Assembly: GCF_036826855.1 (NCBI RefSeq)
Contig: NZ_CP104578.1
Coordinates: 6,111,501 to 6,175,500 of the forward strand
Reading direction: 5' to 3'
Length of the DNA stretch: 64,000 bases
Origin: Streptomyces sp. SJL17-4
GTDB taxonomy: Bacteria; Actinomycetota; Actinomycetes; Streptomycetales; Streptomycetaceae
The position numbers and the translations under genes were made by a program. The notes under the pieces are model-generated. The model worked only from the letters and a program-made list of their open reading frames with translations, did no database searches and was not told where the DNA came from. Below, piece after piece: positions 1 through 64,000 of this stretch (within the stretch, counting starts at the first letter, position 1; every line of letters begins with the position of its first letter).

Positions 1-911
1 AGCAGGCCGCCCAGGCCGTCGACCGGCTGATCGCCAACTACCGGGGGACCACCCCGACGGACACCCCCGTGCTGCGCGACCGCTCCGACGTCGCCGCGTA
101 CGCCGCGTACCGGATGCCGGCGACCTTCGAGGCGGTACGGGGCGCCCTCGACGCCCTGCGCGAGGCAGCGCCCGACTGGGAGCCGCGTACCCACACCGAC
201 GTCGGCGGCGGTACGGGCGCGGCGAGCTGGGCCGTCGCCGAGGCCTGGGAGGAGCAGCCGCCCCGCACCACCGTCCTGGACTGGGCCGAGCCGGCCCTCG
301 CCCTCGGGCGCGAGCTCGCCGCCGGGGCCCTGGACGCCGAGTGGCGCACGGCCAGGATCGGTGGCGCGCTGCGGCTCGCCGACACGGACCTCGTCACCGT
401 CTCGTACGTGCTCAAGGAGCTGACCGAGGCCGACCGGGCCGCCCTCGTGACCGAGGCGGCGCGTGCCGCGCAGACGGTCGTGATCGTCGAGCCCGGCACC
501 CCCGACGGCTACGAGCGGATCATCGCCGCCCGCACCCTGCTGATCGAGGCCGGATTCACGGTCGCCGCGCCCTGCCCGCACAGCGGGGCCTGCCCGATCG
601 TGCCGGGCACGGACTGGTGCCACTTCTCGGCCCGGGTCAGCCGTTCCTCGCTGCACCGGAAGGTGAAGGGCGGTTCGCTGCCGTACGAGGACGAGAAGTA
701 CAGCTACGTGGCGGCGACCCGCTTCCCGCCGGCTCCGGCGGCCTCCCGGATCACCCGCAGGCCGCAGATCCGCAAGGGCCTGGTCCTCCTCGAACTGTGC
801 GGCCCGGACGGACTGGCCCGCGAGACGGTCACCAAGCGCCACGGCTCCCTGTACAAGCAGGCCCGCGACGCCGAGTGGGGCGACTCCTGGCCGCCGGAGG
901 ACGAGGGCTGA
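1..911 (+). CDS. Small ribosomal subunit Rsm22-family methyltransferase, 5' end missing
   Basis: The gene is already open at the left edge (first full codon at position 3) and stops with TGA at 909-911, so the N-terminus lies outside the window. The visible protein reads through the segment VDRLIANYRG and a Rossmann-like core (DVGGGTGAASWAVA; then VTVSYVLKEL) typical of the Rsm22/mtRsm22 methyltransferase-like family. A cysteine cluster, CPHSGACPIVPGTDWC, matches the family's proposed metal or Fe-S binding segment and is followed by HFSARVSRSSLHRKVKGG. Rsm22 proteins are linked to small-subunit ribosome assembly; the enzymatic reaction in actinobacteria is not established. Family assignment is from motif memory, not a search. 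Confidence 0.85.
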   Translation, partial: QAAQAVDRLIANYRGTTPTDTPVLRDRSDVAAYAAYRMPATFEAVRGALDALREAAPDWEPRTHTDVGGGTGAASWAVAEAWEEQPPRTTVLDWAEPALALGRELAAGALDAEWRTARIGGALRLADTDLVTVSYVLKELTEADRAALVTEAARAAQTVVIVEPGTPDGYERIIAARTLLIEAGFTVAAPCPHSGACPIVPGTDWCHFSARVSRSSLHRKVKGGSLPYEDEKYSYVAATRFPPAPAASRITRRPQIRKGLVLLELCGPDGLARETVTKRHGSLYKQARDAEWGDSWPPEDEG

Positions 912-924
912 GAGTCCGGCCCGG

Positions 925-1367
925 TCAGACGGGGGAGACCAGGCCGCGTACCGGGTCGGCGCGGACACCGGTCGACCAGACGACCGGTCCGCAGCCCTCG
1001 CCGTTGGGCGCGTGCCTGCGCAGGGTGAACGGGGCGCTGCGGTCGTAGACCGTGCGATGGGAGGCTGCCGGGTCGGTGACCACGAGGCGTACCGTCACCT
1101 GCTTCTCACCGGTGACCTCGGGCATGTCCAGGTTGAGGAAGGCCGCGTCCCGGCGCTCTTGGCAGGTCCCGTCGACGCAGAGCCGGTAGTGGGCCCCGGC
1201 GGGGAAGTCGCCGGGCTGCCAGGTGACGGTCACCCCCGATCGGCGCCGATCAGGGTGCACACGCGCCCGCCCTGGCTCTGGCATCCGGTCGCGAGGAGCA
1301 CGGCGGCGGCCGCCGCCGTGACAGCGACCGCGGCGCGAACGTATCGGTGGTTCCTGTGCGTACCCAC
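925..1367 (-). pseudogene. Small lipoprotein gene broken by a one-base frameshift
   Basis: Reading the minus strand from a GTG at 1367 gives a lipoprotein signal peptide (positively charged start, alanine-rich core, lipobox LLATGC) followed by QSQGGRVCTLIGADRG and then an in-frame TGA near 1234. Immediately downstream the shifted frame continues as GVTVTWQPGDFPAGAHYRLCV and runs to a stop at 925. The break sits in a run of five C on the plus strand (1233-1237); one more C would join the two halves into a single protein of about 146 residues. The mature part looks like a small secreted protein with a CVDGTC motif, function unknown. It is either a real frameshift mutation or a homopolymer sequencing error. 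Confidence 0.7.
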
Positions 1368-1451
1368 CGAAAATGCCCCCCCGAAGTCACGTTTCCGATG
1401 TTCCGCAGACCAGGAGGGGCACTTTACGGAGGCGGGCGAGCGCCGTCGACC

Positions 1452-2282
1452 CTAGGGCCGCAGCTCCTGGGTGCAGCACTTCACGCTGCCGCCGCCCTTG
1501 AGGAGTTCGCCCAGGTCCATGCCGATCGGCTCGAAGCCCCGCTGCCGCAGGGGGTCGAAGAGGCCCACCGCCGCTTGGGGGAGGAGGACGTTCCGTCCGT
1601 CGCTGACCGCGTTCAGGCCGAGGGCCGCCGCGTCCTCGGCCGTCGCGATCAGGGCGTCGGGGAAGAGCCGGGCGAGCACCGCGCGGCTGCCGGGGGAGAA
1701 CGCGTCCGGGTAGTACATGACCTCGTCGGCGGCGTCGTCCAGGACGCACAGCGCCGTGTCCAGGTGGTAGTACCGCGGGTCCACCAGTTCGAGGCCGATC
1801 ACCGGTCGGCCGAAGAACTCCTGCGCCTCGTCGTGCGAGAGCGGGCTGGAGCGGAAGCCGCGCCCGGCGAGGATCCAGGAGGCGGTGACGGCGAAGTCCC
1901 CCTCGCCCTCGTTGACGTGCTCCGGAGCCCGTACGGCGTCGGCTGCCCAACCGTTTACTCGGAACCAGGCCAGATGCGCCCCGGCCTCGGCCGCGCGCTC
2001 CGCGTGGGCGAACTTCGCTCCGAGGACCCGCCCGTCGACGACGGTGGCGCCGTTCGCCGCGAAGACCATGTCCGGCAGCGCCGGGTCGGGGTCGAGCAGG
2101 TCGACGGTGTGGCCGAGGGCGCGGTAGCGGTCGCGCAGGTCCTCCCACTGGGCGAGGGCGAGCGGCAGGTCGACCGGTTTCGTGGGGTCCATCCAGGGGT
2201 TGATGGAGTACGTCACCGTGAAGTGCGCGGGTGGGCACATCAGATAACGGCGGGGCGAGGACGTGCGCGGAGTGGTGCGCAA
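1452..2282 (-). CDS. ddaH: Dimethylargininase (N(G),N(G)-dimethylarginine dimethylaminohydrolase)
   Basis: Predicted cytoplasmic amidinotransferase-fold enzyme that hydrolyses methylated arginines to citrulline and methylamines. Signature pieces are visible in order: MCPPAHFTVTYSINPWMD near the N-terminus, DMVFAANGATVV (substrate-binding), YYHLDTALCVL with the catalytic His, and GGSVKCCTQEL with the catalytic Cys near the C-terminus. I place the start at a TTG (2280-2282) because GAGGAG lies six bases upstream; this adds MRTTPRTSSPRRYL before the internal ATG at 2240, matching the usual N-terminus of this family (RRYLMC). Length is 276 residues, normal for the family. It is divergent from the TetR gene at 2463, suggesting that regulator may control it. 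Confidence 0.85.
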   Translation of the reverse strand: MRTTPRTSSPRRYLMCPPAHFTVTYSINPWMDPTKPVDLPLALAQWEDLRDRYRALGHTVDLLDPDPALPDMVFAANGATVVDGRVLGAKFAHAERAAEAGAHLAWFRVNGWAADAVRAPEHVNEGEGDFAVTASWILAGRGFRSSPLSHDEAQEFFGRPVIGLELVDPRYYHLDTALCVLDDAADEVMYYPDAFSPGSRAVLARLFPDALIATAEDAAALGLNAVSDGRNVLLPQAAVGLFDPLRQRGFEPIGMDLGELLKGGGSVKCCTQELRP

Positions 2283-2424
2283 TGAGGGCTCCTCACGGAC
2301 GGGCCGGCAGAGGCACCGGCGGGTGAAGGTCGGAGTGATCCGCCGGATCGGTGACCCCATGGTCCGCCTTCCGGGCCCGGCGCGCTGTGGACCGTTCGGG
2401 TGGTTCGGCTCTGGCCATGACTCG

Positions 2425-2462
2425 CGAGACGTGGCGTCTCGTACGCTGCTAGATTGGGCCCC
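2425..2462 (+). promoter_or_regulatory. Palindromic operator and probable leaderless promoter of the TetR gene
   Basis: A perfect 7-bp inverted repeat with 3-bp spacer, CGAGACG-TGG-CGTCTCG, spans 2425-2441. A -10-like TAGATT at 2450-2455 puts the transcription start at or next to the ATG at 2463, and there is no Shine-Dalgarno sequence before that ATG, so the regulator mRNA is probably leaderless. The palindrome covers the expected -35 area. It lies between the divergent dimethylargininase and TetR genes and is the best candidate binding site for that TetR protein (inference). Confidence 0.5.
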
Positions 2463-3083
2463 ATGTCCGACACCAAGGCCCCCGACGCCTCCCGCCGCAG
2501 CGAGCGCTCCCGCCGCGCCATCTTCGACGCCGCCCTCGCCCTCGTCTCCGAGACCGGCTACGCGAAGACCACCATCGAGGGCATCGCCGCCCGCGCCGGG
2601 GTCGGCAAGCAGACCATCTACCGCTGGTGGCCCTCCAAGGCCGCCGTCCTCCTCGACGCCTTCCTCGACCTCGCCGCGCGGGCCAACGAGGCCCTCGGCG
2701 GCGACGCCGACAGTGAGATCCCCGACACCGGCGACCTCGCCGCCGACCTCAAGTACGTCCTGCGCGCCACCGTCGACGAGATGAACGACCCCGCCTTCGA
2801 CGCCCCCACCCGCGCGCTCGCCGCCGAGGGCATCGTCGACCCCGAGCTCGGCGCCCGCTTCACCGAGGCACTCCTCGAACCGCAGCTCCAGTACTACGCC
2901 CGCCGCATCGAGGCGGCCCAGGCCACCGGCGACGTGGACCCCGACATCGACCCCCGGATCGCCCTCGAACTCCTCGTCGGACCGCTCCACCACCGCTGGC
3001 TCCACCGCACCCTGCCGCTGACCCACGCCTACGCCGACAGCCTCGTCGACCTCGCCCTGCGCGGCCTCGCGCCGAGGGTCTGA
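2463..3083 (+). CDS. TetR/AcrR-family transcriptional regulator
   Basis: A 206-residue DNA-binding repressor. The N-terminal helix-turn-helix region is clear: SRRAIFDAALALVSETGY, then TTIEGIAARAGVGKQTIYRWW and SKAAVLLDAF, the canonical TetR fold. The remaining two thirds is the helical ligand-binding and dimerisation domain, with LLVGPLHHRWLHRTLPL near the C-terminus as seen in the TetR_C_33-like group. The ATG at 2463 is preferred to the in-frame TTG at 2454 because the latter lies inside the promoter. The gene is divergent from ddaH and has a palindrome just upstream, so autoregulation plus control of ddaH is plausible. The ligand is unknown. Confidence 0.9.
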   Translation: MSDTKAPDASRRSERSRRAIFDAALALVSETGYAKTTIEGIAARAGVGKQTIYRWWPSKAAVLLDAFLDLAARANEALGGDADSEIPDTGDLAADLKYVLRATVDEMNDPAFDAPTRALAAEGIVDPELGARFTEALLEPQLQYYARRIEAAQATGDVDPDIDPRIALELLVGPLHHRWLHRTLPLTHAYADSLVDLALRGLAPRV

Positions 3084-3198
3084 AACGTCCCTCGCACACC
3101 GGTTCCACACCCCGGTTCCGCACTCCGGTCACCCAGGGCGCAGGATGGTGGGACCATGGGCAGAGCCGAACGGGCGAGCATGAGGTGTGAGGGGATAG

Positions 3199-3978
3199 AT
3201 GGGCGACGGGATCGACCGCTACCGCGGCACGGAGAGCAAACTCGCACAGTGGCTGCGCAGGCGCCCGAAACGCACCGCGGCCGACGACGAGAACGACCGC
3301 GAGAAGCTGCTCCTGGCCGTCGCTGCCGCCGGGATGCCCCTCGCCCCCGCCGCGTACCCCGTCGGCTACAGCTGTTCCTGTGAGCGGATTGGCTGTCCCA
3401 CGCCCGCCCGGCACCCGGTCTCCTTCGCCTGGCAGACGCAGTCGACCACCGACCGCGCCCAGATCGAGCGCTGGGCGCGCAACGAGCCCGAGGCGAACTT
3501 CATCACCGCCACCGGCATGGTCCACGACGTCCTCGACGTACCGCTCGCCGCAGGCCGCGCCGCCCTGGAGCGCCTCCTCGCCGAGGGCGTCGAGGTCGGC
3601 CCGGTCGCCGAGTCCGCCGACGTCGACACGGTCGGCGGGCGGATGCTCTTCTTCACCGCGACCCGCGGCACCCCCGAGGACGAGGACGAGTGGTGGCCGT
3701 GTGAGCTCGACTGCCACCCCGAGACGATGGACGAGCACCCGGGGCTCCGCTGGCACTGCCGCGGCAGCTACGTCCTCGTACCGCCCGCCCGGCTCCCCGG
3801 GGACGAGAGCGCCCATCCGGTCGTCGCCTGGCTCCGCGGCCCCGAGCACCCGCTGCCCGACCCGCTGAACCTCCTGGAGACCCTCCAGGACGCCTGCGCC
3901 CGCCACGCGGCCGCGCGCGAGGCGGAGGGCGACGGCGAGCACACGGCCCACGAGATCGCCTGGCCGCTGACCCGCTGA
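3199..3978 (+). CDS. Bifunctional DNA primase/polymerase N-terminal (Prim-Pol) domain protein
   Basis: A 259-residue protein of the actinobacterial group annotated as bifunctional DNA primase/polymerase. After a basic N-terminus (KLAQWLRRRPKRTAADDEN) it has the Prim-Pol-like lead-in AAAGMPLAPAAYPVGYSCSCERIGC with clustered cysteines, then FAWQTQSTTDRAQIERWARNEPEANFITATG, which resembles the family's GRPGKHPxxxGW... nucleotide-binding landmarks in degenerate form, and later LRWHCRGSYVLVPPA. No helicase domain follows, so it is a stand-alone short version. Activity cannot be judged from sequence; the acidic catalytic pair is not obvious. The last codons and the stop are the first unit of a tandem repeat tract. 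Confidence 0.7.
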   Translation: MGDGIDRYRGTESKLAQWLRRRPKRTAADDENDREKLLLAVAAAGMPLAPAAYPVGYSCSCERIGCPTPARHPVSFAWQTQSTTDRAQIERWARNEPEANFITATGMVHDVLDVPLAAGRAALERLLAEGVEVGPVAESADVDTVGGRMLFFTATRGTPEDEDEWWPCELDCHPETMDEHPGLRWHCRGSYVLVPPARLPGDESAHPVVAWLRGPEHPLPDPLNLLETLQDACARHAAAREAEGDGEHTAHEIAWPLTR

Positions 3979-4113
3979 CCCGCTGACCCGCTGGCACGCA
4001 GACCCTCTGGATCCGCTGGATCCGCTGACACGCAGACCCGCTGGCATGCAGACCCGCTGGATCCGCTGGCATGCAGACCCGCTGGCACGCAGACCCGCTG
4101 GATCCGCTGACAC
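3964..4113. repeat. Modular short tandem repeat tract starting at a gene's stop codon
   Basis: The tract begins inside the last codons of the primase-like gene (CCG CTG ACC CGC TGA) and then repeats two modules in varying order: a 9-mer of the form CGCTGRNNY (CGCTGGATC, CGCTGGCAT, CGCTGACAC, CGCTGACCC) and a 7-mer GCAGACC. Embedded GGATCC and GCATGC give local palindromes. The stop codon TGA is part of the repeated unit. It lies between two convergent genes and has no coding potential that I trust. Confidence 0.85.
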
Positions 4114-4139
4114 CCAGCCCCGTCGGCCCGCTGGCCCGT

Positions 4140-4154
4140 CGGCCCTTCGGGCCG
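4140..4154 (+). terminator. Short hairpin followed by GTTT
   Basis: CGGCCC-TTC-GGGCCG forms a 6-bp stem with a three-base loop and is followed by GTTT. It sits between the convergent primase-like gene and the efe-linked lipoprotein gene and may terminate transcription from the left. The stem is short, so confidence is modest. Confidence 0.4.
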
Positions 4155-4188
4155 TTTCGAGCCCTGAGCTCGGCGGGCGACCGGGCCG

Positions 4189-5262
4189 TTACGAGCCCTG
4201 CGCGCCCACCACGCCCTGGAGCCGGGCCTTGACCGTGACGCCGTCGCGGTCGGTGCCCGCCGGCTTCACCAGGACCGCCTGGTTGGACACCCACTCCTTG
4301 GTGACCGTGTTCTTGACCTCGCCGGTCAGCAGCGCCTTGATGTCGGGGTCGACCTTGGGCCGGTAGCCCGGCGCCGCCGTCTGCCGCTCGAAGTACCGCG
4401 TCGCGAAGAAGACGAACGCGCCGCCGTCCTTCGTCCGCAGCCCGAGCGGGGCGAAGTCGCCCTGGTCCGCGACCCGGTCCAGGTACTGGGTGGCGAGCCC
4501 CGGGCGCTTGGCGCCCTTCTGCCGCTGCTCCCGCAGCAGCGTCGTGTGCGCCCCCGCCGTGTACGGCCCCGGCTGTCCGTCCTTCAGGAACGAGACGTAC
4601 TCCTCGCCGAGGTCCTCGGGCGCGACCGCGAGCGTGTCGGTGTCCGCGGCGACCGGCACCGCGAACCCGTCCTCCTCGGCGAACTCGGGCACCGCCGACG
4701 GGCTCAGGATCACCAGGTGGGCCGCCTCCCACAGCTGCTGGGGCCCGTTGCGTACGAAGACGACGAGCCAGCGCTGGTCGCCGGCGCCCTCGTCCGCGTC
4801 CAGGTTGGGGTCGGTGTCCGCGAGGAACCAGCGCGGCCAGCCCGCCTTCTTGGGCAGCACGAAGCGCGCGTCCGACAGTTCGAGGGGCCGGTGGTTCGGG
4901 TTGCCGTCGGGGGCGGTGACCGCCCGCGCGCGCAGCCCCGCCTGGTTGATCTCGCCGAGCGGACCGGTGACCCGGCCCGCGGCCAGGGCCGGGTCGTTGG
5001 CCTGGTCGGCCCGGTTGTAGGCGGCCGTGAAGTCGGCGAGGGCCTGTGCGGCCTCGGCCTGGGTGGCCGGCGGCATCAGGGCCAGCTCACCGTGCACGGT
5101 GACGCAGCCGCTCGCCGTCAGCGCGAGGACGGTCGCGGCCGCCGTCGCCGCGAGAAGACGTACGGGCCGCGCGGGGCGCGCGGCTCCCGTGCGTCGTGTG
5201 GACCGTCCTGCCGACAGCCGCTCAAGCGGTCTCGGCGCTCGCCTCAGCGTCAGCCTTCTCAT
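4189..5262 (-). CDS. Lipoprotein linked to the efe iron-uptake operon
   Basis: A 357-residue exported protein of unknown function. A long basic N-terminus with many arginines precedes a hydrophobic segment (LLAATAAATVLALTASGC) ending in a lipobox, so Cys about 53 should be lipidated and the protein anchored outside the membrane. The mature part has no motif that I recognise; it contains WFLADTDPNLDADEGAG and repeated Phe/Trp-rich strands. The only credible start is the ATG at 5262, which overlaps the end of efeU by 41 bases on the same strand, indicating translational coupling. Its position as fourth gene after efeO-efeB-efeU suggests an accessory role in iron uptake, but that is inference only. 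Confidence 0.75.
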   Translation of the reverse strand: MRRLTLRRAPRPLERLSAGRSTRRTGAARPARPVRLLAATAAATVLALTASGCVTVHGELALMPPATQAEAAQALADFTAAYNRADQANDPALAAGRVTGPLGEINQAGLRARAVTAPDGNPNHRPLELSDARFVLPKKAGWPRWFLADTDPNLDADEGAGDQRWLVVFVRNGPQQLWEAAHLVILSPSAVPEFAEEDGFAVPVAADTDTLAVAPEDLGEEYVSFLKDGQPGPYTAGAHTTLLREQRQKGAKRPGLATQYLDRVADQGDFAPLGLRTKDGGAFVFFATRYFERQTAAPGYRPKVDPDIKALLTGEVKNTVTKEWVSNQAVLVKPAGTDRDGVTVKARLQGVVGAQGS

Positions 5263-6100
5263 CGGTCGCCTTCTGCTTCTTCACCCGCACGGACGGACCC
5301 GACCCTATCGGGGCCAGGAACAGCGCGAGCGTCGGGACCAGATACAGCGCCCACACCGTGACCTGAAGGACCGTCGGGTTGGGCTGGAAGTTGAAGACGC
5401 CCTTGAGGAGCGTGCCGTACCAGCTGTCCGGCGGGATGGTCGCCGAGATGTCGAAGGCCTTGTCGGCGAGACCGTCGAGGAAGCGGGCCTCCTGGAGGTC
5501 GTGCACGCCGTACGCGAGGACACCCGCCGCCACCACGACCAGCATTCCGCCGGTCCAGGTGAAGAACCTGGCCAGGTTGATCCTCAGCGCGCCCCGGTAG
5601 AACAGCCAGCCGAGGAGCACCGCCGTGAGCAGGCCGAGGAGGACCCCGGCCAGCGGCGCGAACGTGCCGTCCGAGGAGGCCCGGACCGACGCCCACACGA
5701 ACAGCGCCGTCTCCAGGCCCTCGCGGCCCACGGCCAGGAAGGCGGTGGCGACGAGCGCGCCCGTGCCCATCTGGAGGGCCGCGTCGAGCCTGCCGTGCAG
5801 CTCGGCCCTGAGGTGCCGGGCGGTGCGACGCATCCAGAAGACCATCCAGGTCACCAGGACGACCGCGACGATCGAGAGCGAGCCGCCGAGCAACTCCTGG
5901 GCCTCGAAGGTCAGCTCCTGGGAGCCGAACTCGAGACCGGCGCCGAAGGCCAGCGCCACCCCGACGGCCACGCCGATGCCGATCCAGATCGGCTTCAGCG
6001 CGTCGCGCCGGCCGGTCTTCACCAGATAGGCGATGAGGATGCAGACGACCAGGCTGGCTTCGAGGCCCTCGCGCAGGCCGATCAGATAGTTACCGAACAC
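5222..6100 (-). CDS. efeU: Ferrous iron permease EfeU (FTR1 family)
   Basis: A 292-residue polytopic membrane protein that moves iron across the cytoplasmic membrane. The two REGLE motifs that define the FTR1/EfeU permeases are present at about residues 10-14 (GLREGLEAS) and 126-130 (GREGLETAL); the glutamates line the iron path in this family. Six to seven hydrophobic segments are visible, and the C-terminus is a short charged tail (VKKQKATDEKADAEASAE). It is third in the efeO-efeB-efeU operon, 30 bases after efeB, and its end overlaps the following lipoprotein gene. Confidence 0.95.
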   Translation of the reverse strand: MFGNYLIGLREGLEASLVVCILIAYLVKTGRRDALKPIWIGIGVAVGVALAFGAGLEFGSQELTFEAQELLGGSLSIVAVVLVTWMVFWMRRTARHLRAELHGRLDAALQMGTGALVATAFLAVGREGLETALFVWASVRASSDGTFAPLAGVLLGLLTAVLLGWLFYRGALRINLARFFTWTGGMLVVVAAGVLAYGVHDLQEARFLDGLADKAFDISATIPPDSWYGTLLKGVFNFQPNPTVLQVTVWALYLVPTLALFLAPIGSGPSVRVKKQKATDEKADAEASAETA

Positions 6101-6130
6101 GCCGGTTCCCTCCCGGGGTTGCGTGGAGTG

Positions 6131-7576
6131 TCACGAGAACAGCGCCCGGCCCCACCAGTCGCCCTTGTCCCGGACGCCCGGCGGGATCGCGAACAACGCC
6201 GAACCCACGTGCTGGATGTACTCGTTGAGGACGTCGGCCCGCGCCAGCGAGGTCTGCACCGGGATGAAGCCGGTCCGCACGTCCTTCTGGTACGCCAGGA
6301 AGAACAGCCCGGCCTCCAGGCGGCCGAGGCCGTCCGTGCCGTCGGTGAAGGAGTAGCCGCGGCGCAGGAGCGTCGCCCCGGCGTTGGTGTCCGGGTGGGC
6401 GAGCCGGACGTGGGAGTCCGGCTTCATCGCCTTCAGGAACGGCTCGTCGTGCTCCTTGGCCTTGCCGACGGGCGCGCCCTCGCGCTTGTCGCGGCCGAAG
6501 ATGTCCTCCTGCTCGGCGAGCGGCGTACGGTCCCAGGTCTCGACGTTCATCCGGATCCGGCGGGCGACGAGGTACGAGCCGCCGTCCATCCAGGCGGCCG
6601 GTCCCTCGGCGTCCTTGCCGGAGACCCACACGTGCCGCGCGAGTCCCTCGGTGTCGGTGCCCGCGATGTTGCGGGTGCCGTCCTTGAAGCCGAAGAGGTT
6701 ACGGGGGGTCTGGGCGTCCGGGGTCGTCGAGGACGTCTTGCCGAAGCCCAGCTGCGACCAGCGCACCGCGACCTTGCCGAAGCCGATCCGTGCGAGGTTC
6801 CGGATGGCGTGCACGGCGACCTGGGGGTCGTCCGCGCACGCCTGGACGCAGAGGTCGCCGCCGCTGCGCGCCGGATCCAGGTTGTCGCCCGGGAACTTGG
6901 GAAGCTCCACCAAGGCCCCGGGCTGCTTGTTCTTCAGCCCGAAACGCCCGTCGAAGAGCGAGGGGCCGAAGCCGATCGTGAGGGTGAGACGGGAGGGCTT
7001 GAGGCCGAGGGCCTCGCCGGTGTCGTCCGGCGGCGCCTCCGGGAGACCGCCGTACGCGCCCTCGCCGACCTCGGCACCGGCCGTCATGCGTTCGGCCGCC
7101 CGCGTCCAGTCCTTGAGGAGCTGGACCAGCTCGGCGCGGTCGGTCGTCGTCACGTCGAAGGCCGCGAAGTGCAGCCGGTCCTGGACGGCGGTCGCGATGC
7201 CGGCCTGATGCGGGCCGTGGAAGGGCACGGCCGCGCCGCTGTCGGCGACCGGTACCGGGGTGTCCCCGTCCCGGGCCAGCAGGGCGGCGGCGCCGCCCGC
7301 CACGGCGGCACCGAGCGCGAGCCCGGCACCGCCCAGGGCGATGACCGTACGGCGGGAGGGCGCGGCGGCCCCGGCTGCCGGCGCCGACTCCTGGGCCTCC
7401 CCGGCCGCCGGCGCCGACTCCTGGGTCTCCCCGGCCGCCGGCGCCGACTCCTGGGTCTCCCCGGCCGCCGGCGCCGACTCCTGGGTCTCCCCGGCCGCCG
7501 GCGCCGACTCCTGGGCCTCCTGGGCCACGGGCGCCGACCCCTGGGGCTCCTGGGGCTCCTGGGTCTCCTCGGGCAT
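6131..7576 (-). CDS. efeB: Deferrochelatase/DyP-type haem peroxidase EfeB with repeat-extended Tat signal
   Basis: A 481-residue haem-dependent peroxidase exported by the Tat pathway. The twin-arginine motif SRRTVIALGG lies at about residues 74-83, followed by a hydrophobic alanine/glycine segment. The DyP fold is recognisable from FGPSLFDGRFGL, GDLCVQACADDPQV, GFKDGTRN (the catalytic GxxDG motif, with distal Asp) and a later GSYLVARRIRMNVETWD with FVWRRGYSF-type segment (LLRRGYSFTDG). EfeB supports ferrous iron oxidation for EfeU and may release iron from haem. Odd feature: the first 70 residues are a ten-residue repeat rich in Glu, Gln, Ser, Ala and Pro, encoded by 30-bp DNA repeats, making an unusually long n-region before the Tat motif. 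No alternative start exists inside the repeats. Confidence 0.93.
   Translation of the reverse strand: MPEETQEPQEPQGSAPVAQEAQESAPAAGETQESAPAAGETQESAPAAGETQESAPAAGEAQESAPAAGAAAPSRRTVIALGGAGLALGAAVAGGAAALLARDGDTPVPVADSGAAVPFHGPHQAGIATAVQDRLHFAAFDVTTTDRAELVQLLKDWTRAAERMTAGAEVGEGAYGGLPEAPPDDTGEALGLKPSRLTLTIGFGPSLFDGRFGLKNKQPGALVELPKFPGDNLDPARSGGDLCVQACADDPQVAVHAIRNLARIGFGKVAVRWSQLGFGKTSSTTPDAQTPRNLFGFKDGTRNIAGTDTEGLARHVWVSGKDAEGPAAWMDGGSYLVARRIRMNVETWDRTPLAEQEDIFGRDKREGAPVGKAKEHDEPFLKAMKPDSHVRLAHPDTNAGATLLRRGYSFTDGTDGLGRLEAGLFFLAYQKDVRTGFIPVQTSLARADVLNEYIQHVGSALFAIPPGVRDKGDWWGRALFS
7381..7560. repeat. 30-bp tandem repeats in the 5' end of efeB
   Basis: Four nearly identical 30-bp units begin at 7381, 7411, 7441 and 7471, and two more diverged units occupy 7501-7560. 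Differences among the first four are single c/t changes. On the minus strand each unit encodes ten residues of the type QESAPAAGET, so the reading frame is kept whatever the copy number. Confidence 0.95.
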
Positions 7577-7604
7577 GTCCGCGTCTCCCCGCTCTCGCCG
7601 TCCG

Positions 7605-8759
7605 TTACTTGACGACAGCCGCGGAGAGCTTGGAGAGCGGCTCGGCCAGCGCGTTGACGCCGTCCGACAGCTCCTTGCGCTCGGGCTTGCCGACCTTCTC
7701 GTACGAGGTGAAGACGTAGCTGCTCTTGTCCGTGCGGTACTTGTCGAGCAGCGTGTTCAGCGCGGCGAACTGCTTCTCCAGCTCGGCGACGAGCTTCGGG
7801 TCGTTCTTCGTGGCGACCGGCTTGAGCAGGTCGAAGGACTTCTGCGCGCCCTCGACGTTGGCCTTGAAGTCGACGAGGTCGGTGTGGGAGTAACGCTCCT
7901 CCTCGCCGGTGACCTTGCCGGTGGCGACCTCGTCGAGGAGCTCCTTGGCGCCGTTGGCCATCGAGGTCGGGGTGATCTCGGCCTTGCCGACCCGCTTCAC
8001 CCAGTCCGCGAGGTCCTTGTCGAGGGTGTCGGCGAGCTGCTTCTCACGCTCACCGATCTTCTTGTCCTTCCACAGGGCCTTCTCCAGGCGGTGCCAGCCG
8101 GTCCAGTCCTTCGCCGGGTCCTGGCCGGCCTCCAGGCCGTCCTCGCGGACGTCGACCTTGGGGTCGATGTCGCCGAAGGACTCGGCGACCGGCTCGGTGC
8201 GCTCCCAGCCGATCCGGGACTCGGCGTAGGCCTTCTTCGCGGCCTCGATGTCACCGGCGCGGACGGCGTCGGTGAAGACCTTCACCTTGGGGAGGGTCGC
8301 GTCGGCCTGCGCCTGGACGTACTGGCGGTAGGCGGCGACCGCCGCGTCCATCTCGGGGGAACGCTTGACGCCCGCCGCGCCGCCGGTGGCCTTGACCTGC
8401 CGGCGGATGCCGTCGCCGACCATGCCCGGCTTGCAGGCGATCTCGTAGTCGCCGGCCTTGATCTCGGCGGTCAGGCTCGCCTTGGTGCCGGGGCCGATGT
8501 TCTCGCGCTCGGTGACGATCCGGTCGTCCGGGTAGAGGATGTACACCTCGGTGACCTTGGAGCCGCGGTTCTCGACGGACAGCCGTACGTGGCCCGCCGG
8601 GAACTCCTTCTTCGAGACCTCGCAGGAGTCGTCCTTGGCGACGACGGTGATCGTGCCGTCGTCCGCCGTGGCGTCGCTCTTCTCGGTGCAGCCAGTGACG
8701 GCGGCCAGGGCCGCCGCGGTCGCTGCGGCGGTGACGGCGGAGAGGCGAACGGCTCGCAT
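7605..8759 (-). CDS. efeO: Iron uptake lipoprotein EfeO (cupredoxin plus M75 domain)
   Basis: A 384-residue surface lipoprotein and first gene of the efe operon. The signal peptide ends in AAVTGC (lipobox). Residues about 30-125 form the cupredoxin-like domain (ITVVAKDDSCEVSKKEF ... GDYEIACKPGM, with Cys and Met metal-ligand candidates). The rest is the imelysin/M75-like helical domain with GWHRLEKALW carrying the HxxE iron-binding motif. EfeO is thought to bind periplasmic or surface iron and hand it to EfeB and EfeU. An ATG with GGAG five bases upstream marks the start. An iron-box-like sequence lies 30-60 bases upstream. Confidence 0.93.
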   Translation of the reverse strand: MRAVRLSAVTAAATAAALAAVTGCTEKSDATADDGTITVVAKDDSCEVSKKEFPAGHVRLSVENRGSKVTEVYILYPDDRIVTERENIGPGTKASLTAEIKAGDYEIACKPGMVGDGIRRQVKATGGAAGVKRSPEMDAAVAAYRQYVQAQADATLPKVKVFTDAVRAGDIEAAKKAYAESRIGWERTEPVAESFGDIDPKVDVREDGLEAGQDPAKDWTGWHRLEKALWKDKKIGEREKQLADTLDKDLADWVKRVGKAEITPTSMANGAKELLDEVATGKVTGEEERYSHTDLVDFKANVEGAQKSFDLLKPVATKNDPKLVAELEKQFAALNTLLDKYRTDKSSYVFTSYEKVGKPERKELSDGVNALAEPLSKLSAAVVK

Positions 8760-8788
8760 GGAGACTCCAGAAACGCGGGGACGGGGAC

Positions 8789-8822
8789 TGAGGCAGACCT
8801 AACTTAACCGAGGCTTACCTCA
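8789..8822 (-). promoter_or_regulatory. Iron box (DmdR1/IdeR-type) upstream of efeO
   Basis: Two overlapping matches to the actinobacterial iron box (TTAGGTTAGGCTCACCTAA): minus-strand TTAAGTTAGGTCTGCCTCA and TGAGGTAAGCCTCGGTTAA, each agreeing at about 13 of 19 positions by eye. The location, 30-60 bases before the efeO start, fits iron-dependent repression of the efe operon. The remaining 8823-8954 spacer holds no gene that I can see. Confidence 0.65.
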
Positions 8823-8954
8823 GCCATACCCGGTCGTCCAGTGATTCGGCTCTCAGCTCCGGCGGACCGGACACGGCGGGATCACAGGGGCTTCATGGGC
8901 TCCTCATGGCGGGGTCAAAGGCGGGTCAAGGCCGGGGAGTTGTCCGCATTTCGC

Positions 8955-9869
8955 CTACGTGCCGGTGCGCCTCGGCGTGACGAGCGGGACGCCGGTCCGC
9001 GGGTGCGGGAACACCTCCACCGGCTGTCGGTAGACCCGGCTCAGCAACTCCTCCTCAAGGACGTCGGCGGGTGGCCCCGCCACCGCGATCCGGCCCCCGT
9101 GCAGCACCCCGACCCGGTCGGCGTGGGCCGCCGCGAGCCCGAGGTCGTGCAGCACGACCACCACCGCGTCCCCGGCCGCGGCCCGTTCCCGGCAGACCCG
9201 CAGGACCAGTTCCTGGTGGCGCAGGTCGAGGGCGGCCGTCGGTTCGTCGAGCAGCAGGAGGCCGGTCCGCTGGGCCAGGACCCGGGCCAGCGCGACCCGG
9301 GCCCGCTCGCCGCCCGACAGCGCGGAGAACGGGCGCCCGGCGAAGGCCTCGACCTCGGTGGCCGCCATCGCCTCGGCGACCGCCGCCTCGTCCTCGTCCT
9401 CCCGCTCGGTCCCCGCCCACGGGGCCCGGCCCATCCGCACCACGTCGGCGACGGCGAACGGGAAGGAGAGCGCCGCGTCCTGCGGCAGCACCGCCCGGCG
9501 CTGGGCGAGTTCGCCGGGCGTCCAGCCGGCCGCGGGCCGGCCCCCGATCCGTATCTCCCCGGCGCTCGGCGCGAGATCGGCGGCGAGCGCGGCGAGCAGG
9601 GTCGACTTCCCGGCCCCGTTGGGCCCGACCAGGGCGAGCACCTCGCCGGCCCGCACCCCGATCGTGACGCCGTCGAGGACCGCCCGGCCGGCCCGCTCGA
9701 CCCGTACGCCGACGGCCTCGGCGAGCGTCTCGCCCGGCGCGGCGGGGGAGGGCAGCGCGCGCGTGCGGCGGTTCGCGAGTGCGGGGAGCAGTCCCCGGAG
9801 CCGTACGGATGTCCTGCCCGTTGCCGATGTCCTGCCCGCTGCGGATGTCCTGCCCAGTACGGACGTCAT
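8955..9869 (-). CDS. hmuV: Haem ABC transporter ATP-binding protein HmuV
   Basis: A 304-residue ATPase that powers haem import. Visible motifs: Walker A GPNGAGKST, Q-loop VLPQDAAL, signature LSGGERARVALARVL, Walker B LLLLDEPTAALD and H-loop VVVLHDLG. DLRHQELVLRVCRE is typical of the FecE/HmuV subgroup. The ATG at 9869 overlaps the hmuU stop as ATGA. The N-terminus has about 40 extra residues before the first beta strand, starting with a repeated LGRTSA/AGRTSA/TGRTSV peptide encoded by 18-bp DNA repeats, which is unusual for this family. It is the third gene of the hmuTUV operon. Confidence 0.93.
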   Translation of the reverse strand: MTSVLGRTSAAGRTSATGRTSVRLRGLLPALANRRTRALPSPAAPGETLAEAVGVRVERAGRAVLDGVTIGVRAGEVLALVGPNGAGKSTLLAALAADLAPSAGEIRIGGRPAAGWTPGELAQRRAVLPQDAALSFPFAVADVVRMGRAPWAGTEREDEDEAAVAEAMAATEVEAFAGRPFSALSGGERARVALARVLAQRTGLLLLDEPTAALDLRHQELVLRVCRERAAAGDAVVVVLHDLGLAAAHADRVGVLHGGRIAVAGPPADVLEEELLSRVYRQPVEVFPHPRTGVPLVTPRRTGT

Positions 9870-9876
9870 GCCCAAC
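9808..9876. repeat. 18-bp tandem repeats at the start of hmuV
   Basis: Three units of GATGTCCTGCCC plus six variable bases start at 9808, 9826 and 9844; a fourth, degenerate unit at 9862 contains the CAT that is the hmuV start codon. The repeats extend the N-terminus of the protein in six-residue steps. Confidence 0.85.
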
Positions 9877-10963
9877 CACCTTGCCTGCGACGGGTCCTGC
9901 GCAGCAGCCAGAAGAAGAACGGGCTGCCGAGGAGGGCGGTGAGGACGCCCAGGGGAAGTTCGGCCGGGGCCGCGACCGTACGGGCCGCGAGGTCGCCGGC
10001 CGTGAGGACGACCGCGCCGCCGAGCGCGCTGCCCGGCACCAGGAAGCGGTGGCCCGGCCCGTTCGCCATCCGCAGCAGATGCGGGACGAGCAGGCCGACG
10101 AAGGTGATGATGCCGGCCACCGCGACCGCGGCCGCCGTCAGCAGGGCCACCACCAGGATCAGGGCGACCCGCAGCCGCTCCACGTCCACGCCGAGGTGCC
10201 GGGCGGGCCGCTCGCCGAGGGCGAGCAGATCGAGCCGGCGGGCGTGGAAGGGGGCGACGGCGAGGCCGAGGAGCGCGCACGGCAGCACGGCGAGGACCTT
10301 CGGCCAGGTGGCCTGGGCGAGCGAACCGAGCTGCCAGAAGGTGATCTGGGTGACCTGCGCGTTGTCGGCGAGGAAGATGAACAGGCCGATGAGCGCGCCC
10401 GCGAAGGCGTTCACCGCGATACCGGTGAGGATCAGCGTCACCACCTCCGTACGGCCGTCGGAGCGGGACATCGCGTACACGAGGAGCACGGTCGCGAGCC
10501 CGGCGACGAACGCGCAGACCGTCACCGTCCAGTTGCCGAGGAAGGTGAGGCCGAGCGCGATGGCGCCGACCGCGCCGACGGCCGCGCCCGCCGAGATGCC
10601 GATGACCCCGGGCTCGGCAAGAGGGTTGCCGAACACGCCCTGCATGAGGGCGCCCGCGCAGCCGAGCGAGGCGCCGACGAGGACGGCGAGGACGACCCGG
10701 GGGAGCCGGATGTTCCACAGGACGCTCTCGGCCGTGCGGTCGAGCGCGTGCCCGCCGAGCCCGATCCGGTGCCGCACCGAGGCGAGGACGTCACCGAGCG
10801 GGATCTCGTACGCCCCGATCCCGGCGGAGAGCAGGGCGAGGAGGAGCAGGGCGCCGAGGAGGGCGGCGGTGAGGAGGACGGCGGTACGCGGCCGTGCGAC
10901 GGGAGGCAGGTCGGCCGGTGTGCCCTTGCCGCGTGTAGGCGGGGTCTCCTGGAGTGCCGTCAC
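9866..10963 (-). CDS. hmuU: Haem ABC transporter permease HmuU (FecCD family)
   Basis: A 365-residue integral membrane permease of the FecCD/BtuC type. Ten or so hydrophobic helices are visible, with family landmarks RLPRVVLAVLVGASLGCAGA, GNPLAEPGVIGISAGAAVGA, the coupling-helix region and LGERPARHLGVD near the end of the third quarter, and GLLVPHLLRMANGPGHRFLVP towards the C-terminus. The GTG at 10963 overlaps the hmuT stop as GTGA, and its own stop overlaps the hmuV start as ATGA, so the three genes are translationally coupled. It forms the haem channel for HmuT and HmuV. Confidence 0.93.
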   Translation of the reverse strand: MTALQETPPTRGKGTPADLPPVARPRTAVLLTAALLGALLLLALLSAGIGAYEIPLGDVLASVRHRIGLGGHALDRTAESVLWNIRLPRVVLAVLVGASLGCAGALMQGVFGNPLAEPGVIGISAGAAVGAVGAIALGLTFLGNWTVTVCAFVAGLATVLLVYAMSRSDGRTEVVTLILTGIAVNAFAGALIGLFIFLADNAQVTQITFWQLGSLAQATWPKVLAVLPCALLGLAVAPFHARRLDLLALGERPARHLGVDVERLRVALILVVALLTAAAVAVAGIITFVGLLVPHLLRMANGPGHRFLVPGSALGGAVVLTAGDLAARTVAAPAELPLGVLTALLGSPFFFWLLRRTRRRQGGWA

Positions 10964-11985
10964 CTCTTCGCCCCGTACAACTGGTCGACCAGGGACTCCA
11001 GGACCTGGTCGGTGCGCGGGCCGTAGTTGAGGAGGACGCCGTCGTCGACGGTGACGACCCGGCGGTCGGCGCCGGCCGGGGTCTCGGCGACGCCGGGGAT
11101 CTTCACCAGGCCGTCGAGCCCGCCGACGGAGGCGAGTCCCTTGCTCATGACGAGGATCGCGTCGGGCGCGGCCTTCGCCAGGGCCTCGCTGGTGATCGGG
11201 GTGAAGTCCTTGACGAGGCCGGACTCCTTGCCCGCGTCGATCGCCCCGGCGGCCTCCAGGAGGGAGCTCGCGCCGGACTCGGCGCCGCCGAGCAGATAGA
11301 CGGCGGCCGAGCCGCGGACGTAGAGGAAGGCCACCCGCGGCTTCTCCGCGCGGGCCGGGATTCCCTTCCGTACGGCGTCGATCCGCTTCTGGGTGCGCTT
11401 CTTGAGGGCGGTGCCGGAGTCCGGTACGCCGAGGGCGGCGGCGACCGCGTCGATCCGGGTGCCGACGTCGGCGAGCGCCTTCGCGGGCTTCACGACGACG
11501 AGCGGGATGCCCGCGTCGCGGATCTGGGCGATGGCCTCGGCCGGTCCCGTGGTGCCCTCGGCGAGGACGACGGTGGGCCGCAGCGAGAGCACGCTCTCGG
11601 CGGAGACGTCGTGGGCGCGCGTCACCACCGGGAGTTTCCCGGCCTGTTCGAAGGTGGCGGTGATGTCCCGGGCGACGACCTTCGTGCCGAGGCCGAGGGT
11701 GAAGACGATCTCGTTGAGGGAGCCGCTGAGCGGGACGATCCGGTCGGTGGAGGTGACGGTGACCGGGCGTCCGTCGGCCGAGGGGACGGTGACGGGAAGC
11801 CGGGGCGCGACCGGGTCGGCGAGCGGCTCGACCCGGTCGCGGGCGGCGGTGGGCACATCGATGGTGGACGGATTGGTTCCGCTTCCGTTTCCGGTCCCGT
11901 CGCCGCCTGCACCGCCGCAGCCGGTGGCCATGAGGGCGAGGGTGAGCACTGCTGTCAGCGCTCCCGCGAGGCGAGTTCTGCGCAC
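10960..11985 (-). CDS. hmuT: Haem ABC transporter substrate-binding lipoprotein HmuT
   Basis: A helical-backbone (class III) solute-binding lipoprotein that takes haem to HmuUV. From the GTG at 11985 the signal peptide is VRRTRLAGALTAVLTLALMATGC, ending in a good lipobox; AGGACG lies about seven bases upstream. An ATG at 12066 in the same frame would give a much longer N-terminus and lies close to the iron box, so it is less likely. The mature protein has RIVPLSGSLNEIVFTLGLGTKVVARD, LSLRPTVVLAEG and FLYVRGSAAVYLLGG, as in HmuT/BtuF relatives. First gene of hmuTUV, divergent from the HtaA gene. Confidence 0.9.
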   Translation of the reverse strand: MRRTRLAGALTAVLTLALMATGCGGAGGDGTGNGSGTNPSTIDVPTAARDRVEPLADPVAPRLPVTVPSADGRPVTVTSTDRIVPLSGSLNEIVFTLGLGTKVVARDITATFEQAGKLPVVTRAHDVSAESVLSLRPTVVLAEGTTGPAEAIAQIRDAGIPLVVVKPAKALADVGTRIDAVAAALGVPDSGTALKKRTQKRIDAVRKGIPARAEKPRVAFLYVRGSAAVYLLGGAESGASSLLEAAGAIDAGKESGLVKDFTPITSEALAKAAPDAILVMSKGLASVGGLDGLVKIPGVAETPAGADRRVVTVDDGVLLNYGPRTDQVLESLVDQLYGAKR

Positions 11986-12079
11986 CGGGCACCGTCCTGT
12001 CGTTCGTTCCGCTTCGTGCTGCCGTGGTTCCGGGCCGTCGCGTTCGCGCCGGGGGATTCCCACCAAGACTCGATGTAGC

Positions 12080-12098
12080 TTAGGTTAGCCTTACCTCA
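12080..12098. promoter_or_regulatory. Iron box between hmuT and the first htaA-type gene
   Basis: TTAGGTTAGCCTTACCTCA matches the DmdR1/IdeR iron-box consensus at 16 of 19 positions by eye. It is shared by the divergent hmuTUV operon and the HtaA genes, so one repressor dimer pair could shut both in iron-replete cells. Confidence 0.85.
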
Positions 12099-12122
12099 CT
12101 TGCTAATCCTCGGAGGGGTTTC

Positions 12123-13577
12123 ATGATGCTGTCCAGACCCGCCCGCGCGCTCGCCGTGACCCTGTTCGCGGCCCTGCTCGCCGCCCTCGTTCCGGCCGGT
12201 GCCGCGCACGCGGAGAGCCGCACGGTGCAGGGTGGACGGCTCGACTGGGGCATCAAGTCCTCCTTCCAGGGTTACGTCACCGGGCCCATCGCCCAGGGCG
12301 GTTGGGGCCTCACCGGTGGAGCCGCCACCATCGGCGGAAGCCAGTTCCGCTTCCACTCCGCGCAGGGCTCGTACGACCCGGAGACCGGCGCCTTCGAAGC
12401 CGCCTTCTCCGGCGGCGTCCACTTCACCGGCCACCGCAAGGCGGACGGCACGAACGAACTCGACCTCACGATCAGCCGCCCCCGGGTCCGCATCCAGGGC
12501 GGCAGCGGCACCCTCTACGCCGACATGGCGAGCAAGGCCAAGGGCAGTGGCCGGACGACCGTCTCCTCGCAGGTGCCGCTCGCCACGCTCGACGTCGGCG
12601 GCATCGACATGCGCGGCGGGGGCAGCCCCGTATCGCTCACCGGCGTGCCCGCCACGCTCACCGCGCAGGGCGCCGGCGCCTTCGCCGGCTACTACCCGGC
12701 GGGTACGTCGCTCGACCCCGTCAGCCTCACGGTCGACGTACGGGCGCCCCGGAAGGCGACGCCGAGCACGTCCGCCGTACCGACCACCGAGCCGACCGAC
12801 GGGGCCTCCAAGTCGCCCTCCGCCACGGTCGGTTCGACCCAGGCGGGCCCTGCCACCGCGAGCCTGACCACTGCCGCCGTCGACTGGGGCGTACGTCGCA
12901 CCTTCCGCGAATACGTCACCGGCGCCATCTCCCAGGGGAAGTGGACCCTCGCCGACGGCGCCCAGGACGGCGGCGCGCTCTTCCGCTTCCCCAGCGGCAA
13001 GGGCACGTACGACCCGAGGAAGGGCACCCTCGACGCGGCCTTCGCGGGCAGCGTCCGCTTCACCGGCGCCCACCTCGACCTCACGCTCGGCAAGGTCACC
13101 GTGAAGGTGAGCGGCGGCACCGGCACCCTCGGGGCCGACGTCACCAGCGCCGGGAAGACCGAGAAGGCCGTCCCCCTGGTCACCTTCACCGCGCGCGACC
13201 TCACTCCGAAGCACGGCCTCGCCGTCGTCACCGAGGCCCCCGCCACCCTCACCGAGGGCGGCGCCAGGGCCTTCGGCGGGATGTACAAGGCCGGGACCGC
13301 GATGGACCCGGTGTCCCTCGCCGTCGCCGTCGACACCAGGGCCCAGCTGCCCGCGCTTCCCGACCTCGGCAGCGATGCGAAGCCGTCCCCGTCGACGACC
13401 GCCGCCACCCCGGCGGCCAAGGCTGCCGCGTCCGCTTCCTCCTCTGCTTCCTCCTCTGCTTCCTCCTCGTCCACCGGCACGTACCTCGCGATCGGTGCGG
13501 GCGTGCTGCTCGCCGCCGCGCTCGCGGTCTTCGTCGCCGTACGCCGTCGCCGCAGCGTCGGCACCCCCGCGTCCTGA
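12123..13577 (+). CDS. HtaA-domain haem-binding surface protein, two domains and C-terminal anchor
   Basis: A 484-residue secreted, membrane-anchored protein. A Sec signal peptide ends near AHAES. Two HtaA domains follow: residues about 38-205 (RLDWGIKSSFQGYVTG ... GSYDPETGAFEAAFSGGVHF) and 250-405 (VDWGVRRTFREYVTG ... GTYDPRKGTLDAAFAGSVRF). A low-complexity Ala/Ser linker precedes one transmembrane helix and an RRRRS tail. HtaA/HtaB/ChtA proteins of Corynebacterium bind haem and feed HmuTUV, and the conserved aromatic in GYVTG-type segments is a ligand candidate. ATG pairs at 12123 and 12126; GGAGGGG spacing slightly favours 12126. It is divergent from hmuT and shares its iron box. Confidence 0.9.
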   Translation: MMLSRPARALAVTLFAALLAALVPAGAAHAESRTVQGGRLDWGIKSSFQGYVTGPIAQGGWGLTGGAATIGGSQFRFHSAQGSYDPETGAFEAAFSGGVHFTGHRKADGTNELDLTISRPRVRIQGGSGTLYADMASKAKGSGRTTVSSQVPLATLDVGGIDMRGGGSPVSLTGVPATLTAQGAGAFAGYYPAGTSLDPVSLTVDVRAPRKATPSTSAVPTTEPTDGASKSPSATVGSTQAGPATASLTTAAVDWGVRRTFREYVTGAISQGKWTLADGAQDGGALFRFPSGKGTYDPRKGTLDAAFAGSVRFTGAHLDLTLGKVTVKVSGGTGTLGADVTSAGKTEKAVPLVTFTARDLTPKHGLAVVTEAPATLTEGGARAFGGMYKAGTAMDPVSLAVAVDTRAQLPALPDLGSDAKPSPSTTAATPAAKAAASASSSASSSASSSSTGTYLAIGAGVLLAAALAVFVAVRRRRSVGTPAS

Positions 13578-13635
13578 CCCCCACGTCCTGACCCCCTCGC
13601 CCTGCGCCCCGCGTCCCACCCAGGAGAACCCCGTC

Positions 13636-15306
13636 ATGCCCACGCCCTTGCGCCACCGTTCTGTCACCCTGGCCGCGGCCGTCGCCACGGCCGCCGCCCT
13701 CGGCACGGGCGCCGTCGCTCTCGCGCTCCCGGCGGCGGCCGACACCGTGCCCCCGATGACGCTGAGCGACGGCACGCTGGACTGGGGCATCAAGCAGTCC
13801 TTCCGTACGTATCTGGCCGGGGGCTTCGCCAACGGCAGGACCACCCTTGAGGGCGGCGCCGAGCAGGCCGCGAACAACGGCGTGTTCACCTTCGTCGACG
13901 GCACCGGCACGTACGACACGACCACGCACGCCACCGCCAACTCCTTCAAGGGCGGCGTCCGCTTCGAGGCCCACCACGGCGCCCTCGACATCCGGATCTC
14001 GGACGTCCGGCTGTCGACGAAGGGCACGGCCGCGCCCACCGGCGAGATCACCGCCGACGTCGTCACCAAGGAGAAGGACGGCTCCGTCTCCACCCGCTCG
14101 GACATCGCCATCGCCGCGCTCGACATGACCGGCGTCCGGCCGGCCCAGGGCGCGGGCGGCGTCATGACGTTCAAGGACATACCGGCGAAGCTGACGAAGG
14201 ACGGCTCGGCCGCGTTCGCCGGCTTCTACAAGGAAGGTGACGAACTCGACGCCGCCACCCTCACGGTGAAGGCGGGCAGCCGGCCGACGACCGCGCCGCC
14301 GACCACCCCGCCCCCCACGACGACCGCCCCGACCACCGCCCCGACCACGACGGCCCCGACGACCGCCCCCACCAACCCGGCCCCGACCACCACCGCACCC
14401 ACGAGCCCGGCGCCGACCACGACGCAGCCGACCGACCCGGCCACGACCGCGCCCGCCACGACCGCGCCGACCACCACGCAGCCGTCCGGCGACCCGTCCG
14501 GCGACCCGTCCGGTGTCGTCGACGGCAAGCTGACCTGGGGCGTGAAGCAGAGCTGGCAGAAGTACGTCGGCGAACTGTGCGGCGGCTCGGTCACCGCCTC
14601 CGGCGGCGCGAAGAAGCAGGGCACGGCCTACGAGTTCGGCTTCGTCAAGGCCGACCTCGACGCCGAGGCCCGCAAGGCCGAGGCCGCCTTCTCCGGCAAG
14701 CTCGCCTTCGTCTGCGCCGCCCACGACATCAACTGGACCGTCAGCGACGTGAAGGTGAGGGCGACCGGCTCCACCGGCACCCTCACCGCCGACGTCACCA
14801 GCGCCCGGGGCACCGACAACGACGTGGCCTTCGCCGACCTCGACCTGTCGAAGTCCGACTGGACGGCGCACGACGGGGTCGTCACCCTCGCGAGCATCCC
14901 GGCGAAGCTCACGGCGGCCGGCTCCGCCACGTTCAGCGCCCCCGGCGGCCAGGGCGGCTACCCGGTCGGCACCCCGATGGACCCGCTGACCCTGACCCTC
15001 TCGCTCGACGAGGACGCCACGCTGCCGTCGACCTCCGGCGGGACCGGCGGCTCCGGCTCCACCGGCACCAGCGGCGACACCGGCGGAGGCGCGGCCGGTG
15101 GCTCGACCGGCACGAGCGGCGGCGGAACCGTCGGTGGGGCCGGTACGGTCGGCGGCGCCGGCTCCGTGGGCGGCTCAGGCTCCGGCTCCCTCGCGGCGAC
15201 CGGCTCGGGCGCCCCGACCGGCCTCCTGCTCGGCGCCTCGGGTGCCCTCGCCGCAGCCGGAGCGGCCGTCGTCATCGCCGTACGCCGCCGCGCCATGGAG
15301 TCCTGA
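13636..15306 (+). CDS. HtaA-domain haem-binding protein with LAATG sortase signal
   Basis: A 556-residue cell-surface protein. After a Sec signal (cleavage near PAAADT) come a first HtaA domain (TLDWGIKQSFRTYLAGGF ... GTYDTTTHATANSFKGGVRF), a long Thr/Pro-rich linker, a second HtaA domain (KLTWGVKQSWQKYVGELCGG, with two cysteines), a Gly/Ser/Thr spacer and finally LAATGSG plus a hydrophobic helix and RRRAMES. LAxTG plus helix plus basic tail is the class E sortase signal used in Streptomyces, so the protein should be covalently linked to peptidoglycan, unlike its membrane-anchored neighbour. CAGGAG lies upstream of the ATG. It follows the first HtaA gene by 58 bases, probably in one operon. 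Confidence 0.9.
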   Translation: MPTPLRHRSVTLAAAVATAAALGTGAVALALPAAADTVPPMTLSDGTLDWGIKQSFRTYLAGGFANGRTTLEGGAEQAANNGVFTFVDGTGTYDTTTHATANSFKGGVRFEAHHGALDIRISDVRLSTKGTAAPTGEITADVVTKEKDGSVSTRSDIAIAALDMTGVRPAQGAGGVMTFKDIPAKLTKDGSAAFAGFYKEGDELDAATLTVKAGSRPTTAPPTTPPPTTTAPTTAPTTTAPTTAPTNPAPTTTAPTSPAPTTTQPTDPATTAPATTAPTTTQPSGDPSGDPSGVVDGKLTWGVKQSWQKYVGELCGGSVTASGGAKKQGTAYEFGFVKADLDAEARKAEAAFSGKLAFVCAAHDINWTVSDVKVRATGSTGTLTADVTSARGTDNDVAFADLDLSKSDWTAHDGVVTLASIPAKLTAAGSATFSAPGGQGGYPVGTPMDPLTLTLSLDEDATLPSTSGGTGGSGSTGTSGDTGGGAAGGSTGTSGGGTVGGAGTVGGAGSVGGSGSGSLAATGSGAPTGLLLGASGALAAAGAAVVIAVRRRAMES

Positions 15307-15346
15307 CCCGCCACCCATTCCCGAAAGCCGCCGCCCCCATAAGAGG

Positions 15347-15379
15347 CAGGACCGCCCCCGATTCGCGGGTGCGGTCCTG
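15347..15379 (+). terminator. Stem-loop terminator after the HtaA operon
   Basis: CAGGACCGC pairs with GCGGTCCTG across a 15-base loop that can itself pair partly (CCCCG with CGCGGG). It lies 41 bases after the HtaA stop and before the PhzF gene, as expected for an intrinsic terminator; no long U run follows, which is usual in Streptomyces. Confidence 0.7.
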
Positions 15380-15411
15380 TCGGCGCGTCGCGAAATGGTT
15401 CAATTTCCGCC

Positions 15412-16092
15412 ATGAACACGACCGTGCCCAACGCCGCCACCGACATCGACGTCCTCCGGGTCTTCTGCGCGGGCGACGGCCGGCACGGCAACGCCCTCGG
15501 AGTCGTACGGGACGCCCGTACCCACCCCGACGAGGCCTCCCGGCAGGCGCTCGCCAAGGAGCTCGGGTTCAGCGAGACCGTGTTCGTGGACGACCCGGAG
15601 CGCGGGATCGTCGACATCTACACCCCCGGCGTGCGGCTGCCCTTCGCCGGGCACCCGCTGGTCGGCGCCGCCTGGCTGCTCGACCTGGAGGTCGTCCACC
15701 CGCCCGCGGGCGAGGTGTGGGTGCGCGGCGACGGGGAGTTCACCTGGATCGAGGCGCGCGCCGAGTGGGCGCCGCCGAGGACCCTGCGCCAGTACGGCTC
15801 CGCTGCCGAGGTGGAGGCCCTCGACGTGCCCGAGCCGGGGCAGTGGATCTACGCCTGGGCCTGGGAGGAGGAGGCCGCGGGCCGGGTCAGGGCGCGCGCG
15901 TTCCCGGGCCGGGGCGACGGCATCGACGAGGACGAGGCGACCGGTGCGGCGGCGCTGCTGCTCACGGCGGAGCTCGGCCGGGCCCTGAACATCACGCAGG
16001 GCCGGGGTTCGCAGCTGCTCACTGCCCCCGGCCCTGACGGCATCGTGGAACTCGGCGGACGGGTCCGCCTGGAGGGGACGCTCACGCGCTGA
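15412..16092 (+). CDS. PhzF-family isomerase/epimerase-like protein
   Basis: A 226-residue protein of the PhzF/diaminopimelate-epimerase fold. The N-terminal half has FCAGDGRHGNALGVV, then ELGFSETVFVDD, where the Glu matches the catalytic acid of PhzF, and LPFAGHPLVGAAWLL. The C-terminal half has RAFPGRGDGIDEDEATGAAALLL, the usual phosphate or carboxylate-binding GxDEDxATGAAA segment. It is a little shorter than typical members (about 280). Substrate unknown; there is no phenazine cluster nearby, so the name only indicates family. Convergent with hmuO; the 3' end is duplicated and makes a hairpin. Confidence 0.88.
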   Translation: MNTTVPNAATDIDVLRVFCAGDGRHGNALGVVRDARTHPDEASRQALAKELGFSETVFVDDPERGIVDIYTPGVRLPFAGHPLVGAAWLLDLEVVHPPAGEVWVRGDGEFTWIEARAEWAPPRTLRQYGSAAEVEALDVPEPGQWIYAWAWEEEAAGRVRARAFPGRGDGIDEDEATGAAALLLTAELGRALNITQGRGSQLLTAPGPDGIVELGGRVRLEGTLTR

Positions 16093-16104
16093 GGTCCCCC
16101 TGGG

Positions 16105-16137
16105 GGGACGTTCACGTGCTGAGCACGTGAACGTCCC
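16105..16137. terminator. Bidirectional terminator made from a duplicated gene end
   Basis: GGGACGTTCACGTG and CACGTGAACGTCCC form a perfect 14-bp stem around CTGAG. It lies between the convergent PhzF and haem oxygenase genes. A competing hairpin GTCCCC-CTGG-GGGGAC overlaps its left foot. The left arm is a near copy of the last codons and stop of the PhzF gene. Confidence 0.8.
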
Positions 16138-16143
16138 GAAGGC

Positions 16144-16794
16144 TCACGCGGTCAGCGGGAACTCCCCGCCCAGCTGCTGGAAGACCGCGCTGTTGAAGGC
16201 GAAGGCGCGCTTGCACTCGTCGACGATCCGCTGCTTCTCCAGGTCGTCGGCGTTCACCCCGTCGAGCAGCTCCCGGTACGCCCGCTTGAACGCGGCCGGG
16301 TTGGAGATCGTGTCGAACACGTAGAAGCGGACGCCGTCGCCCTTGCGCGCGAAGCCCCAGGTGCGCTCCGCCTTGTCGCGGATGATCTGGCCGCCCGACA
16401 GGTCGCCCAGGTAGCGCGTGTAGTGGTGGGCCACGTACCCCGCGGGCCAGTCGCGGGCGCACTCGGCGACCCGCTCGGCGTACGCGACGGTGGCGGGAAG
16501 CGGGGAGACCCCGGCGCGCCAGTCGGGGCCCCGCAGATGGGCGAGGTCCTGCTCCAGGGCGGCCGTGCGGAACAGCTCGGGCTGTATGAAGGGCCCGGCG
16601 ACCGGGTCCTCGCGCAGTGCCTCCGCGCCCTCCTCCAGGGCGCGGTACACGAACCAGAGCTGCTCGGTGTAGCGCGCGTAGGCGTCGACGGCCAGGCGTC
16701 CGCCCAGGAGGTCGCCCATGAAGGACGAGGTCTCGGCCTCCGTGTGCTGCTCGTGCGAGGCAGTGCGGATGAGCGTGGAGAAGGGCGTGTCCAA
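16144..16794 (-). CDS. hmuO: Haem oxygenase (biliverdin-producing)
   Basis: A 216-residue cytoplasmic enzyme that opens haem to biliverdin, CO and ferrous iron. The proximal haem ligand region HEQHTEAETSSFM near residue 15-27 and the distal helix YTRYLGDLSGGQIIRDKAER (flexible GDLSGGQ) are intact, followed by FYVFDTISNPAAFKRAYRELLD. The start codon is TTG (16792-16794) with GGAGG six bases upstream. It is transcribed towards the PhzF gene and preceded by an iron box within a larger inverted repeat, so it should be induced by iron limitation together with the haem importer genes to its left. Confidence 0.95.
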   Translation of the reverse strand: MDTPFSTLIRTASHEQHTEAETSSFMGDLLGGRLAVDAYARYTEQLWFVYRALEEGAEALREDPVAGPFIQPELFRTAALEQDLAHLRGPDWRAGVSPLPATVAYAERVAECARDWPAGYVAHHYTRYLGDLSGGQIIRDKAERTWGFARKGDGVRFYVFDTISNPAAFKRAYRELLDGVNADDLEKQRIVDECKRAFAFNSAVFQQLGGEFPLTA

Positions 16795-16818
16795 GGCGTG
16801 CCTCCGGGACCGATGGGA

Positions 16819-16873
16819 CGGGAACCAGTGACGATCCTGCCAAGTTAGGCTTACCTAAGTCAACTGGTTCCCG
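16819..16873. repeat. 11-bp inverted repeat enclosing the hmuO iron box
   Basis: CGGGAACCAGT at 16819-16829 and ACTGGTTCCCG at 16863-16873 are exact reverse complements, 33 bp apart, with the iron box centred between them. The arms could pair in RNA or be two half-sites of a second regulator. Confidence 0.85.
16840..16858 (-). promoter_or_regulatory. Iron box upstream of haem oxygenase
   Basis: CCAAGTTAGGCTTACCTAA agrees with the DmdR1/IdeR iron box at 15 of 19 positions by eye, with a perfect right half-site (ACCTAA). It is centred about 55 bases before the hmuO TTG start. Confidence 0.8.
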
Positions 16874-16909
16874 ACGTCCTGTCGGTAAAAGACCTACCCA
16901 CTCGAACGG

Positions 16910-17767
16910 CTAGGGCAACGTGAGGATTTCCGCCCCTGTCTCCGTCACGACGAGCGTGTGCTCGAACTGGGCGGTCCGCTTGCGGTCCTTGGTCACGACC
17001 GTCCAGCCGTCGTCCCACATGTCGTAGTCGTGGGTGCCGAGCGTCAGCATCGGCTCGATGGTGAAGGTCATGCCGGTCTTGATCTCGGTGGTGTGGTGGG
17101 GCGAGTCGTAGTGCGGGACGATCAGGCCGGAGTGGAAGGACGAGTTGATGCCGTGCCCGGTGAAGTCACGGACGACGCCGTAGCCGAAGCGCTTGGCGTA
17201 CGACTCGATGACCCGGCCGATGATGTTGATCTGGCGGCCCGGCTTGACCGCCTTGATGGCCCGGTTCAGGGACTCCCGGGTCCGCTCCACGAGCAGCCGC
17301 GACTCCTCGTCGACGTCGCCGCAGAGATAGGTGGCGTTGTTGTCGCCGTGGACGCCGTTGATGTACGCCGTGACGTCCAGGTTCACGATGTCGCCGTCCC
17401 GCAGGACGGTGGAGTCCGGGATGCCGTGACAGATGACCTCGTTGATCGAGGCGCACAGCGACTTCGGGAACCCGCGGTAGCCGAGGGTGGACGGGTAGGC
17501 GCCGTGGTCGCACATGTACTCGTGCGCGACCCGGTCGAGCTCGTCGGTGGTGACACCGGGGGCGATGTGCTTGGCGGCCTCCTCCATCGCCTGCGCGGCG
17601 ATGCGGCCGGCGATCCGCATCCGCTCGATGGTGTCGGAATCCTGCACCTCGGGCCCGCTGTACGGGGTCGGGGCGGGCTTCCCGACGTACTCGGGGCGGC
17701 GGATGGAGCCCGGAACGGAACGATGGGGGGAGAGCTCCCCCGGGACGAGAAGCGACTGGCCAGACAT
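16910..17767 (-). CDS. map: Methionine aminopeptidase, type I
   Basis: A 285-residue cytoplasmic enzyme that removes initiator methionine. The five metal ligands are visible: Asp in [15 protein letters not shown] (both Asp), His in [12 protein letters not shown], Glu in FTIEPML and Glu in AQFEHTLVV. The His of the [21 protein letters not shown] segment is the substrate-binding residue. The ATG at 17767 gives an N-terminus of about 40 residues ([24 protein letters not shown]) that matches the long-N-terminal actinobacterial MetAP1 class with PEYVGKPAP. It is divergent from a small conserved gene at 17829. Confidence 0.95.
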
Positions 17768-17828
17768 GCCAGCGAGTCTAACGACCGGGTCTGGGGCAGC
17801 ATGGTCTCGGAGGAAGGAGCCGACGACG

Positions 17829-18068
17829 ATGGCTTTGTTCAAGAGGCGCACCGTGGGCAAACCGGGTGAGTGGTACTACTGCCTGGAGCACAAGAAGGTC
17901 GAAGAGGGCCCCGACTGCCCGGCGAAGAACCGCTTCGGCCCGTACGCCACCCGTGAGGAGGCCTCCCACGCGATGGAGACCGCCCGCGAGCGGAACCTGG
18001 AGTGGGAGACCGACCCGCGCTGGCACGACAAGGCGGGGAAGCCGGAACCGCAGGAACCCCCGGACTAG
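17829..18068 (+). CDS. Small conserved protein, SPOR-like
   Basis: A 79-residue acidic, soluble protein without signal peptide. It begins [17 protein letters not shown], has two Cys in [18 protein letters not shown], and then [21 protein letters not shown], a pattern similar to SPOR-type segments that pair an aromatic strand with a helix. Very similar proteins occur next to map in other Streptomyces as far as I recall. Function unknown; the upstream GGAGGAGCC-like stretch about 12 bases before ATG supports the start. Confidence 0.75.
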
Positions 18069-18100
18069 CCCGTCCGACACAAGGACCCGGCCGGGGCCGC

Positions 18101-19417
18101 TCACACGGTCCCGGCCGCCTCCTGCGGGGCGTCCTTCCGGGCGGCCTCCTGCTGGGCCTTGCGGTGCAGCGAGTCCTCGTCGGTCTCGGAGTCGTACGTC
18201 AGGAGCTTCGGCAGCGCGAGGCAGAGCAGGCCCACCGAGGCGACACAGGCCACGCCGCCCGTCCAGACGGCCGACCGGGTGCCGGTCCAGCCCGCCATCG
18301 CGCCCGCCCTGACCTGGCCCAGCTGCGGGCCGACGCTGTACGAGAGCACCTCGATGCCCGCGAGCCTGCCGCGCAGCTCCTCCGGGATCGTCTGGTTCCA
18401 GATCGTCGCCCGGCCCAGACCGCTCAGCATGTCGCCCGCGCCGGCGAAGGCCAGACAGAGCAGAACCAGCCAGATGTTCCCGAACCAGCCCGCCGCCGCG
18501 ATCGCCAGCCCCCAGCCCGCCGCGCCCCCGACCACCAGCAGCCCGTGCCGGCGCACCTTCGACGTCCAGCCGCTGGTCAGGCCCAGCACAAGCGAGCCGA
18601 CCGAACCCGCCGCGTACATCAGGCCGAGCGACCAGTCGGCGTCCAGCTCGTCCGCGAGGAACGGGAAGATCGTGTTCGGGAAGGCGAAGAACATCGCCGC
18701 GAGGTCGATCGCGTACGTGCCGAGCAGCACCGGCCTCGACCAGGCGTACCGCGCGCCCTCCGCGATGCCCCGCAGCGAGGGCTTCTCCGCGTCGTGCGCG
18801 GGCGCGGCGGGGGAGAGCCGGCGGCACAGCAGCACCGAGGCGGCGAAGCCGACGATCGTCACCCCGTACGCGGGCGCGTGACCCGCGTACGCCACGACCA
18901 GGCCCGCGATCGCCGGGCCCGCGATCGAGCCGATCTGCCAGCGCAGCGAGTTCAGCACGGCCGCGGCGGTCTGGTGCTCGTGCGGCACGATCCGGGCGAG
19001 GAGCGAGTCCAGGGCCGGCCGTTGCAGCCCCGCGAGGGCCGAGACGCCGGCCGCGACCACGTAGAGCGGCCAGAGCAGCGGGGTGGGAAGCAGCGCGTTG
19101 ACCAGCAGGATCGCGGCGAGCAGGCCGAGACCCGCCTCGGTCAGGAGGATCACCTTCCGCCGGTCGACCGCGTCGGCGAGCGCCCCGCCGTACAGACCGA
19201 ACACCACCAGCGGCACCAGCTCGACCGCGCCCATCGCGCCGACGGCGAGCGGCGAACCGGTGAGTTCCTTGATCTGCAGCGGCAGGGCGATCATCGCCAT
19301 GGCGCTGCTGAAGTACGTGACGAGGCCTTGCACCCAGAGCAGCCGGAAGTCCCGGGACGCGCGCCACGGCGCCGGATCGGGCAGGAGCGCGGAGAGCTTC
19401 GCGAAGGCAGGAGACAC
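18101..19417 (-). CDS. MFS exporter (EntS/MefA-like)
   Basis: A 438-residue membrane transporter with 12 predicted helices. The N-terminal part (RDFRLLWVQGLVTYFSSAMAMIALP, then GLYGGALADAVDRRKVIL, motif A) is typical of the EntS/macrolide-efflux branch of MFS. RPALDSLLARIVPHEHQTAAAVLNSLRWQIGSIAGPAIAGL matches the motif C region of exporters. Start is GTG at 19417 preceded by a purine-rich stretch. It could export a siderophore or antibiotic; the proximity to iron genes is suggestive only, since map and others intervene. A charged tail (SETDEDSLHRKAQQEAARKD) follows the last helix. Confidence 0.85.
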   Translation of the reverse strand: MSPAFAKLSALLPDPAPWRASRDFRLLWVQGLVTYFSSAMAMIALPLQIKELTGSPLAVGAMGAVELVPLVVFGLYGGALADAVDRRKVILLTEAGLGLLAAILLVNALLPTPLLWPLYVVAAGVSALAGLQRPALDSLLARIVPHEHQTAAAVLNSLRWQIGSIAGPAIAGLVVAYAGHAPAYGVTIVGFAASVLLCRRLSPAAPAHDAEKPSLRGIAEGARYAWSRPVLLGTYAIDLAAMFFAFPNTIFPFLADELDADWSLGLMYAAGSVGSLVLGLTSGWTSKVRRHGLLVVGGAAGWGLAIAAAGWFGNIWLVLLCLAFAGAGDMLSGLGRATIWNQTIPEELRGRLAGIEVLSYSVGPQLGQVRAGAMAGWTGTRSAVWTGGVACVASVGLLCLALPKLLTYDSETDEDSLHRKAQQEAARKDAPQEAAGTV

Positions 19418-19506
19418 GAGAGGCCATGCTCCGGTGACGAATGGGACGGGGCAAACGATTTTCCCGCCCCGCGTGAACCGTCCCGACCGAAGCGGCCTCC
19501 TCCCTC

Positions 19507-20109
19507 CTACCAGCGGGCCGGCGGTGGTGCCGTCAGGCGGTCCGCGAGCTCCGAGAGACGGTCGCGGAGGCGGCGGTTCCCCCGCGGTGACGGCAGGCTG
19601 TTCTCGCCGGCCGCCGCGCTCACCAGATGCTGCACCGTGTCCAGATCGACCTCCGCCCCCTCCGCCACCGTGAGCGTCTCGTGCGCCAGCCCGCGCACCT
19701 CCTCGTCGCCCCCGTCGAGGGACAGCACCGTCGCCCCCGCCCGGCGGGCGTCGTGCACCCGCTGCAGCAGCCCCGCGTCCGGCCGCTCCGGCGTCACCAT
19801 CAGCAGCGTCGCCCCGCGCCCCGCCACCTCAAGACGACCGAGCCCCACCGCCAGATGCGCCGGATCCCCCGGCCGCACCCGGTGCCGTACCAGCGTCGGC
19901 GCCAGCTCGGGGATCCCCGACCAGGCCGACTCGTCGACCAGGTGCGCCGCCAGATGCCAGGGCTCGTACTCCTCCGTGCCCACCAGGAGCAGCCCGCCCC
20001 GGTGCGGGACGACCGAGGACCGGAGCGCGCCCGCGAACCGGCGGGCCGCCCGCGGCCACTCCGTCCCGGCGAGCACTTCCCGCAGCAACGCGACCCGTAC
20101 GGCATCCAT
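19507..20109 (-). CDS. Conserved hypothetical protein
   Basis: A 200-residue soluble protein. The ATG at 20109 is chosen because it begins MDAVRVALLREVLAGTEWPRAARRFAG, which looks like a regular protein N-terminus. The central part alternates short beta strands and helices (GGLLLVGTEEYEPWHLAAHL, GRGATLLMVTPER, AGATVLSLDGGDEEVRGLAHETLTV), reminiscent of a Rossmann or SIS-like fold, but I do not recognise a catalytic motif. The C-terminus is basic (NRRLRDRLSELADRL). It is divergent from npdG. Function not assigned. Confidence 0.7.
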   Translation of the reverse strand: MDAVRVALLREVLAGTEWPRAARRFAGALRSSVVPHRGGLLLVGTEEYEPWHLAAHLVDESAWSGIPELAPTLVRHRVRPGDPAHLAVGLGRLEVAGRGATLLMVTPERPDAGLLQRVHDARRAGATVLSLDGGDEEVRGLAHETLTVAEGAEVDLDTVQHLVSAAAGENSLPSPRGNRRLRDRLSELADRLTAPPPARW

Positions 20110-20216
20110 GGGCCCGCATCCTGCACCAGACAGTGGCCCTCGCGTGGCCGGTCGGGGTGGTTCCACTCGTACGGGAGCCGCCCCGGGCGGGCCGACCGCT
20201 CGGTAATGTCGGGTCC

Positions 20217-20930
20217 ATGACTTCCTCGACTCCCAGCACCCCCGCGGCCAAGGCCGCCCCCAAGGACCCGTGGGACCTCCCCGACGTCTCCGGCCTCGTC
20301 GTCGGTGTCCTCGGCGGCACCGGGGACCAGGGCCGCGGCCTCGCCTACCGGCTCGCCAAGGCCGGGCAGAAGGTGATCCTCGGCTCCCGCGCCGCCGACC
20401 GCGCCCAGGAGGCCGCCGACGAGATCGGCCACGGCGTCGAGGGCGCCGACAACGCCGACTGCGCCCGTCGCAGCGACATCGTGATCGTCGCCGTGCCGTG
20501 GGACGGGCACGCCAAGACCCTGGAGTCCCTGCGCGAGGAGCTCGTGGGCAAGCTCGTCGTGGACTGCGTCAACCCGCTCGGCTTCGACAAGAAGGGCGCC
20601 TACGCGCTGAAGCCCGAGGAGGGCTCGGCCGCCGAGCAGGCCGCCGCGCTCCTCCCGGACTCCCGCGTCGCCGCGGCCTTCCACCACCTCTCCGCCGTCC
20701 TCCTCCAGGACACCTCGCTGGACGAGATCGACACGGACGTGATGGTCCTCGGCGAGGAGCGCGCCGACGTCGAGCTCGTCCAGGCCCTCGCCGGCCGCAT
20801 CCCCGGCATGCGCGGTGTCTTCGCCGGCCGGCTGCGCAACGCCCACCAGGTCGAGTCGCTCGTCGCCAACCTGATCTCGGTCAACCGCCGCTACAAGGCG
20901 CACGCCGGGCTGCGCGTCACCGACATCTGA
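20217..20930 (+). CDS. npdG: NADPH-dependent F420 reductase
   Basis: A 237-residue cytoplasmic oxidoreductase that exchanges hydride between NADPH and coenzyme F420. After a Thr/Pro/Ala-rich N-terminus, VSGLVVGVLGGTGDQGRGLA carries the dinucleotide-binding GGTGDQG loop, followed by LGSRAADRAQEAA, where Ser-Arg recognises the NADP phosphate. DIVIVAVPWDGHAKTLESL, VVDCVNPLGFDKKG and VAAAFHHLSAVLL are family landmarks of NpdG/FNO. ATG at 20217. Streptomyces use F420 in cofactor-dependent reductases and some antibiotic pathways; no F420 biosynthesis gene is nearby. Confidence 0.93.
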   Translation: MTSSTPSTPAAKAAPKDPWDLPDVSGLVVGVLGGTGDQGRGLAYRLAKAGQKVILGSRAADRAQEAADEIGHGVEGADNADCARRSDIVIVAVPWDGHAKTLESLREELVGKLVVDCVNPLGFDKKGAYALKPEEGSAAEQAAALLPDSRVAAAFHHLSAVLLQDTSLDEIDTDVMVLGEERADVELVQALAGRIPGMRGVFAGRLRNAHQVESLVANLISVNRRYKAHAGLRVTDI

Positions 20931-20976
20931 GCCGCTGCCGGGCAGGACGCCCGAGCCGCTTCCGGGCAGAACGCCC
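20929..20976. repeat. 24-bp direct repeat beginning at the npdG stop codon
   Basis: Two 24-bp units (20929-20952 and 20953-20976; GAGCCGCTGCCGGGCAGG start, three mismatches) begin with the last two bases of the npdG stop codon, with a partial third unit after them. Each contains GGGC-AGRA-CGCCC, a small hairpin. Confidence 0.8.
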
Positions 20977-21055
20977 GAGCCGGTCCGGGCCGGACGGAGG
21001 GCATGGGGGACACTGGACGGGCACAGCAGCCGTACCCGGACAGGAGCCGACCCCC

Positions 21056-21241
21056 ATGCCCCGCCTCGCCCTCTACGCCCTCGTGGTCTGCGCCCTGGCC
21101 GTCGCCGCGGCCGTCGTCTCCTTCGTCGAGGGCAGCTTCCTCGGCGTCGTCTGGGTCCTGATCGCCGGTCTGTCCTCCAATATGGCCTGGTACTACATCC
21201 GCCGCGCGAAGGTCGAGAAGGCCGCGGCCGCCGAGGCCTAG
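21056..21241 (+). CDS. Small two-helix membrane protein
   Basis: A 61-residue protein with two hydrophobic segments, LALYALVVCALAVAAAVVSF and FLGVVWVLIAGLSSNMAWYY, and a basic, Lys/Ala-rich tail (RRAKVEKAAAAEA). GGAG lies nine bases before the ATG. Its stop TAG at 21239-21241 overlaps the stop codon of the convergent protease gene through the palindrome CTAG. No function can be assigned; the clean signal structure and RBS support it as a real gene. Confidence 0.75.
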   Translation: MPRLALYALVVCALAVAAAVVSFVEGSFLGVVWVLIAGLSSNMAWYYIRRAKVEKAAAAEA

Positions 21242-22032
21242 ACCTGGCAGAACTCCGGCGTCTCCTGCCAGAACCGGAACAGCTGCGAGCCGCAGTAGCG
21301 GGATGCCTCCGGCACCCCGAGCGACCGCATCAGCGCGTCGATCGCGTCGAAGAAGCCGTCGTTGATCGCCGGCACGAACAGCAGCGCGATCACGATGAAG
21401 AAGCCGTACGGCGCGTACGGCTCGATCTGCCGCTTCAGCTTGTACGACAGCCAGGGCTCGACGATCCCGTACCCGTCGAGTCCCGGCACCGGCAGCAGGT
21501 TCAGGAGCGCCGCGGTCACCTGGAGGAACGCCAGGAAGGCCAGCGCGAACTGGAACGGGAGCGGGACGCCGTCGAGCGCGCCCAGCCAGAACGGGGCCGT
21601 GCAGACGAGCGCGAACAGCACGTTCGCCAGCGGGCCCGCCGCCGAGATCAGGCTGTGCTTCCAGCGGCCCTTGATCCGGCCCTGCTCGATGAAGACCGCG
21701 CCGCCCGGCAGACCGATCCCGCCCATGATCACGAACAGCACGGGCAGGATGATGCTGAGGACGGCGTGGGTGTACGCCAGCGGGTTCAGGGTCAGATAGC
21801 CCTTCGCGCCGACCGTGATGTCACCGCCGTGCAGCGCCGTACGGGCGTGCGCGTACTCGTGGAGACAGAGCGACACCACCCACGCCGAGGTGACGAAGAG
21901 GAAGATCGCCAGACCGGGCGAGGCGGCGAAGTCCGTCCACACCGCCCAGCCGGTGACGGCCATGACGGCGAGGATCGCCAGGAAGACGGGGCTGATCCGC
22001 CGCTCGTGGCGCCGGGTGGTGGCCGTGGTCAT
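21238..22032 (-). CDS. Site-2 protease family membrane metalloprotease (M50)
   Basis: A 264-residue intramembrane zinc protease. LCLHEYAHARTALHGGD has the HExxH zinc motif (HEYAH) inside a helix, and LLNLLPVPGLDGYGIVEP supplies the NxxPxxxLDG motif with the third ligand Asp. Six hydrophobic helices are visible. The short form lacks PDZ or CBS domains. Start ATG at 22032. It ends exactly overlapping the small membrane gene (shared CTAG). Substrate unknown; relatives cleave membrane-bound anti-sigma factors or signal peptides. Confidence 0.9.
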   Translation of the reverse strand: MTTATTRRHERRISPVFLAILAVMAVTGWAVWTDFAASPGLAIFLFVTSAWVVSLCLHEYAHARTALHGGDITVGAKGYLTLNPLAYTHAVLSIILPVLFVIMGGIGLPGGAVFIEQGRIKGRWKHSLISAAGPLANVLFALVCTAPFWLGALDGVPLPFQFALAFLAFLQVTAALLNLLPVPGLDGYGIVEPWLSYKLKRQIEPYAPYGFFIVIALLFVPAINDGFFDAIDALMRSLGVPEASRYCGSQLFRFWQETPEFCQV

Positions 22033-22146
22033 CGCGGGAGCTCCCAGGGGACGGAGGTGGCGTCGTTCGGTGCCTGATGTGCGGGAAACGTATCGGGTGA
22101 CGGGGCGAGTTCCGGAGTCGGGGACCCTCTCACGGAGAATGGGGCC

Positions 22147-25100
22147 GTGCACTACTGCGTCCTCGGCCCGACCCTCGCCCGCACGTCCGACGGCACCGAC
22201 GTGGCCGTCGGCGGCCCGCGGGTCCGCGCGCTGCTCACCGTCCTCGCCCTGCGGGCCGGCCGGACCGTGCCCGTACCGGACCTCGTCGACGAGGTGTGGC
22301 ACGGCGACGAGCCGCCCGCCGACGCCGTCGCCGCGCTCCAGGCCCTCGTCGGACGGCTCCGCAAGGCCCTCGGCCGGGACCGGATCGTCTCCGCCGAGGG
22401 CGGCTACCGGCTCGACGCCCGGCCCGAGGACGTGGACGCCCGCCGCTTCGAGCACCTGGCCGTCGAGGGCGTGGCCGCGCTCGGCGCCGGGGACCCGGCC
22501 CGTGCCGCCGAACTCCTCGACGAGGCCCTCGGGCTCTGGCGCGGGCCCGCCCTCGCCGACCTGCCCGACCGGGACGCGGAGGCCCCCCGCTGGGAGGCCC
22601 GCCGTCTCGACGTCCGCCGGGCCAGACTCGACGCCGCCCTCGGACTCGGCGAGGCGCCCGCCGCCCTCCCCGACCTGACCGCCCTCTGCGCCGCCCACCC
22701 CCTGGACGAGACCCTCCAGGCCCTGCGGATCCGGGCCCTCCGGGACACCGGACGCGCGGCCGAGGCCCTCGCCGCGTACGAGTCGGTCCGGCGCGCCCTC
22801 GCCACCCGCCTCGGTACGGACCCGTCGCCGGCCCTGCGCGCCCTCCACGCGGAGCTGCTCGCGGGACCGCGGACACCCCGGCCCGAGTCCGGGCCCGCCC
22901 CGGAGCCCGGGAAGGAGGAGGCTCCGGCGAAGCGGGCGGAGACCTCCGTCCGGGGCAATCTGCGCGCGCGGCTCACCAGCTTCGTCGGCCGCGACGAGGA
23001 GATCGCCGCCCTCCAGGACGAGCTGCGCACCGCCCGGCTCGTCACCCTGCTGGGGCCCGGGGGCGCCGGGAAGACCCGGCTCTCCCAGGAGGCGGCCGAG
23101 CGCGGGGCCGCCGACGGGGCCTGGCCGGACGGCGTCTGGGTCGCCGAACTCGCGGCCGTCACCGACCCGGAGGCGGTCGTGGAGGCCGTCCTCGCGGCCG
23201 TCGGCGCCCGCGAGACGGTGTTGCGCGGCGCCGGAGCAGAGGAGCTGCGGGCCGGGGACGACCCGCTCGTCCGGCTCGTCGAGCACTGCGCGGGCCGCCG
23301 GATGCTCCTGCTCCTCGACAACTGCGAGCACCTCGTGGCGGCCGCCGCCGCACTCGCCGAGACCGTGCTCGCCCGCTGCCCGGAGCTGCGGATCCTTGCG
23401 ACGAGTCGGGAGCCGTTGGGGGTGCCGGGGGAGATGGTGCGGCCGTTGGGGCCGTTGCCGGTGGGGATGGCGTTGCGGTTGTTGGGGGAGCGGGGTGCTG
23501 CGGCGCGGCCGGGGTTCGTGGTGGCGGAGGATCCGGGGGCGGCGGAGGAGGTGTGCCGGCGTCTGGACGGTCTGCCGTTGGCGATCGAGTTGGCGGCGGC
23601 GCGGTTGCGGTTGTTGTCGGTGCGTCAGATCGCGGATCGGTTGGACGACCGGTTCCGGTTGTTGACGTCGGGGGCGCGGACGGTGTTGCCGCGTCAGCAG
23701 ACGTTGCGGGCGGTGGTGGACTGGTCGTGGGATCTGCTGGAGGAGCCGGAGCGGGCGGTGCTGCGGCGGCTCGCGGTGTTCACGGGTGGTGCGGATCTGG
23801 AGGCGGCGGAGGCGGTGTGCGGGGGTGTGGGTGCTCCGGACGTGCTGGACGTGCTGGGTGCGCTGGTGGACAAGTCGTTGGTGGTGGCGGGGCCGGGCCG
23901 GGACGGGGAGGGGATGCGGTTCCGGCTGCTCGAGACGGTGGCGGAGTACGCGGGGGAGCGTCTGGGGGAGTCGGGGGAGCGGGCGGCGACGGAGCGGCGT
24001 CATCTGACGTACTACCGGGAACTCGCCCGGCGCACCGACCCGGAACTGCGCGGCGCCGGGCAGGTCGCCGCCATCGCCCGCTTCGGCCGCGAGTACGGCA
24101 ACATCCGCACCGCCCTGCGCCGGGCCGTCGACGCCCACGACGAGGACGAGGCGCTCGTCCTCGTCCACTCCCTGCTCTGGTACTGGCAGATGCGCGATCT
24201 GCGGACCGACGCCCTGCACTGGGCGCGGGCGGCCGCCGCCCTCGGACCCGACCCGTTCACCGCGCCCGCCGCCCCCGTCGTACCCCTGCACGAGCCGTGC
24301 ACGGCCACGCCGCCACCACTCTCCGAGGAGCAGCGCTGGGAGGCCCGGCGCGGGGTGCGGCTCGTCGAACTCCTCAACATGGACCACGACTCCGGGCGGT
24401 GGACCCGCCCCGAGGGCGTGCGCCGGCTCCGTGAGATGACCGGTGTCTACCCGCCAGGCCTGCCCCAGACCTGCCGGCTGCCCGGCTCCTTCGCCGTCTT
24501 CGCGGTCCTCATCATCGGCGAGGCGGGCCGGCTGCGCGAGCTCCTCGACGCGACCGTCGACGCCTGCCGCCGCCACGGCTACACCTGGGAACTCGGCAAC
24601 GCGCTCCAGATGCGCGCCAACATGTCCGCCAACCGGTCCGACATGGCCCGCAGCGCGAGCGCGGACGCCGACGAGAGCCTGGAGATCTTCGAACGGCTCG
24701 GCGACGCCTGGGGCGCGGCCGAGGCGCTGTCCTCCCGCGCGGAGTCCCGTGAGCGTCGGCTCGAGTTCGAGGGCGCGGCAGCGGACTACGTCGCCGCCAT
24801 CGGCTACGCGGAACGGATCGGCGCCCAGTCGCAGATGGCCCTGCTGCGGGCCCGGTACGCCAGTGTCCTGGTCGAGACCGGGCGGCTGGAGGAGGGCGAG
24901 GCGATCCTCCGCGAGATCGTCGAGGGGGGAACCAGCCTGGGGCACGAACCGCTGCTCGGTGCCCGGCTCTTCCTCGGCCTGGCGCTCGGCCGCAGCGGGC
25001 GCATCGACGAGGCCCGCGAGCAGCTGAACGAGCTGCGGAAGGAGTTCGGCTCCGAGACGCTGTCACTCTTCGACGGCTTCGCGATCGGCAGCCTGGGCTG

Positions 25101-25494
25101 GCTCGACGTCGTCGAGGGGCAGTACGCGTCCGGGTTCGGCCTGGTCAGGGAGGCGTACGAGCGCTCCACAAGCGACCTTTCGCTGATGGTGGCGCCGCAG
25201 ATGCCCTCGGTGCACCTGACCGTCGCGGCCTGGGCCCTCGCGGGGCTCGGCGGGCCGGTGGCGCGGATCGGCGGGGTGCTGCTCGGGGCGGCGGAGGCGC
25301 TGCTGCCGCCGGAGCACCTGTCGCTGCCGCTCGAAGCGGACAACCTGCGGCGGGCGACGGAACTGACCCGGTCCGCGCTCGGCGAGGACGCGTTCGCGGC
25401 GGCGCACGCCGAAGGCGGCGGCCTCTCCTTGGAAGAGGCCGCCGCCCTGCTCGGTCGCGCCGCCGACGCGATCAGTGAGCGCGCCGAGTCCTGA
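22147..25494 (+). CDS. Large SARP/AfsR-type regulator with BTAD and NB-ARC ATPase
   Basis: A 1115-residue transcription factor. Residues 1-90 are the winged-helix OmpR-like DNA-binding domain (GPRVRALLTVLALRAGRTVP ... ALVGRLRKALG), 95-240 the bacterial transcriptional activation domain, about 280-560 an NB-ARC-like ATPase (FVGRDEEIAAL, Walker A GPGGAGKTRLSQ, Walker B MLLLLDNCEHL, ATSREPLG, LDGLPLAIELAAARL), and the rest TPR-like helices. Start GTG at 22147. Such proteins activate specialised metabolism in Streptomyces, but no biosynthetic cluster is adjacent. The block at residues about 418-620 has foreign-looking codon usage (about 17 TTG leucines, many GTG/GCG/GGG) against strictly C-ending codons on both sides. 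Confidence 0.92.
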   Translation: MHYCVLGPTLARTSDGTDVAVGGPRVRALLTVLALRAGRTVPVPDLVDEVWHGDEPPADAVAALQALVGRLRKALGRDRIVSAEGGYRLDARPEDVDARRFEHLAVEGVAALGAGDPARAAELLDEALGLWRGPALADLPDRDAEAPRWEARRLDVRRARLDAALGLGEAPAALPDLTALCAAHPLDETLQALRIRALRDTGRAAEALAAYESVRRALATRLGTDPSPALRALHAELLAGPRTPRPESGPAPEPGKEEAPAKRAETSVRGNLRARLTSFVGRDEEIAALQDELRTARLVTLLGPGGAGKTRLSQEAAERGAADGAWPDGVWVAELAAVTDPEAVVEAVLAAVGARETVLRGAGAEELRAGDDPLVRLVEHCAGRRMLLLLDNCEHLVAAAAALAETVLARCPELRILATSREPLGVPGEMVRPLGPLPVGMALRLLGERGAAARPGFVVAEDPGAAEEVCRRLDGLPLAIELAAARLRLLSVRQIADRLDDRFRLLTSGARTVLPRQQTLRAVVDWSWDLLEEPERAVLRRLAVFTGGADLEAAEAVCGGVGAPDVLDVLGALVDKSLVVAGPGRDGEGMRFRLLETVAEYAGERLGESGERAATERRHLTYYRELARRTDPELRGAGQVAAIARFGREYGNIRTALRRAVDAHDEDEALVLVHSLLWYWQMRDLRTDALHWARAAAALGPDPFTAPAAPVVPLHEPCTATPPPLSEEQRWEARRGVRLVELLNMDHDSGRWTRPEGVRRLREMTGVYPPGLPQTCRLPGSFAVFAVLIIGEAGRLRELLDATVDACRRHGYTWELGNALQMRANMSANRSDMARSASADADESLEIFERLGDAWGAAEALSSRAESRERRLEFEGAAADYVAAIGYAERIGAQSQMALLRARYASVLVETGRLEEGEAILREIVEGGTSLGHEPLLGARLFLGLALGRSGRIDEAREQLNELRKEFGSETLSLFDGFAIGSLGWLDVVEGQYASGFGLVREAYERSTSDLSLMVAPQMPSVHLTVAAWALAGLGGPVARIGGVLLGAAEALLPPEHLSLPLEADNLRRATELTRSALGEDAFAAAHAEGGGLSLEEAAALLGRAADAISERAES

Positions 25495-25545
25495 ACCCCC
25501 GTGGGGCGGGTCCGGCCGATCAGGGCCGGACAGGCCGTGCCGGAC

Positions 25546-26400
25546 TCAGGTCTTCTTGCGGAACTTGGTCACCGCCAGGGGCGCCGTGATGACGGTGATC
25601 ACGGCCGCCCAGCCGAGGGTCATCCACACGGAGTGGGCGACCGGGCCGCCGTTGATCAGGTTCCGGGCGGCGTCGGCGAGGTTCGACAGCGGGTTGTAGT
25701 CGGTGAAGGCCTTCAGCCAGCCGGGCATCGACGTCGGCGGGGCGAAGATCGAGGAGCCGAACTGGAGCGGCATCAGGACCAGCATGGCCATGCCCTGGAC
25801 GGCCTGGGCGGTCTTCAGGGTGAGACCGAGCAGGATGAAGATCCACATCAGCGACGCTCCGAAGACCATCGACAGGCCGATCGCGGCGAGCAGGTGGAAG
25901 AACGAGGTGTGGATCTCCATGCCGAGCAGGAAGCCCATGCCGAGCAGGATCGAGGTGGCGATCAGCATCCGGCCGACCTCGACGACGATCTTCGCGATCA
26001 GGACGGAGGACCGGGCGATCGGCATCGTCCGGAACCGGTCCATGACCCCCTTCTTGAAGTCGTCGTTGATGCCGACGCCGACGGCCATCGCGATGTTCAT
26101 GCCCATCATCGCCATCAGGCCCGGGGTCACGTAGTTGACGTAGACCTCGTTGTTGCCCTTGCCGGCGATGGCGCCGCCGAACACGTACACGAAGAGCAGG
26201 ATGAAGATGATCGGCATCAGGACCGCGTCGAACATCGACTCCGGGTCCTGCTTGATCTGGAGCGCGTTGCGACGGGCGAGGGCGCCGATGTGGCGCAGAT
26301 TGGCCCGCAGGCCGATCCGGCCCTCGGCGACGGGCGCGTGCCGCGCCGCGGCCGGACCCGGGGCGCCGACGGGGGACTTGGTGACCGTGGTCGTGCTCAC
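25546..26400 (-). CDS. ABC-2 type permease (DrrB-like)
   Basis: A 284-residue membrane subunit of an exporter. A soluble N-terminus (RHIGALARRNALQIKQDPES) leads to six hydrophobic segments, with LMPIIFILLFVYVFGGAI, the DDFKKGVMDRFRTMPIARSS conserved loop of the ABC-2 family, and LADAARNLINGG near the C-terminus, as in daunorubicin-type DrrB proteins. GTG start at 26400 overlaps the ATPase stop as GTGA, so both subunits are made together. Substrate unknown; probably a lipophilic compound or antibiotic. Confidence 0.92.
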   Translation of the reverse strand: MSTTTVTKSPVGAPGPAAARHAPVAEGRIGLRANLRHIGALARRNALQIKQDPESMFDAVLMPIIFILLFVYVFGGAIAGKGNNEVYVNYVTPGLMAMMGMNIAMAVGVGINDDFKKGVMDRFRTMPIARSSVLIAKIVVEVGRMLIATSILLGMGFLLGMEIHTSFFHLLAAIGLSMVFGASLMWIFILLGLTLKTAQAVQGMAMLVLMPLQFGSSIFAPPTSMPGWLKAFTDYNPLSNLADAARNLINGGPVAHSVWMTLGWAAVITVITAPLAVTKFRKKT

Positions 26401-27389
26401 GCGGCGACCTCCTCGGGGATCTCGTCGGAAACGGTGGTCTTCTGGCCGGTGATCGCCAGGAACACCTCGTCCAGGCTGGGCAGGTGGGTGCCGATGTGGG
26501 CGATGCCGAAGCCGCGCGCGCCGAACAGCGCCACGACGGCGGTCAGCTGCTGGTCGGTGAGGATCGGCACGTACAGCGCGCCCTCGTCGGGCACGACGGT
26601 CGCGCCGGCCACCCCGTCGAGGCCGGTCTCGCGGAGCGCGGCGGCCATCGCCGACAGCTGGTCCGGGTCCACCGGGCGGACCTTCAGGGTCCGGCCGCCG
26701 ACCTTGGCCTTGAGCTCGTCGACGCCGCCCTTGGCGATGACCTTGCCCTTGTCGATGACGGTCAGCTCCTTGGCGAGCTGCTCCGCCTCCTCCATGTACT
26801 GGGTGGTGAGGAGGACGGTGACGCCCTCGGAGACCATCCGCTGGACCTCGTCCCACACCTCGTTCCGGGTGCGGGGGTCGAGACCGGTGGTCGGCTCGTC
26901 CAGGTAGAGGACGGCCGGCTGTCCGATCATCGAGGCGGCGAGGTCGAGCCGGCGCCGCATGCCGCCCGAGTAGTTCATGGCGGGCCGCTTGGCGGCGTCG
27001 GTGAGGGAGAACCGCTCCAGCATCTCGTCGGACCGGCGGCGGGCGTCGGCGCGGGAGAGGTCGAGCAGCCGCCCGATCATGTACAGGTTCTCCCAGCCGG
27101 ACAGCTTCTCGTCGACCGAGGCGTACTGACCGGTGAGCCCTATGGTGCGGCGCAGCTGGCGGGGGTGCTTCACCACGTCGTACCCGGCGACGGTGGCGGT
27201 CCCGGAGTCCGGCACCAGCAGGGTGGAGAGGCAGCGGACGAGGGTGGTCTTCCCGGCGCCGTTCGGCCCGAGCACGCCGAGGACGGTGCCCTCCCGTACG
27301 TCCAGGTCGACCCCGTCGAGGGCCTTGGTGTCGCCGAAGTGCTTCACGAGGCCCCGGACCTCGACGGCGTTGGTGTGTGATCGCGTCAT
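26397..27389 (-). CDS. ABC transporter ATP-binding protein (DrrA-like)
   Basis: A 330-residue ATPase. Walker A GPNGAGKTT, Q-loop GLTGQYASVDE, signature YSGGMRRRLDLAASM, Walker B LYLDEPTTGLD and H-loop LLTTQYMEEAE are all intact. The C-terminal region (LPSLDEVFLAITGQ) matches the DrrA/CcmA-type extension that couples to the permease. ATG at 27389. It is the first gene of a two-gene exporter operon, separated from panB by a terminator, and faces the large SARP gene end to end. Confidence 0.93.
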   Translation of the reverse strand: MTRSHTNAVEVRGLVKHFGDTKALDGVDLDVREGTVLGVLGPNGAGKTTLVRCLSTLLVPDSGTATVAGYDVVKHPRQLRRTIGLTGQYASVDEKLSGWENLYMIGRLLDLSRADARRRSDEMLERFSLTDAAKRPAMNYSGGMRRRLDLAASMIGQPAVLYLDEPTTGLDPRTRNEVWDEVQRMVSEGVTVLLTTQYMEEAEQLAKELTVIDKGKVIAKGGVDELKAKVGGRTLKVRPVDPDQLSAMAAALRETGLDGVAGATVVPDEGALYVPILTDQQLTAVVALFGARGFGIAHIGTHLPSLDEVFLAITGQKTTVSDEIPEEVAA

Positions 27390-27434
27390 GGCCCCTACTA
27401 GACCAGCCGCCACCGACAATCCTCCGACAGATGA

Positions 27435-27473
27435 CCGACAGCCCGCCGATGGGGGATGTCGGCGGGCTGTCGG
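27435..27473 (-). terminator. Intrinsic terminator downstream of panB
   Basis: A perfect 15-bp stem, left arm CCGACAGCCCGCCGA and right arm TCGGCGGGCTGTCGG, with a nine-base loop. It lies 80 bases after the panB stop and upstream of the ABC operon on the same strand, separating the two transcripts. Confidence 0.85.
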
Positions 27474-27508
27474 GTGGTGCCGCGGTGGCTGGTGAGGTCC
27501 TGTCGCGA

Positions 27509-27564
27509 CGACTGGTGGAAGGCGACCGGTGGAAGGCGACCGGTGGGAGGCGACTAGTGGAAGG
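27509..27564. repeat. Four 14-bp tandem repeats running into the end of panB
   Basis: CGACTGGTGGAAGG, CGACCGGTGGAAGG, CGACCGGTGGGAGG and CGACTAGTGGAAGG stand head to tail. The last copy contains the panB stop codon (CTA on the plus strand) and its final two sense codons, so the array grows outward from the gene end. Confidence 0.9.
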
Positions 27565-28417
27565 TGTGCTCCTCGGCGGGGAACGCCCCGCCGCCGACGT
27601 CCTCCGCGAAGGCGCGCGCGGCGTCGCCGAGCGTCTCGCGGAGGTTGGCGTACTGCTTGGTGAAGCGCGGGACCTTGCCGCCGGTCAGGCCGGCCATGTC
27701 GGTCCAGACGAGCACCTGGGCGTCGGTGCCGGCGCCCGCGCCGATCCCGATGGTCGGGATGTGCAGCGAACGGGTGACCTCGGCGGCCAGCTCGGCCGGT
27801 ACGAGCTCCAGGACGACCGCGAACGCGCCGGCGTCCTGCGCCGCCTTCGCGTCGCGGAGCAGCTTGTGCGCGGCCTCGTCGGAGCGGCCCTGCACCCGGT
27901 AGCCCATGGTGTTCACGGACTGCGGGGTGAGGCCCAGGTGGGACATGACGGGGATGCCGGCCTGGACGAGCAGCTCGGTCTGGGGCAGCGAGCGCTCGCC
28001 GCCCTCCAGCTTGATCGCACCGACGCCCGCGTCCTTGACCAGCCGGGTGGCGTTGCGCAGGGCCTGGACGGGCCCTTCCTGGTACGAACCGAAGGGGAGG
28101 TCGCCGACGACGAGGGCGCGCTTCGTGCCCCGTACGACGGCGGCGGAGAGCAGCGTCATCTCGTCCATCGTGACGGGCACGGTGGTGTCGTAGCCGAGGT
28201 GACAGTTGCCCATGGAGTCCCCGACGAGGATCACCGGGATGCCGGCCTCGTCGAAGACGGACGCGGTCATCGCGTCGTAGGCGGTGAGCATGGGCCACTT
28301 CTCACCGCGCGTCTTGGCGGCGGCGATGTCGTGGACGGTGATGCGGCGCGTTCCCTTGCCGCCGTACAGCGCCTTGCTGCTGTCCGCGGGCGGTTTCTGC
28401 GCAGCCTGAAGCGTCAT
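27554..28417 (-). CDS. panB: 3-methyl-2-oxobutanoate hydroxymethyltransferase
   Basis: A 287-residue cytoplasmic enzyme of pantothenate synthesis: it transfers a hydroxymethyl group from methylene-tetrahydrofolate to 2-oxoisovalerate to give ketopantoate. Family motifs are intact: KWPMLTAYDAMTASVFDEAGI, LVGDSMGNCHLGYDTT (metal-binding Asp and Ser), VVGDLPFGSYQ, IKLEGG, HLGLTPQ, LELVPAELA and IGIGAGAGTDAQVLVW. ATG at 28417 with GGAG-containing leader. Normal length. The C-terminus GGAFPAEEHTFH is encoded in part by a 14-bp repeat array. Confidence 0.96.
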   Translation of the reverse strand: MTLQAAQKPPADSSKALYGGKGTRRITVHDIAAAKTRGEKWPMLTAYDAMTASVFDEAGIPVILVGDSMGNCHLGYDTTVPVTMDEMTLLSAAVVRGTKRALVVGDLPFGSYQEGPVQALRNATRLVKDAGVGAIKLEGGERSLPQTELLVQAGIPVMSHLGLTPQSVNTMGYRVQGRSDEAAHKLLRDAKAAQDAGAFAVVLELVPAELAAEVTRSLHIPTIGIGAGAGTDAQVLVWTDMAGLTGGKVPRFTKQYANLRETLGDAARAFAEDVGGGAFPAEEHTFH

Positions 28418-28820
28418 GGTGCACGGCTCCTTGTGTCATCTCGAGGCGCCCTGACGGCGTCCCCGGACCACATCCATGGTGGCACTTCGCCGGGCGGGCG
28501 GGGAAGTGGGCCGGAGTGGCGCTGTTCACACCGGCGTGCCGGTGGGGCGCCCACCCGCCCGCGGCGAGGGAGGGGCTCAGGCCCCGAGACCGACCGGCGC
28601 CCGCACGACAAGACCGGACCCGGCCAAATGTGCGCGTTCTGTCACAGCCCGCCCGAGGGCGCCACCTGCAGGAACCCGCCACGCCTCGGCTGTCGTCCCA
28701 CCGGGCGTACGACGACCCCGTCATCCCCTAGTGTCGACGTCGGGTCACGGAGCACGGCAGCAGGACAGCACGGCAGCAAGACGGCAAGGCAGCACGGCAG
28801 CAAGGCAGTGAGGACGGGCG
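28418..28820. other. 403-bp spacer with a short repeat block, no credible gene
   Basis: Between the divergent panB and EEP-family genes. It holds a near-palindrome CACCGGC-GT-GCCGGTG at 28529-28544 and, just before the EEP gene, a repeat block at 28750-28805: three 16-bp copies of AGCACGGCAGCARGRC, the last two separated by GGCAAGGC. Open frames here are arginine/proline-rich and have no RBS; I see no gene in it. Confidence 0.7.
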
Positions 28821-29846
28821 ATGGCGCGGGTGGACATGACGGAGACCGAGCACGGCGGCGCGGGGAACGAGACCCCGAGCTCCTCCCGCTTCCGGACCGC
28901 CCTCGGCAGACTCCGCCGTGACCCCGGGATCTGGCGCCGCGGCATCCTGCTCGCCCTGTTCGCCGTGGCCCTCACCCTGCTGATGGTCCTCCACGCCGAC
29001 ATCCCCAACCGGATCGGCAACCTCGGCAGCCTCACCGAGACCTTCCTGCCCTGGCTCGGTCTCTTCGTCCCCCTCCTCCTCGTCCTCGCCCTGCTGCGCC
29101 GCTCAGCCACCGCGCTGATCGCCCTGGTGCTGCCGGCCGTGGTGTGGCTGAACCTCTTCGGTGGGCTCGTCGCCGACAAGTCCGCGGCCGGTGGTGACCT
29201 GACCGTCGCGACCCACAACGTGAACGCCGACAACCCCGACCCCGCGGGCACGGCCGAGCAGCTCGCCGCGTCCGGCGCCGACGTCCTCGCCCTGGAGGAA
29301 CTGAAGGGCGACATGGTCCCGGCGTACGAGAAGGGCCTGGCGAAGGCCTACCCGCACCACTCCGTCCAGGGCACGGTCGGTCTCTGGAGCAAGCTGCCGC
29401 TGCGCGACCCGCAGCCGGTCGACATCCGGATGGGCTGGACCCGCGCGATGCGCGCCGACGTCGTGACCCCCAAGGGCGAGCTCGCCGTGTACGTCGCCCA
29501 CCTGCCGTCCGTCCGGGTCAAGCTGAACGCCGGCTTCACCGCCAACCAGCGCGACGCCAGCGCGAACGCCCTCGGCGAGGCCATCTCCGCGGACCGGCAC
29601 GAGCGCATCGTCCTCCTCGGCGACCTCAACGGCACCATGAACGACCGCGCCCTCAACGGCATCACCTCGCAGCTCCGCTCCACCCAGGGCGCGGCGGGCG
29701 ACGGCTTCGGCTTCAGCTGGCCCGCCTCGTTCCCGATGGCCCGCATCGACCAGATCCTGGTCAAGGGAGTCGAGCCGATGTCGTCCTGGGCCCTCCCGGA
29801 GACGCGGAGCGACCACCTCCCGGTCGCGGCCCGCGTGAAGTTCTGA
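28821..29846 (+). CDS. Membrane-anchored endonuclease/exonuclease/phosphatase family protein
   Basis: A 341-residue protein. A charged cytoplasmic N-terminus is followed by three hydrophobic helices (residues about 40-60, 72-90, 95-112), and an extracytoplasmic EEP domain from residue 120: LTVATHNVNADN (metal-binding Asn), DVLALEELKGD (catalytic Glu), AVYVAHLPSVRV, IVLLGDLNGTMND (catalytic Asp/Asn) and TRSDHLPVAARV (catalytic His). This architecture is common in Streptomyces. Substrate may be a phosphodiester in lipid or nucleic acid; it is not determined. Its stop codon is followed at once by an 8-bp tandem repeat. Confidence 0.9.
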   Translation: MARVDMTETEHGGAGNETPSSSRFRTALGRLRRDPGIWRRGILLALFAVALTLLMVLHADIPNRIGNLGSLTETFLPWLGLFVPLLLVLALLRRSATALIALVLPAVVWLNLFGGLVADKSAAGGDLTVATHNVNADNPDPAGTAEQLAASGADVLALEELKGDMVPAYEKGLAKAYPHHSVQGTVGLWSKLPLRDPQPVDIRMGWTRAMRADVVTPKGELAVYVAHLPSVRVKLNAGFTANQRDASANALGEAISADRHERIVLLGDLNGTMNDRALNGITSQLRSTQGAAGDGFGFSWPASFPMARIDQILVKGVEPMSSWALPETRSDHLPVAARVKF

Positions 29847-29853
29847 CGCCGCG

Positions 29854-29917
29854 GAGTCGCGGAGTCGCGGGGTCACAGAGTCGCGGTGCCGCGGTGTCGC
29901 GGAGTCGCGGAGCCGCG
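29854..29917. repeat. Eight 8-bp tandem repeats after the EEP gene
   Basis: GAGTCGCG in eight consecutive units, three of them diverged (GGGTCACA, GTGCCGCG, GTGTCGCG) and one GAGCCGCG. The array starts eight bases after the stop codon. Together with GCTCCGG it can fold into small hairpins. Confidence 0.85.
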
Positions 29918-30048
29918 GCTCCGGGTCGCCGTGGCGCCGCGTGGCACACGGGCCGAAATCTTCTCTTCACTCCCCGGAAGCCGCCGGGAAGAAAACATCT
30001 GAGAGTCTTTGTTCCGCTGAAGAACTATCTTCCGGAAAGGCCCTCCCC

Positions 30049-31296
30049 ATGCCCCTGGCGCTGCTCGCGCTGGCCGTAGCCGCCTTCGGCATCGGTACCA
30101 CCGAATTCGTGATGATGGGCCTGCTTCCGCAGGTCGCCGAAGATCTCGGCACCTCCGTCCCCACCGCCGGACACCTCGTCTCGGCGTACGCGATCGGCGT
30201 CGTCGTCGGCGCCCCGCTGCTCACCGCCCTCGGCTCCCGCGTCCCGCGCAAGCGGATGCTGCTCCTGCTCATGGCCCTCTTCACGGTCGGCAACCTGGCC
30301 TCCGCGCTCGCCCCCGACTTCGGCTGGCTGGTGGCCGGCCGGGTCCTCGCCGGGCTCCCGCACGGTGCGTTCTTCGGGCTCGGCGCGGTCGTCGCCGCCC
30401 GGCTCGTGCGCGAGGGCCGGCAGGCGCGGGCGGTGGCCACGATGTTCCTCGGCCTGACCGTCGCCAACATCCTCGGCGTACCGGCCGCGACCCTGCTCGG
30501 GCAGCACCTCGGCTGGCGGGCCACCTTCCTCGTCGTCTCCGCCGTCGGCCTGCTCGCCATGGCAGCGCTCGCCCGCCTCGTGCCGTACGTCCCCGTGGAC
30601 GAGCGGCAGAGCCTGGGCCGCGAGGTGCGCGCGCTGGGCCGCCCGCAGGTGCTGCTCGGCCTGCTCACCGCCGTCTTCGGCTTCGCGGGCGTCTTCGCCG
30701 TCTACTCGTACCTGGCCTCGATGACCACCGAGGTGATGGGCTTCGGCGACTCCACCGTCACCGTCGTCCTCGCCCTCTTCGGCCTCGGCATGACCGGCGG
30801 GGCGCTCGCCGCGGGCCCGCTGACCGACCGGGCACTCCGCCCGACGCTGTACGGCTCGCTCGCCGCCCTCGTCCTCGCCCTGGTCGCCTTCCGCTTCACG
30901 ATCCATGTGCCCTGGCTGGCCCTGGTCACGGTCGTGGCGCTCGGCGCGGTCGGTTTCATGACCACCACCCCGCTCCAGATGCTGGTCATGAACAAGGCCA
31001 AGGACGCCCCCACGCTCGCCTCCGCCTCCAACCACTCCGCCTTCAACCTCGCCAACGCCGGCGGCGCCTGGGCCGGCGGCGCGGCCGTCGCCGCCGGCTG
31101 GGGCTGGACCTCGCCGACGCTCGTCGGCGCGGGCCTCACGGTGGTGGGCCTGGCGATCGCGGCGGTGGCGGGCCTCCTCGACCGCGACCGGGGTACGGGG
31201 GAGGGGGCCTCGCGCGTCGTCGCGCAAAGCCCCCTCGCCGAACGTCCCGCCGCCGGCCGTCAGGTCAGCTCGTCGTCTCCCGCCAGCGGTTCGTGA
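30049..31296 (+). CDS. MFS transporter, DHA1 family (AraJ/CmlR-like)
   Basis: A 415-residue transporter with 12 predicted helices. The N-terminus LALLALAVAAFGIGTTEFVMMGLLPQVA is diagnostic for the DHA1 sugar-efflux and chloramphenicol-resistance group, followed by motif A-like GSRVPRKRMLLLLMALF and motif C-like AGRVLAGLPHGAFFGLGA. The ATG at 30049 is chosen because GGAAAGG lies nine bases upstream and the family starts here; longer open frame upstream is not similar to the family. The 3' end runs 32 bases into the convergent nadE coding region. Likely drug or metabolite efflux. Confidence 0.9.
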   Translation: MPLALLALAVAAFGIGTTEFVMMGLLPQVAEDLGTSVPTAGHLVSAYAIGVVVGAPLLTALGSRVPRKRMLLLLMALFTVGNLASALAPDFGWLVAGRVLAGLPHGAFFGLGAVVAARLVREGRQARAVATMFLGLTVANILGVPAATLLGQHLGWRATFLVVSAVGLLAMAALARLVPYVPVDERQSLGREVRALGRPQVLLGLLTAVFGFAGVFAVYSYLASMTTEVMGFGDSTVTVVLALFGLGMTGGALAAGPLTDRALRPTLYGSLAALVLALVAFRFTIHVPWLALVTVVALGAVGFMTTTPLQMLVMNKAKDAPTLASASNHSAFNLANAGGAWAGGAAVAAGWGWTSPTLVGAGLTVVGLAIAAVAGLLDRDRGTGEGASRVVAQSPLAERPAAGRQVSSSSPASGS

Positions 31297-33022
31297 TCGG
31301 CAGGCGCCGGTCCTTGCCGAAGCCCTTCGCCGAGATCTTGGTGCCCGGCGGGTACTGGCGCCGCTTGTACTCCGCCGTGTCCACCATCCGCAGCGTCCGC
31401 GTGACCAGCTCCTTGTCGAAGCCGGCGGCCACGATCTCGTCCCGGCCCCGGTCCTGGTCCACGTACAGGGCGAGGATCGCGTCCAGGGTGTCGTAGTCCG
31501 GCAGCGAGTCCGTGTCGACCTGCCCCGGGCGCAGCTCCGCGCTCGGCGGCTTGGTGATCGAGCTCTCCGGGATCGGCGGGGTCTGGCCGCGCTCCTCGGC
31601 CGCCCGGTTGCGCCAGCGTGCCAGCCGGAACACGGTCGACTTGTAGACGTCCTTGATGGGCCCGAACGCGCCGACGGAGTCGCCGTACAGCGTCGAATAG
31701 CCCACCGCCAGCTCGGACTTGTTCCCCGGCGCGAGGACGATGTGGCCCTCCTGGTTGGAGAGCGCCATCAGCGTCGTGCCCCGCAGCCGCGACTGGAGGT
31801 TCTCCTCGGCGAGCCCGGTGAGGCCGAGCGCGCCCATGTACGCGTCGAACATCGGCTCGATCGACACCGTGCGGTAGTGGAGCCCGGTGCGGCGGGCCAG
31901 CTCGGCGGCGTCGCCGCGCGAGTGCTCCGAGGAGTACTTGGAGGGCATCGACACCCCGTACACGTTCTCCGCGCCCAGCGCGTCGCAGGCGATCGCGGCG
32001 ACGAGCGCCGAGTCGATGCCGCCGGAGAGGCCGACGATCACCGAGCGGAAACCGTTTTTCGCGGCATACGCCCGGACGCCGATCACCAGCGCCGAGTACA
32101 CCTCCTCCTCGTCGTCGAGCCGGTGCGCGTAACCGCCCGTCAGCTCCGGCTCGTACGCCGGCAGCGGCTCCTCCGAGAGCACCACGCGGTCGATCGTCAG
32201 CCCGTCGTTCACCAGGCCTTCCGGCGCGTCGGGGTCGTACGCCGGCAGCTCCAGGTCCAGGATCACGCTGCCCTCGACGAACTGCGGGGCCCGCGCGATC
32301 ACTTCGCCGGCCGCGTCCACCACGATCGAGTCGCCGTCGAAGACCAGCTCGTCCTGACCGCCGGTGCTCGCCAGATACGCGGTCACGCACCCGGCCTCCC
32401 GGGCCCGCCTGCGGACCAGTTCGAGGCGCGTGTCGTCCTTGTTCCGCTCGTACGGCGAGGCGTTGACCGAAAGCAGCAGCCCCGCCCCCGCGTGGCGCGC
32501 CGCCGGGACCCTGCCGCCGTCCTGCCACAGGTCCTCGCAGATCGCCAGGGCCACGTCGATTCCGTGCACCCGGACGACCGGCATCGTGTCGCCCCGCACG
32601 AAGTAGCGGTACTCGTCGAAGACGCCGTAGTTCGGCAGGTGGTGCTTGGCGAAGCGCAGCACCACCTCGCCCCGGTGCAGTACGGCGGCGGCGTTCTCCG
32701 GCGAACCGGCCGGCCGGCCGAGCTTCGGCTCCGCCCGCTCGGAGCGGTCCAGATAACCGACGACGACCGGCACCTCCCCGAAGCCCTCGTCGGCGAGCCG
32801 GCGGGCGAGACCGCGCAGGGCCACCCGCGAGGCCTCGACGAACGAGGCGCGCAGCGCGAGGTCCTCGACGGGGTATCCGGTCAGCGCCATCTCGGGGAAC
32901 GCGACGAGATGCGCACCCTGTCCGGCGGCGTGCCGGGTCCAGTGCACGATCGCCTCGGCGTTCCCGGCGATGTCTCCGACGGTCGAGTCGATCTGATTCA
33001 GGGCGAGGCGTAGTTGAGGCAC
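31265..33022 (-). CDS. nadE: Glutamine-dependent NAD+ synthetase
   Basis: A 585-residue cytoplasmic enzyme for the last step of NAD synthesis. The N-terminal glutaminase (nitrilase fold) has the Glu-Lys-Cys triad in AFPEMALTGYP, FAKHHLPNYGVFDE and ALAICEDLW. The C-terminal ATP-binding synthetase domain has VIVGLSGGIDSALVAAI (PP-loop), SMPSKYSSEHS, LAPGNKSELAVGYSTLYGD and a SSITKPPSAELRPGQ loop. Start GTG at 33022. It shares 32 bases with the end of the convergent MFS gene. Its upstream spacer holds a 33-bp repeat. Confidence 0.96.
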   Translation of the reverse strand: MPQLRLALNQIDSTVGDIAGNAEAIVHWTRHAAGQGAHLVAFPEMALTGYPVEDLALRASFVEASRVALRGLARRLADEGFGEVPVVVGYLDRSERAEPKLGRPAGSPENAAAVLHRGEVVLRFAKHHLPNYGVFDEYRYFVRGDTMPVVRVHGIDVALAICEDLWQDGGRVPAARHAGAGLLLSVNASPYERNKDDTRLELVRRRAREAGCVTAYLASTGGQDELVFDGDSIVVDAAGEVIARAPQFVEGSVILDLELPAYDPDAPEGLVNDGLTIDRVVLSEEPLPAYEPELTGGYAHRLDDEEEVYSALVIGVRAYAAKNGFRSVIVGLSGGIDSALVAAIACDALGAENVYGVSMPSKYSSEHSRGDAAELARRTGLHYRTVSIEPMFDAYMGALGLTGLAEENLQSRLRGTTLMALSNQEGHIVLAPGNKSELAVGYSTLYGDSVGAFGPIKDVYKSTVFRLARWRNRAAEERGQTPPIPESSITKPPSAELRPGQVDTDSLPDYDTLDAILALYVDQDRGRDEIVAAGFDKELVTRTLRMVDTAEYKRRQYPPGTKISAKGFGKDRRLPITNRWRETTS

Positions 33023-33069
33023 CCGGTCAGTGTAATCGTCAGACCGACGTTATGTCTGGGGATCCGAGT

Positions 33070-33168
33070 GTCGAGTCCGGATCTTCGGGAGAGAGGGCGG
33101 TCGTCGAGGCCCGGATCTCCGGCCTGGAGGGCGGCGACGAGTCCCGGATCCTCGGCATGCGGGGCGGT
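33070..33168. repeat. Three 33-bp tandem repeats upstream of nadE
   Basis: Units at 33070-33102, 33103-33135 and 33136-33168 share GTCGAGTCCGGATC-type starts and GGGCGGT-type ends, about 75 per cent identical by eye. They lie between the divergent nadE and DUF998 genes. The 33-bp period is a multiple of three and both strands stay open, but no RBS or known protein is associated. Confidence 0.8.
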
Positions 33169-33255
33169 CGGCCCGCGCCGATCATGGCCCCATGACGACC
33201 ACGGACCACCCCGACCACCGGCAACCCTCCGGCACGACGTAGCGTCAGAACCACC

Positions 33256-34053
33256 ATGCCCGGAAACGTGACGCGAGCCTCGGCCGCCCTGCTGGCCCTC
33301 GGCGCGCTCGCGTACACCGCGTGGGCCCTCGAAGTCCTCGTCCGGACCGGGCTCGACCCCGTCCGGACGTACGTCTCCGAACTGGCGGCGTCGGACCAGC
33401 CGTTCGGCACCTTCTTCCGGGCCACGGATCTGGTGTCGGGGACGCTGGTCCTGGCGGGGGCCGTGCTGGGATGGGCGGGGACGAGGGGCGCCCGCCACGC
33501 CCGGACGCCGGAGACCGGTCCGCCGGAGGTCGGTCGTCCGGAGGTCGGTCCGTCGGAGGTCGGTCGTCCGGACGTCGGAGGCCGGGCCCGTCGGGTCCGC
33601 GAGCCCTGGGCGCTTCTCGGCTGGGGCGCGCTCGCCCTCTTCGGCGCCGCCACCGTCGCCGACTCGCGCCTCCCGCTCAGCTGCGCGGCGACCGCCGACC
33701 CCGAGTGCGCCCTGCGCGAGACCGCCGGGCTCGTGCCCGTCACCCATACGGCCCATGCCGTCAGTTCCGCTCTCGCCATGACCGGCGCCCTCGTCGCCCT
33801 CGTCGCCCTGACCGTGGCCGCCCGCCGGTACGGCCGCTGGCGGCCCCTCGCCCGTACGGGCCCGGTCATCGTCGCCCTGGAGCTCGCCGCCACCGTCTGG
33901 ACCCTCGCCGCCGTCGCCGCCTTCGAGGGAGGGAAGGGCACCTGGGCGCTCGGGGCCGGCCAGCGGCTCCAGGTGCTCCTGGTGGCGGTGTGGCTCGCGG
34001 TCCTGGCGTACTCCCTCGTGGCATCCCGGCCCACCCCCGAGGAGGCGCGATGA
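33256..34053 (+). CDS. DUF998-family integral membrane protein
   Basis: A 265-residue membrane protein with six predicted helices. The N-terminal part (LLALGALAYTAWALEVLVRTGLDP, then TYVSELAASDQPFG) is the DUF998 signature. Between helices 2 and 3 lies an insertion of about 20 residues made of a five-residue repeat (EVGRP/EVGPS) coded by four 15-bp DNA repeats at 33511-33570, which probably is a flexible loop. The stop overlaps the next start (ATGA). No enzymatic motif is seen; role unknown, possibly coupled to the hydrolase that follows. Confidence 0.85.
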   Translation: MPGNVTRASAALLALGALAYTAWALEVLVRTGLDPVRTYVSELAASDQPFGTFFRATDLVSGTLVLAGAVLGWAGTRGARHARTPETGPPEVGRPEVGPSEVGRPDVGGRARRVREPWALLGWGALALFGAATVADSRLPLSCAATADPECALRETAGLVPVTHTAHAVSSALAMTGALVALVALTVAARRYGRWRPLARTGPVIVALELAATVWTLAAVAAFEGGKGTWALGAGQRLQVLLVAVWLAVLAYSLVASRPTPEEAR

Positions 34054-34871
34054 CCGGAAGGCCGACCTTCGTACGGGTCGACGGCGTCGCCCACCACGTC
34101 GTCGTCGAGGGCTCAGGCCCCGTCTGCGTCCTGAGCGCGGGGCTCGGCATGAGCTGGTTCGACTGGGACCCGGTCGTCCCGCTCCTCGCCCCGCACCGTA
34201 CGGTCGTCCGCTTCGACCGCCCCGGACACGGCCTCTCCCAGCCCGCCACCGTCCCGCCCACCGCCGCCGGCGAGGCCCACCGGATCGCCGCCCTCCTCGA
34301 CGCGCTGGGGCTCCCCGGCCCCGCCACCGTCGTCGGTCACTCGATCGCCGGGTTCCACGCCGAGGCCTTCGCCCGGCTCCACCCGGACCGGACCACCGCG
34401 CTCGTGCTCGTGGACTCGTCGGTGGAGGAGCACCCCCGGGTGAGTACGTCCCCCGGGGCCGTCGTCCGGGTCCTCGGCGCCGTCCTGTCCGCCGCCGGCG
34501 TCCCGGCCGCCCTCGGCCCCGCCGTGCGCCGCGCGGCCGTACGCCACGACCCGGCCCCCACCGCCCTCGTCCACCGCGTCTACCGCACCTCACGCGTCCT
34601 GCGCGGCACCCTCTGGGAGAACGCCCACTACGGAGCCGTCGCCGCCGAACTCCTCGCCCTGCGCACCACGCACCCGCTCCCGCCGGGCCTCCCCGTCACC
34701 GTCCTCGCCGCCCCTGAGGGCTCGGCCCGCTGGGAACGGCGCCAACGCGCGCTGGCCCGACGGCTCGGCGCCCGCTACGAGGCGGCCGTGCCGTCGGGCC
34801 ATCTGGTCATGAAAGACCGCCCGGAAGCGGTCGCGACCGTGATCCTGCGATCCGGTCAGGAAGGCGCGTAG
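34050..34871 (+). CDS. Alpha/beta hydrolase
   Basis: A 273-residue soluble hydrolase. The oxyanion region GLGMSWFDWDPVVPLLAPH, the FDRPGHGLS strand, the nucleophile elbow VVGHSIAGFHAEAFA (Ser), VLVDSSVEEHP (acid candidate) and a late PSGHLVMKDRPE (catalytic His) form a complete triad. There is a helical cap between residues about 130 and 200. It overlaps the DUF998 gene by four bases (ATGA). Substrate unknown. The last codons and stop are the first copy of a 21-bp triplicated repeat. Confidence 0.9.
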   Translation: MTGRPTFVRVDGVAHHVVVEGSGPVCVLSAGLGMSWFDWDPVVPLLAPHRTVVRFDRPGHGLSQPATVPPTAAGEAHRIAALLDALGLPGPATVVGHSIAGFHAEAFARLHPDRTTALVLVDSSVEEHPRVSTSPGAVVRVLGAVLSAAGVPAALGPAVRRAAVRHDPAPTALVHRVYRTSRVLRGTLWENAHYGAVAAELLALRTTHPLPPGLPVTVLAAPEGSARWERRQRALARRLGARYEAAVPSGHLVMKDRPEAVATVILRSGQEGA

Positions 34872-34919
34872 ACGCTTCAGGAAAGCGCGTAGACGCTTCA
34901 GGAAGGCGCGTAGACGCTC
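34857..34919. repeat. 21-bp triplication across two convergent stop codons
   Basis: Three head-to-tail 21-bp units at 34857-34877, 34878-34898 and 34899-34919 differ at only two positions. Unit 1 supplies the last codons and TAG stop of the hydrolase; unit 3, read on the minus strand, supplies ESVYAPS and the adjoining bases give the TGA of the CBS gene. Confidence 0.95.
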
Positions 34920-35317
34920 TCGCAGAACCCCTTGAGCTGCTCGTCCGACAGATGCTGGGCCAGATCGGCCTCGCTGATCATGCCGACGAGCCGCTTCTCC
35001 TCGATGACGGGCAGCCGCCGGATCTGGTGGCTCTGCATCTCCTCCAGGACGGCGCCCACGTCCGCGTCCGACTCGACCCAGCGGGGGGTGCCCTTGGACA
35101 TCTCGCCGCAGGTGATCTTCGCCGGGTCGTGGCCCATGGCCACACAGCCGACCACGATGTCGCGGTCCGTGATGATGCCGCAGAGCCGTTCGTTCTCGTC
35201 GGCGACGGGCAGCGCGCCGACGTTCAGGTTGCGCATCAGCTGCGCGGCGCGGTCGAGCGTCTCGTGTGCCGGGATCCACTGGGCCCCGGGGTGCATGATG
35301 TCCTTCGCCGTGGTCAT
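34898..35317 (-). CDS. CBS-domain pair protein
   Basis: A 139-residue protein made of two CBS domains (a Bateman module): AKDIMHPGAQWIPAHETLDRAA with LPVADENERLCGIITDRDIV, and ITCGEMSKGTPRWVESDADV with LPVIEEKRLVGMISEADLA. It has no effector domain, so it probably senses adenine nucleotides and acts on a partner. The C-terminus GFCESVYAPS is encoded by the third unit of the 21-bp repeat and may have been altered by it. The upstream spacer contains a terminator and a 27-bp repeat. Confidence 0.92.
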   Translation of the reverse strand: MTTAKDIMHPGAQWIPAHETLDRAAQLMRNLNVGALPVADENERLCGIITDRDIVVGCVAMGHDPAKITCGEMSKGTPRWVESDADVGAVLEEMQSHQIRRLPVIEEKRLVGMISEADLAQHLSDEQLKGFCESVYAPS

Positions 35318-35385
35318 GGGGTGCGTACCTTTCGTCGAACGTGGTCACACGTACGTCCCCGAGCCCACTCATTCTCGGCGTACGG

Positions 35386-35466
35386 GCCGACCGCCGCGAC
35401 TTGTCGGCGCCCGCCGACCGCCGCGACTTGTCGGCGCACGCCGACCGCCGCGACCTGTCGGCTTAC
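35386..35466. repeat. Three 27-bp tandem repeats upstream of the CBS gene
   Basis: Units at 35386, 35413 and 35440, beginning GCCGACCGCCGCGAC and ending with TCGGC plus four bases, differ at three or four positions. Each contains GCCGAC and TTGTCGGC, so every unit can form a small hairpin. Confidence 0.9.
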
Positions 35467-35470
35467 GACA

Positions 35471-35504
35471 CGGCCCCCGCGACCGCGGCGGGTCACGGGG
35501 GCCG
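35471..35504 (-). terminator. Stem-loop after the DUF3105-DUF305 operon
   Basis: CGGCCCCCGCGACC and GGTCACGGGGGCCG pair over 14 bp with a single mismatch and a six-base loop. It is 22 bases after the DUF305 stop on the minus strand. Confidence 0.8.
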
Positions 35505-35525
35505 AGGGGTCACCGACCCGAGCCG

Positions 35526-36215
35526 TCAGGCGCCACGCTTCCTGAGCATGTCCGCCATCAGCAGCATCTCGGACTTCTGGGCGTCGACCATGCCCTGTGC
35601 GAGATTGCGCTCGATGTCCACCGAGCACTTCTGGACACAGCCCTCGGCCATGTGGACCCCGCCCCTGTGGTGCTCGGTCATGAGCTTCAGGTACAGGACC
35701 TCGGCCTCGCGGCCGCTCGCCTGGCGCAACTCGTCCAGCTGGGCGTCGGTCGCCATGCCCGGCATGAGCGCCCCGTCGAGCGGACCGGTGTCGCCCGAGC
35801 CGCCCATGCCCATCCAGGTCATCGGCTCGACGCCGGACTCGATCTTGGGCAGCCCCCACAGGTCGAGCCAGCCGAGCATCATGCCCCGCTGGTTGGCCTG
35901 GGTGTTGGCGATGTCGTACGCGAGACGGCGCACCTCCTCGTCCTGGGTGCGGTCCCGGACGATGAACGACATCTCGACGGCCTGCTGGTGGTGGACGGCC
36001 ATGTCCCGGGCGAAGCCGGCGTCCGCGGAGAGCGAGGTGGGCGTACGCGGCGCCTCCTCGCGCTCGGCGGAGGCGACGGTGACGGCGCCCCCGGCGAACA
36101 GCAGGGCGAGCGCGACGGCGGTGATCGCCGCCCACTGCGTCCGGTTCGGCCGCCGGGACGGAGCCGTCGGTACGTCGTAGCCGTCGTCGTCGCTGTCCTC
36201 GCCGACCCGGCTCAC
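35526..36215 (-). CDS. DUF305-family membrane-anchored protein
   Basis: A 229-residue protein with one N-terminal membrane helix (WAAITAVALALLFAGGAVTV) after an acidic cytoplasmic tail (DSDDDGYD). The extracytoplasmic part contains the DUF305 histidine motifs FARDMAVHHQQAVEMS and LMTEHHRGGVHMAE, a ferritin-like arrangement, plus two cysteines in EGCVQKCS and a Met-rich loop (WMGMGGSGDTG, MPGMA), which suggest metal binding, possibly copper. GTG start at 36215 overlaps the DUF3105 stop as GTGA, so the two are co-translated. Confidence 0.9.
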   Translation of the reverse strand: MSRVGEDSDDDGYDVPTAPSRRPNRTQWAAITAVALALLFAGGAVTVASAEREEAPRTPTSLSADAGFARDMAVHHQQAVEMSFIVRDRTQDEEVRRLAYDIANTQANQRGMMLGWLDLWGLPKIESGVEPMTWMGMGGSGDTGPLDGALMPGMATDAQLDELRQASGREAEVLYLKLMTEHHRGGVHMAEGCVQKCSVDIERNLAQGMVDAQKSEMLLMADMLRKRGA

Positions 36216-36859
36216 TGGCCGATCCCGCCGGTGCAGGCGGCGCCCGGCTCGGGGGTCTGCGGGCCCTGGACGTACTTGGTGAAGAAGGCGTCGATGCGGG
36301 GGTCGCTCGCGTTGTCCACGGTGACCTGCTTGCCCCACGCGGACAGCATGATGGCGCCGGTCTGGTCGTCCACGGGGCTCATCAGCGTGTACTGGGTCTT
36401 GCCGACCTTGTCCTCGAGCTTCTTCACGTCGTCGGCGGCGGCCTTCTTGTTGTACGTCACCCAGACGGCGCCGTGCTCGAGGGAGTGCACGGCGTTCACC
36501 TCGGAGATGGCCTTCTTGTAGACGACGCCGTCGCAGTTCATCCAGACCGGGTGGTGGTCACCGCCGACCGGCGGCTTCATCTCGTACTTCACGGCCGTCT
36601 CGACGTGGTTGCGGCCGAGCTTCTTGGCGTCCCAGGACTTCTCGGCGGCGATCGGGGCCTTCGCGGCCGCGTCCTTCTTGTCCTGCTCGTCGGACTTCTT
36701 CATCAGTACGAAGGTGCCGAAGCCGACGAGGCCGAGGACGACGACGCCCGAGATGCCGATCGTGATGAAGCGGTTGCGGCGCTCACGGGCCTGCTCGGCG
36801 CGGCGCATCTCCTCTATTCGGGCGCGGCGGTCGGCGTTGGCGGAGCTCTTGGCGGCCAT
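36212..36859 (-). CDS. DUF3105-family membrane-anchored protein
   Basis: A 215-residue protein. The charged N-terminus (RRARIEEMRRAEQARERRNR) precedes one membrane helix (FITIGISGVVVLGLVGFGTFVL). The extracytoplasmic DUF3105 domain has PPVGGDHHPVWMNCDGVVY, VHSLEHGAVWVTY and a Cys near the C-terminus (GAACTGG), a histidine/cysteine-rich pattern that may bind metal. First of a two-gene operon with DUF305, a pairing that recurs in actinobacteria. Function unknown; copper handling is a reasonable guess only. Confidence 0.9.
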   Translation of the reverse strand: MAAKSSANADRRARIEEMRRAEQARERRNRFITIGISGVVVLGLVGFGTFVLMKKSDEQDKKDAAAKAPIAAEKSWDAKKLGRNHVETAVKYEMKPPVGGDHHPVWMNCDGVVYKKAISEVNAVHSLEHGAVWVTYNKKAAADDVKKLEDKVGKTQYTLMSPVDDQTGAIMLSAWGKQVTVDNASDPRIDAFFTKYVQGPQTPEPGAACTGGIGQ

Positions 36860-36933
36860 GGTGATGTCGTCCTTCTTCAGGGATGGGGATGGAGTTCGGG
36901 GGTGGACGTGCGGGGGCGGGACGCCCGCCGCCG

Positions 36934-37371
36934 CTACGTCCGGAGAACTTGAAGGACGTGCAGATCCGGCGCGCGCGGCCGGACGCCGGAGCGGCGCGCG
37001 GCGCCGTCACCGGACGGCGGCTCGAAGCGCGGGAGCCCGTCGGCCGCGTGCAGCGGCGGATCGAGCGGGGGCGCGCTGAGCACCGCGGGGGAGAGCGAGG
37101 GGAAGAGGGAGCAGCCACCGCGGTCGTACGGGCAGATGTACTCGACGACGGGGCCGGCGGCCGCGCGGGTGGTGGCCGCGCGGGTGGCGGCCGTGGAACC
37201 GGTGGCCGTGGAGCCGCTCGCCGTCTCCGCCCCGGCCCCCGCGTGATGGTTCTCGGGACCCGACCCGGCGCCCAGACAGAAGAAGAGCGCGGCGAGGAGC
37301 GTCGCCACGGCACTCACCAGTGCCATGGGACGCGCGTGCTGGGACGGGCGTACGAGCCGTGTGGCCCCCAT
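36934..37371 (-). CDS. Small exported protein upstream of the DUF3105-DUF305 pair
   Basis: A 145-residue protein with a signal-anchor (ALVSAVATLLAALFFCLGAG) and a low-complexity Ala/Thr stretch (the codons for TRAATTRAAAG repeat gcgcgggtggtggcc-like DNA). The region CPYDRGGCSLFPSLSPAVLSAPPLD, with two cysteines, and the C-terminus DLHVLQVLRT look conserved in Streptomyces as far as I recall. It lies 74 bases upstream of, and on the same strand as, DUF3105. Function unknown. It may be a small metallo-secretory partner of the pair. Confidence 0.65.
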   Translation of the reverse strand: MGATRLVRPSQHARPMALVSAVATLLAALFFCLGAGSGPENHHAGAGAETASGSTATGSTAATRAATTRAAAGPVVEYICPYDRGGCSLFPSLSPAVLSAPPLDPPLHAADGLPRFEPPSGDGAARRSGVRPRAPDLHVLQVLRT

Positions 37372-37619
37372 GGGCGCAGATCGTAGTGGGCGCGGAGGCT
37401 CTGTGGGCCGAACGGGGTACCACTCGGTACCGACGGGTGGGCGGCGGAGGGGCGAACGGGCACCCGGACGCCGACCTTCCCGCGTTACCTGAGTCACACC
37501 CGAGCAGGCACTATGGGTGTGCAACGTGCGCGAAACCATGTGGTGGGATGCTCAGGTGCCCCCCGATGTGCTCGAGGCGGTGGGAGCAGGCGGCCTGACC
37601 AGCGAGGATGGGTGTGGAA

Positions 37620-38981
37620 ATGGACAAGCAGCAGGAATTTGTGCTCCGTACGCTCGAGGAGCGCGACATCCGCTTCGTACGTCTGTGGTTCACCGACGTG
37701 CTCGGCTTCCTCAAGTCGGTGGCCGTGGCGCCCGCCGAGCTTGAGCAGGCCTTCGACGAGGGCATCGGGTTCGACGGCTCCGCGATCGAGGGCTTCGCCC
37801 GCGTGTACGAGTCGGACATGATCGCCAAGCCGGATCCGGGGACGTTCCAGATCCTGCCGTGGCGGGCCGAGGCGCCGGGGACGGCGCGGATGTTCTGCGA
37901 CATCCTGATGCCGGACGGCTCGCCGTCCTTCGCGGACCCGCGGTACGTCCTGAAGCGGGCGCTGGCCAAGACCTCGGACCTGGGCTTCACCTTCTACACC
38001 CACCCCGAGATCGAGTTCTTCCTCCTCAAGGACAAGCCGCTCGACGGCACCCGCCCCACCCCGGCGGACAACTCGGGGTACTTCGACCACACCCCGCAGA
38101 ACGTGGGCATGGACTTCCGCCGCCAGGCGATCACGATGCTCGAATCGATGGGCATCTCGGTGGAGTTCAGCCACCACGAGGGCGCGCCGGGCCAGCAGGA
38201 GATCGACCTCCGCTACGCCGACGCCCTCTCCACGGCGGACAACATCATGACCTTCCGCCTCGTCATGAAGCAGGTGGCGCTGGAGCAGGGCGTGCAGGCC
38301 ACGTTCATGCCGAAGCCGTTCTCGGACTACCCGGGCTCGGGCATGCACACCCACCTCTCCCTCTTCGAGGGCGACCGGAACGCGTTCTACGAGTCGGGCG
38401 CCGAATACCAACTGTCCAAGGTCGGACGCTCGTTCATCGCGGGCCTGCTGAAGCACGCGGGCGAGATCTCCGCCGTGACGAACCAGTGGGTCAACTCGTA
38501 CAAGCGCATCTGGGGCGGCTCGTCCCGCACGGCGGGCTCGGGCGGCGAGGCTCCCTCGTACATCTGCTGGGGCCACAACAACCGCTCGGCCCTGATCCGC
38601 GTCCCCATGTACAAGCCGGGCAAGACGGGCTCCTCCCGCGTCGAGGTCCGCTCCATCGACTCGGGCGCGAACCCCTACCTCACCTACGCGGTCCTGCTCG
38701 CCGCCGGCCTCAAGGGCATCGAAGAGGGCTACGAACTCCCGGCCGGCGCCGACGACGACGTCTGGGCCCTCTCGGACGCGGAGCGCCGGGCGATGGGCAT
38801 CGAACCGCTCCCGCAGAACCTGGGAGAGGCGATCGCCCTGATGGAGAAGAGCGAACTGGTGGCGGAGACGCTGGGAGAGCACGTCTTCGACTTCTTCCTC
38901 CGCAACAAGAAGCAGGAGTGGGAGGAGTACCGCTCCGAGGTCACCGCCTTCGAGCTCCGCAAGAACCTGCCGGTGCTGTAG
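37620..38981 (+). CDS. glnA2: Glutamine synthetase-like enzyme GlnA2
   Basis: A 453-residue type I glutamine-synthetase-like enzyme. Hallmarks: FDGSAIEGFARVYESDM, PEIEFFLL, MPKPFSDYPGSGMHTHLSL, NRSALIRVP and SIDSGANPYLTYAVLLAAGL. In S. coelicolor the equivalent GlnA2 acts as a gamma-glutamylpolyamine synthetase rather than the main glutamine synthetase. The usual adenylylation motif around Tyr (DLYxLxPEE) is replaced by DDDVWALSDAER, so GlnE is unlikely to modify it. The ATG at 37620 is preferred over that at 37608 because GlnA2 proteins start MDKQQEFVLRTL. The last 33 bp of the gene recur at 41303-41335. Confidence 0.93.
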   Translation: MDKQQEFVLRTLEERDIRFVRLWFTDVLGFLKSVAVAPAELEQAFDEGIGFDGSAIEGFARVYESDMIAKPDPGTFQILPWRAEAPGTARMFCDILMPDGSPSFADPRYVLKRALAKTSDLGFTFYTHPEIEFFLLKDKPLDGTRPTPADNSGYFDHTPQNVGMDFRRQAITMLESMGISVEFSHHEGAPGQQEIDLRYADALSTADNIMTFRLVMKQVALEQGVQATFMPKPFSDYPGSGMHTHLSLFEGDRNAFYESGAEYQLSKVGRSFIAGLLKHAGEISAVTNQWVNSYKRIWGGSSRTAGSGGEAPSYICWGHNNRSALIRVPMYKPGKTGSSRVEVRSIDSGANPYLTYAVLLAAGLKGIEEGYELPAGADDDVWALSDAERRAMGIEPLPQNLGEAIALMEKSELVAETLGEHVFDFFLRNKKQEWEEYRSEVTAFELRKNLPVL

Positions 38982-38985
38982 GGGC
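38953..38985. repeat. Left 33-bp direct repeat (att-like), glnA2 3' end
   Basis: From AGCTCCGCAAGAACCTGCCG through the TAG stop to GGGGC, this 33-bp segment is identical to 41303-41335. It encodes the conserved GlnA2 C-terminus LRKNLPVL, so this copy is native, or a restored gene end after integration. Confidence 0.95.
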
Positions 38986-39403
38986 ACGTCAGAAGCAGTA
39001 CGACCCTGACGCGAGGGTTTGGGCCGGCGGCGGACTGCCGGCGGCCCAGCCCCGTTCCGGTCGCCCTGGGCCGTCTGCGGGCCGTCCGACGTCGAGGGAG
39101 GCCCTGTGCACGCCGTCGACGGTCCGCCGAGCGCGCGCCACCGAGCGCGCCTCCGCAGGTTGCCGCAGCGCTATGCGAAGCTGCCCGCACACCGGACGTC
39201 GGAGGAGCCCGTCCCGCCGACTGCGCGCCGCCGGCGGCGTTCGCAGCTCGCCCTCGTCCGGCACGTCCCCCACCCGTGCCGGATCGGCATGGACCGCTGG
39301 GGGGCCCTGCCCTTAGCCTGACCGTCGTTCGAAGATCAACGTGTCGGGCGGGTCTCCGGAACGCCGCTCGCAGGGGGTGTGCCATGCACGGTAGGGGGAG
39401 CGT
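38986..39403. other. 418-bp leading part of the insertion, no recognised gene
   Basis: Between glnA2 and the PQQ gene. Open frames exist on both strands (for example 39019-39321 plus) but have no RBS, no family resemblance and arginine/proline-rich composition. GGGCCG...CGGCCC around 39028-39054 could be a weak terminator for glnA2. Nothing else is seen. Confidence 0.6.
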
Positions 39404-40765
39404 GTGACGTCAGGCAGAGCAGGGCTCATGAAGGCGCTGGCGGTGATCGGGCTCGTACTTGGGGTGATCGGGTCCATCACCGCCTGGTTCCTGTCATTCG
39501 AGGGGTACCTGCCCGGCGACTCCATGGTGCGGACCTGGGCCACCGCGAAGGACCGGCCCAGCGATGGCAAGGCCAACGGCAGTTGGGTCGTCGGGGACGT
39601 CGCCGTCCGCAGCCGGTTCGATGCGGTGACCGGTTTCGGCATCGCCGACGGGCAGGACGGGAAGAAGCTCTGGGAGTTCGTACCGCCCGGCCGCGCCCAG
39701 ATCTGCGGGAGCGCGCGTCGTGCGGACGAGGGGGTCCTCCTGGTCGCGTACGGCACGGAGAGCAGTGCCACCAGCGGCGGGAGCGGCACGCCCGCCTCGC
39801 CGGGCAAGGGCAAGGGTTGCTCGGCCGTCCTTGCCTTCGACGTGAAGGACGGGCGGGAGCTGTGGAGCGTCCCGCGGACCGTGTCGGACGGCCGGTTCCC
39901 CGGGGACGGATTCCTCGATGCGGAGGGCGGCCTGGCATTGATCCACGACGAACGGACCGAGCAGGAGGTGCGGACGCCGGGTGGCAACCGTTCCCTGCGC
40001 GCCCTCGACCTCCGCACGGGCAAGGCCCGTTGGACGGCGGCCGTTCCCAGCGCGTGCGGGGTGAGGGACACGTTCGTGGGCAAGGAACAGGTCCAGGCTG
40101 TCCTGGCCTGCGGTGGGGAGGACGCGGACGCCCCGGGCTCCGGCAGCGGCGGGGACGTCGAGCTGATGGCGGCGGCCTTCGATCGCGGCACCGGCGCCCT
40201 GAAGTGGAACGTTCCCATCGATGCCCGTCGCCCCGTGTTGAGGGATTCCAGCGTGGTCATCGAGTCGGCCGACCCCTTCGTCCTGAGGGTCGTGCGGTCC
40301 TCGAACGGCAACTCGGGCGAGGCGACGGGCGCGTTCGTCTCCTTCGGCCAGGACGGGCGTCCTCGGTCGAGCATCGAGCTCAGCGGCGACTACGGCCAGA
40401 TCGACGCGGCGGAGGTCGCCGGCGAGCGGATGTACGCGCTGGCGTGGACCTATCACAAGGGACGGCACTACCGGCTGGTCGCCTTCGATCTGAAGACCGG
40501 CGAAGAGGTGTGGAACGACGAGTTGGACGAGCCCGCCGCCGGACTGGCCGTGCGGGGCGACCGGGTCAACGTGCTCTGCGAGTGGTCGACCCAGTCCAGC
40601 GCCATCACCGAGCTGCTCGTGTACGACGCCGGCAACGGTGAGGAACTCGACGAGCGCCATTTCCGTGAGGAAGCGCCCAGCGGCTACTTCTTCGAGCACG
40701 ACGGGCGGATCATCGTCGCCGGGGCGGCTGGCGACCATGCCTTCACCGCGTTCGAGCGCTGGTGA
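39404..40765 (+). CDS. Membrane-anchored PQQ-type beta-propeller protein
   Basis: A 453-residue protein. One N-terminal membrane helix (KALAVIGLVLGVIGSITAWFL) anchors an extracytoplasmic domain with repeated PQQ/WD-like blades: DGKKLWEFVPP, LAFDVKDGRELWSVPR, RALDLRTGKARWTAAV, AAFDRGTGALKWNVPI, VAFDLKTGEEVWNDEL. Such propellers are usually scaffolds or sensor domains; no enzyme motif is seen and it lacks a kinase domain. Start GTG at 39404 with GGGGGAG five bases upstream. It is the only intact gene in the insertion; base composition is slightly less extreme than its neighbours. Function unknown. Confidence 0.85.
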   Translation: MTSGRAGLMKALAVIGLVLGVIGSITAWFLSFEGYLPGDSMVRTWATAKDRPSDGKANGSWVVGDVAVRSRFDAVTGFGIADGQDGKKLWEFVPPGRAQICGSARRADEGVLLVAYGTESSATSGGSGTPASPGKGKGCSAVLAFDVKDGRELWSVPRTVSDGRFPGDGFLDAEGGLALIHDERTEQEVRTPGGNRSLRALDLRTGKARWTAAVPSACGVRDTFVGKEQVQAVLACGGEDADAPGSGSGGDVELMAAAFDRGTGALKWNVPIDARRPVLRDSSVVIESADPFVLRVVRSSNGNSGEATGAFVSFGQDGRPRSSIELSGDYGQIDAAEVAGERMYALAWTYHKGRHYRLVAFDLKTGEEVWNDELDEPAAGLAVRGDRVNVLCEWSTQSSAITELLVYDAGNGEELDERHFREEAPSGYFFEHDGRIIVAGAAGDHAFTAFERW

Positions 40766-40896
40766 GCCGATAGCTGTTTCCTGCCGCAAGACAGGCCGCC
40801 CGGCCGAGGCGCGGGTCGTCGACCTCGACGAGGACGACTGCCGCTGAACTCCAGTTGCCCGGCCGGTCACGGTCCGCCGGCGCGCGGCGGTGCGCC

Positions 40897-41302
40897 GGGC
40901 GGCCGAGCCTTGATACGCCTTGTCCGCCCAACATCTGAGTCCTGCTTCGGTGAGGGCTTCGGTGATCCCGTGCTGTCGCGCGGCGGTCAGGTCGTGAGTC
41001 GAGCCGGGCGGAGCCGGCGAGGCCCAGAGCAGCCGTCCGAACGGATCGGTCAGGACCTGCACGTTCATGCCGTGACGCTTGTGCTTCCCGGAGTAATAGG
41101 GGGTGTCGGCGGCGATGCGGTCGATCGGCAGCAGGGTGCCATCGAGGATGACGAACGCTTCTCCCGGATCGTCCGCATCGCCTCGGCCAGGGACGCGGCG
41201 AGGGTAGACAGGGCCTCGACGGCTTCACGTGTGTAGCGGTAGACGGTCGCGATCCCGATGCCGAACCCGGCGGCCAGTTGGGCGTAGGTGTCACCGCACC
41301 GC
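40897..41302 (-). pseudogene. Truncated, frameshifted IS5-type transposase
   Basis: Read on the minus strand, the first frame gives RCGDTYAQLAAGFGIGIATV and YRYTREAVEALSTLAASLAEA, the HTH part of IS5-family transposases. Near 41160 a one-base deletion changes frame, and the protein continues as FVILDGTLLPIDRIAADTPY, GKHKRHGMNVQVLTDPFGRL, GSTHDLTAARQHGITEALTE and CWADKAYQG, with two catalytic Asp. The part carrying the catalytic Glu is missing after 40897, as is the normal N-terminus beyond the 33-bp repeat. Dead gene. Confidence 0.85.
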
Positions 41303-41335
41303 AGCTCCGCAAGAACCTGCCGGTGCTGTAGGGGC
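41303..41335. repeat. Right 33-bp direct repeat (att-like)
   Basis: Exact copy of 38953-38985, the glnA2 3' end including its stop codon. Read on the minus strand it stays open (LQHRQVLAEL) and runs straight into the transposase frame, so the element and the host sequence are fused here. Confidence 0.95.
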
Positions 41336-41380
41336 GTTAAATCCGTTGCCCGGGGCGGTGGGTCCGTTCAGACTGCCCCG

Positions 41381-41875
41381 GTGAAGATCGAATCCGTCGC
41401 CACCGAGCGGCTCCTGCTCCATCCGATGACCGTTGCCGAGGCCGAGCGCGTCGTCGCCCGGGAACCCGGGGCCGGGGAGCTGTGGGAAGAGGGGTATCCC
41501 GGCGACGGGGACGTCCGCTCGGCCACCGGGTTTCTGCGGGGGGTCGCCGAGCGCGGTGACCCGGGGGTGTTCCGGGTGTACGGGATACGGCTCGCGGAGA
41601 CCGGGGTCACCGTCGGGGGGATCGGGTTCCACGGGCCGCCCGACGAGATCGGGGTCGCCACCGTGGGGTACGGGCTCGTGCCTGCCGCGCGCGGCAAGGG
41701 GTACGCCTCCGAGGCGCTTCGGGCGCTCCTCGAGATCGCCCGGCGGGCCGGTATCTCCGGCGTGAAGGGCGACGCCGACCTGGACAATCCGGCGTCCCAT
41801 CGGGTGATGGAGGCCGCCGGGATGCCGTGCGTGGCGGAGGACGAGCAGCTCCGGCACTTCTACGTGGGGTTCTAG
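41381..41875 (+). CDS. GNAT-family N-acetyltransferase
   Basis: A 164-residue acetyltransferase of the RimJ/RimL-like group. ATERLLLHPMTVAEAERVV is the usual start; GVTVGGIGFHGPPDEIGVATVGYGLVPAARGKGYASEALRALLE contains the acetyl-CoA-binding motif (R-G-K-G-Y/A), and NPASHRVMEAAGM is the family's C-terminal motif. GTG start at 41381. It would follow glnA2 directly if the insertion were removed. Substrate unknown. Confidence 0.88.
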   Translation: MKIESVATERLLLHPMTVAEAERVVAREPGAGELWEEGYPGDGDVRSATGFLRGVAERGDPGVFRVYGIRLAETGVTVGGIGFHGPPDEIGVATVGYGLVPAARGKGYASEALRALLEIARRAGISGVKGDADLDNPASHRVMEAAGMPCVAEDEQLRHFYVGF

Positions 41876-41924
41876 GCGGGGTCTTCCCAGGTGTGACGGG
41901 CCGTCCGCGCTAGCGTCGGGTTCC

Positions 41925-42614
41925 ATGCCGGAACCCCGTCCCCGCGTCTGGTACGCCGCCTACGGCTCCAACATGCATGCCGACCGCCTCGGTTGCTATC
42001 TCGCCGGCGGCCGGCCGGCCGGGGGCGCGCGGGAGTTTCCCGGGTGCCGGGACCCGCGGGGCCCCGACCGGTCCGTGGCCGTCGAGCTGGCCGGGCAGGT
42101 GTACTTCGCGACCGAGTCGGTCGTGTGGACCGGCGGCCGGGCGTTCTACGACCCGGACGCGGACGGCACCGCGTGGGGTGTCGCGCACCTGCTGACCGCC
42201 GGTCAGTTCTCCGACATCGCCGCGCAGGAGATGTACCGGGAGCCCGGCGCCGACCTCGATCTGACCGAGGTCCTCGCCACCGGCCGCTGCGCGCTCGGTC
42301 CCGGACGGTACGAGACCCTCGTCTGCCCGGGACGCATCGACGGCTTCCCCGTGCTCACCCTCACCGCGCCCTGGCCGATGCCGCCGGCGGACGGGCTCAG
42401 CCCGCCCTCCGCGGCCTATCTGCGGCATCTTGCGGCGGGGCTCCACGAGGCCGGGGCGTGGCGGCCCGCCGAGGTGGCCGACTATCTCGCCTCCCGGCCC
42501 GGCGCGGCGGGGCACTGGACGCCGGAGGACGTGGCCGCCGTCAGCGCTCCGAGAGCTCCGACGGCGCCTCCTGGACCATCCAGCCGTTCCCGTCCGGGTC
42601 GTCGAAGGTCATGA
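41925..42614 (+). CDS. Gamma-glutamylcyclotransferase-like fold protein
   Basis: A 229-residue protein. WYAAYGSNMHADRLGCYLAGG is the YGSN phosphate/substrate-binding motif of the gamma-glutamylcyclotransferase-like (BtrG/GGCT) fold; GRAFYDPDADGTAWGVAHLLTAGQF resembles the later fold elements, although the usual catalytic Glu is not obvious. In Streptomyces such proteins are often misnamed histone deacetylase. The last about 25 codons run over the end of the convergent VOC gene and are arginine-rich, so the native stop could once have been earlier. Function not certain. Confidence 0.7.
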   Translation: MPEPRPRVWYAAYGSNMHADRLGCYLAGGRPAGGAREFPGCRDPRGPDRSVAVELAGQVYFATESVVWTGGRAFYDPDADGTAWGVAHLLTAGQFSDIAAQEMYREPGADLDLTEVLATGRCALGPGRYETLVCPGRIDGFPVLTLTAPWPMPPADGLSPPSAAYLRHLAAGLHEAGAWRPAEVADYLASRPGAAGHWTPEDVAAVSAPRAPTAPPGPSSRSRPGRRRS

Positions 42615-42972
42615 AGGCGTTCCACGTGCCGCCCTTGCCGGCCTCCCAGCCCTTCTCGCCCACGTGCTGGATCTCCGAGACCTCCACCCCGCGCCCGACG
42701 AACTCCGCCCGGGCCGCCTCGATGTCCGTCACGCAGAACTGCAGGCCCTGGAGGGTGCCCGGGGCCATCTCCTTCGTGCCCGGCATCGGCGGCATCCCGC
42801 TCAGCAGCGCGAGCGAACAGCGCGAGCCCGGCGGTGTCAGCTGGACGATGCGCACGCCCGGGGCCACCGCGTCGTCCAGGTCGACGGTGAAGCCGCACTT
42901 CCCGGCGTAGAACTCCTTCGCCCGGTCCAGGTCGGTGACGGGGACCGGGACGACTTCCAGTGTCCAGTTCAC
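42541..42972 (-). CDS. VOC-family (glyoxalase-fold) protein
   Basis: A 143-residue single-domain VOC protein. It starts VNWTLEVVPVPVTDLDRAKEFY, with GVRIVQLTPPGSRCSLALL, LQGLQFCVTDIEAARAEFVGRGV and FMTFDDPDGNGWMVQEAP, the last carrying the DPDGN motif and potential metal-binding residues. GTG start at 42972. It is 11 bases after the PPOX gene on the same strand, in an apparent two-gene operon. It could be a lyase, dioxygenase or resistance protein; substrate unknown. Its end overlaps the GGCT-like gene by 74 bases. Confidence 0.85.
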   Translation of the reverse strand: MNWTLEVVPVPVTDLDRAKEFYAGKCGFTVDLDDAVAPGVRIVQLTPPGSRCSLALLSGMPPMPGTKEMAPGTLQGLQFCVTDIEAARAEFVGRGVEVSEIQHVGEKGWEAGKGGTWNAFMTFDDPDGNGWMVQEAPSELSER

Positions 42973-42983
42973 GGGGGCTCTCC

Positions 42984-43493
42984 TCAGAAACGCCAGCGGG
43001 TCTGTCCGAACGGGTCGCCCTTGGTGAAGCCGAAGGCCGTGCGAGGCGCGACCGCGAACACCAGGGCCGTACCACCGTCCCCCCGGAACGCCCCGTCGCG
43101 CACCTCGAAACGCCAGTCCTCGCCGTACTTCTCCACCCATGCCCCGGCGAGCGCCGCCAGCCGGTCCTCGTCCGTCACCCGCGCCGCCTCGCCCTCGACC
43201 ACGAGGTCGAAGCCCTCACCGAGCGCGGGCGTGCCCGTCGTCAGGACCACCGAGGTGTTGCCCTCCAGATTGCGGGCCTTGCGCTCGTCCGGGCCCGTGC
43301 AGAAGTGGAGCGCGCCCTCCGACCAGACGGCGATCAGTGGCGTCACATGGGGGCGGCCGTCGGGGCGTACGGTCGTCAGCCAGAAGACCTCGGCCGCCGC
43401 GAGCCGCTCCTCGGCCTCGGACCAGGGGACCGGGCCCGCCTTGTCGTCGCTGTACCGGGGGTCGAGTACCGTCTGTGGGCTCTGCGGGTTCAT
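42984..43493 (-). CDS. Pyridoxamine 5'-phosphate oxidase-fold protein
   Basis: A 169-residue flavin-reductase-like split-barrel protein. VFWLTTVRPDGRPHVTPLIAVWSEGALHFCTGPDERKARNLEGN is the classical start of PPOX/F420-binding (FDOR) proteins, and GFDLVVEGEAARVTDE follows. The ATG at 43493 is chosen over an upstream ATG since AAGGGACC precedes it. It may bind FMN or F420; Streptomyces uses both. The VOC gene follows 11 bases later. Confidence 0.85.
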   Translation of the reverse strand: MNPQSPQTVLDPRYSDDKAGPVPWSEAEERLAAAEVFWLTTVRPDGRPHVTPLIAVWSEGALHFCTGPDERKARNLEGNTSVVLTTGTPALGEGFDLVVEGEAARVTDEDRLAALAGAWVEKYGEDWRFEVRDGAFRGDGGTALVFAVAPRTAFGFTKGDPFGQTRWRF

Positions 43494-43642
43494 CGCCGGT
43501 CCCTTCGTCGTCTGCTCCGCTGCGTGCGCGTTCACAGCGTTCACAGGTGACGACCGGACCGGCCCCCGAAACTCATCGGCCCGCCGAAACTCAGCGGCCC
43601 CCGAGACTCAGCGCGAGCCGCGGCTCAGCCGTCCGCCGCGGC

Positions 43643-45871
43643 TCACTCCGCCGCCGCCGTCGCGACTCCCCGCCCGGCCGGCACGCCACGCTCCGCCGGC
43701 GTCCAGTGCAGACGGCCGTCCAGGCCGATCGCCGCCACCCCGTCCGTCCCCGCGTCCGGCGCCCCCGCGAACAGGAACTTCTCCAGCTTCCACGCCGGCC
43801 CCGCCGCCCCCGTCCTGCCGTGCGGTGCCGTCGCCAGGAAACCGGTCCGGGACCGGACCGCCAGGAGCCCGTCGCCGCCGCTCACCGGGCCGAAGCCCGC
43901 CACTCCGCCGGGCAGCTCCGTGAACGGGGACACCGGGCCGGCGCCCGAGAAGTCGGCGCTGCGCAGATCGCCGGAGGCCGGCTTGCGGAACCAGAGCCGT
44001 ACGCCGTCGCCGTTCGGCGCCGGGGTCGCGCTCAGGGCCAGGGTCGTCGGCGGGAGCGCGGTCAGCGCCGGACCCGTGAGGGGCCCGCCGGGCACGTGCT
44101 GCGCCCAGACGAGAACGGTCTGCGCGGTGCTCGCGAAGACGTACCCCCGGCCCTTCCCGTCCGTCGCCGCGACCGGGTCGCCGACCACCTCCACGCCGCC
44201 GAGCACCCGCCACGGCCCCCAGACCCCGTCCGTACGCTGCTCGCGGGCCGTCAGACGGCGCAGGCTGTCGCGCAGGACCAGGGTCGCGCGGCCGTCGGCG
44301 CCCACGGTCACGGCGGGCGCGCTGATGTCCGAGGTGCCGGCCGCGTCGTTCCGCTCGGGCGTGCCGAGCGAGCGCCACGGGCCGAAAGCGGCGCCGGGCG
44401 CCGTCTGCTCGGTGGTCACGACCTCGCGGCGGTAGCCGGCCGGGCCGCCCGCGAGGAGCGTCCGGGTGCCGTAGACCGCGATGCGGCCGTCGGGCAGCGA
44501 CACCGACGTGACCCCGCTGTCCATGCCTCCGCCGGGCAGCAGCGTCGGGCCGCGCCACGCGCCGCCGTCGGCCGGCTTCCGCCAGGCCGCGAGCTGTCCG
44601 TCGAGGACGGAGAAGGCGTGCAGCCCGCCGGCCCGGTCCGGCTGCACCCAGGAGGTGGAGGTGCCCCGGGCGTACCGTACGGTCGCGGTCCAGCCGCGTC
44701 CGGCGGGACGCGCGGCCACCTTCAGGTCGCCGCAGCCGGCGGGCGTCCCGCAGTCGTTGACGCCGTCCAGCCAGGCGTAGGTCTTCAGGGTCTTCAGCTT
44801 GGCGCCCGCCGTCTCGGGGTCGAGCGTGTGCGGCAGGACGCTGGTGGGGTAGCCGAGGTAGTTCTGCACGCCGATGCGCGGGCGTCCGGGCAGCTCCGCG
44901 TACCGGGCGAGCGCGGCCTGGGTGAACCTCGCGCCGTACAGGTGGTCCTGGTGGTCGCGGATCTTCCCGGTCTTCGGGTCGGTGCCGGGGCTCGGGTCCT
45001 GCATCCGGACGAAGGTCGGCCGGAACCGGTCGAGCAGCCCGGCGATCGTCGCCACGACCTCGTCCTTCGTGTACCTGAAGTCGGCGGCGACCGGGGTGCC
45101 CGAGGAGCGCTGCGACTCCAGCGTGTCGATCAGTCCGTGCCAGAGGCCGTTCAGGCTGTGCGGGCGGTAGTGGTTGGTCGACCCCGCCTCGCGTATCTGC
45201 AGCCACACCAGTGTGACCTTCGGGTCGGCGCGCAGCGTGTCCAGCTCGGCCAGCCCGCCGCCGGCCGTGGGGATCGCCACCCGGTCCCAGGGGCTGGTCC
45301 GGCTGCCCGTCGCCATCTCGGAGTACGCGGCACGTATGCCGTTCTGCCGGGCCTCGGCGTAGCCCGCCTTGTCGGCCTTGGCGGCGGCGGCGTCGCGGGG
45401 GCGCGCGTTGACGCCGTCGGACTCACCGGCCGTCAGATAGACCGCGGCCAGCGGGGTGCCCGAGCGGATGGTCTGGGATATGTCCGGGTTCATGAAGAAC
45501 AGGTCGTCGTCCGGGTGCGCCACGATCTGCATGACCGAGGCGGCGGAGTTCGCCCTGGGCGCGCCGGACGCCGGGGAGTACGGGGTCCGTCCGGGCTCCC
45601 CGGGCGGCGCGGCCGGGTCCCGGGAGTCCCGGTCCTGGGAGTCCGGGCCGTCGGCCATGGGGACCGGCGAGGGGGCCGTGGCCCGGGGCGTGGCCGGGGC
45701 CCGGGTCGCGGGCACCGTCACGTCCGGCGTCGCCGACTGCGCCGCGGCCGTCTTCGGCGCACCGGTCACCGACAGGAGTCCGGCGAAGGTGCCGCCCACC
45801 AGGACGGCCGTGACCGCGGTGGAGACGACTCCGCGGCGGGACAGGGAGAGACGACGGGGGCGTACGGGCAT
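43643..45871 (-). CDS. PIG-L family deacetylase fused to a beta-propeller-like domain, exported
   Basis: A 742-residue secreted protein. The N-terminus RPRRLSLSRRGVVSTAVTAVL is a twin-arginine-like signal followed by a disordered Pro/Ala stretch. The PIG-L N-acetyl-sugar deacetylase domain (residues about 105-345) has the metal motif AHPDDDLFF and HQDHLYGARF. From residue 380 the protein has a series of repeats (WVQPDRAGGLHAFSVLDGQLAAWR, GRIAVYGTRTLLA, GRATLVLRDSLRRLTARE, GVWGPWRVLGGV) that look like a five- or six-bladed propeller. Probably acts on cell-wall or glycan amino sugars outside the cell. The ATG at 45871 is preferred to one at 46090. Confidence 0.88.
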   Translation of the reverse strand: MPVRPRRLSLSRRGVVSTAVTAVLVGGTFAGLLSVTGAPKTAAAQSATPDVTVPATRAPATPRATAPSPVPMADGPDSQDRDSRDPAAPPGEPGRTPYSPASGAPRANSAASVMQIVAHPDDDLFFMNPDISQTIRSGTPLAAVYLTAGESDGVNARPRDAAAAKADKAGYAEARQNGIRAAYSEMATGSRTSPWDRVAIPTAGGGLAELDTLRADPKVTLVWLQIREAGSTNHYRPHSLNGLWHGLIDTLESQRSSGTPVAADFRYTKDEVVATIAGLLDRFRPTFVRMQDPSPGTDPKTGKIRDHQDHLYGARFTQAALARYAELPGRPRIGVQNYLGYPTSVLPHTLDPETAGAKLKTLKTYAWLDGVNDCGTPAGCGDLKVAARPAGRGWTATVRYARGTSTSWVQPDRAGGLHAFSVLDGQLAAWRKPADGGAWRGPTLLPGGGMDSGVTSVSLPDGRIAVYGTRTLLAGGPAGYRREVVTTEQTAPGAAFGPWRSLGTPERNDAAGTSDISAPAVTVGADGRATLVLRDSLRRLTAREQRTDGVWGPWRVLGGVEVVGDPVAATDGKGRGYVFASTAQTVLVWAQHVPGGPLTGPALTALPPTTLALSATPAPNGDGVRLWFRKPASGDLRSADFSGAGPVSPFTELPGGVAGFGPVSGGDGLLAVRSRTGFLATAPHGRTGAAGPAWKLEKFLFAGAPDAGTDGVAAIGLDGRLHWTPAERGVPAGRGVATAAAE

Positions 45872-46274
45872 GGTCGGCGGCGCGCTTTCAACAGGTCGGG
45901 CGGGTGGATCGGTCCCCGTGCTCGCGCACGGGTGCGGTCCCGCGCTGGCGTACGGGGTCGCGTCAGGGGTCGCCTGATCGGGCTCGGGCAGGCGGGGTGG
46001 TCCCGCACATGCGTTCGGGTCCGCGTCAGGGTCGCTTCGGCGGGTTCGGGCAGGCGGGAGTGGTCCGCCCCCAGCAAGACGGACTTTCAAGGAATACGGT
46101 TCATCGGCCTCGAAAAGCCATCGATGTGCGGGACATCACGTGTGATCCGCTGCGAACCGAAGGCCTGAACGCCCCCGTCTCCCGCTCCGGATAGGCTCGA
46201 TCCGCCCGGGTTCCGACCCCGGGGTGAGCCCTGGGGTCGACCCCGGGGCGGACCTGCTCGGAGGGAGCGGCGGA
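45872..46274. other. 403-bp spacer upstream of glnE with imperfect repeats
   Basis: Between the divergent PIG-L and glnE genes. Two imperfect direct repeats of about 52 bp occur near 45957 and 46019 (both contain CGGGCAGGCGGG). Near 46215, GACCCCGGGG is present twice in 30 bases, separated by GCCCTGGGGTC, which can pair with it: a possible attenuator or hairpin before glnE. No credible gene. Confidence 0.6.
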
Positions 46275-49262
46275 ATGACGGTGCCGGGACGCAGGAGCAG
46301 CACGTTCTCACGTCTGCTGCGGCACGGATTCACCGACCCGTCGGGGGCCGAGCGGCTCCTGGACGTGCCCGAGCTGTCCACGCTGCGCGGCGACTCCGTC
46401 CTCCTCGACGCCCTCGGCGCGACCGCCGACCCCGACCTCGCCCTGCGTGGTCTCGTCCGTCTCGTCGAGGCGCAGCCCGAGACCGAGCGGCAGACCTTCA
46501 CGACCACCCTGCTCGCGGCCAAGCCGTTCCGGGACCGGCTCCTCGGGGTGCTCGGCGCCTCCGAGGCGCTCGCCGACCACCTGGCCCGGCACCCGCGCGA
46601 CTGGGAGTCCCTCGTCACGTACGAGGCCACCGACCTGCACCCGGGGGTCGCCGAGTTCGAGCACGGTCTCGCCGAGGCCGTCGACGCGGTCTCGCTGCGG
46701 GTCGCCTACCGCAGGTGCCTGATGGCCATAGCGGCCCGTGACGTGTGCGGCACCATCGACGTCGCCGAGACCGCCGCCGAGCTCGCCGACCTGGCGACGG
46801 CGACCCTGCGCGCCGCCCTCGCCATCGCCCGCACCGCCGCGCCCGCCGACGCCGCCATGTGCCGGCTCGCCGTGATCGCCATGGGCAAGTGCGGCGGCCA
46901 CGAGCTCAACTACGTCTCCGACGTGGACGTGATCTTCGTGGGGGAGCCCACGGAGGGCGCCGACGAGGGCAAGGCGATGCAGGCCGCGACCCGGCTCGCC
47001 TCGCACCTCATGCGGATCTGCTCGGAGACCACCGTCGAGGGCACGATCTGGCCGGTCGACGCCAATCTGCGCCCCGAGGGCCGCAACGGCCCCCTCGTCC
47101 GTACGCTCTCCTCCCACCTCGCGTACTACCAGCGCTGGGCCAAGACCTGGGAGTTCCAGGCGCTGCTCAAGGCGCGCGCGGTGGCCGGGGACCCGGAGCT
47201 CGGCGCCCAGTACATCGACGCCGTCTCCCCGCTCGTGTGGCAGGCCGCCGAGCGCGAGAACTTCGTCCCCGACGTGCAGAAGATGCGGCGCCGGGTCGTC
47301 GACAACATCCCCGCCGCCCAGGTCGACCGCGAGCTCAAGCTCGGCCCCGGCGGCCTCCGCGACGTCGAGTTCGCCGTCCAGCTCCTCCAGCTCGTGCACG
47401 GCCGCAGCGACGCCGGACTGCACAGCGGCACCACCCTCGACGCGCTCGCCGCCCTCGCCGCCGGCGGCTACGTCGGCCGGGCCGACGCCGCCCAGCTCGA
47501 CGAGGCCTACCGCTTCCTGCGGGCCATGGAGCACCGCATCCAGCTGTACCGGCTGCGCCGCACCCACCTCGTCCCCGAGGACGAGGCCGACCTGCGGCGC
47601 CTCGGCCGTTCGCTCGGACTGCGCACCGATCCGGTCGCCGAGCTGAACAAGACGTGGAAGCGGCACGCGGCCGTCGTCCGCCGCCTCCACGAGAAGATCT
47701 TCTACCGGCCGCTCCTCGACGCCGTCGCCCAGCTCGCCCCCGGCGAGATCCGGCTCAGCCCGAAGGCCGCGGGACAGCGGCTCGAAGCACTGGGGTACGA
47801 GGACCCCGCCGCCGCCCTGCGCCACCTGGAGGCCCTCGCCTCCGGGGTCAGCCGCAAGGCCGCGATCCAGCGGACGCTGCTCCCGGTGCTGCTCGGCTGG
47901 TTCGCGGACTCGGCCGACCCGGACGCCGGCCTGCTCGGCTTCCGCAAGGTCTCCGACGCCCTCGGCAAGACCCCCTGGTACCTGCGGCTGCTCCGCGACG
48001 AGGGCGCCGCCGCCGAGAACCTCGCCCGGGTCCTCTCCGCCGGACGCCTCGCCCCCGACCTGCTGCTGCGTGCCCCCGAGGCGGTGGCGCTGCTCGGCGA
48101 CCCGGAGGGCCTCAGGCCGCGCGGCCGGGACCACCTGGAGCAGGAGGTCCTGGCGGCGGTGGGCCGCGCGTCCGACGCCGAGCAGGCCGTCGCGGCGGCC
48201 CGCGGGGTGCGCCGCAGGGAACTGTTCCGGACCGCCGCGGCCGATCTCATCCGCTCGTACGGCACCGAGGACAGCCCCCGCGAGCCCGACCCGGGCGCCC
48301 TGGTCGACCAGGTGGGGGAGGCCGTCACCGACCTCAACGCGGCGACGATCGCGGGCGCCCTGCGGGCCGCCGTCCGCGCCGAGTGGGGCGACGAACTGCC
48401 CACCCGGTTCGCCGTCATCGGCATGGGCCGCTTCGGTGGTCACGAGCTGGGGTACGGCTCCGACGCCGACGTCCTGTTCGTGCACGAGCCGCGCGAGGGC
48501 GTCGACGAGCAGGACGCGGCCAAGGCCGCGAACAAGGTGGTCGCCGAGATGCGCCGACTGCTCCAGCTCCCCACCGCCGACCCGCCGTTGCTGATCGACG
48601 CGGACCTCAGACCGGAGGGCAAGAGCGGCCCCCTGGTCCGCACCCTGAAGTCGTACGCCGCCTACTACCACCGCTGGTCCCTCGTCTGGGAGAGCCAGGC
48701 GCTGCTGCGCGCCGAACCCATCGCGGGCGACCGCGAGTTGGGTGACCGGTTCATCGAACTCGTCGACCCGCTGCGCTATCCGGCCGAGGGCCTCGGCGAG
48801 GACGCCGTCCGCGAGATCCGCCGCCTCAAGGCCCGGATGGAGTCCGAGCGGCTGCCGCGCGGCGCCGACCCGACCCTCCACGCCAAGCTGGGGCGCGGTG
48901 GCCTGAGCGACGTCGAGTGGACGGTCCAGCTGCTCCAGATGAGGCACGGCTGGGTGGAACCGGGGCTGCGGACGACCCGTACCCGCGAGGCGCTCGGGGC
49001 GGCCCACGCGGCCGGCCTCCTCCCGACGGAGGAGGCGCAGACCCTGGACGAGGCCTGGGTCCTCGCCACCCGCGTCCGCAACGCGGTGATGCTGGTCCGC
49101 GGCCGGCCCGGCGACACCTTCCCCTCGGACCCGCGCGAACTCGCGGCGGTCGGACGGTACTTGGGGTACGAGTCCGGCCACGTCGGCGAGATGGTCGACG
49201 ACTACCGGCGGATCACGCGGCGGGCCAGGGCGGTCGTCGAGGAGCTGTTCTACGGGGCGTAG
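46275..49262 (+). CDS. glnE: Bifunctional glutamine synthetase adenylyltransferase/adenylyl-removing enzyme
   Basis: A 995-residue cytoplasmic regulatory enzyme. Both nucleotidyltransferase domains are intact: residues about 200-220 with AMGKCGGHELNYVSDVDVIF and residues 715-735 with GMGRFGGHELGYGSDADVLF. Each is followed by the GlnD_UR_UTase-like helical domain (GGLRDVEFAVQLLQLVHG; GGLSDVEWTVQLLQMRHG). It adds or removes AMP on GlnA1 in response to nitrogen status; GlnA1 lies outside this window, and the neighbouring GlnA2 lacks the target Tyr motif. ATG at 46275 with GGAGGGAG upstream. The last codons (EELFYGA) lie in a 31-bp triplicated repeat. Confidence 0.95.
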   Translation: MTVPGRRSSTFSRLLRHGFTDPSGAERLLDVPELSTLRGDSVLLDALGATADPDLALRGLVRLVEAQPETERQTFTTTLLAAKPFRDRLLGVLGASEALADHLARHPRDWESLVTYEATDLHPGVAEFEHGLAEAVDAVSLRVAYRRCLMAIAARDVCGTIDVAETAAELADLATATLRAALAIARTAAPADAAMCRLAVIAMGKCGGHELNYVSDVDVIFVGEPTEGADEGKAMQAATRLASHLMRICSETTVEGTIWPVDANLRPEGRNGPLVRTLSSHLAYYQRWAKTWEFQALLKARAVAGDPELGAQYIDAVSPLVWQAAERENFVPDVQKMRRRVVDNIPAAQVDRELKLGPGGLRDVEFAVQLLQLVHGRSDAGLHSGTTLDALAALAAGGYVGRADAAQLDEAYRFLRAMEHRIQLYRLRRTHLVPEDEADLRRLGRSLGLRTDPVAELNKTWKRHAAVVRRLHEKIFYRPLLDAVAQLAPGEIRLSPKAAGQRLEALGYEDPAAALRHLEALASGVSRKAAIQRTLLPVLLGWFADSADPDAGLLGFRKVSDALGKTPWYLRLLRDEGAAAENLARVLSAGRLAPDLLLRAPEAVALLGDPEGLRPRGRDHLEQEVLAAVGRASDAEQAVAAARGVRRRELFRTAAADLIRSYGTEDSPREPDPGALVDQVGEAVTDLNAATIAGALRAAVRAEWGDELPTRFAVIGMGRFGGHELGYGSDADVLFVHEPREGVDEQDAAKAANKVVAEMRRLLQLPTADPPLLIDADLRPEGKSGPLVRTLKSYAAYYHRWSLVWESQALLRAEPIAGDRELGDRFIELVDPLRYPAEGLGEDAVREIRRLKARMESERLPRGADPTLHAKLGRGGLSDVEWTVQLLQMRHGWVEPGLRTTRTREALGAAHAAGLLPTEEAQTLDEAWVLATRVRNAVMLVRGRPGDTFPSDPRELAAVGRYLGYESGHVGEMVDDYRRITRRARAVVEELFYGA

Positions 49263-49331
49263 GTCCGACGGGGGGCTGTTCTACGGGGCGTAGGTCCGCC
49301 GAGGAGCTGTTCTACGGGGCGTACGCCCCAC
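49239..49331. repeat. 31-bp triplication at the end of glnE
   Basis: Units at 49239-49269, 49270-49300 and 49301-49331 share GCTGTTCTACGGGGCGTA. Unit 1 is the native glnE end, including its TAG. Unit 2 repeats the stop. Unit 3 is cut by the last codons of the convergent TetR gene, which read YAP-stop on the opposite strand. Confidence 0.95.
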
Positions 49332-49959
49332 GGGGGTCCGTGCGGGTCACCGACCCGTCCGGCATGCCCCGGATGTGGGTCAGATAGCCGGCCAGGGCCA
49401 GTTCGAAGGCGGTGTCGGTGCGGCCGCCCTCGGGGAAGGCGGCGAGTGCCCGTGCGAGGCGCGGAGTCGCCGTGTCGTCGGCCAGCTCCCACATCGCCTC
49501 CGGGGCCGCCATGTCGAGGGCCGAGCCGAGGACCAGGTTCTCCAGGGCGATGATCACCGGCATCACGTCCGGCAGGGCGAAGCCCGCGTCGAGGAGGAGG
49601 GCGACCGCCTTCTCGTACTGCTCAAGGACCCTGGGTGCGCGCACGGGTGAGCCGGTGAGCAGCGGGATCGCCTTCGGGTGGGCGGCGAAGGCGGCCCGGT
49701 AGGAGCGTGCCCAGGCGGCGACGGCCGCGTCCCACGGCTGTCCGTCGAGGGTGCCGCCGTCGATGGCGGCACAGACCCGCTCCCGCAGGAGCTCCACGAT
49801 GCCGTCCCGGCCGTCCACATGGTGGTACACCGAGGCCGTCTGTACGCCGAGTCGCCGGGCGATCTGGGGGACGCTGAAGTCGCCCTGCTCGTCGACGAGT
49901 TCGAGCGCCGTGGTGGTGATGCGCACCCGGTCGAGCAGGGGCTTGTGCGGCCGGCCCAT
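49312..49959 (-). CDS. TetR/AcrR-family regulator
   Basis: A 215-residue regulator. The HTH region is LDRVRITTTALELVDEQGDFSVPQIARRLGVQTASVYHHVDGRDGIV; the C-terminal domain resembles TetR_C_1-type with PLLTGSPVRAPRVLEQYEKAVALLLDAGF. The extreme C-terminus DPRGAYAP is encoded by the third unit of the 31-bp repeat and therefore may be a recent change. It is divergent from an APC permease gene with a palindrome between, so it probably represses permease and amidohydrolase. Confidence 0.9.
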   Translation of the reverse strand: MGRPHKPLLDRVRITTTALELVDEQGDFSVPQIARRLGVQTASVYHHVDGRDGIVELLRERVCAAIDGGTLDGQPWDAAVAAWARSYRAAFAAHPKAIPLLTGSPVRAPRVLEQYEKAVALLLDAGFALPDVMPVIIALENLVLGSALDMAAPEAMWELADDTATPRLARALAAFPEGGRTDTAFELALAGYLTHIRGMPDGSVTRTDPRGAYAP

Positions 49960-50020
49960 TCACGTTCTCCCGCTGTTCAGCTCTTCCCGAATCGTTGGAC
50001 ACGAGGCTACATTGCGCCAA

Positions 50021-50035
50021 CCGAAAGCCTTTAGG
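50021..50035. promoter_or_regulatory. Imperfect palindrome in the TetR-permease divergent region
   Basis: CCGAAAGCCTTTAGG is symmetrical at six of seven positions each side of the centre. It is AT-richer than its surroundings and is 24 bases before the permease ATG, a candidate operator for the adjacent TetR protein. Confidence 0.4.
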
Positions 50036-50058
50036 TTTACGAGAAGGGCTTCTCCCGC

Positions 50059-51651
50059 ATGTCCTCCAGCACCTCCGGCGAGCCGCCCGGCCTGCGCACC
50101 GGAACCCTCAGCACCGCCGACATCTCCTTCTTCGTCGTCTCCGCCGCCGCACCGCTGACCGTGATGGCCGGCGTCGCCCCCATCGCCCTCGTCCTCGGCG
50201 GCATCGGCGCCCCGGCCGGCTACCTCCTCGCCGGCATCACCCTCACGATCTTCGCCGTCGGCTTCACCACCATGAGCCGCCACGTCCGCAGCGGCGGCGC
50301 CTTCTACGCGTACATCGCCCAGGGGCTCGGCACACCGCTCGGCATCGCCGCCGCCCTCGTCGCCATGGTCGGCTACAACGGCATGGAGATCGGCGTCTAC
50401 GGACTCCTCGGCTCCGCCACCGCCGACACCGCCGGCGCCCTGTGGGGCGTCGACCTGCCCTGGCTCCCGATCGCCCTCGGCGGCCTGCTGCTCATCTGGT
50501 ACGGCGGCCACCGCTCCATCGACTTCGGCGCCAAGGTCCTCGGCGTCCTGCTCGTCGCCGAGACCGGCATACTCGTCCTCCTCGCCGGCGGCGTGCTGCT
50601 CAAGGGCGGCGCGGACGGGCTCTCCCTCGCCTCCTTCGCCCCCGGCAACGTCCTCGTCCCCGGCACGGCCGCCGTCCTGGCCTTCGCCTTCTCGGCCTTC
50701 ACCGGCTTCGAGTCCACCGTGATCTACCGCCGCGAGGCCCGCGACCCGGCCCGCACCATCCCCCGCGCCACGTACATCGCGGTCGGCTTCCTCGGCCTGT
50801 TCTACGCCTTCGTCGTGTGGACCGTGATCCAGGCCTTCGGCGACGACAAGGTCGTCGCGGCCGCCGCCGGCGACACCGGCGGACTCTTCTTCGCCGCCAT
50901 CACCACCTACGTCGGCTCCTGGGCCGCCGACCTGATGCACGTGTTCATCGTGACCAGCATCATCGCCTCGCTGCTCGCCTTCCACAACGCGATCAACCGC
51001 TACGCCCTCGCCCTCGCCGAGGAGGGCGTCCTGCCCGCCGCCCTCGGCCGGATCCACCCCCGCCACCGCTCCCCGTACGTCGCCGGCATCGCCCAGACCG
51101 TGCTCGGCGCGGCTGTCGTCCTCGGCTTCGCGGCCGCCGGCGCCGACCCGTACACCCAGCTGCTGCTCTGGGTGAACACCCCGGGGATGCTCGGGCTCAT
51201 GGCGCTGATGCTGCTCGCCGCCCTCGCCGTCGTCCGCTACTTCCGGCGCGTCCCGCACCAGGAGGGCGCCCTGCGCACCCTCGTCGCCCCCGTCACCGCG
51301 GCCGCCCTGCTGGCCGTGGCGATCTGGCTGGTCGCCTCCAAGGTCGCGCTCTTCACCGGCGCGTCCCCGACGGTCAACGCGGTCCTCGTCGCCGTCGTCC
51401 CCGCCGTCCTCGTCCTCGGGCTCCTCCTCGCGTACCGGCTGCGCCGCACGCGCCCCGAGGTCTACGCCCGATTCGCCGAAGAACCGCCCACCGAGCAGCC
51501 CGCCGAGCCGCACCCCGACCCGCACGCCGAGCAGCCCACCGAAGGAGCCGACGCCTCGTGTCCGCAGCCCCCGACCTCCTCCTCGTCGACGCCCGCCTCC
51601 GTACCCCCGAACCGAGCGGCCACACCACTGTCGCCGTCCGCGACGGACTGA
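50059..51651 (+). CDS. APC-family amino acid/amine permease
   Basis: A 530-residue membrane transporter with about 12 helices. LRTGTLSTADISFFVVSAAAPLTVMAG is the consensus first helix of APC permeases, followed by GGAFYAYIAQGLGTPLG and AVLAFAFSAFTGFESTVIYRREARDPARTIPRATY, the core APC loop. A tail of about 55 residues is Pro/Ser/Thr-rich and overlaps the start of the amidohydrolase gene, so it may be low-constraint. GAGAAGGG precedes the ATG by 12 bases. Likely imports an amine or amide substrate for the hydrolase. Confidence 0.93.
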   Translation: MSSSTSGEPPGLRTGTLSTADISFFVVSAAAPLTVMAGVAPIALVLGGIGAPAGYLLAGITLTIFAVGFTTMSRHVRSGGAFYAYIAQGLGTPLGIAAALVAMVGYNGMEIGVYGLLGSATADTAGALWGVDLPWLPIALGGLLLIWYGGHRSIDFGAKVLGVLLVAETGILVLLAGGVLLKGGADGLSLASFAPGNVLVPGTAAVLAFAFSAFTGFESTVIYRREARDPARTIPRATYIAVGFLGLFYAFVVWTVIQAFGDDKVVAAAAGDTGGLFFAAITTYVGSWAADLMHVFIVTSIIASLLAFHNAINRYALALAEEGVLPAALGRIHPRHRSPYVAGIAQTVLGAAVVLGFAAAGADPYTQLLLWVNTPGMLGLMALMLLAALAVVRYFRRVPHQEGALRTLVAPVTAAALLAVAIWLVASKVALFTGASPTVNAVLVAVVPAVLVLGLLLAYRLRRTRPEVYARFAEEPPTEQPAEPHPDPHAEQPTEGADASCPQPPTSSSSTPASVPPNRAATPLSPSATD

Positions 51652-53138
51652 TCACCGCCCTCGGCGACGCCGCCGACGCCCGTGCCTGGCGCGGCCCCGG
51701 CACCGAGGTCGTCGACCTGGCCGGCGCCACCCTCACCCCCGGCCTCACCGACGCCCACAGCCACCCCGTCTGGGGCCTGGAGATGTTCACCGGCACCGAT
51801 CTGTCCGGCGTCACCGACCTCGAAGGACTGCGGGCCGCCCTCCGCGACGCCGAGCGCCGCGACGGCTGGATCATCGGCTTCGGCCTCGACCACAACGTCT
51901 TCGGCGGCCGCCCCGTCCACCGCGACCTGATCGAGGACGTCCTCGGCGGCGCCCCCGCGTACCTCCGCCTCTACGACGGACACTCGGTCCTGGCCAGTGC
52001 GGCCGCCCTCAAGGCCGCCGGCATCGACGGGCCCCGCGCCTTCGCCCAGCTCTCCGAGATCGTCTGCGGAGCCGACGGACGCCCCACCGGCCATCTGGTC
52101 GAGCACGCCGCCATGGACCTGATGACCCCGTTCCTGCCCGCCCAGCCGTACGCCGAGCGCCGCGACCGGCTCGTCGACCTGCTCACCGGCATGGCCGCCA
52201 CCGGACTCACCTCCGCCCACGTCATGGACCTCGGCGGACCCGACGTACCCGGCCTCCTGACCGCCCTGGAGGAGGACGGCGAGCTGCCGCTCCGCCTCCG
52301 CCTCGCGCCCTGGTGCATGCCGGGCGTCGGCGAAGAGGAGCTGGACGAGTTCGTACGGCTCCAGGGGCGGGCCGGGCGCATGTGGACGATCGGCGGCGTG
52401 AAGTTCTTCATGGACGGCACCGTCGAGGGCGGCACCGCCTGGCTGGAACACGCCGACTGCCACGGCCGGGGCACCGACGCCTTCTGGCCCGACCCGGCCG
52501 CGTACACGGCCGCCGTACGCCATCTCCACCGTGCCGGGGTCGGCACCGCCACCCACGCCATCGGCGACGCCGCCGTACGGCACGTCCTCGACACCGTGGA
52601 AGGCCTCGGCGGATTCGGTACGGGCGGTCCCCGCCATCGCATCGAGCACATCGAGACGGTCCCGGACGACCAGCTCGGCCGCTTCGCCGCGCTCGGCGTC
52701 GTCGCCTCGATGCAGCCCCCGCACACCGCGTACACCCGCGCCGACCACACCGACGAGTGGTCCAGGCGGCTCGGGGAGGAGCGGGCGGCCCGCGCCTGGC
52801 GCTGCCGCGACCTGCGGGACGCCGGGGCGCACCTCGCGCTCGGCTCGGACTGGCCCATCGCCCACTACGACGCCCGGCAGGTCCTCGCCACCGCGCAGGC
52901 CCCGCGCGGTGCGGCCTCGGCCCGGCACGGGCTCACGGGCCTGATGGCCCTGGAGGGGATGACCACGCACGCGGCGGTCGCGGCGGGGGAGGAGCGGATC
53001 GCGGGGCGGATCGCCGTGGGGCACCGGGCCGACCTCACCGCCTTCGCGGTGGACCCGGTGGAGGCCCCGGCGGACGAGACGGAGAACGCCCCGATCCGCC
53101 TCGCCGTCGCCGGCGGCCGGATCACCTACCGGAACTGA
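51558..53138 (+). CDS. Amidohydrolase, YtcJ-type
   Basis: A 526-residue metal-dependent hydrolase of the amidohydrolase-3 family. The metal site begins with LTPGLTDAHSHPVWG (HxH). GGVKFFMDGTVEGGTAWL, ATHAIGDAAV (His), RIEHIE and LGSDWPI (Asp) complete the binuclear set typical of YtcJ proteins. GTG at 51558 with GAAGGAG 11 bases upstream is inside the permease gene, so the two genes overlap by 94 bases in different frames. Probably hydrolyses an imported N-acyl or formamide-like compound; exact substrate unknown. Confidence 0.92.
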   Translation: MSAAPDLLLVDARLRTPEPSGHTTVAVRDGLITALGDAADARAWRGPGTEVVDLAGATLTPGLTDAHSHPVWGLEMFTGTDLSGVTDLEGLRAALRDAERRDGWIIGFGLDHNVFGGRPVHRDLIEDVLGGAPAYLRLYDGHSVLASAAALKAAGIDGPRAFAQLSEIVCGADGRPTGHLVEHAAMDLMTPFLPAQPYAERRDRLVDLLTGMAATGLTSAHVMDLGGPDVPGLLTALEEDGELPLRLRLAPWCMPGVGEEELDEFVRLQGRAGRMWTIGGVKFFMDGTVEGGTAWLEHADCHGRGTDAFWPDPAAYTAAVRHLHRAGVGTATHAIGDAAVRHVLDTVEGLGGFGTGGPRHRIEHIETVPDDQLGRFAALGVVASMQPPHTAYTRADHTDEWSRRLGEERAARAWRCRDLRDAGAHLALGSDWPIAHYDARQVLATAQAPRGAASARHGLTGLMALEGMTTHAAVAAGEERIAGRIAVGHRADLTAFAVDPVEAPADETENAPIRLAVAGGRITYRN

Positions 53139-54156
53139 CCGAGCGCTCCGTATCGGCCTTCTCGGCGACGTCCTCCGCGGTGGCCACCTCGGCCACGTCC
53201 TTCGCGGTGGCCATCTCGGTGGCGGTGGCCATCTCGGTCGCAGTGGCCGCCTCGGTCGCGGAGACCGCGGCGGTCCTCTCGTCCTCGCGGTCCGTCTCCC
53301 CCTCCGGGAGCGGGCCGCTCCGCGGCACCGCGCCCGCCATCGGCTCGACCAGCTTGGGCAGGCGGTGCGGGCGGGAGCCGTACCAGAAGTAGGAGACGGC
53401 GAAGCCGAAGGCGAGGCAGATCATGCCGCCGACCGCGTCCAGCCAGAAGTGGTTGGCGGTGGCGACGATGACGACGAGGGTCGCCATCGGGTACAGCAGG
53501 CCCAGGATCTTCGCCCAGGGCGCCTTGGCCAGGAGGAAGATCGTCAGGCCGCACCAGAGGGACCAGCCGATGTGCATCGACGGCATCGCCGCGTACTGGT
53601 TCGACACGTGCTTGAGGTTGCCCGAGGCCATTGAGCCCCAGGTGTGGTGGACGAGCACCGTGTCGACGAAGCTCTCGCTGGTCATGAGCCGCGGGGGCGC
53701 GAGCGGGTACAGGTAGTAACCGACCAGGGCCACACCGGTGGTGGCGAACAGGACGGTGCGGAACGCCCCGTAACGGCCCGGGTGCCATCGGTACAGCCAC
53801 ACGAGCACACCGATGGTCACGATGAAGTGCAGCGTCGCGTAGTAGTAGTTCATCGACACGATCAGCCATGTCACCGAGTTCACGGCATGGTTGACGGCGT
53901 GCTCGAAGGCGAGGCCGAGGGACTGCTCGACCTCCCAGATCCAGTCGGCGTTCTTGAAGGCCTGGGCCTTCTGCTCCGGCACCGCGTTGCGGATGAGCGA
54001 GTACGTCCAGTAGCTCACCGCGATCAGCGCGATCTCGAACCAGATCGTGGGGCGCCGCGGCGCGCGCGCACGGAAGCGCGCGTACCTGCCGTCGGCCACG
54101 GTGGGTGACGACGGGGTCGTCCGGTTGTCCAAACTCTTCACGGTCGTTTCACCCAT
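53122..54156 (-). CDS. PAP2/inositolphosphotransferase-like membrane enzyme
   Basis: A 344-residue membrane protein with five or six helices. The PAP2-like catalytic motifs are QYAAMPSMHIGWSLWCGL and ATANHFWLDAVGG (Ser-His, His-Asp), as in the Aur1/inositolphosphotransferase subgroup of PAP2. The C-terminal about 55 residues are a cytoplasmic acidic tail with an Ala/Thr/Glu repeat (ATATEMATATEMATAKDVAEVATAEDVAE), encoded by 18-bp DNA repeats. It probably moves a head group between lipids. The stop region overlaps the amidohydrolase by 17 bases. Confidence 0.9.
   Translation of the reverse strand: MGETTVKSLDNRTTPSSPTVADGRYARFRARAPRRPTIWFEIALIAVSYWTYSLIRNAVPEQKAQAFKNADWIWEVEQSLGLAFEHAVNHAVNSVTWLIVSMNYYYATLHFIVTIGVLVWLYRWHPGRYGAFRTVLFATTGVALVGYYLYPLAPPRLMTSESFVDTVLVHHTWGSMASGNLKHVSNQYAAMPSMHIGWSLWCGLTIFLLAKAPWAKILGLLYPMATLVVIVATANHFWLDAVGGMICLAFGFAVSYFWYGSRPHRLPKLVEPMAGAVPRSGPLPEGETDREDERTAAVSATEAATATEMATATEMATAKDVAEVATAEDVAEKADTERSVSSGR
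53204..53257. repeat. 18-bp tandem repeats in the PAP2 gene's 3' part
   Basis: Three 18-bp units (GCGGTGGCCATCTCGGTG, GCGGTGGCCATCTCGGTC and a diverged third), with a less similar copy to the left near 53177. On the minus strand they encode six-residue steps of the protein tail. Confidence 0.85.
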
Positions 54157-54279
54157 AGGGAGAGAGTCTGCCAGATCCCTTCCCCCCGACCGATCATCCC
54201 TCCGACGGGTTCGGGGCGCACCCGGTCCACCTCAGGAAGGAGGTCGTACGGAGGGGTGCCGTAGGGGGCCGGGTAGGTG

Positions 54280-55308
54280 TCAGGTACGGACGGAGGGCGG
54301 GGCCGAGGCCGTCGACCCGCGGACGACCAGCTCGGGCATGAAGACGAACTCGGAGTGCGGGGCGGGAGTGCCCCCGACCTCTTCGAGCAGTGCGCGGACC
54401 GCCGCCTGCCCCATCGCCTGCACGGGCTGCCGAATGGTGGTCAGCGGCGGATCGGTGAACGCTATGAGGGGAGAGTCGTCGAAGCCGACGACGGAGACGT
54501 CCCTGGGGACGTCGAGCCCCTGCTGCCGTGCGGCCCGGATCGCGCCGAGCGCCATCATGTCGCTCGCGCAGACCACCGCCGTACAGCCGCGGGAGATCAG
54601 CGCCCCGGCCGCGGCCTGGCCGCCCTCCAGGGTGTAGAGGGAGTGCTGGATCAGCGCCTCGGACTCCTCGGAGCCGAGGCCGAGCCGCTCCTGCATGCCC
54701 TGCTGGAAGCCCTCTATCTTGCGGAGCACCGGCACGAACCGCTTCGGTCCGACGGCGAGCCCGATCCTGGTGTGCCCGAGCGCGGCCAGGTGCGTCACCG
54801 CGAGCCGCATCGCGGCCCGGTCGTCGGGGGAGACGAAGGGCGCCTGCACCTTGGGGGAGAAGCCGTTGAGGAGGACGTACGGGACACCCTTGCCGCGGAG
54901 CTGGTCGTAGCGCGTCATGTCGGCGGTGGTGTCGGCGTGCAGTCCGGAGACGAAGATGATGCCGGCGACGCCCCGCTCCACCAGCATGTCGGTGAGCTCG
55001 TCCTCGGTGGACCCGCCGGGGGTCTGGGTGGCGAGGACCGGGGTGTACCCCTGCCGGGTCAGGGCCTGCCCGATGACCTGCGCGAGCGCGGGGAAGATCG
55101 GGTTGTCCAGTTCGGGGGTGATGAGGCCGACGAGGCCCGCGCTGCGCTGGCGCAGTCGTACGGGCCGCTCGTAGCCGAGCACGTCGAGCGCGGCAAGGAC
55201 GGATTCGCGGGTGGCCCCGGCCACACCGGGTTTGCCGTTGAGCACGCGGCTGACTGTGGCCTCACTGACCCCCGCCTGGGCTGCGATGTCGGAGAGCCGC
55301 GCGGTCAT
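54280..55308 (-). CDS. malR: LacI-family maltose regulator MalR
   Basis: A 342-residue repressor. The N-terminal LacI HTH is MTARLSDIAAQAGVSEATVSRVLNGKPGVA, with hinge ALDVLGYERPVR. The sugar-binding core has GLVGLITPELDNPIFPALAQ, GVAGIIFVSGLHAD, VSPDDRAA and VSVVGFDDSPLIAFTDPPLT. It is divergent from malEFG, as in S. coelicolor, where MalR represses maltose and alpha-amylase genes. A second, similar regulator lies downstream at 60573. ATG at 55308. Confidence 0.92.
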   Translation of the reverse strand: MTARLSDIAAQAGVSEATVSRVLNGKPGVAGATRESVLAALDVLGYERPVRLRQRSAGLVGLITPELDNPIFPALAQVIGQALTRQGYTPVLATQTPGGSTEDELTDMLVERGVAGIIFVSGLHADTTADMTRYDQLRGKGVPYVLLNGFSPKVQAPFVSPDDRAAMRLAVTHLAALGHTRIGLAVGPKRFVPVLRKIEGFQQGMQERLGLGSEESEALIQHSLYTLEGGQAAAGALISRGCTAVVCASDMMALGAIRAARQQGLDVPRDVSVVGFDDSPLIAFTDPPLTTIRQPVQAMGQAAVRALLEEVGGTPAPHSEFVFMPELVVRGSTASAPPSVRT

Positions 55309-55379
55309 GGGGATGGACTGTACCGGTCACGGGGCGTATTGCCCACCGCATGGGTGAGGTACGAGTGGTGCAAGCCACC

Positions 55380-55404
55380 CCGCAAGCTCTTGCAGAACTT
55401 GCGG
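55380..55404. promoter_or_regulatory. MalR-type operator 1 (malR side)
   Basis: CCGCAAG and CTTGCGG are perfect inverted 7-mers separated by 11 bases, with another CTTGCAG between them. This is the palindromic CTTGCNG element expected for the MalR group. It lies 75 bases before the malR start, between the divergent genes. Confidence 0.75.
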
Positions 55405-55525
55405 GGCGCGCGTGGTGTGTCAGGGGCGTGCGCGCGGGGTCGTACGGCGCCCGGGGGCGTGTGTCAGCTGCTGTCAAGCGATTCAACGGCAACCTTAGGG
55501 ACACGCGGATGTAACGATCCCCGGT

Positions 55526-55579
55526 CCTTGCAGAAAGTTCTCGCAAGGTCTTTCGGCTCGTTTTCATCCCTGTTACGTT
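55526..55579 (+). promoter_or_regulatory. MalR-type operator 2 and probable malE promoter
   Basis: CCTTGC at 55526 and GCAAGG at 55543 form an inverted repeat around AGAAAGTTCTC, the same element as operator 1. A possible promoter follows: TTTCGG at 55551 and TACGTT at 55574 (17-base spacing). The malE ATG is 87 bases further on. The rest of the 358-bp malR-malE spacer contains only these sites. Confidence 0.7.
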
Positions 55580-55666
55580 CCTGGCAACCCGGAGCGCCGC
55601 GAGGGAGCGGTCGCATGAGGAAGGTTCCAGCCCCTCGTCCCCCCGGGATCAGTTGAAGGAGTTCAC

Positions 55667-56944
55667 ATGCGGCGTGGCATAGCGGCCACCGCGCTGGTCG
55701 CGGCCCTGGGCGTGACCCTGGCGGCGTGCGGGAGTGACAGCGGTTCGGGCGGCGGCGGCTCGAAGGGCTCGGGCGAGCTCTCCGGCACCGTGACCTGGTG
55801 GGACACCTCCACGGTCGGCTCCGAGGACAAGGTCTTCAAGAAGGTCGCCGAGGACTTCAAGAAGAAGCACCCGAAGGTCACCGTCAAGTACGTGAACGTG
55901 CCGTTCGGTGAGGCGCAGAACAAGTTCAAGAACGCCGCGCAGTCCGGCTCCGGCGCCCCCGACGTCATCCGCTCCGAGGTCGCCTGGACCCCGGAGTTCG
56001 CGGACCTCGGCTACCTGGCCCCGCTGGACGGCACCACCGCCCTCAAGAACCAGGACGACTTCCTGGAGCAGGCCGCGGCCTCCACCAAGTACGACGGCAA
56101 GACCTACGCCGTCCCGCAGGTCATCGACTCCATGGGCATCTTCTACAACAAGAAGATCTTCAAGGAGGCCGGCGTCGAGGTCCCCAAGACCATCGACGAG
56201 CTCAAGACCGTCTCCGCCAAGATCAAGAAGAAGACCGGCAACCCCGGTCTCTACCTGCGCGGCGACGACGCCTACTGGTTCCTCTCCTTCCTCTACGGCG
56301 AGGGCGGCGACCTCGTCGACGCCGACAAGAAGCAGATCACCGTCGACAACCCGGCCGGTGTGAAGGGCTTCAAGGTCGTCAAGGACCTGGTGGACTCCGG
56401 TGCCGCCAAGACCGACGCCACCGACGGCTGGAACAACATGCAGACCGCCTTCAAGGAAGGCAAGGTCGCGATGATGATCAACGGCCCGTGGGCCGTCGCC
56501 GACACCTACGCCGGCAAGGAGTTCACCGACAAGGCGAACCTGGGCATCGCCCCGGTCCCCGCCGGTTCGGCCGGCCAGGGCGCCCCGCAGGGCGGTCACA
56601 ACCTCGCCGTCTACGCGGGCTCCAAGAACCTCGACGCGTCCTACGCCTTCGCCGAGTACATGACCTCGGCCGAGACCCAGGCGACGGTCGCCAAGGAGCT
56701 CAGCCTGCTCCCGACCCGTGAGTCCGTCTACATCAAGCCGGACGTCGCGACCAACGAGATGATCGGCTTCTTCAAGCCGGTCGTCGACAAGGCCGTCGAG
56801 CGCCCCTGGATCCCGGAGACCGGCAGCCTCTTCGCGCCGCTCGTCACCGAGTACACCAAGGTCCTCACCGGCCAGACCACCCCGGACAAGGGAGCGAAGG
56901 CGACGGGCGACGCCTACCGCAAGCTCCTGAAGGACTGGAAGTAA
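55667..56944 (+). CDS. malE: Maltose/maltodextrin-binding lipoprotein MalE
   Basis: A 425-residue solute-binding lipoprotein. Signal peptide MRRGIAATALVAALGVTLAACG ends in the lipobox TLAAC and is followed by a Gly/Ser-rich linker (SDSGSGGGGSKGSGELSG). The mature protein has TVTWWDTSTVGSEDKVFKK, ALKNQDDFLEQAAAS, YAVPQVIDSMGIFYNKKIF and GKVAMMINGPWAVAD, typical of family-1 sugar-binding proteins. ATG at 55667 with AAGGAG eight bases upstream. First gene of malEFG. Confidence 0.95.
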   Translation: MRRGIAATALVAALGVTLAACGSDSGSGGGGSKGSGELSGTVTWWDTSTVGSEDKVFKKVAEDFKKKHPKVTVKYVNVPFGEAQNKFKNAAQSGSGAPDVIRSEVAWTPEFADLGYLAPLDGTTALKNQDDFLEQAAASTKYDGKTYAVPQVIDSMGIFYNKKIFKEAGVEVPKTIDELKTVSAKIKKKTGNPGLYLRGDDAYWFLSFLYGEGGDLVDADKKQITVDNPAGVKGFKVVKDLVDSGAAKTDATDGWNNMQTAFKEGKVAMMINGPWAVADTYAGKEFTDKANLGIAPVPAGSAGQGAPQGGHNLAVYAGSKNLDASYAFAEYMTSAETQATVAKELSLLPTRESVYIKPDVATNEMIGFFKPVVDKAVERPWIPETGSLFAPLVTEYTKVLTGQTTPDKGAKATGDAYRKLLKDWK

Positions 56945-56963
56945 CAGGAAGGCAGGCCGGCTG

Positions 56964-57977
56964 ATGGCTGTGGACACCCCCAGCCAGTCGGTGGTGAAGG
57001 CCGCGGGCGACAGTGTCGCCCGCGGCCGGAGCCGCGGAACTGGCAAGCGCAGGAGCGTCAGGAAGCGCTCCCTCGCCACCCACTGGTACGCCTGGGCGAT
57101 GATCGCCCCGGTGACGATCGTGATCGCGGTGATCATCGGCTATCCGCTGGTCCGCGGCATCTACCTGTCGCTGACCGACGCCAATGAGCGGAACGTCGCG
57201 CGGTCGATCGGCGTCAACGAGATCCCGGCCACCTACGAGTTCGTCGGCCTGGACAACTACGCCGACGCGCTCACCGGCGGCCAGTTCCTCTCCACCCTGG
57301 GCTGGACGCTGCTGTGGACGGTCGCCTGCGTCTCGGTCACCTTCGCGCTCGGCCTCACCCTCGCCAACGTCCTCAACCGCAAGATCGCCGGCCGCTCCTT
57401 CTACCGGCTGCTGCTGATCCTGCCCTGGGCCGTGCCCGGCTTCGTCTCCGTCTTCGCCTGGCGCTTCCTCTACAACCAGGACAACGGTCTCCTCAACAAG
57501 ATCCTCGCGGGCGGCGGCATCGACGCCGTCCCGTGGCTGAACGACCCCACCTGGGCCAAGTTCTCGGTCATCCTCGTCAACGTCTGGCTCGGCGTGCCCT
57601 TCATGATGGTCGCCCTCCTCGGCGGGCTCCAGTCCATCCCCGGTGAGCTGTACGAGGCCGCCGAGATGGACGGCGCCAACGCCTGGCAGCGCTTCCGGCA
57701 CATCACCATGCCCGGCCTGAGCTCGGTGTCGACGACGGTGGTCCTGCTCTCCACCATCTGGACCTTCAACATGTTCCCGGTGATCTTCCTGCTCACCCGG
57801 GGCGGACCCGGCGAGGCCACCCAGATCCTCGTCACCCAGGCGTACAAGTTCTCCTTCGAGGTCAGTCCGCGCGACTTCGCCCAGTCCTCCACCTGGGGCG
57901 TGCTCATCCTGGTCCTCCTGATGCTCTTCGCCGCGGTCTACCGGCGAGTCCTCCGCAAGCAGGGAGAAGTCTGGTGA
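56964..57977 (+). CDS. malF: Maltose ABC transporter permease MalF
   Basis: A 337-residue inner-membrane permease. Basic N-terminus (RGRSRGTGKRRSVRKR), then six helices; the EAA loop near the C-terminus reads ELYEAAEMDGANAWQRFRHITMPGLS, the site that contacts the ATPase. No ATPase gene follows, as in other Streptomyces sugar importers, which use a shared MsiK. ATG at 56964, 19 bases after malE. Its stop overlaps malG (GTGA). Confidence 0.95.
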   Translation: MAVDTPSQSVVKAAGDSVARGRSRGTGKRRSVRKRSLATHWYAWAMIAPVTIVIAVIIGYPLVRGIYLSLTDANERNVARSIGVNEIPATYEFVGLDNYADALTGGQFLSTLGWTLLWTVACVSVTFALGLTLANVLNRKIAGRSFYRLLLILPWAVPGFVSVFAWRFLYNQDNGLLNKILAGGGIDAVPWLNDPTWAKFSVILVNVWLGVPFMMVALLGGLQSIPGELYEAAEMDGANAWQRFRHITMPGLSSVSTTVVLLSTIWTFNMFPVIFLLTRGGPGEATQILVTQAYKFSFEVSPRDFAQSSTWGVLILVLLMLFAAVYRRVLRKQGEVW

Positions 57978-58846
57978 CGACCACGACCCCCACCCCCCAG
58001 GCCGTCGCCAACACGCCGATCCGCGGCCGCCGTTCGCCGCTCGCCTCGGTCGCCCTCCACGTCACCCTGATCGTGGCGTCCGTGATCGCCGTCTTCCCCG
58101 TGCTGTGGGTCCTGCTGACCTCGCTCAAGCCGGCCAAGTACGCGATCACCACGGACTTCTTCAAGGAGACGACGCTCGAGAACTACACGAACCTGCTGAA
58201 CGACACCCCGTTCCTCACCTGGTTCGCCAACTCGCTGCTCGTCGCCGGTCTCACCACCGTCATCGGCGTCTTCATCTCCGCCACCACGGGCTACGCCGTC
58301 AGCCGCTTCCGCTTCCCCGGCAAGCGCGGCCTGATGTGGACGCTGCTCATCACCCAGATGTTCCCGGTCGCCGTCCTGATCGTGCCGATCTACAACATCA
58401 TGGCGTCGATGGGCCTGCTCAACCAGCCGGTCGGCCTGGTCATCACGTACCTGACGATCGCCGTCCCGTTCTGCGCGTGGATGATGAAGGGCTTCTTCGA
58501 CACCATCCCGCGCGAGATCGACGAGTCCGGCTACGTCGACGGCCTCACGCCCTTCGGCACCTTCTGGCGGCTGATCCTGCCGCTCGCCAAGCCGGGCATC
58601 GCGGTCACCGCGTTCTACTCCTTCATCACCGCCTGGGGCGAGGTCGCCTACGCCTCCGCCTTCATGGTCGGCGACGAGAACCTCACGCTCGCCGGCGGAC
58701 TCCAGAAGTTCGTCAACCAGTACGGCGCCCAGTGGGGCCCGATGGCCGCGGCCTCCGTGCTCATCGCCATCCCCGCGGCCCTGGTGTTCCTCTTCGCCCA
58801 GCGCCACCTCGTCACCGGCATGTCCGCCGGTGCCGTCAAGGGCTGA
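57974..58846 (+). CDS. malG: Maltose ABC transporter permease MalG
   Basis: A 290-residue permease with six helices. VTLIVASVIAVFPVLWVLLTSLKPA is the usual first helix, followed by ISATTGYAVSRFRFPGKR and the EAA-type loop PREIDESGYVDGLTPFGTFWRLILPLAKPG. GTG start at 57974 overlaps the malF stop. It forms the transmembrane pore with MalF and would be energised by MsiK encoded elsewhere. Confidence 0.95.
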   Translation: MTTTTPTPQAVANTPIRGRRSPLASVALHVTLIVASVIAVFPVLWVLLTSLKPAKYAITTDFFKETTLENYTNLLNDTPFLTWFANSLLVAGLTTVIGVFISATTGYAVSRFRFPGKRGLMWTLLITQMFPVAVLIVPIYNIMASMGLLNQPVGLVITYLTIAVPFCAWMMKGFFDTIPREIDESGYVDGLTPFGTFWRLILPLAKPGIAVTAFYSFITAWGEVAYASAFMVGDENLTLAGGLQKFVNQYGAQWGPMAAASVLIAIPAALVFLFAQRHLVTGMSAGAVKG

Positions 58847-58861
58847 CGGCCCTGAGCCCGC

Positions 58862-58885
58862 CCTCTGTACGCACCTCTGTACGCA
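58862..58885. repeat. 12-bp direct repeat between malG and the alpha-glucosidase gene
   Basis: CCTCTGTACGCA occurs twice in tandem, followed by CCTCC, in the 62-base spacer. It is a small duplication and does not interrupt the presumed operon. Confidence 0.8.
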
Positions 58886-58908
58886 CCTCCTTACCTCCCA
58901 GGGAAGAC

Positions 58909-60576
58909 ATGACCCAGCATCTCGCCACCCCGGCCGACGCCCCGACCACCGGCACGCACACGGGCTGGTGGAGAGACGCGGTGATCTACCAGGTCTACCC
59001 GCGCAGCTTCGCCGACGGCAACGGCGACGGCATGGGCGACCTGGAGGGCATCCGCAGCCGGCTGCCGTACCTCAAGGAACTCGGCGTCGACGCCGTCTGG
59101 CTCTCCCCCTTCTACGCCTCGCCGCAGGCCGACGCCGGATACGACGTCGCCGACTACCGGGCCATCGACCCCATGTTCGGCTCGCTCCTCGACGCCGACG
59201 CCGTGATCCGCGACGCCCACGCCCTGGGCCTGCGCATCATCGTCGACCTGGTCCCCAACCACTCCTCCGACCAGCACGAGTGGTTCCAGCGCGCGCTGCG
59301 CGAGGGCCCCGGGTCGGTCCTGCGCGAGCGCTACCACTTCCGCCCCGGCAAGGGGAAGAACGGCGAACTCCCGCCCAACGACTGGGAGTCCATCTTCGGT
59401 GGCCCCGCCTGGACCCGTACGGAGAACCCGGACGGCACCCCCGGCGACTGGTACCTCCACCTCTTCGCCCCGGAGCAGCCCGACTTCAACTGGGAACACC
59501 CCGCCGTACGCGACGAGTTCCGCTCCATCCTGCGCTTCTGGCTCGACATGGGCGTCGACGGCTTCCGCGTCGACGTCGCCCACGGCCTCGTCAAGGCCGA
59601 GGGCCTGCCCGACCTCGGCGCCCACGACCAGCTGAAGCTGCTCGGCAACGACGTCATGCCCTTCTTCGACCAGGACGGCGTCCACGAGATCTACCGCACC
59701 TGGCGGAAGGTCCTCTCCGAGTACGACGGCGAGCGCGTCCTCGTCGCCGAGGCCTGGACCCCGACCGTCGCGCGCACCGCCAACTACGTGCGCCCCGACG
59801 AGATGCACCAGGCCTTCAACTTCCAGTACCTGGGCACCCACTGGGACGCCGCCGAGCTGCGCCGCGTCATCGACGAGTCGCTGGAGGCGATGCGCCCGGT
59901 CGGCGCGCCCACCACCTGGGTGCTCTCCAACCACGACGTCACCCGGCACGCCACCCGCTTCGCCAACCCGGCGGGCCTCGGCACCCAGCTCCGCGAGGCC
60001 GGCGACCGCGAACTCGGCCTGCGCCGGGCCCGCGCCGCCACCCTGCTGATGCTGGCGCTGCCCGGCTCGGCGTACGTCTACCAGGGCGAGGAGCTCGGCC
60101 TGCCCGACGTCACCGACCTGCCCGACGAGGTCCGCCAGGACCCGTCGTTCTGGCGGGCGTCCGGCCAGGACGGCTTCCGCGACGGCTGCCGGGTCCCGAT
60201 CCCGTGGACCGTCGAGGGCGGCTCGTACGGCTTCGGCGCCGGCGGCTCCTGGCTGCCGCAGCCCGCCACCTGGGGCGGTCTGAGCGTCGAGGCGCAGGCC
60301 GGCGACCCCGGCTCCACCCTGGAGCTGTACCGCAGCGCCCTCGCCGTGCGGCGGGCGCAGCCCGGACTCGGTGCGGGCGAGGCCGTCGAGTGGCTGGAGG
60401 CACCCGAGGGTGTGCTCTCCTTCCGCCGCGACGGCTTCGCCTGCATCGCCAACACCACCGGCCGGGCCATCTCCGTCCCGCTGCCCGGCCGGTTCCTTCT
60501 CTCCAACGAGGAGATCACGATCGTCGACGACGAGGCGGTCCTGCCTGCCGACTCGACCGCCTGGTGGGCGGTGTGA
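58909..60576 (+). CDS. aglA: Alpha-glucosidase (GH13)
   Basis: A 555-residue cytoplasmic glucosidase of the oligo-1,6/maltase group. The GH13 conserved regions appear in order: DLVPNHSSDQH (region I), GFRVDVAHGL (region II, nucleophile Asp), VLVAEAWT (region III, Glu acid) and VLSNHDVTRH (region IV, Asp). QVYPRSFADGNGDGMGDLEGI is the family's start. It would cleave maltose and maltodextrins brought in by MalEFG. ATG at 58909 with GGGAAG five bases upstream. The stop overlaps the next regulator gene (GTGA). Confidence 0.93.
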   Translation: MTQHLATPADAPTTGTHTGWWRDAVIYQVYPRSFADGNGDGMGDLEGIRSRLPYLKELGVDAVWLSPFYASPQADAGYDVADYRAIDPMFGSLLDADAVIRDAHALGLRIIVDLVPNHSSDQHEWFQRALREGPGSVLRERYHFRPGKGKNGELPPNDWESIFGGPAWTRTENPDGTPGDWYLHLFAPEQPDFNWEHPAVRDEFRSILRFWLDMGVDGFRVDVAHGLVKAEGLPDLGAHDQLKLLGNDVMPFFDQDGVHEIYRTWRKVLSEYDGERVLVAEAWTPTVARTANYVRPDEMHQAFNFQYLGTHWDAAELRRVIDESLEAMRPVGAPTTWVLSNHDVTRHATRFANPAGLGTQLREAGDRELGLRRARAATLLMLALPGSAYVYQGEELGLPDVTDLPDEVRQDPSFWRASGQDGFRDGCRVPIPWTVEGGSYGFGAGGSWLPQPATWGGLSVEAQAGDPGSTLELYRSALAVRRAQPGLGAGEAVEWLEAPEGVLSFRRDGFACIANTTGRAISVPLPGRFLLSNEEITIVDDEAVLPADSTAWWAV

Positions 60577-61649
60577 CGATCCCCCTGCCGCGGGGCGCCG
60601 GGAACGGCGCCCCGCGGCTCGCGGACATCGCGGCCCAGTCCGGGGTCAGCGAGGCCACCGTCAGCCGGGTCCTCAACGGCAAGGCGGGGGTGGCCGGCGC
60701 GACCCGGCACAAGGTGCTCGCGGCGCTCGACGTGCTCGGCTACGAGCGTCCCGTACGCCTGAAACGCCGCAGCGCGGGACTCGTCGGGCTCGTCGTGCCC
60801 GAGCTGACCAACCCGATCTTCCCGGCGTTCGCCCAGGTCGTCGAGCAGGTCCTCGCCGGGCACGGCTACACCCCGGTGCTCTGCACCCAGATGCCCGGCG
60901 GCGCCACCGAGGACGAGCTCGTCGAGCAGCTCGTGGAGCGCGGGGTGGCCGGCATCGTCTTCCTCTCCGGGCTGCACGCGGACGCCTCCGCCGACCCGGC
61001 CCGCTACGCCCGGCTGACCGCCCGTGGCGTGCCGTACGTCCTCATCAACGGCTACAACGAGCACATCGACGCCAACTTCGTCTCCCCGGACGACCGGGCC
61101 GCGGCCCGCATGGCCGTACGGCACCTGGTCGAGCTGGGGCACGAGCGCATCGGCCTCGCCATCGGCCCCACCCGCTACGTGCCCTCGCGCCGCAAGGCCG
61201 AGGGTTTCACCGCCGAGCTGTACGAGCTCCTCGGCGTCGAGCGCGCCGACGCGGAACGGTTCATCAGACCCACGCTCTTCGGTGTCGAGGGCGGGCACGC
61301 GGCCGCCGACATCCTGCTCCGCGAGGGCTGCACCGGCATCGTCTGCGGCTCCGACCTGATGGCGCTCGGCGTGATCCGCGCCGTCCGCGCCCGGGGCCTC
61401 GACGTGCCCGGGGACGTCTCCGTCGTCGGCTTCGACGACTCGCCGCTGATCGCCTTCACCAGCCCTCCGCTGTCCACCGTGCGCCAGCCCGTCCAGGCCA
61501 TGGCGACGGCGGCCGTCGGCGCGCTCCTGGAGGAGATCGAGGGGAATCCGGTGCAGCGCACGGAGTTCGTGTTCCAGCCTGAGCTGGTGGTGCGCGGGTC
61601 GACGGCGCAGCCGCCCGCCCGCGCCGCGCTGCCGCAAGTCCTTGCGTAA
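60573..61649 (+). CDS. Second LacI-family regulator, MalR paralogue
   Basis: A 358-residue regulator. The HTH (ADIAAQSGVSEATVSRVLNGKAGVAGAT) and hinge (VLAALDVLGYERPVR) are almost identical to those of MalR at 54280. The ligand domain is close as well (GLVVPELTNPIFPAFAQVVEQ, GVAGIVFLSGLHADASA, VSVVGFDDSPLIAFTSPPLST). It has an extra N-terminus of about 18 residues. GTG at 60573 overlaps the end of the glucosidase gene, so it is the last gene of malEFG-aglA. Its TAA stop is inside an operator-like repeat. Confidence 0.92.
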   Translation: MTIPLPRGAGNGAPRLADIAAQSGVSEATVSRVLNGKAGVAGATRHKVLAALDVLGYERPVRLKRRSAGLVGLVVPELTNPIFPAFAQVVEQVLAGHGYTPVLCTQMPGGATEDELVEQLVERGVAGIVFLSGLHADASADPARYARLTARGVPYVLINGYNEHIDANFVSPDDRAAARMAVRHLVELGHERIGLAIGPTRYVPSRRKAEGFTAELYELLGVERADAERFIRPTLFGVEGGHAAADILLREGCTGIVCGSDLMALGVIRAVRARGLDVPGDVSVVGFDDSPLIAFTSPPLSTVRQPVQAMATAAVGALLEEIEGNPVQRTEFVFQPELVVRGSTAQPPARAALPQVLA

Positions 61650-61664
61650 CAACTTGCGTTGCGG
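61632..61664. promoter_or_regulatory. MalR-type operator spanning the regulator stop codon
   Basis: CCGCAA and TTGCGG bound a stretch containing two further CTTGCG elements (61641 and 61653), so several palindromic combinations are possible. It covers the last codons and the TAA of the LacI gene and lies just before the amylase promoter. Confidence 0.65.
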
Positions 61665-61675
61665 TGTCCGGAGGG

Positions 61676-61742
61676 TTGACCGGGCGTCGGGGCACTCGTA
61701 CGGTCACGGCTGAAAACAGTTGCTGAAGTTTTCGGCAACTTC
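61676..61742 (+). promoter_or_regulatory. Alpha-amylase promoter and downstream operator
   Basis: TTGACC at 61676-61681 and TACGGT at 61699-61704 are spaced by exactly 17 bases, a strong sigma-70-type promoter. Downstream, GAAGTT-TTCGGC-AACTTC (61725-61742) is a perfect inverted repeat, and GTTGC/GCAAC pairs lie around it; CTTGCG follows at 61743. The layout suggests repression after RNA polymerase binding. Confidence 0.75.
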
Positions 61743-61771
61743 TTGCGACAGTGAAGTCAGCAGGAGGAATC

Positions 61772-63472
61772 ATGGCCAGAAAAACCGTGGCCGCTGCACT
61801 CGCCCTCGTGGCGGGAGCTGCCGCTGTGGCCGTCACGGGAAACGCCCCGGCGCAGGCCGCCCCGCCCGGCGAGAAGGACGTCACCGCGGTGATGTTCGAA
61901 TGGAAGTTCAGCTCCATCGCCCGCGAGTGCACCGACCGCCTCGGCCCCGCCGGATACGGATACGTCCAGGTCTCCCCGCCCCAGGAACACCTCCAGGGCG
62001 GCCAGTGGTGGACCTCGTACCAGCCCGTCAGCTACAAGATCGCCGGACGTCTGGGCGACCGCACCGCCTTCAAGAGCATGATCGACACCTGCCACGCGGC
62101 CGGCGTCAAGGTCGTCGCCGACTCCGTCATCAACCACATGGCGAACGGCTCCGGTACGGGAACGGGCGGGACCCCGTTCTCCAAGTACGACTACCCGGGC
62201 CTCTACTCCGGCTCCGACATGGACGACTGCCGCTCCTCGATCACCAACTACCAGGACCGCGGCAACGTCCAGAACTGCGAACTGGTCCAGCTCCCCGACC
62301 TCGACACGGGCGAGGACTACGTCCGCGGGAAGATAGCGGGCTACCTGAACGACCTGCTCTCGCTCGGCGTCGACGGCTTCCGCATCGACGCCGCCAAGCA
62401 CATGCCGGCCGCCGACCTCGCGAACATCAAGTCGCGGCTCACCAACCCCGGCGTGTACTGGAAGCTGGAGGCCATCCACGGCGCCGGCGAGGCCGTCTCC
62501 CCGAGCGAGTACCTCGGCAGCGGGGACGTCCAGGAGTTCCGCTACGCCCGGGACCTCAAGCGGGTCCTGCAGAGCGAGAAGCTCGCCTACCTCAAGAACT
62601 TCGGCGAGGCCTGGGGCTACATGCCCTCCGGCCAGTCCGGCGTCTTCGTCGACAACCACGACACCGAGCGCGGCGGCGACACCCTCTCCTACAAGGACGG
62701 CGCGAACTACACCCTCGCCTCCGTCTTCGCCCTCGCCTGGCCCTACGGCGCCCCGGACGTCCACTCCGGCTACGAGTGGACCGACAAGGACGCCGGACCG
62801 CCCAACGGCGGCCAGGTCAACGCCTGTTACACGGACGGCTGGAAGTGCCAGCACGCCTGGCGCGAGATCTCCTCCATGGTCGGCTTCCGCAACACCGCCC
62901 GCGGCCAGGCCGTCACCGGCTGGTGGGACAACGGCAACAACGCGATCGCGTTCGGCCGCGGCAGCAAGGCCTACGTGGCCATCAACCACGAGACCTCGGC
63001 GCTCAGCCGCACCTTCCAGACCTCGCTGCCCGCCGGCACCTACTGCGACGTCCAGTCGAACACGCCCGTGACGGTGAACGGATCCGGCCAGTTCACGGCC
63101 ACCCTCGGCGCCAACACCGCCCTGGCCCTGCACGTGAACGCCACCAGCTGCGGAGGCGGCACCACCACCCCGCCCGCCACCTCGGGCGCGTCCTTCAACG
63201 CCACCGCCACCACCGTGTCCGGCCAGAACATCTACGTCACCGGGAACCGCGCCGAACTCGGCAACTGGTCCCCGGCCGCCGCCCTCAAGCTCGACCCGGC
63301 CACGTACCCCGTCTGGAAGCTGACCGTCGGCCTGCCCGCCGGAACGGCCTTCGAGTACAAGTACATCCGCAAGGACGCCGCCGGAAACGTCACCTGGGAG
63401 TCCGGCGCCAACCGCACCGCGACCGTCCCCGCCTCCGGTCAGATCACGCTGAACGACACCTTCCGCAGCTGA
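61772..63472 (+). CDS. Secreted alpha-amylase with starch-binding domain (GH13 + CBM20)
   Basis: A 566-residue exported amylase. Signal peptide [21 protein letters not shown] ends near AQAAPPG. GH13 regions: [11 protein letters not shown] (I), [10 protein letters not shown] (II, nucleophile Asp), [14 protein letters not shown] (III, Glu) and [11 protein letters not shown] (IV), the form seen in Streptomyces and animal-type amylases, which bind chloride and calcium. From residue 465 a CBM20 domain: [20 protein letters not shown] and [31 protein letters not shown] precedes the ATG at 61772. It makes the maltodextrins taken up by MalEFG. Confidence 0.95.
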
Positions 63473-63487
63473 CTCTCCGCACCCGCA

Positions 63488-63512
63488 GGGCCGCCCCCAG
63501 CCGGGGCGGCCC
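63488..63512 (+). terminator. Terminator between amylase and pullulanase genes
   Basis: GGGCCGCCCC-CAGCC-GGGGCGGCCC, a perfect 10-bp stem starting 15 bases after the amylase stop. No U tract. May allow partial read-through into the pullulanase gene. Confidence 0.8.
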
Positions 63513-63552
63513 TCCCACCCGTACCCCCGTCCCTCCTCCAGGGAGCACCCCC

Positions 63553-64000
63553 GTGACACGCAAGAGAACGGCGGTCGCACTGGCCGCCGCCCTGTGCGCC
63601 GCCCTCGTGCCGGCCGTCCCCGCGGCCGCCGCGCCCAGGCCCCCGGCCCCGCCCTCCGACCGGGCGCTCGCGGCCGAGCCCGCCCGCCAGGACCTCACCC
63701 GCGAGCAGTTCTACTTCGTCCTGCCCGACCGCTTCGCCAACGGCGACACCTCCAACGACCGGGGCGGACTCACCGGCAGCCGGACCCAGACCGGCTTCGA
63801 CCCCACCGACAAGGGCTTCTACCAGGGCGGCGACCTCAAGGGCCTCACGGAGCGGCTCGACTACATCAAGGGCCTCGGCACCACCGCCATCTGGATGGCG
63901 CCGATCTTCAAGAACCGGCCCGTGCAGGGGGAGGGCAAGGACGCCTCCGCCGGCTACCACGGCTACTGGATCACCGACTTCACCCAGGTCGACCCGCACT
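63553..64000 (+). CDS. pulA: Pullulanase-type GH13 enzyme, 3' end missing
   Basis: The frame starts at GTG 63553 and runs open to the window edge (149 codons). A Sec signal (TRKRTAVALAAALCAALVPAVPAAAA) is followed by EPARQDLTREQFYFVLPDRFANGD, then GFYQGGDLKGLTERLDYIKGLGTTAIWMAPIFKNRP and GYHGYWITDFTQVDPH, the N-terminal region of Streptomyces secreted pullulanase/amylases. It follows the amylase and would complete extracellular starch breakdown. GGGAGC lies seven bases before the start. I assign pullulanase by order and start segment; an amylase is also possible because no family-specific region is visible yet. Confidence 0.8.
   Translation, partial: MTRKRTAVALAAALCAALVPAVPAAAAPRPPAPPSDRALAAEPARQDLTREQFYFVLPDRFANGDTSNDRGGLTGSRTQTGFDPTDKGFYQGGDLKGLTERLDYIKGLGTTAIWMAPIFKNRPVQGEGKDASAGYHGYWITDFTQVDPH

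Follow-up and report, generated by a model that had tools for sequence, protein, structure and literature searches.

The segment behind the glutamine-synthetase-like gene glnA2 of Streptomyces sp. SJL17-4 is, as we conclude with high confidence, a decayed site-specific element of the tyrosine-integrase type, most likely of the AICE kind, which sits at the ~88-bp 3′ end of glnA2 and whose right end was cut by an IS-linked deletion. Four observations carry this reading, namely a duplicated attachment core, a match to the left arm of related elements, single-copy sites in relatives, and intact elements at the same site. The element is of a known kind at a little-noticed site, which elements related to it also occupy in other Streptomyces. 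The stretch analysed, called the window here, comprises 64,000 nt (GCF_036826855.1, NZ_CP104578.1, positions 6,111,501-6,175,500 of the forward strand), and positions below are those of the window.

The repeat and the segment it brackets

An exact direct-repeat search of the window recovered two identical copies of AGCTCCGCAAGAACCTGCCGGTGCTGTAGGGGC (33 bp) at 38953-38985 and 41303-41335, both on the plus strand, confirming the bracketed insertion after glnA2 reported in the initial annotation. A 30-bp tandem array near 7.4 kb aside, the window has no other exact direct repeat of at least 33 bp. With mismatches allowed, the repeat lengthens to 46 bp at 89%. The glnA2 gene occupies 37608-38981, and the left copy consists of 29 bp of its end, including the stop codon, plus 4 bp past the stop; the earlier description of the repeat as the last 33 bp of glnA2 was therefore right about the repeated gene end and its stop, and is corrected by these four bases. 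Between the copies lie, in order, a 418-bp stretch (38986-39403), a PQQ_2/BamB-like propeller gene identified by Pfam and probably cargo (39404-40765, plus strand), and a broken transposase, an inventory that coordinates, Pfam and IS similarity bear out. The segment occurs once in the strain's own genome, which elsewhere contains three short partial matches, the longest (79%) to the IS part.

Judged by the comparisons described below, the 33-bp repeat is what can still be seen of a longer attachment core, ~88 bp in length. In the window, the core of attL (38894-38985, plus strand) comprises the final ~88 bp of glnA2 and a few bases past the stop, the stretch that is duplicated in related elements, and it is complete by comparison. 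The right 33 bp would be the last part of a second core copy, a truncated attR. What adjoins it on the left is an IS fragment (40907-41304, minus strand; 91% to an IS in CP075613), a transposase remnant whose similarity to plasmid-borne IS copies ends within 2 bp of the right repeat. The repeated IS unit, 890 bp long, has lost both of its ends here, and the IS was therefore broken after its arrival. Its interior meets the core at core position 60 with an overlap of ~2 bp, and nothing is left of the element's right arm or of the right core's first 59 bp.

Beyond the right copy begins a GNAT gene (41381-41875, plus strand; Pfam), the native right neighbour of the site, which also follows glnA2 or attR in G288, G015, G317 and others. 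The initial annotation had proposed comparing this junction in related Streptomyces. In a search with the glnA2 3′ end, the close relatives G288, G242, G286 and G340 lacked an att-like second copy; their GNAT gene lies ~100-135 bp past glnA2 (116, ~135, 101 and 115 bp from the stop, respectively; 222 bp in G309). In the window, the GNAT gene starts 49 bp past the stop-equivalent of the right copy, a shorter distance than in these relatives, so some spacer was probably lost too. Excision would thus bring the GNAT gene close behind glnA2, as previously suggested, but the resulting junction would not be exactly that of relatives (49 bp versus 116 bp in G288).

The attachment site and its occupants across Streptomyces

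The 3′ end of glnA2 (window 38700-38985) was used as a query against 392 Streptomyces genomes, with two candidates scored per genome in a first pass and 13 in a repeat on the genomes with two matches. The query matched in 388 of the 392, twice in 58. Seven of these 58 were left out as att copies: G303 (an unlinked 63-base match), G069 and G159 (longer or poorer duplications), G393 (two full copies), and G178, G401 and G286 (short matches elsewhere in the query). A second copy is thereby present in 51/392 genomes, window included. The copy starts at query 194-198 (window 38893-38897) in 43/392 genomes, at exactly 195 in 29 of the 43, and these copies end near the glnA2 stop codon. The start falls at 202-241 in 8 of the 51, among them the window, at 241. 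Both copies lie on one contig and the same strand, with the second downstream at a distance of ~0.7 to 26 kb, in 41/51 genomes; they lie on different contigs in 9/51, and the copy is inverted in one (G368). In G225, a second copy also lies upstream, in inverted orientation.

In 19 of the 51 two-copy genomes, glnA2 is followed by an integrase relative that spans at least 0.8 of the G015 protein, with G206 counted through S. bambusae, whose contigs and coordinates are identical. Seventeen of the 19 lie within ~100 bp of glnA2, and those of G044 and G077 ~1 and 2 kb further on. Broken or short relatives were found in 10/51, and none was detected after glnA2 in 15/51, including the window and G299, for which 3.7 kb of ~20 kb was covered; this tally comprises 44 of the 51. 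Compared in this way, the two-copy genomes form a series from full elements to scars. A search of plasmids with the attachment core gave no match, and mismatches between attL and attR (22 of 29 pairs usable) left several mismatch-free runs, so that the strand-exchange point was not located.

Searching 41 genomes, among them that of the window, revealed related elements in G015 and G007, the former intact. In G015, glnA2 is followed by ~17.4 kb, a 92-bp copy of the glnA2 3′ end (97.8% to the window) and a GNAT gene; G007 carries a 3.3-kb version. The G015 segment encodes a tyrosine integrase (Phage_integrase PF00589, E=6.2e-12) on the opposite strand, with its 3′ end 75 bp past the glnA2 stop, which places a site-specific integrase beside one att site, as in AICEs. 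Further products are a GntR-Nudix protein, an AAA ATPase, and a transfer-type protein, the last 72% identical to an FtsK-annotated protein of the circular 18.4-kb plasmid NZ_CP107792.1 of Streptomyces sp. NBC_00562. The integrase of that plasmid is likewise similar to that of G015 (61% identical), but the plasmid differs in lacking the glnA2 core and in its YfjI-family protein, to which a G015 P-loop protein shows no similarity. This P-loop protein, without a Pfam or NCBIfam match, is a candidate for the replication protein, none having been identified in the G015 element. The transfer-type protein gave no match in Pfam or in a PDB search. The AICE label, drawn from these relatives, is probable; it counts against the reading that this protein scores 29 bits against NCBIfam TraB, far below the cut-off of 800. 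In S. bambusae, an integrase 77% identical to that of G015 occupies the same place, and a second core copy lies on another contig. A phage origin was considered and rejected: there was no phage DNA match, and integrases from phages and viral contigs were 25-31% identical among the matches listed.

The left arm and the integrase remnant

A profile of the left arm was built from the 130 bp past glnA2 of 18 elements; the integrase match is at least 0.8 for 17 of these and 0.68 for G064, and the window was excluded from training. Common to these arms are the final codons of the integrase, an inverted repeat and a box resembling CAGGTCAG. The profile matches the window at 38984-39095 (plus strand; nhmmer, E=5.9e-14), on the inner side of attL, with a GTCAG box, the inverted repeat and the integrase tail, and it matches S. 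noursei at 7.2e-21. No match was found in eight close-relative loci (G288, G325, G309, G336, G242, G203, G118 and G161), and those in G286 (E 0.02) and G340 (E 0.007) are very weak. Matches of varying strength occur in G180, G267, G323, G346, G403, G404, G059, G116 and G004, as old scars would give. The two-copy genomes G172 and G249 have no match to the profile, which counts against the element reading.

Two GGGCCGTC octamers, 11 bp apart, lie within this arm (39068-39086, plus strand), at +87 and +98 past the glnA2 stop. The pair occurs once in the 64-kb window and in none of 100 shuffles. The same pair starts at +87 in 23 of 41 two-copy genomes (27 with a tolerance of ±1, and one more at +75), as well as in S. 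noursei and S. bambusae, and in 2 of 39 single-copy genomes; its absence from 13/41 two-copy genomes counts against the element reading. On the other side, 20 of 26 elements have the same octamer at -123 (±1) relative to the right core, followed in 16 of the 20 by a second one 11 bp on; for six elements the core start was adjusted manually by 1-3 bp. The octamers look like integrase arm-type sites, a putative role.

Alignment with intact integrase genes, together with the profile, places a 3′-end remnant of int at ~39060-39095 (minus strand). The initial annotation had stated that no integrase is present, and indeed the window contains no integrase gene, but this short tail remains. The overlapping ORF has no Pfam match, and an intact integrase used as tblastn query gave no hit at this position, the tail being too short for direct detection. 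That the window lacks an integrase gene and a complete attR, and that the tail is visible only by profile and alignment, counts against our reading. A Pfam search of the four ORFs of the segment and its flanks found no replication gene and no FtsK/SpoIIIE-type transfer gene. With a short integrase tail in place of the gene, the window segment is a remnant and not an AICE.

The propeller gene, competing explanations and meaning

The propeller gene is rare, being found in 8/392 genomes at E<=1e-60, window included, with the other seven at 43-73%. In S. noursei, from a collection separate from the 392, the protein is 86% identical and its gene stands directly after glnA2, collinear at ~90% over window 37580-40784 (84% over 38986-39403). 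The S. noursei locus lacks a second core copy, and the GNAT gene of the window finds no DNA match there, an arrangement that we counted against the decayed-element reading. At four-fold degenerate sites, the window and S. noursei agree at 84% in the propeller gene (198/235), against 62% in glnA2 and 61, 53 and 62% in three neighbouring genes; the difference points to a transfer between lineages, into the same attachment site, that is newer than the split of those genes. Horizontal acquisition is accordingly what these comparisons indicate for the propeller gene, and vertical descent is rejected, the gene matching the S. noursei copy too closely for it. Taken by itself, S. noursei would point to glnA2-propeller as the ancestral order; this too was rejected, since the gene is absent from 18 close-relative loci and from G004, and GNAT follows glnA2 in most.

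The propeller gene may have come in a full element, as an integrase-less passenger or by homologous recombination. It is possible, although in our view unlikely, that the unit is an att-flanked passenger without its own integrase (cis-mobilisable, CIME-like) which the integrase of another element moved into glnA2, with no decay in place. Under this alternative the site remains an attachment site, and what changes is the route by which the cargo arrived. It would suit the left arm, adjoining stretch and propeller gene that the window has in common with S. noursei, the absence of the gene from close relatives, and its lower divergence relative to its neighbours; but no strain was seen with the unit between two full cores, S. 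noursei having one core only, and the right end of the window is truncated. A CIME holds cargo between attL and attR without an integrase, and the window has attL, cargo and a truncated attR. We regard as improbable a homologous exchange through glnA2 with a donor that had this gene together with a left-arm scar and the propeller gene, the right end forming illegitimately within the IS and the resident glnA2 end surviving as the right 33 bp. S. noursei shows that such a donor arrangement exists, and the right junction is indeed illegitimate, yet the left and right copies agree over all 33 bp, past-stop bases included, and both are unlike the S. noursei copy. Moreover, at four-fold sites glnA2 as a whole resembles its S. 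noursei counterpart no more than the neighbouring genes resemble theirs, and it is nearer to G004 (80%).

An origin of the repeat as an IS target duplication, or as a chance duplication through short-homology recombination, is hardly credible. The IS fragment does abut the right copy, but neither IS end is present, so that a target duplication is rejected, and the left arm, the fixed-position sites and the core boundary common to 43/392 genomes would be left unexplained. The same three features set aside the short-homology option of the initial annotation, which had also offered a minimal or decayed element, and it is the decayed element that stands. Its suggestion of site-specific integration into the 3′ end of a protein gene, with gene restoration, gains support from the core boundary, the left-arm match and the intact elements.

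In the course of events that we favour for the decayed element, a tyrosine-integrase element, most likely an AICE, would have integrated site-specifically into the ~88-bp glnA2 3′ end. Because the element brings its own copy of the gene end, integration would have rebuilt glnA2 on the left (attL), leaving the displaced native end on the right (attR). Decay would have removed most genes and most of int, sparing the left arm with two putative arm sites, the short int tail and the propeller cargo gene. An IS would have arrived near attR, and a deletion fusing its interior to the core would have left 33 bp of attR. We infer the order of these events, as well as conjugation and the role of the 8-bp sites.

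Comparable series are documented. PMC9513070 (Choufa et al. 2022) describes, in a Streptomyces population, one protein-gene site that is found empty, occupied by a full AICE or holding remnants, the remnants having a truncated integrase, cargo genes and flanking direct repeats, and counts 14 insertions in protein-coding genes. The window segment resembles these remnants in its protein-gene site and in cargo between direct repeats, but the gene there encodes a glycosyltransferase, as opposed to glnA2 with an IS-truncated right end here. According to PMC3218068 (Ghinet et al. 2011), most tyrosine-integrase AICEs, the pSLS integrase subfamily excepted, reside in tRNA genes; the glnA2 elements share with them an integrase beside one attachment site, a gene 3′ end as target and direct repeats, but differ in the target gene. 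A title search outside most subscription journals and the supplementary site list of Choufa et al. returned no paper on a glnA2 attachment site, and the available part of PMC11755657 concerns nitrogen metabolism and vectors, not this site. The glnA2 site may be among the 14 protein-gene sites of PMC9513070.

A broader picture, tentative and plausible without being probable, would make the glnA2 3′ end a genus-wide hotspot for an AICE-like family whose integrases read the core and direct GGGCCGTC pairs on both arms, one pair inside the integrase's last codons; the window would then contain an att-flanked passenger, with a rare propeller gene that passes from species to species and enters this site although the passenger has no integrase of its own, and the GlnA2 C-terminus of occupied hosts would be element-supplied.

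The 33-bp repeat thus becomes a readable history of insertion and decay, at a protein-gene attachment site that is occupied or scarred in about one eighth of the sampled Streptomyces genomes (51/392). If the integrase works as we infer, the site would offer a target for integration vectors and a testable arm-site layout, and its natural examples, which range from intact elements down to faint scars, would allow decay and the retention of cargo to be studied.

Repeats within the window

The longest repeated DNA detected by a repeat search of the 64-kb window is a tandem array at 7377-7520, comprising four near-identical copies of a 30-bp unit. The same search identified a short direct repeat, GCCGACCGCCGCGACTTGTCGGCG, with 27-bp spacing at window 35386-35440.

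Agreement and possible rearrangement of the glnA2 cores

Across the att pairs of 22 genomes, the left and right cores (copies of the glnA2 3′ end) of the same genome are identical at 77-88 of 88 positions, and host-specific variants are often common to both, as in genome G354, as though the element had been matched to the gene end of its host or the two had become homogenised. In G217, G044, G007, and G317, a search with the left-arm profile also located a left-arm-like stretch behind the right core (oriented-locus coordinates: L083 4202-4294; L095 15770-15839; L042; L123 1455-1506), as though the scar of an older element lay behind a newer one. Furthermore, the core survey revealed inverted core copies upstream of glnA2 in G225 and downstream of it in G368 (genomes covered by loci L107 and L105), which suggests that the site has been rearranged.

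Cargo and a circular relative of the G015 element

The cargo of the intact G015 element includes an AAA_15/DUF4435 ATPase gene (L040 3984-5954; Pfam/NCBIfam scan), whose product matches an anti-phage ATPase of NCBIfam weakly, below the cut-off; it is possibly a defence gene. The integrase and transfer protein of this element are related to those of NZ_CP107792.1 (1-18451), a circular 18.4-kb 'plasmid' that may represent an excised element with a different target site.
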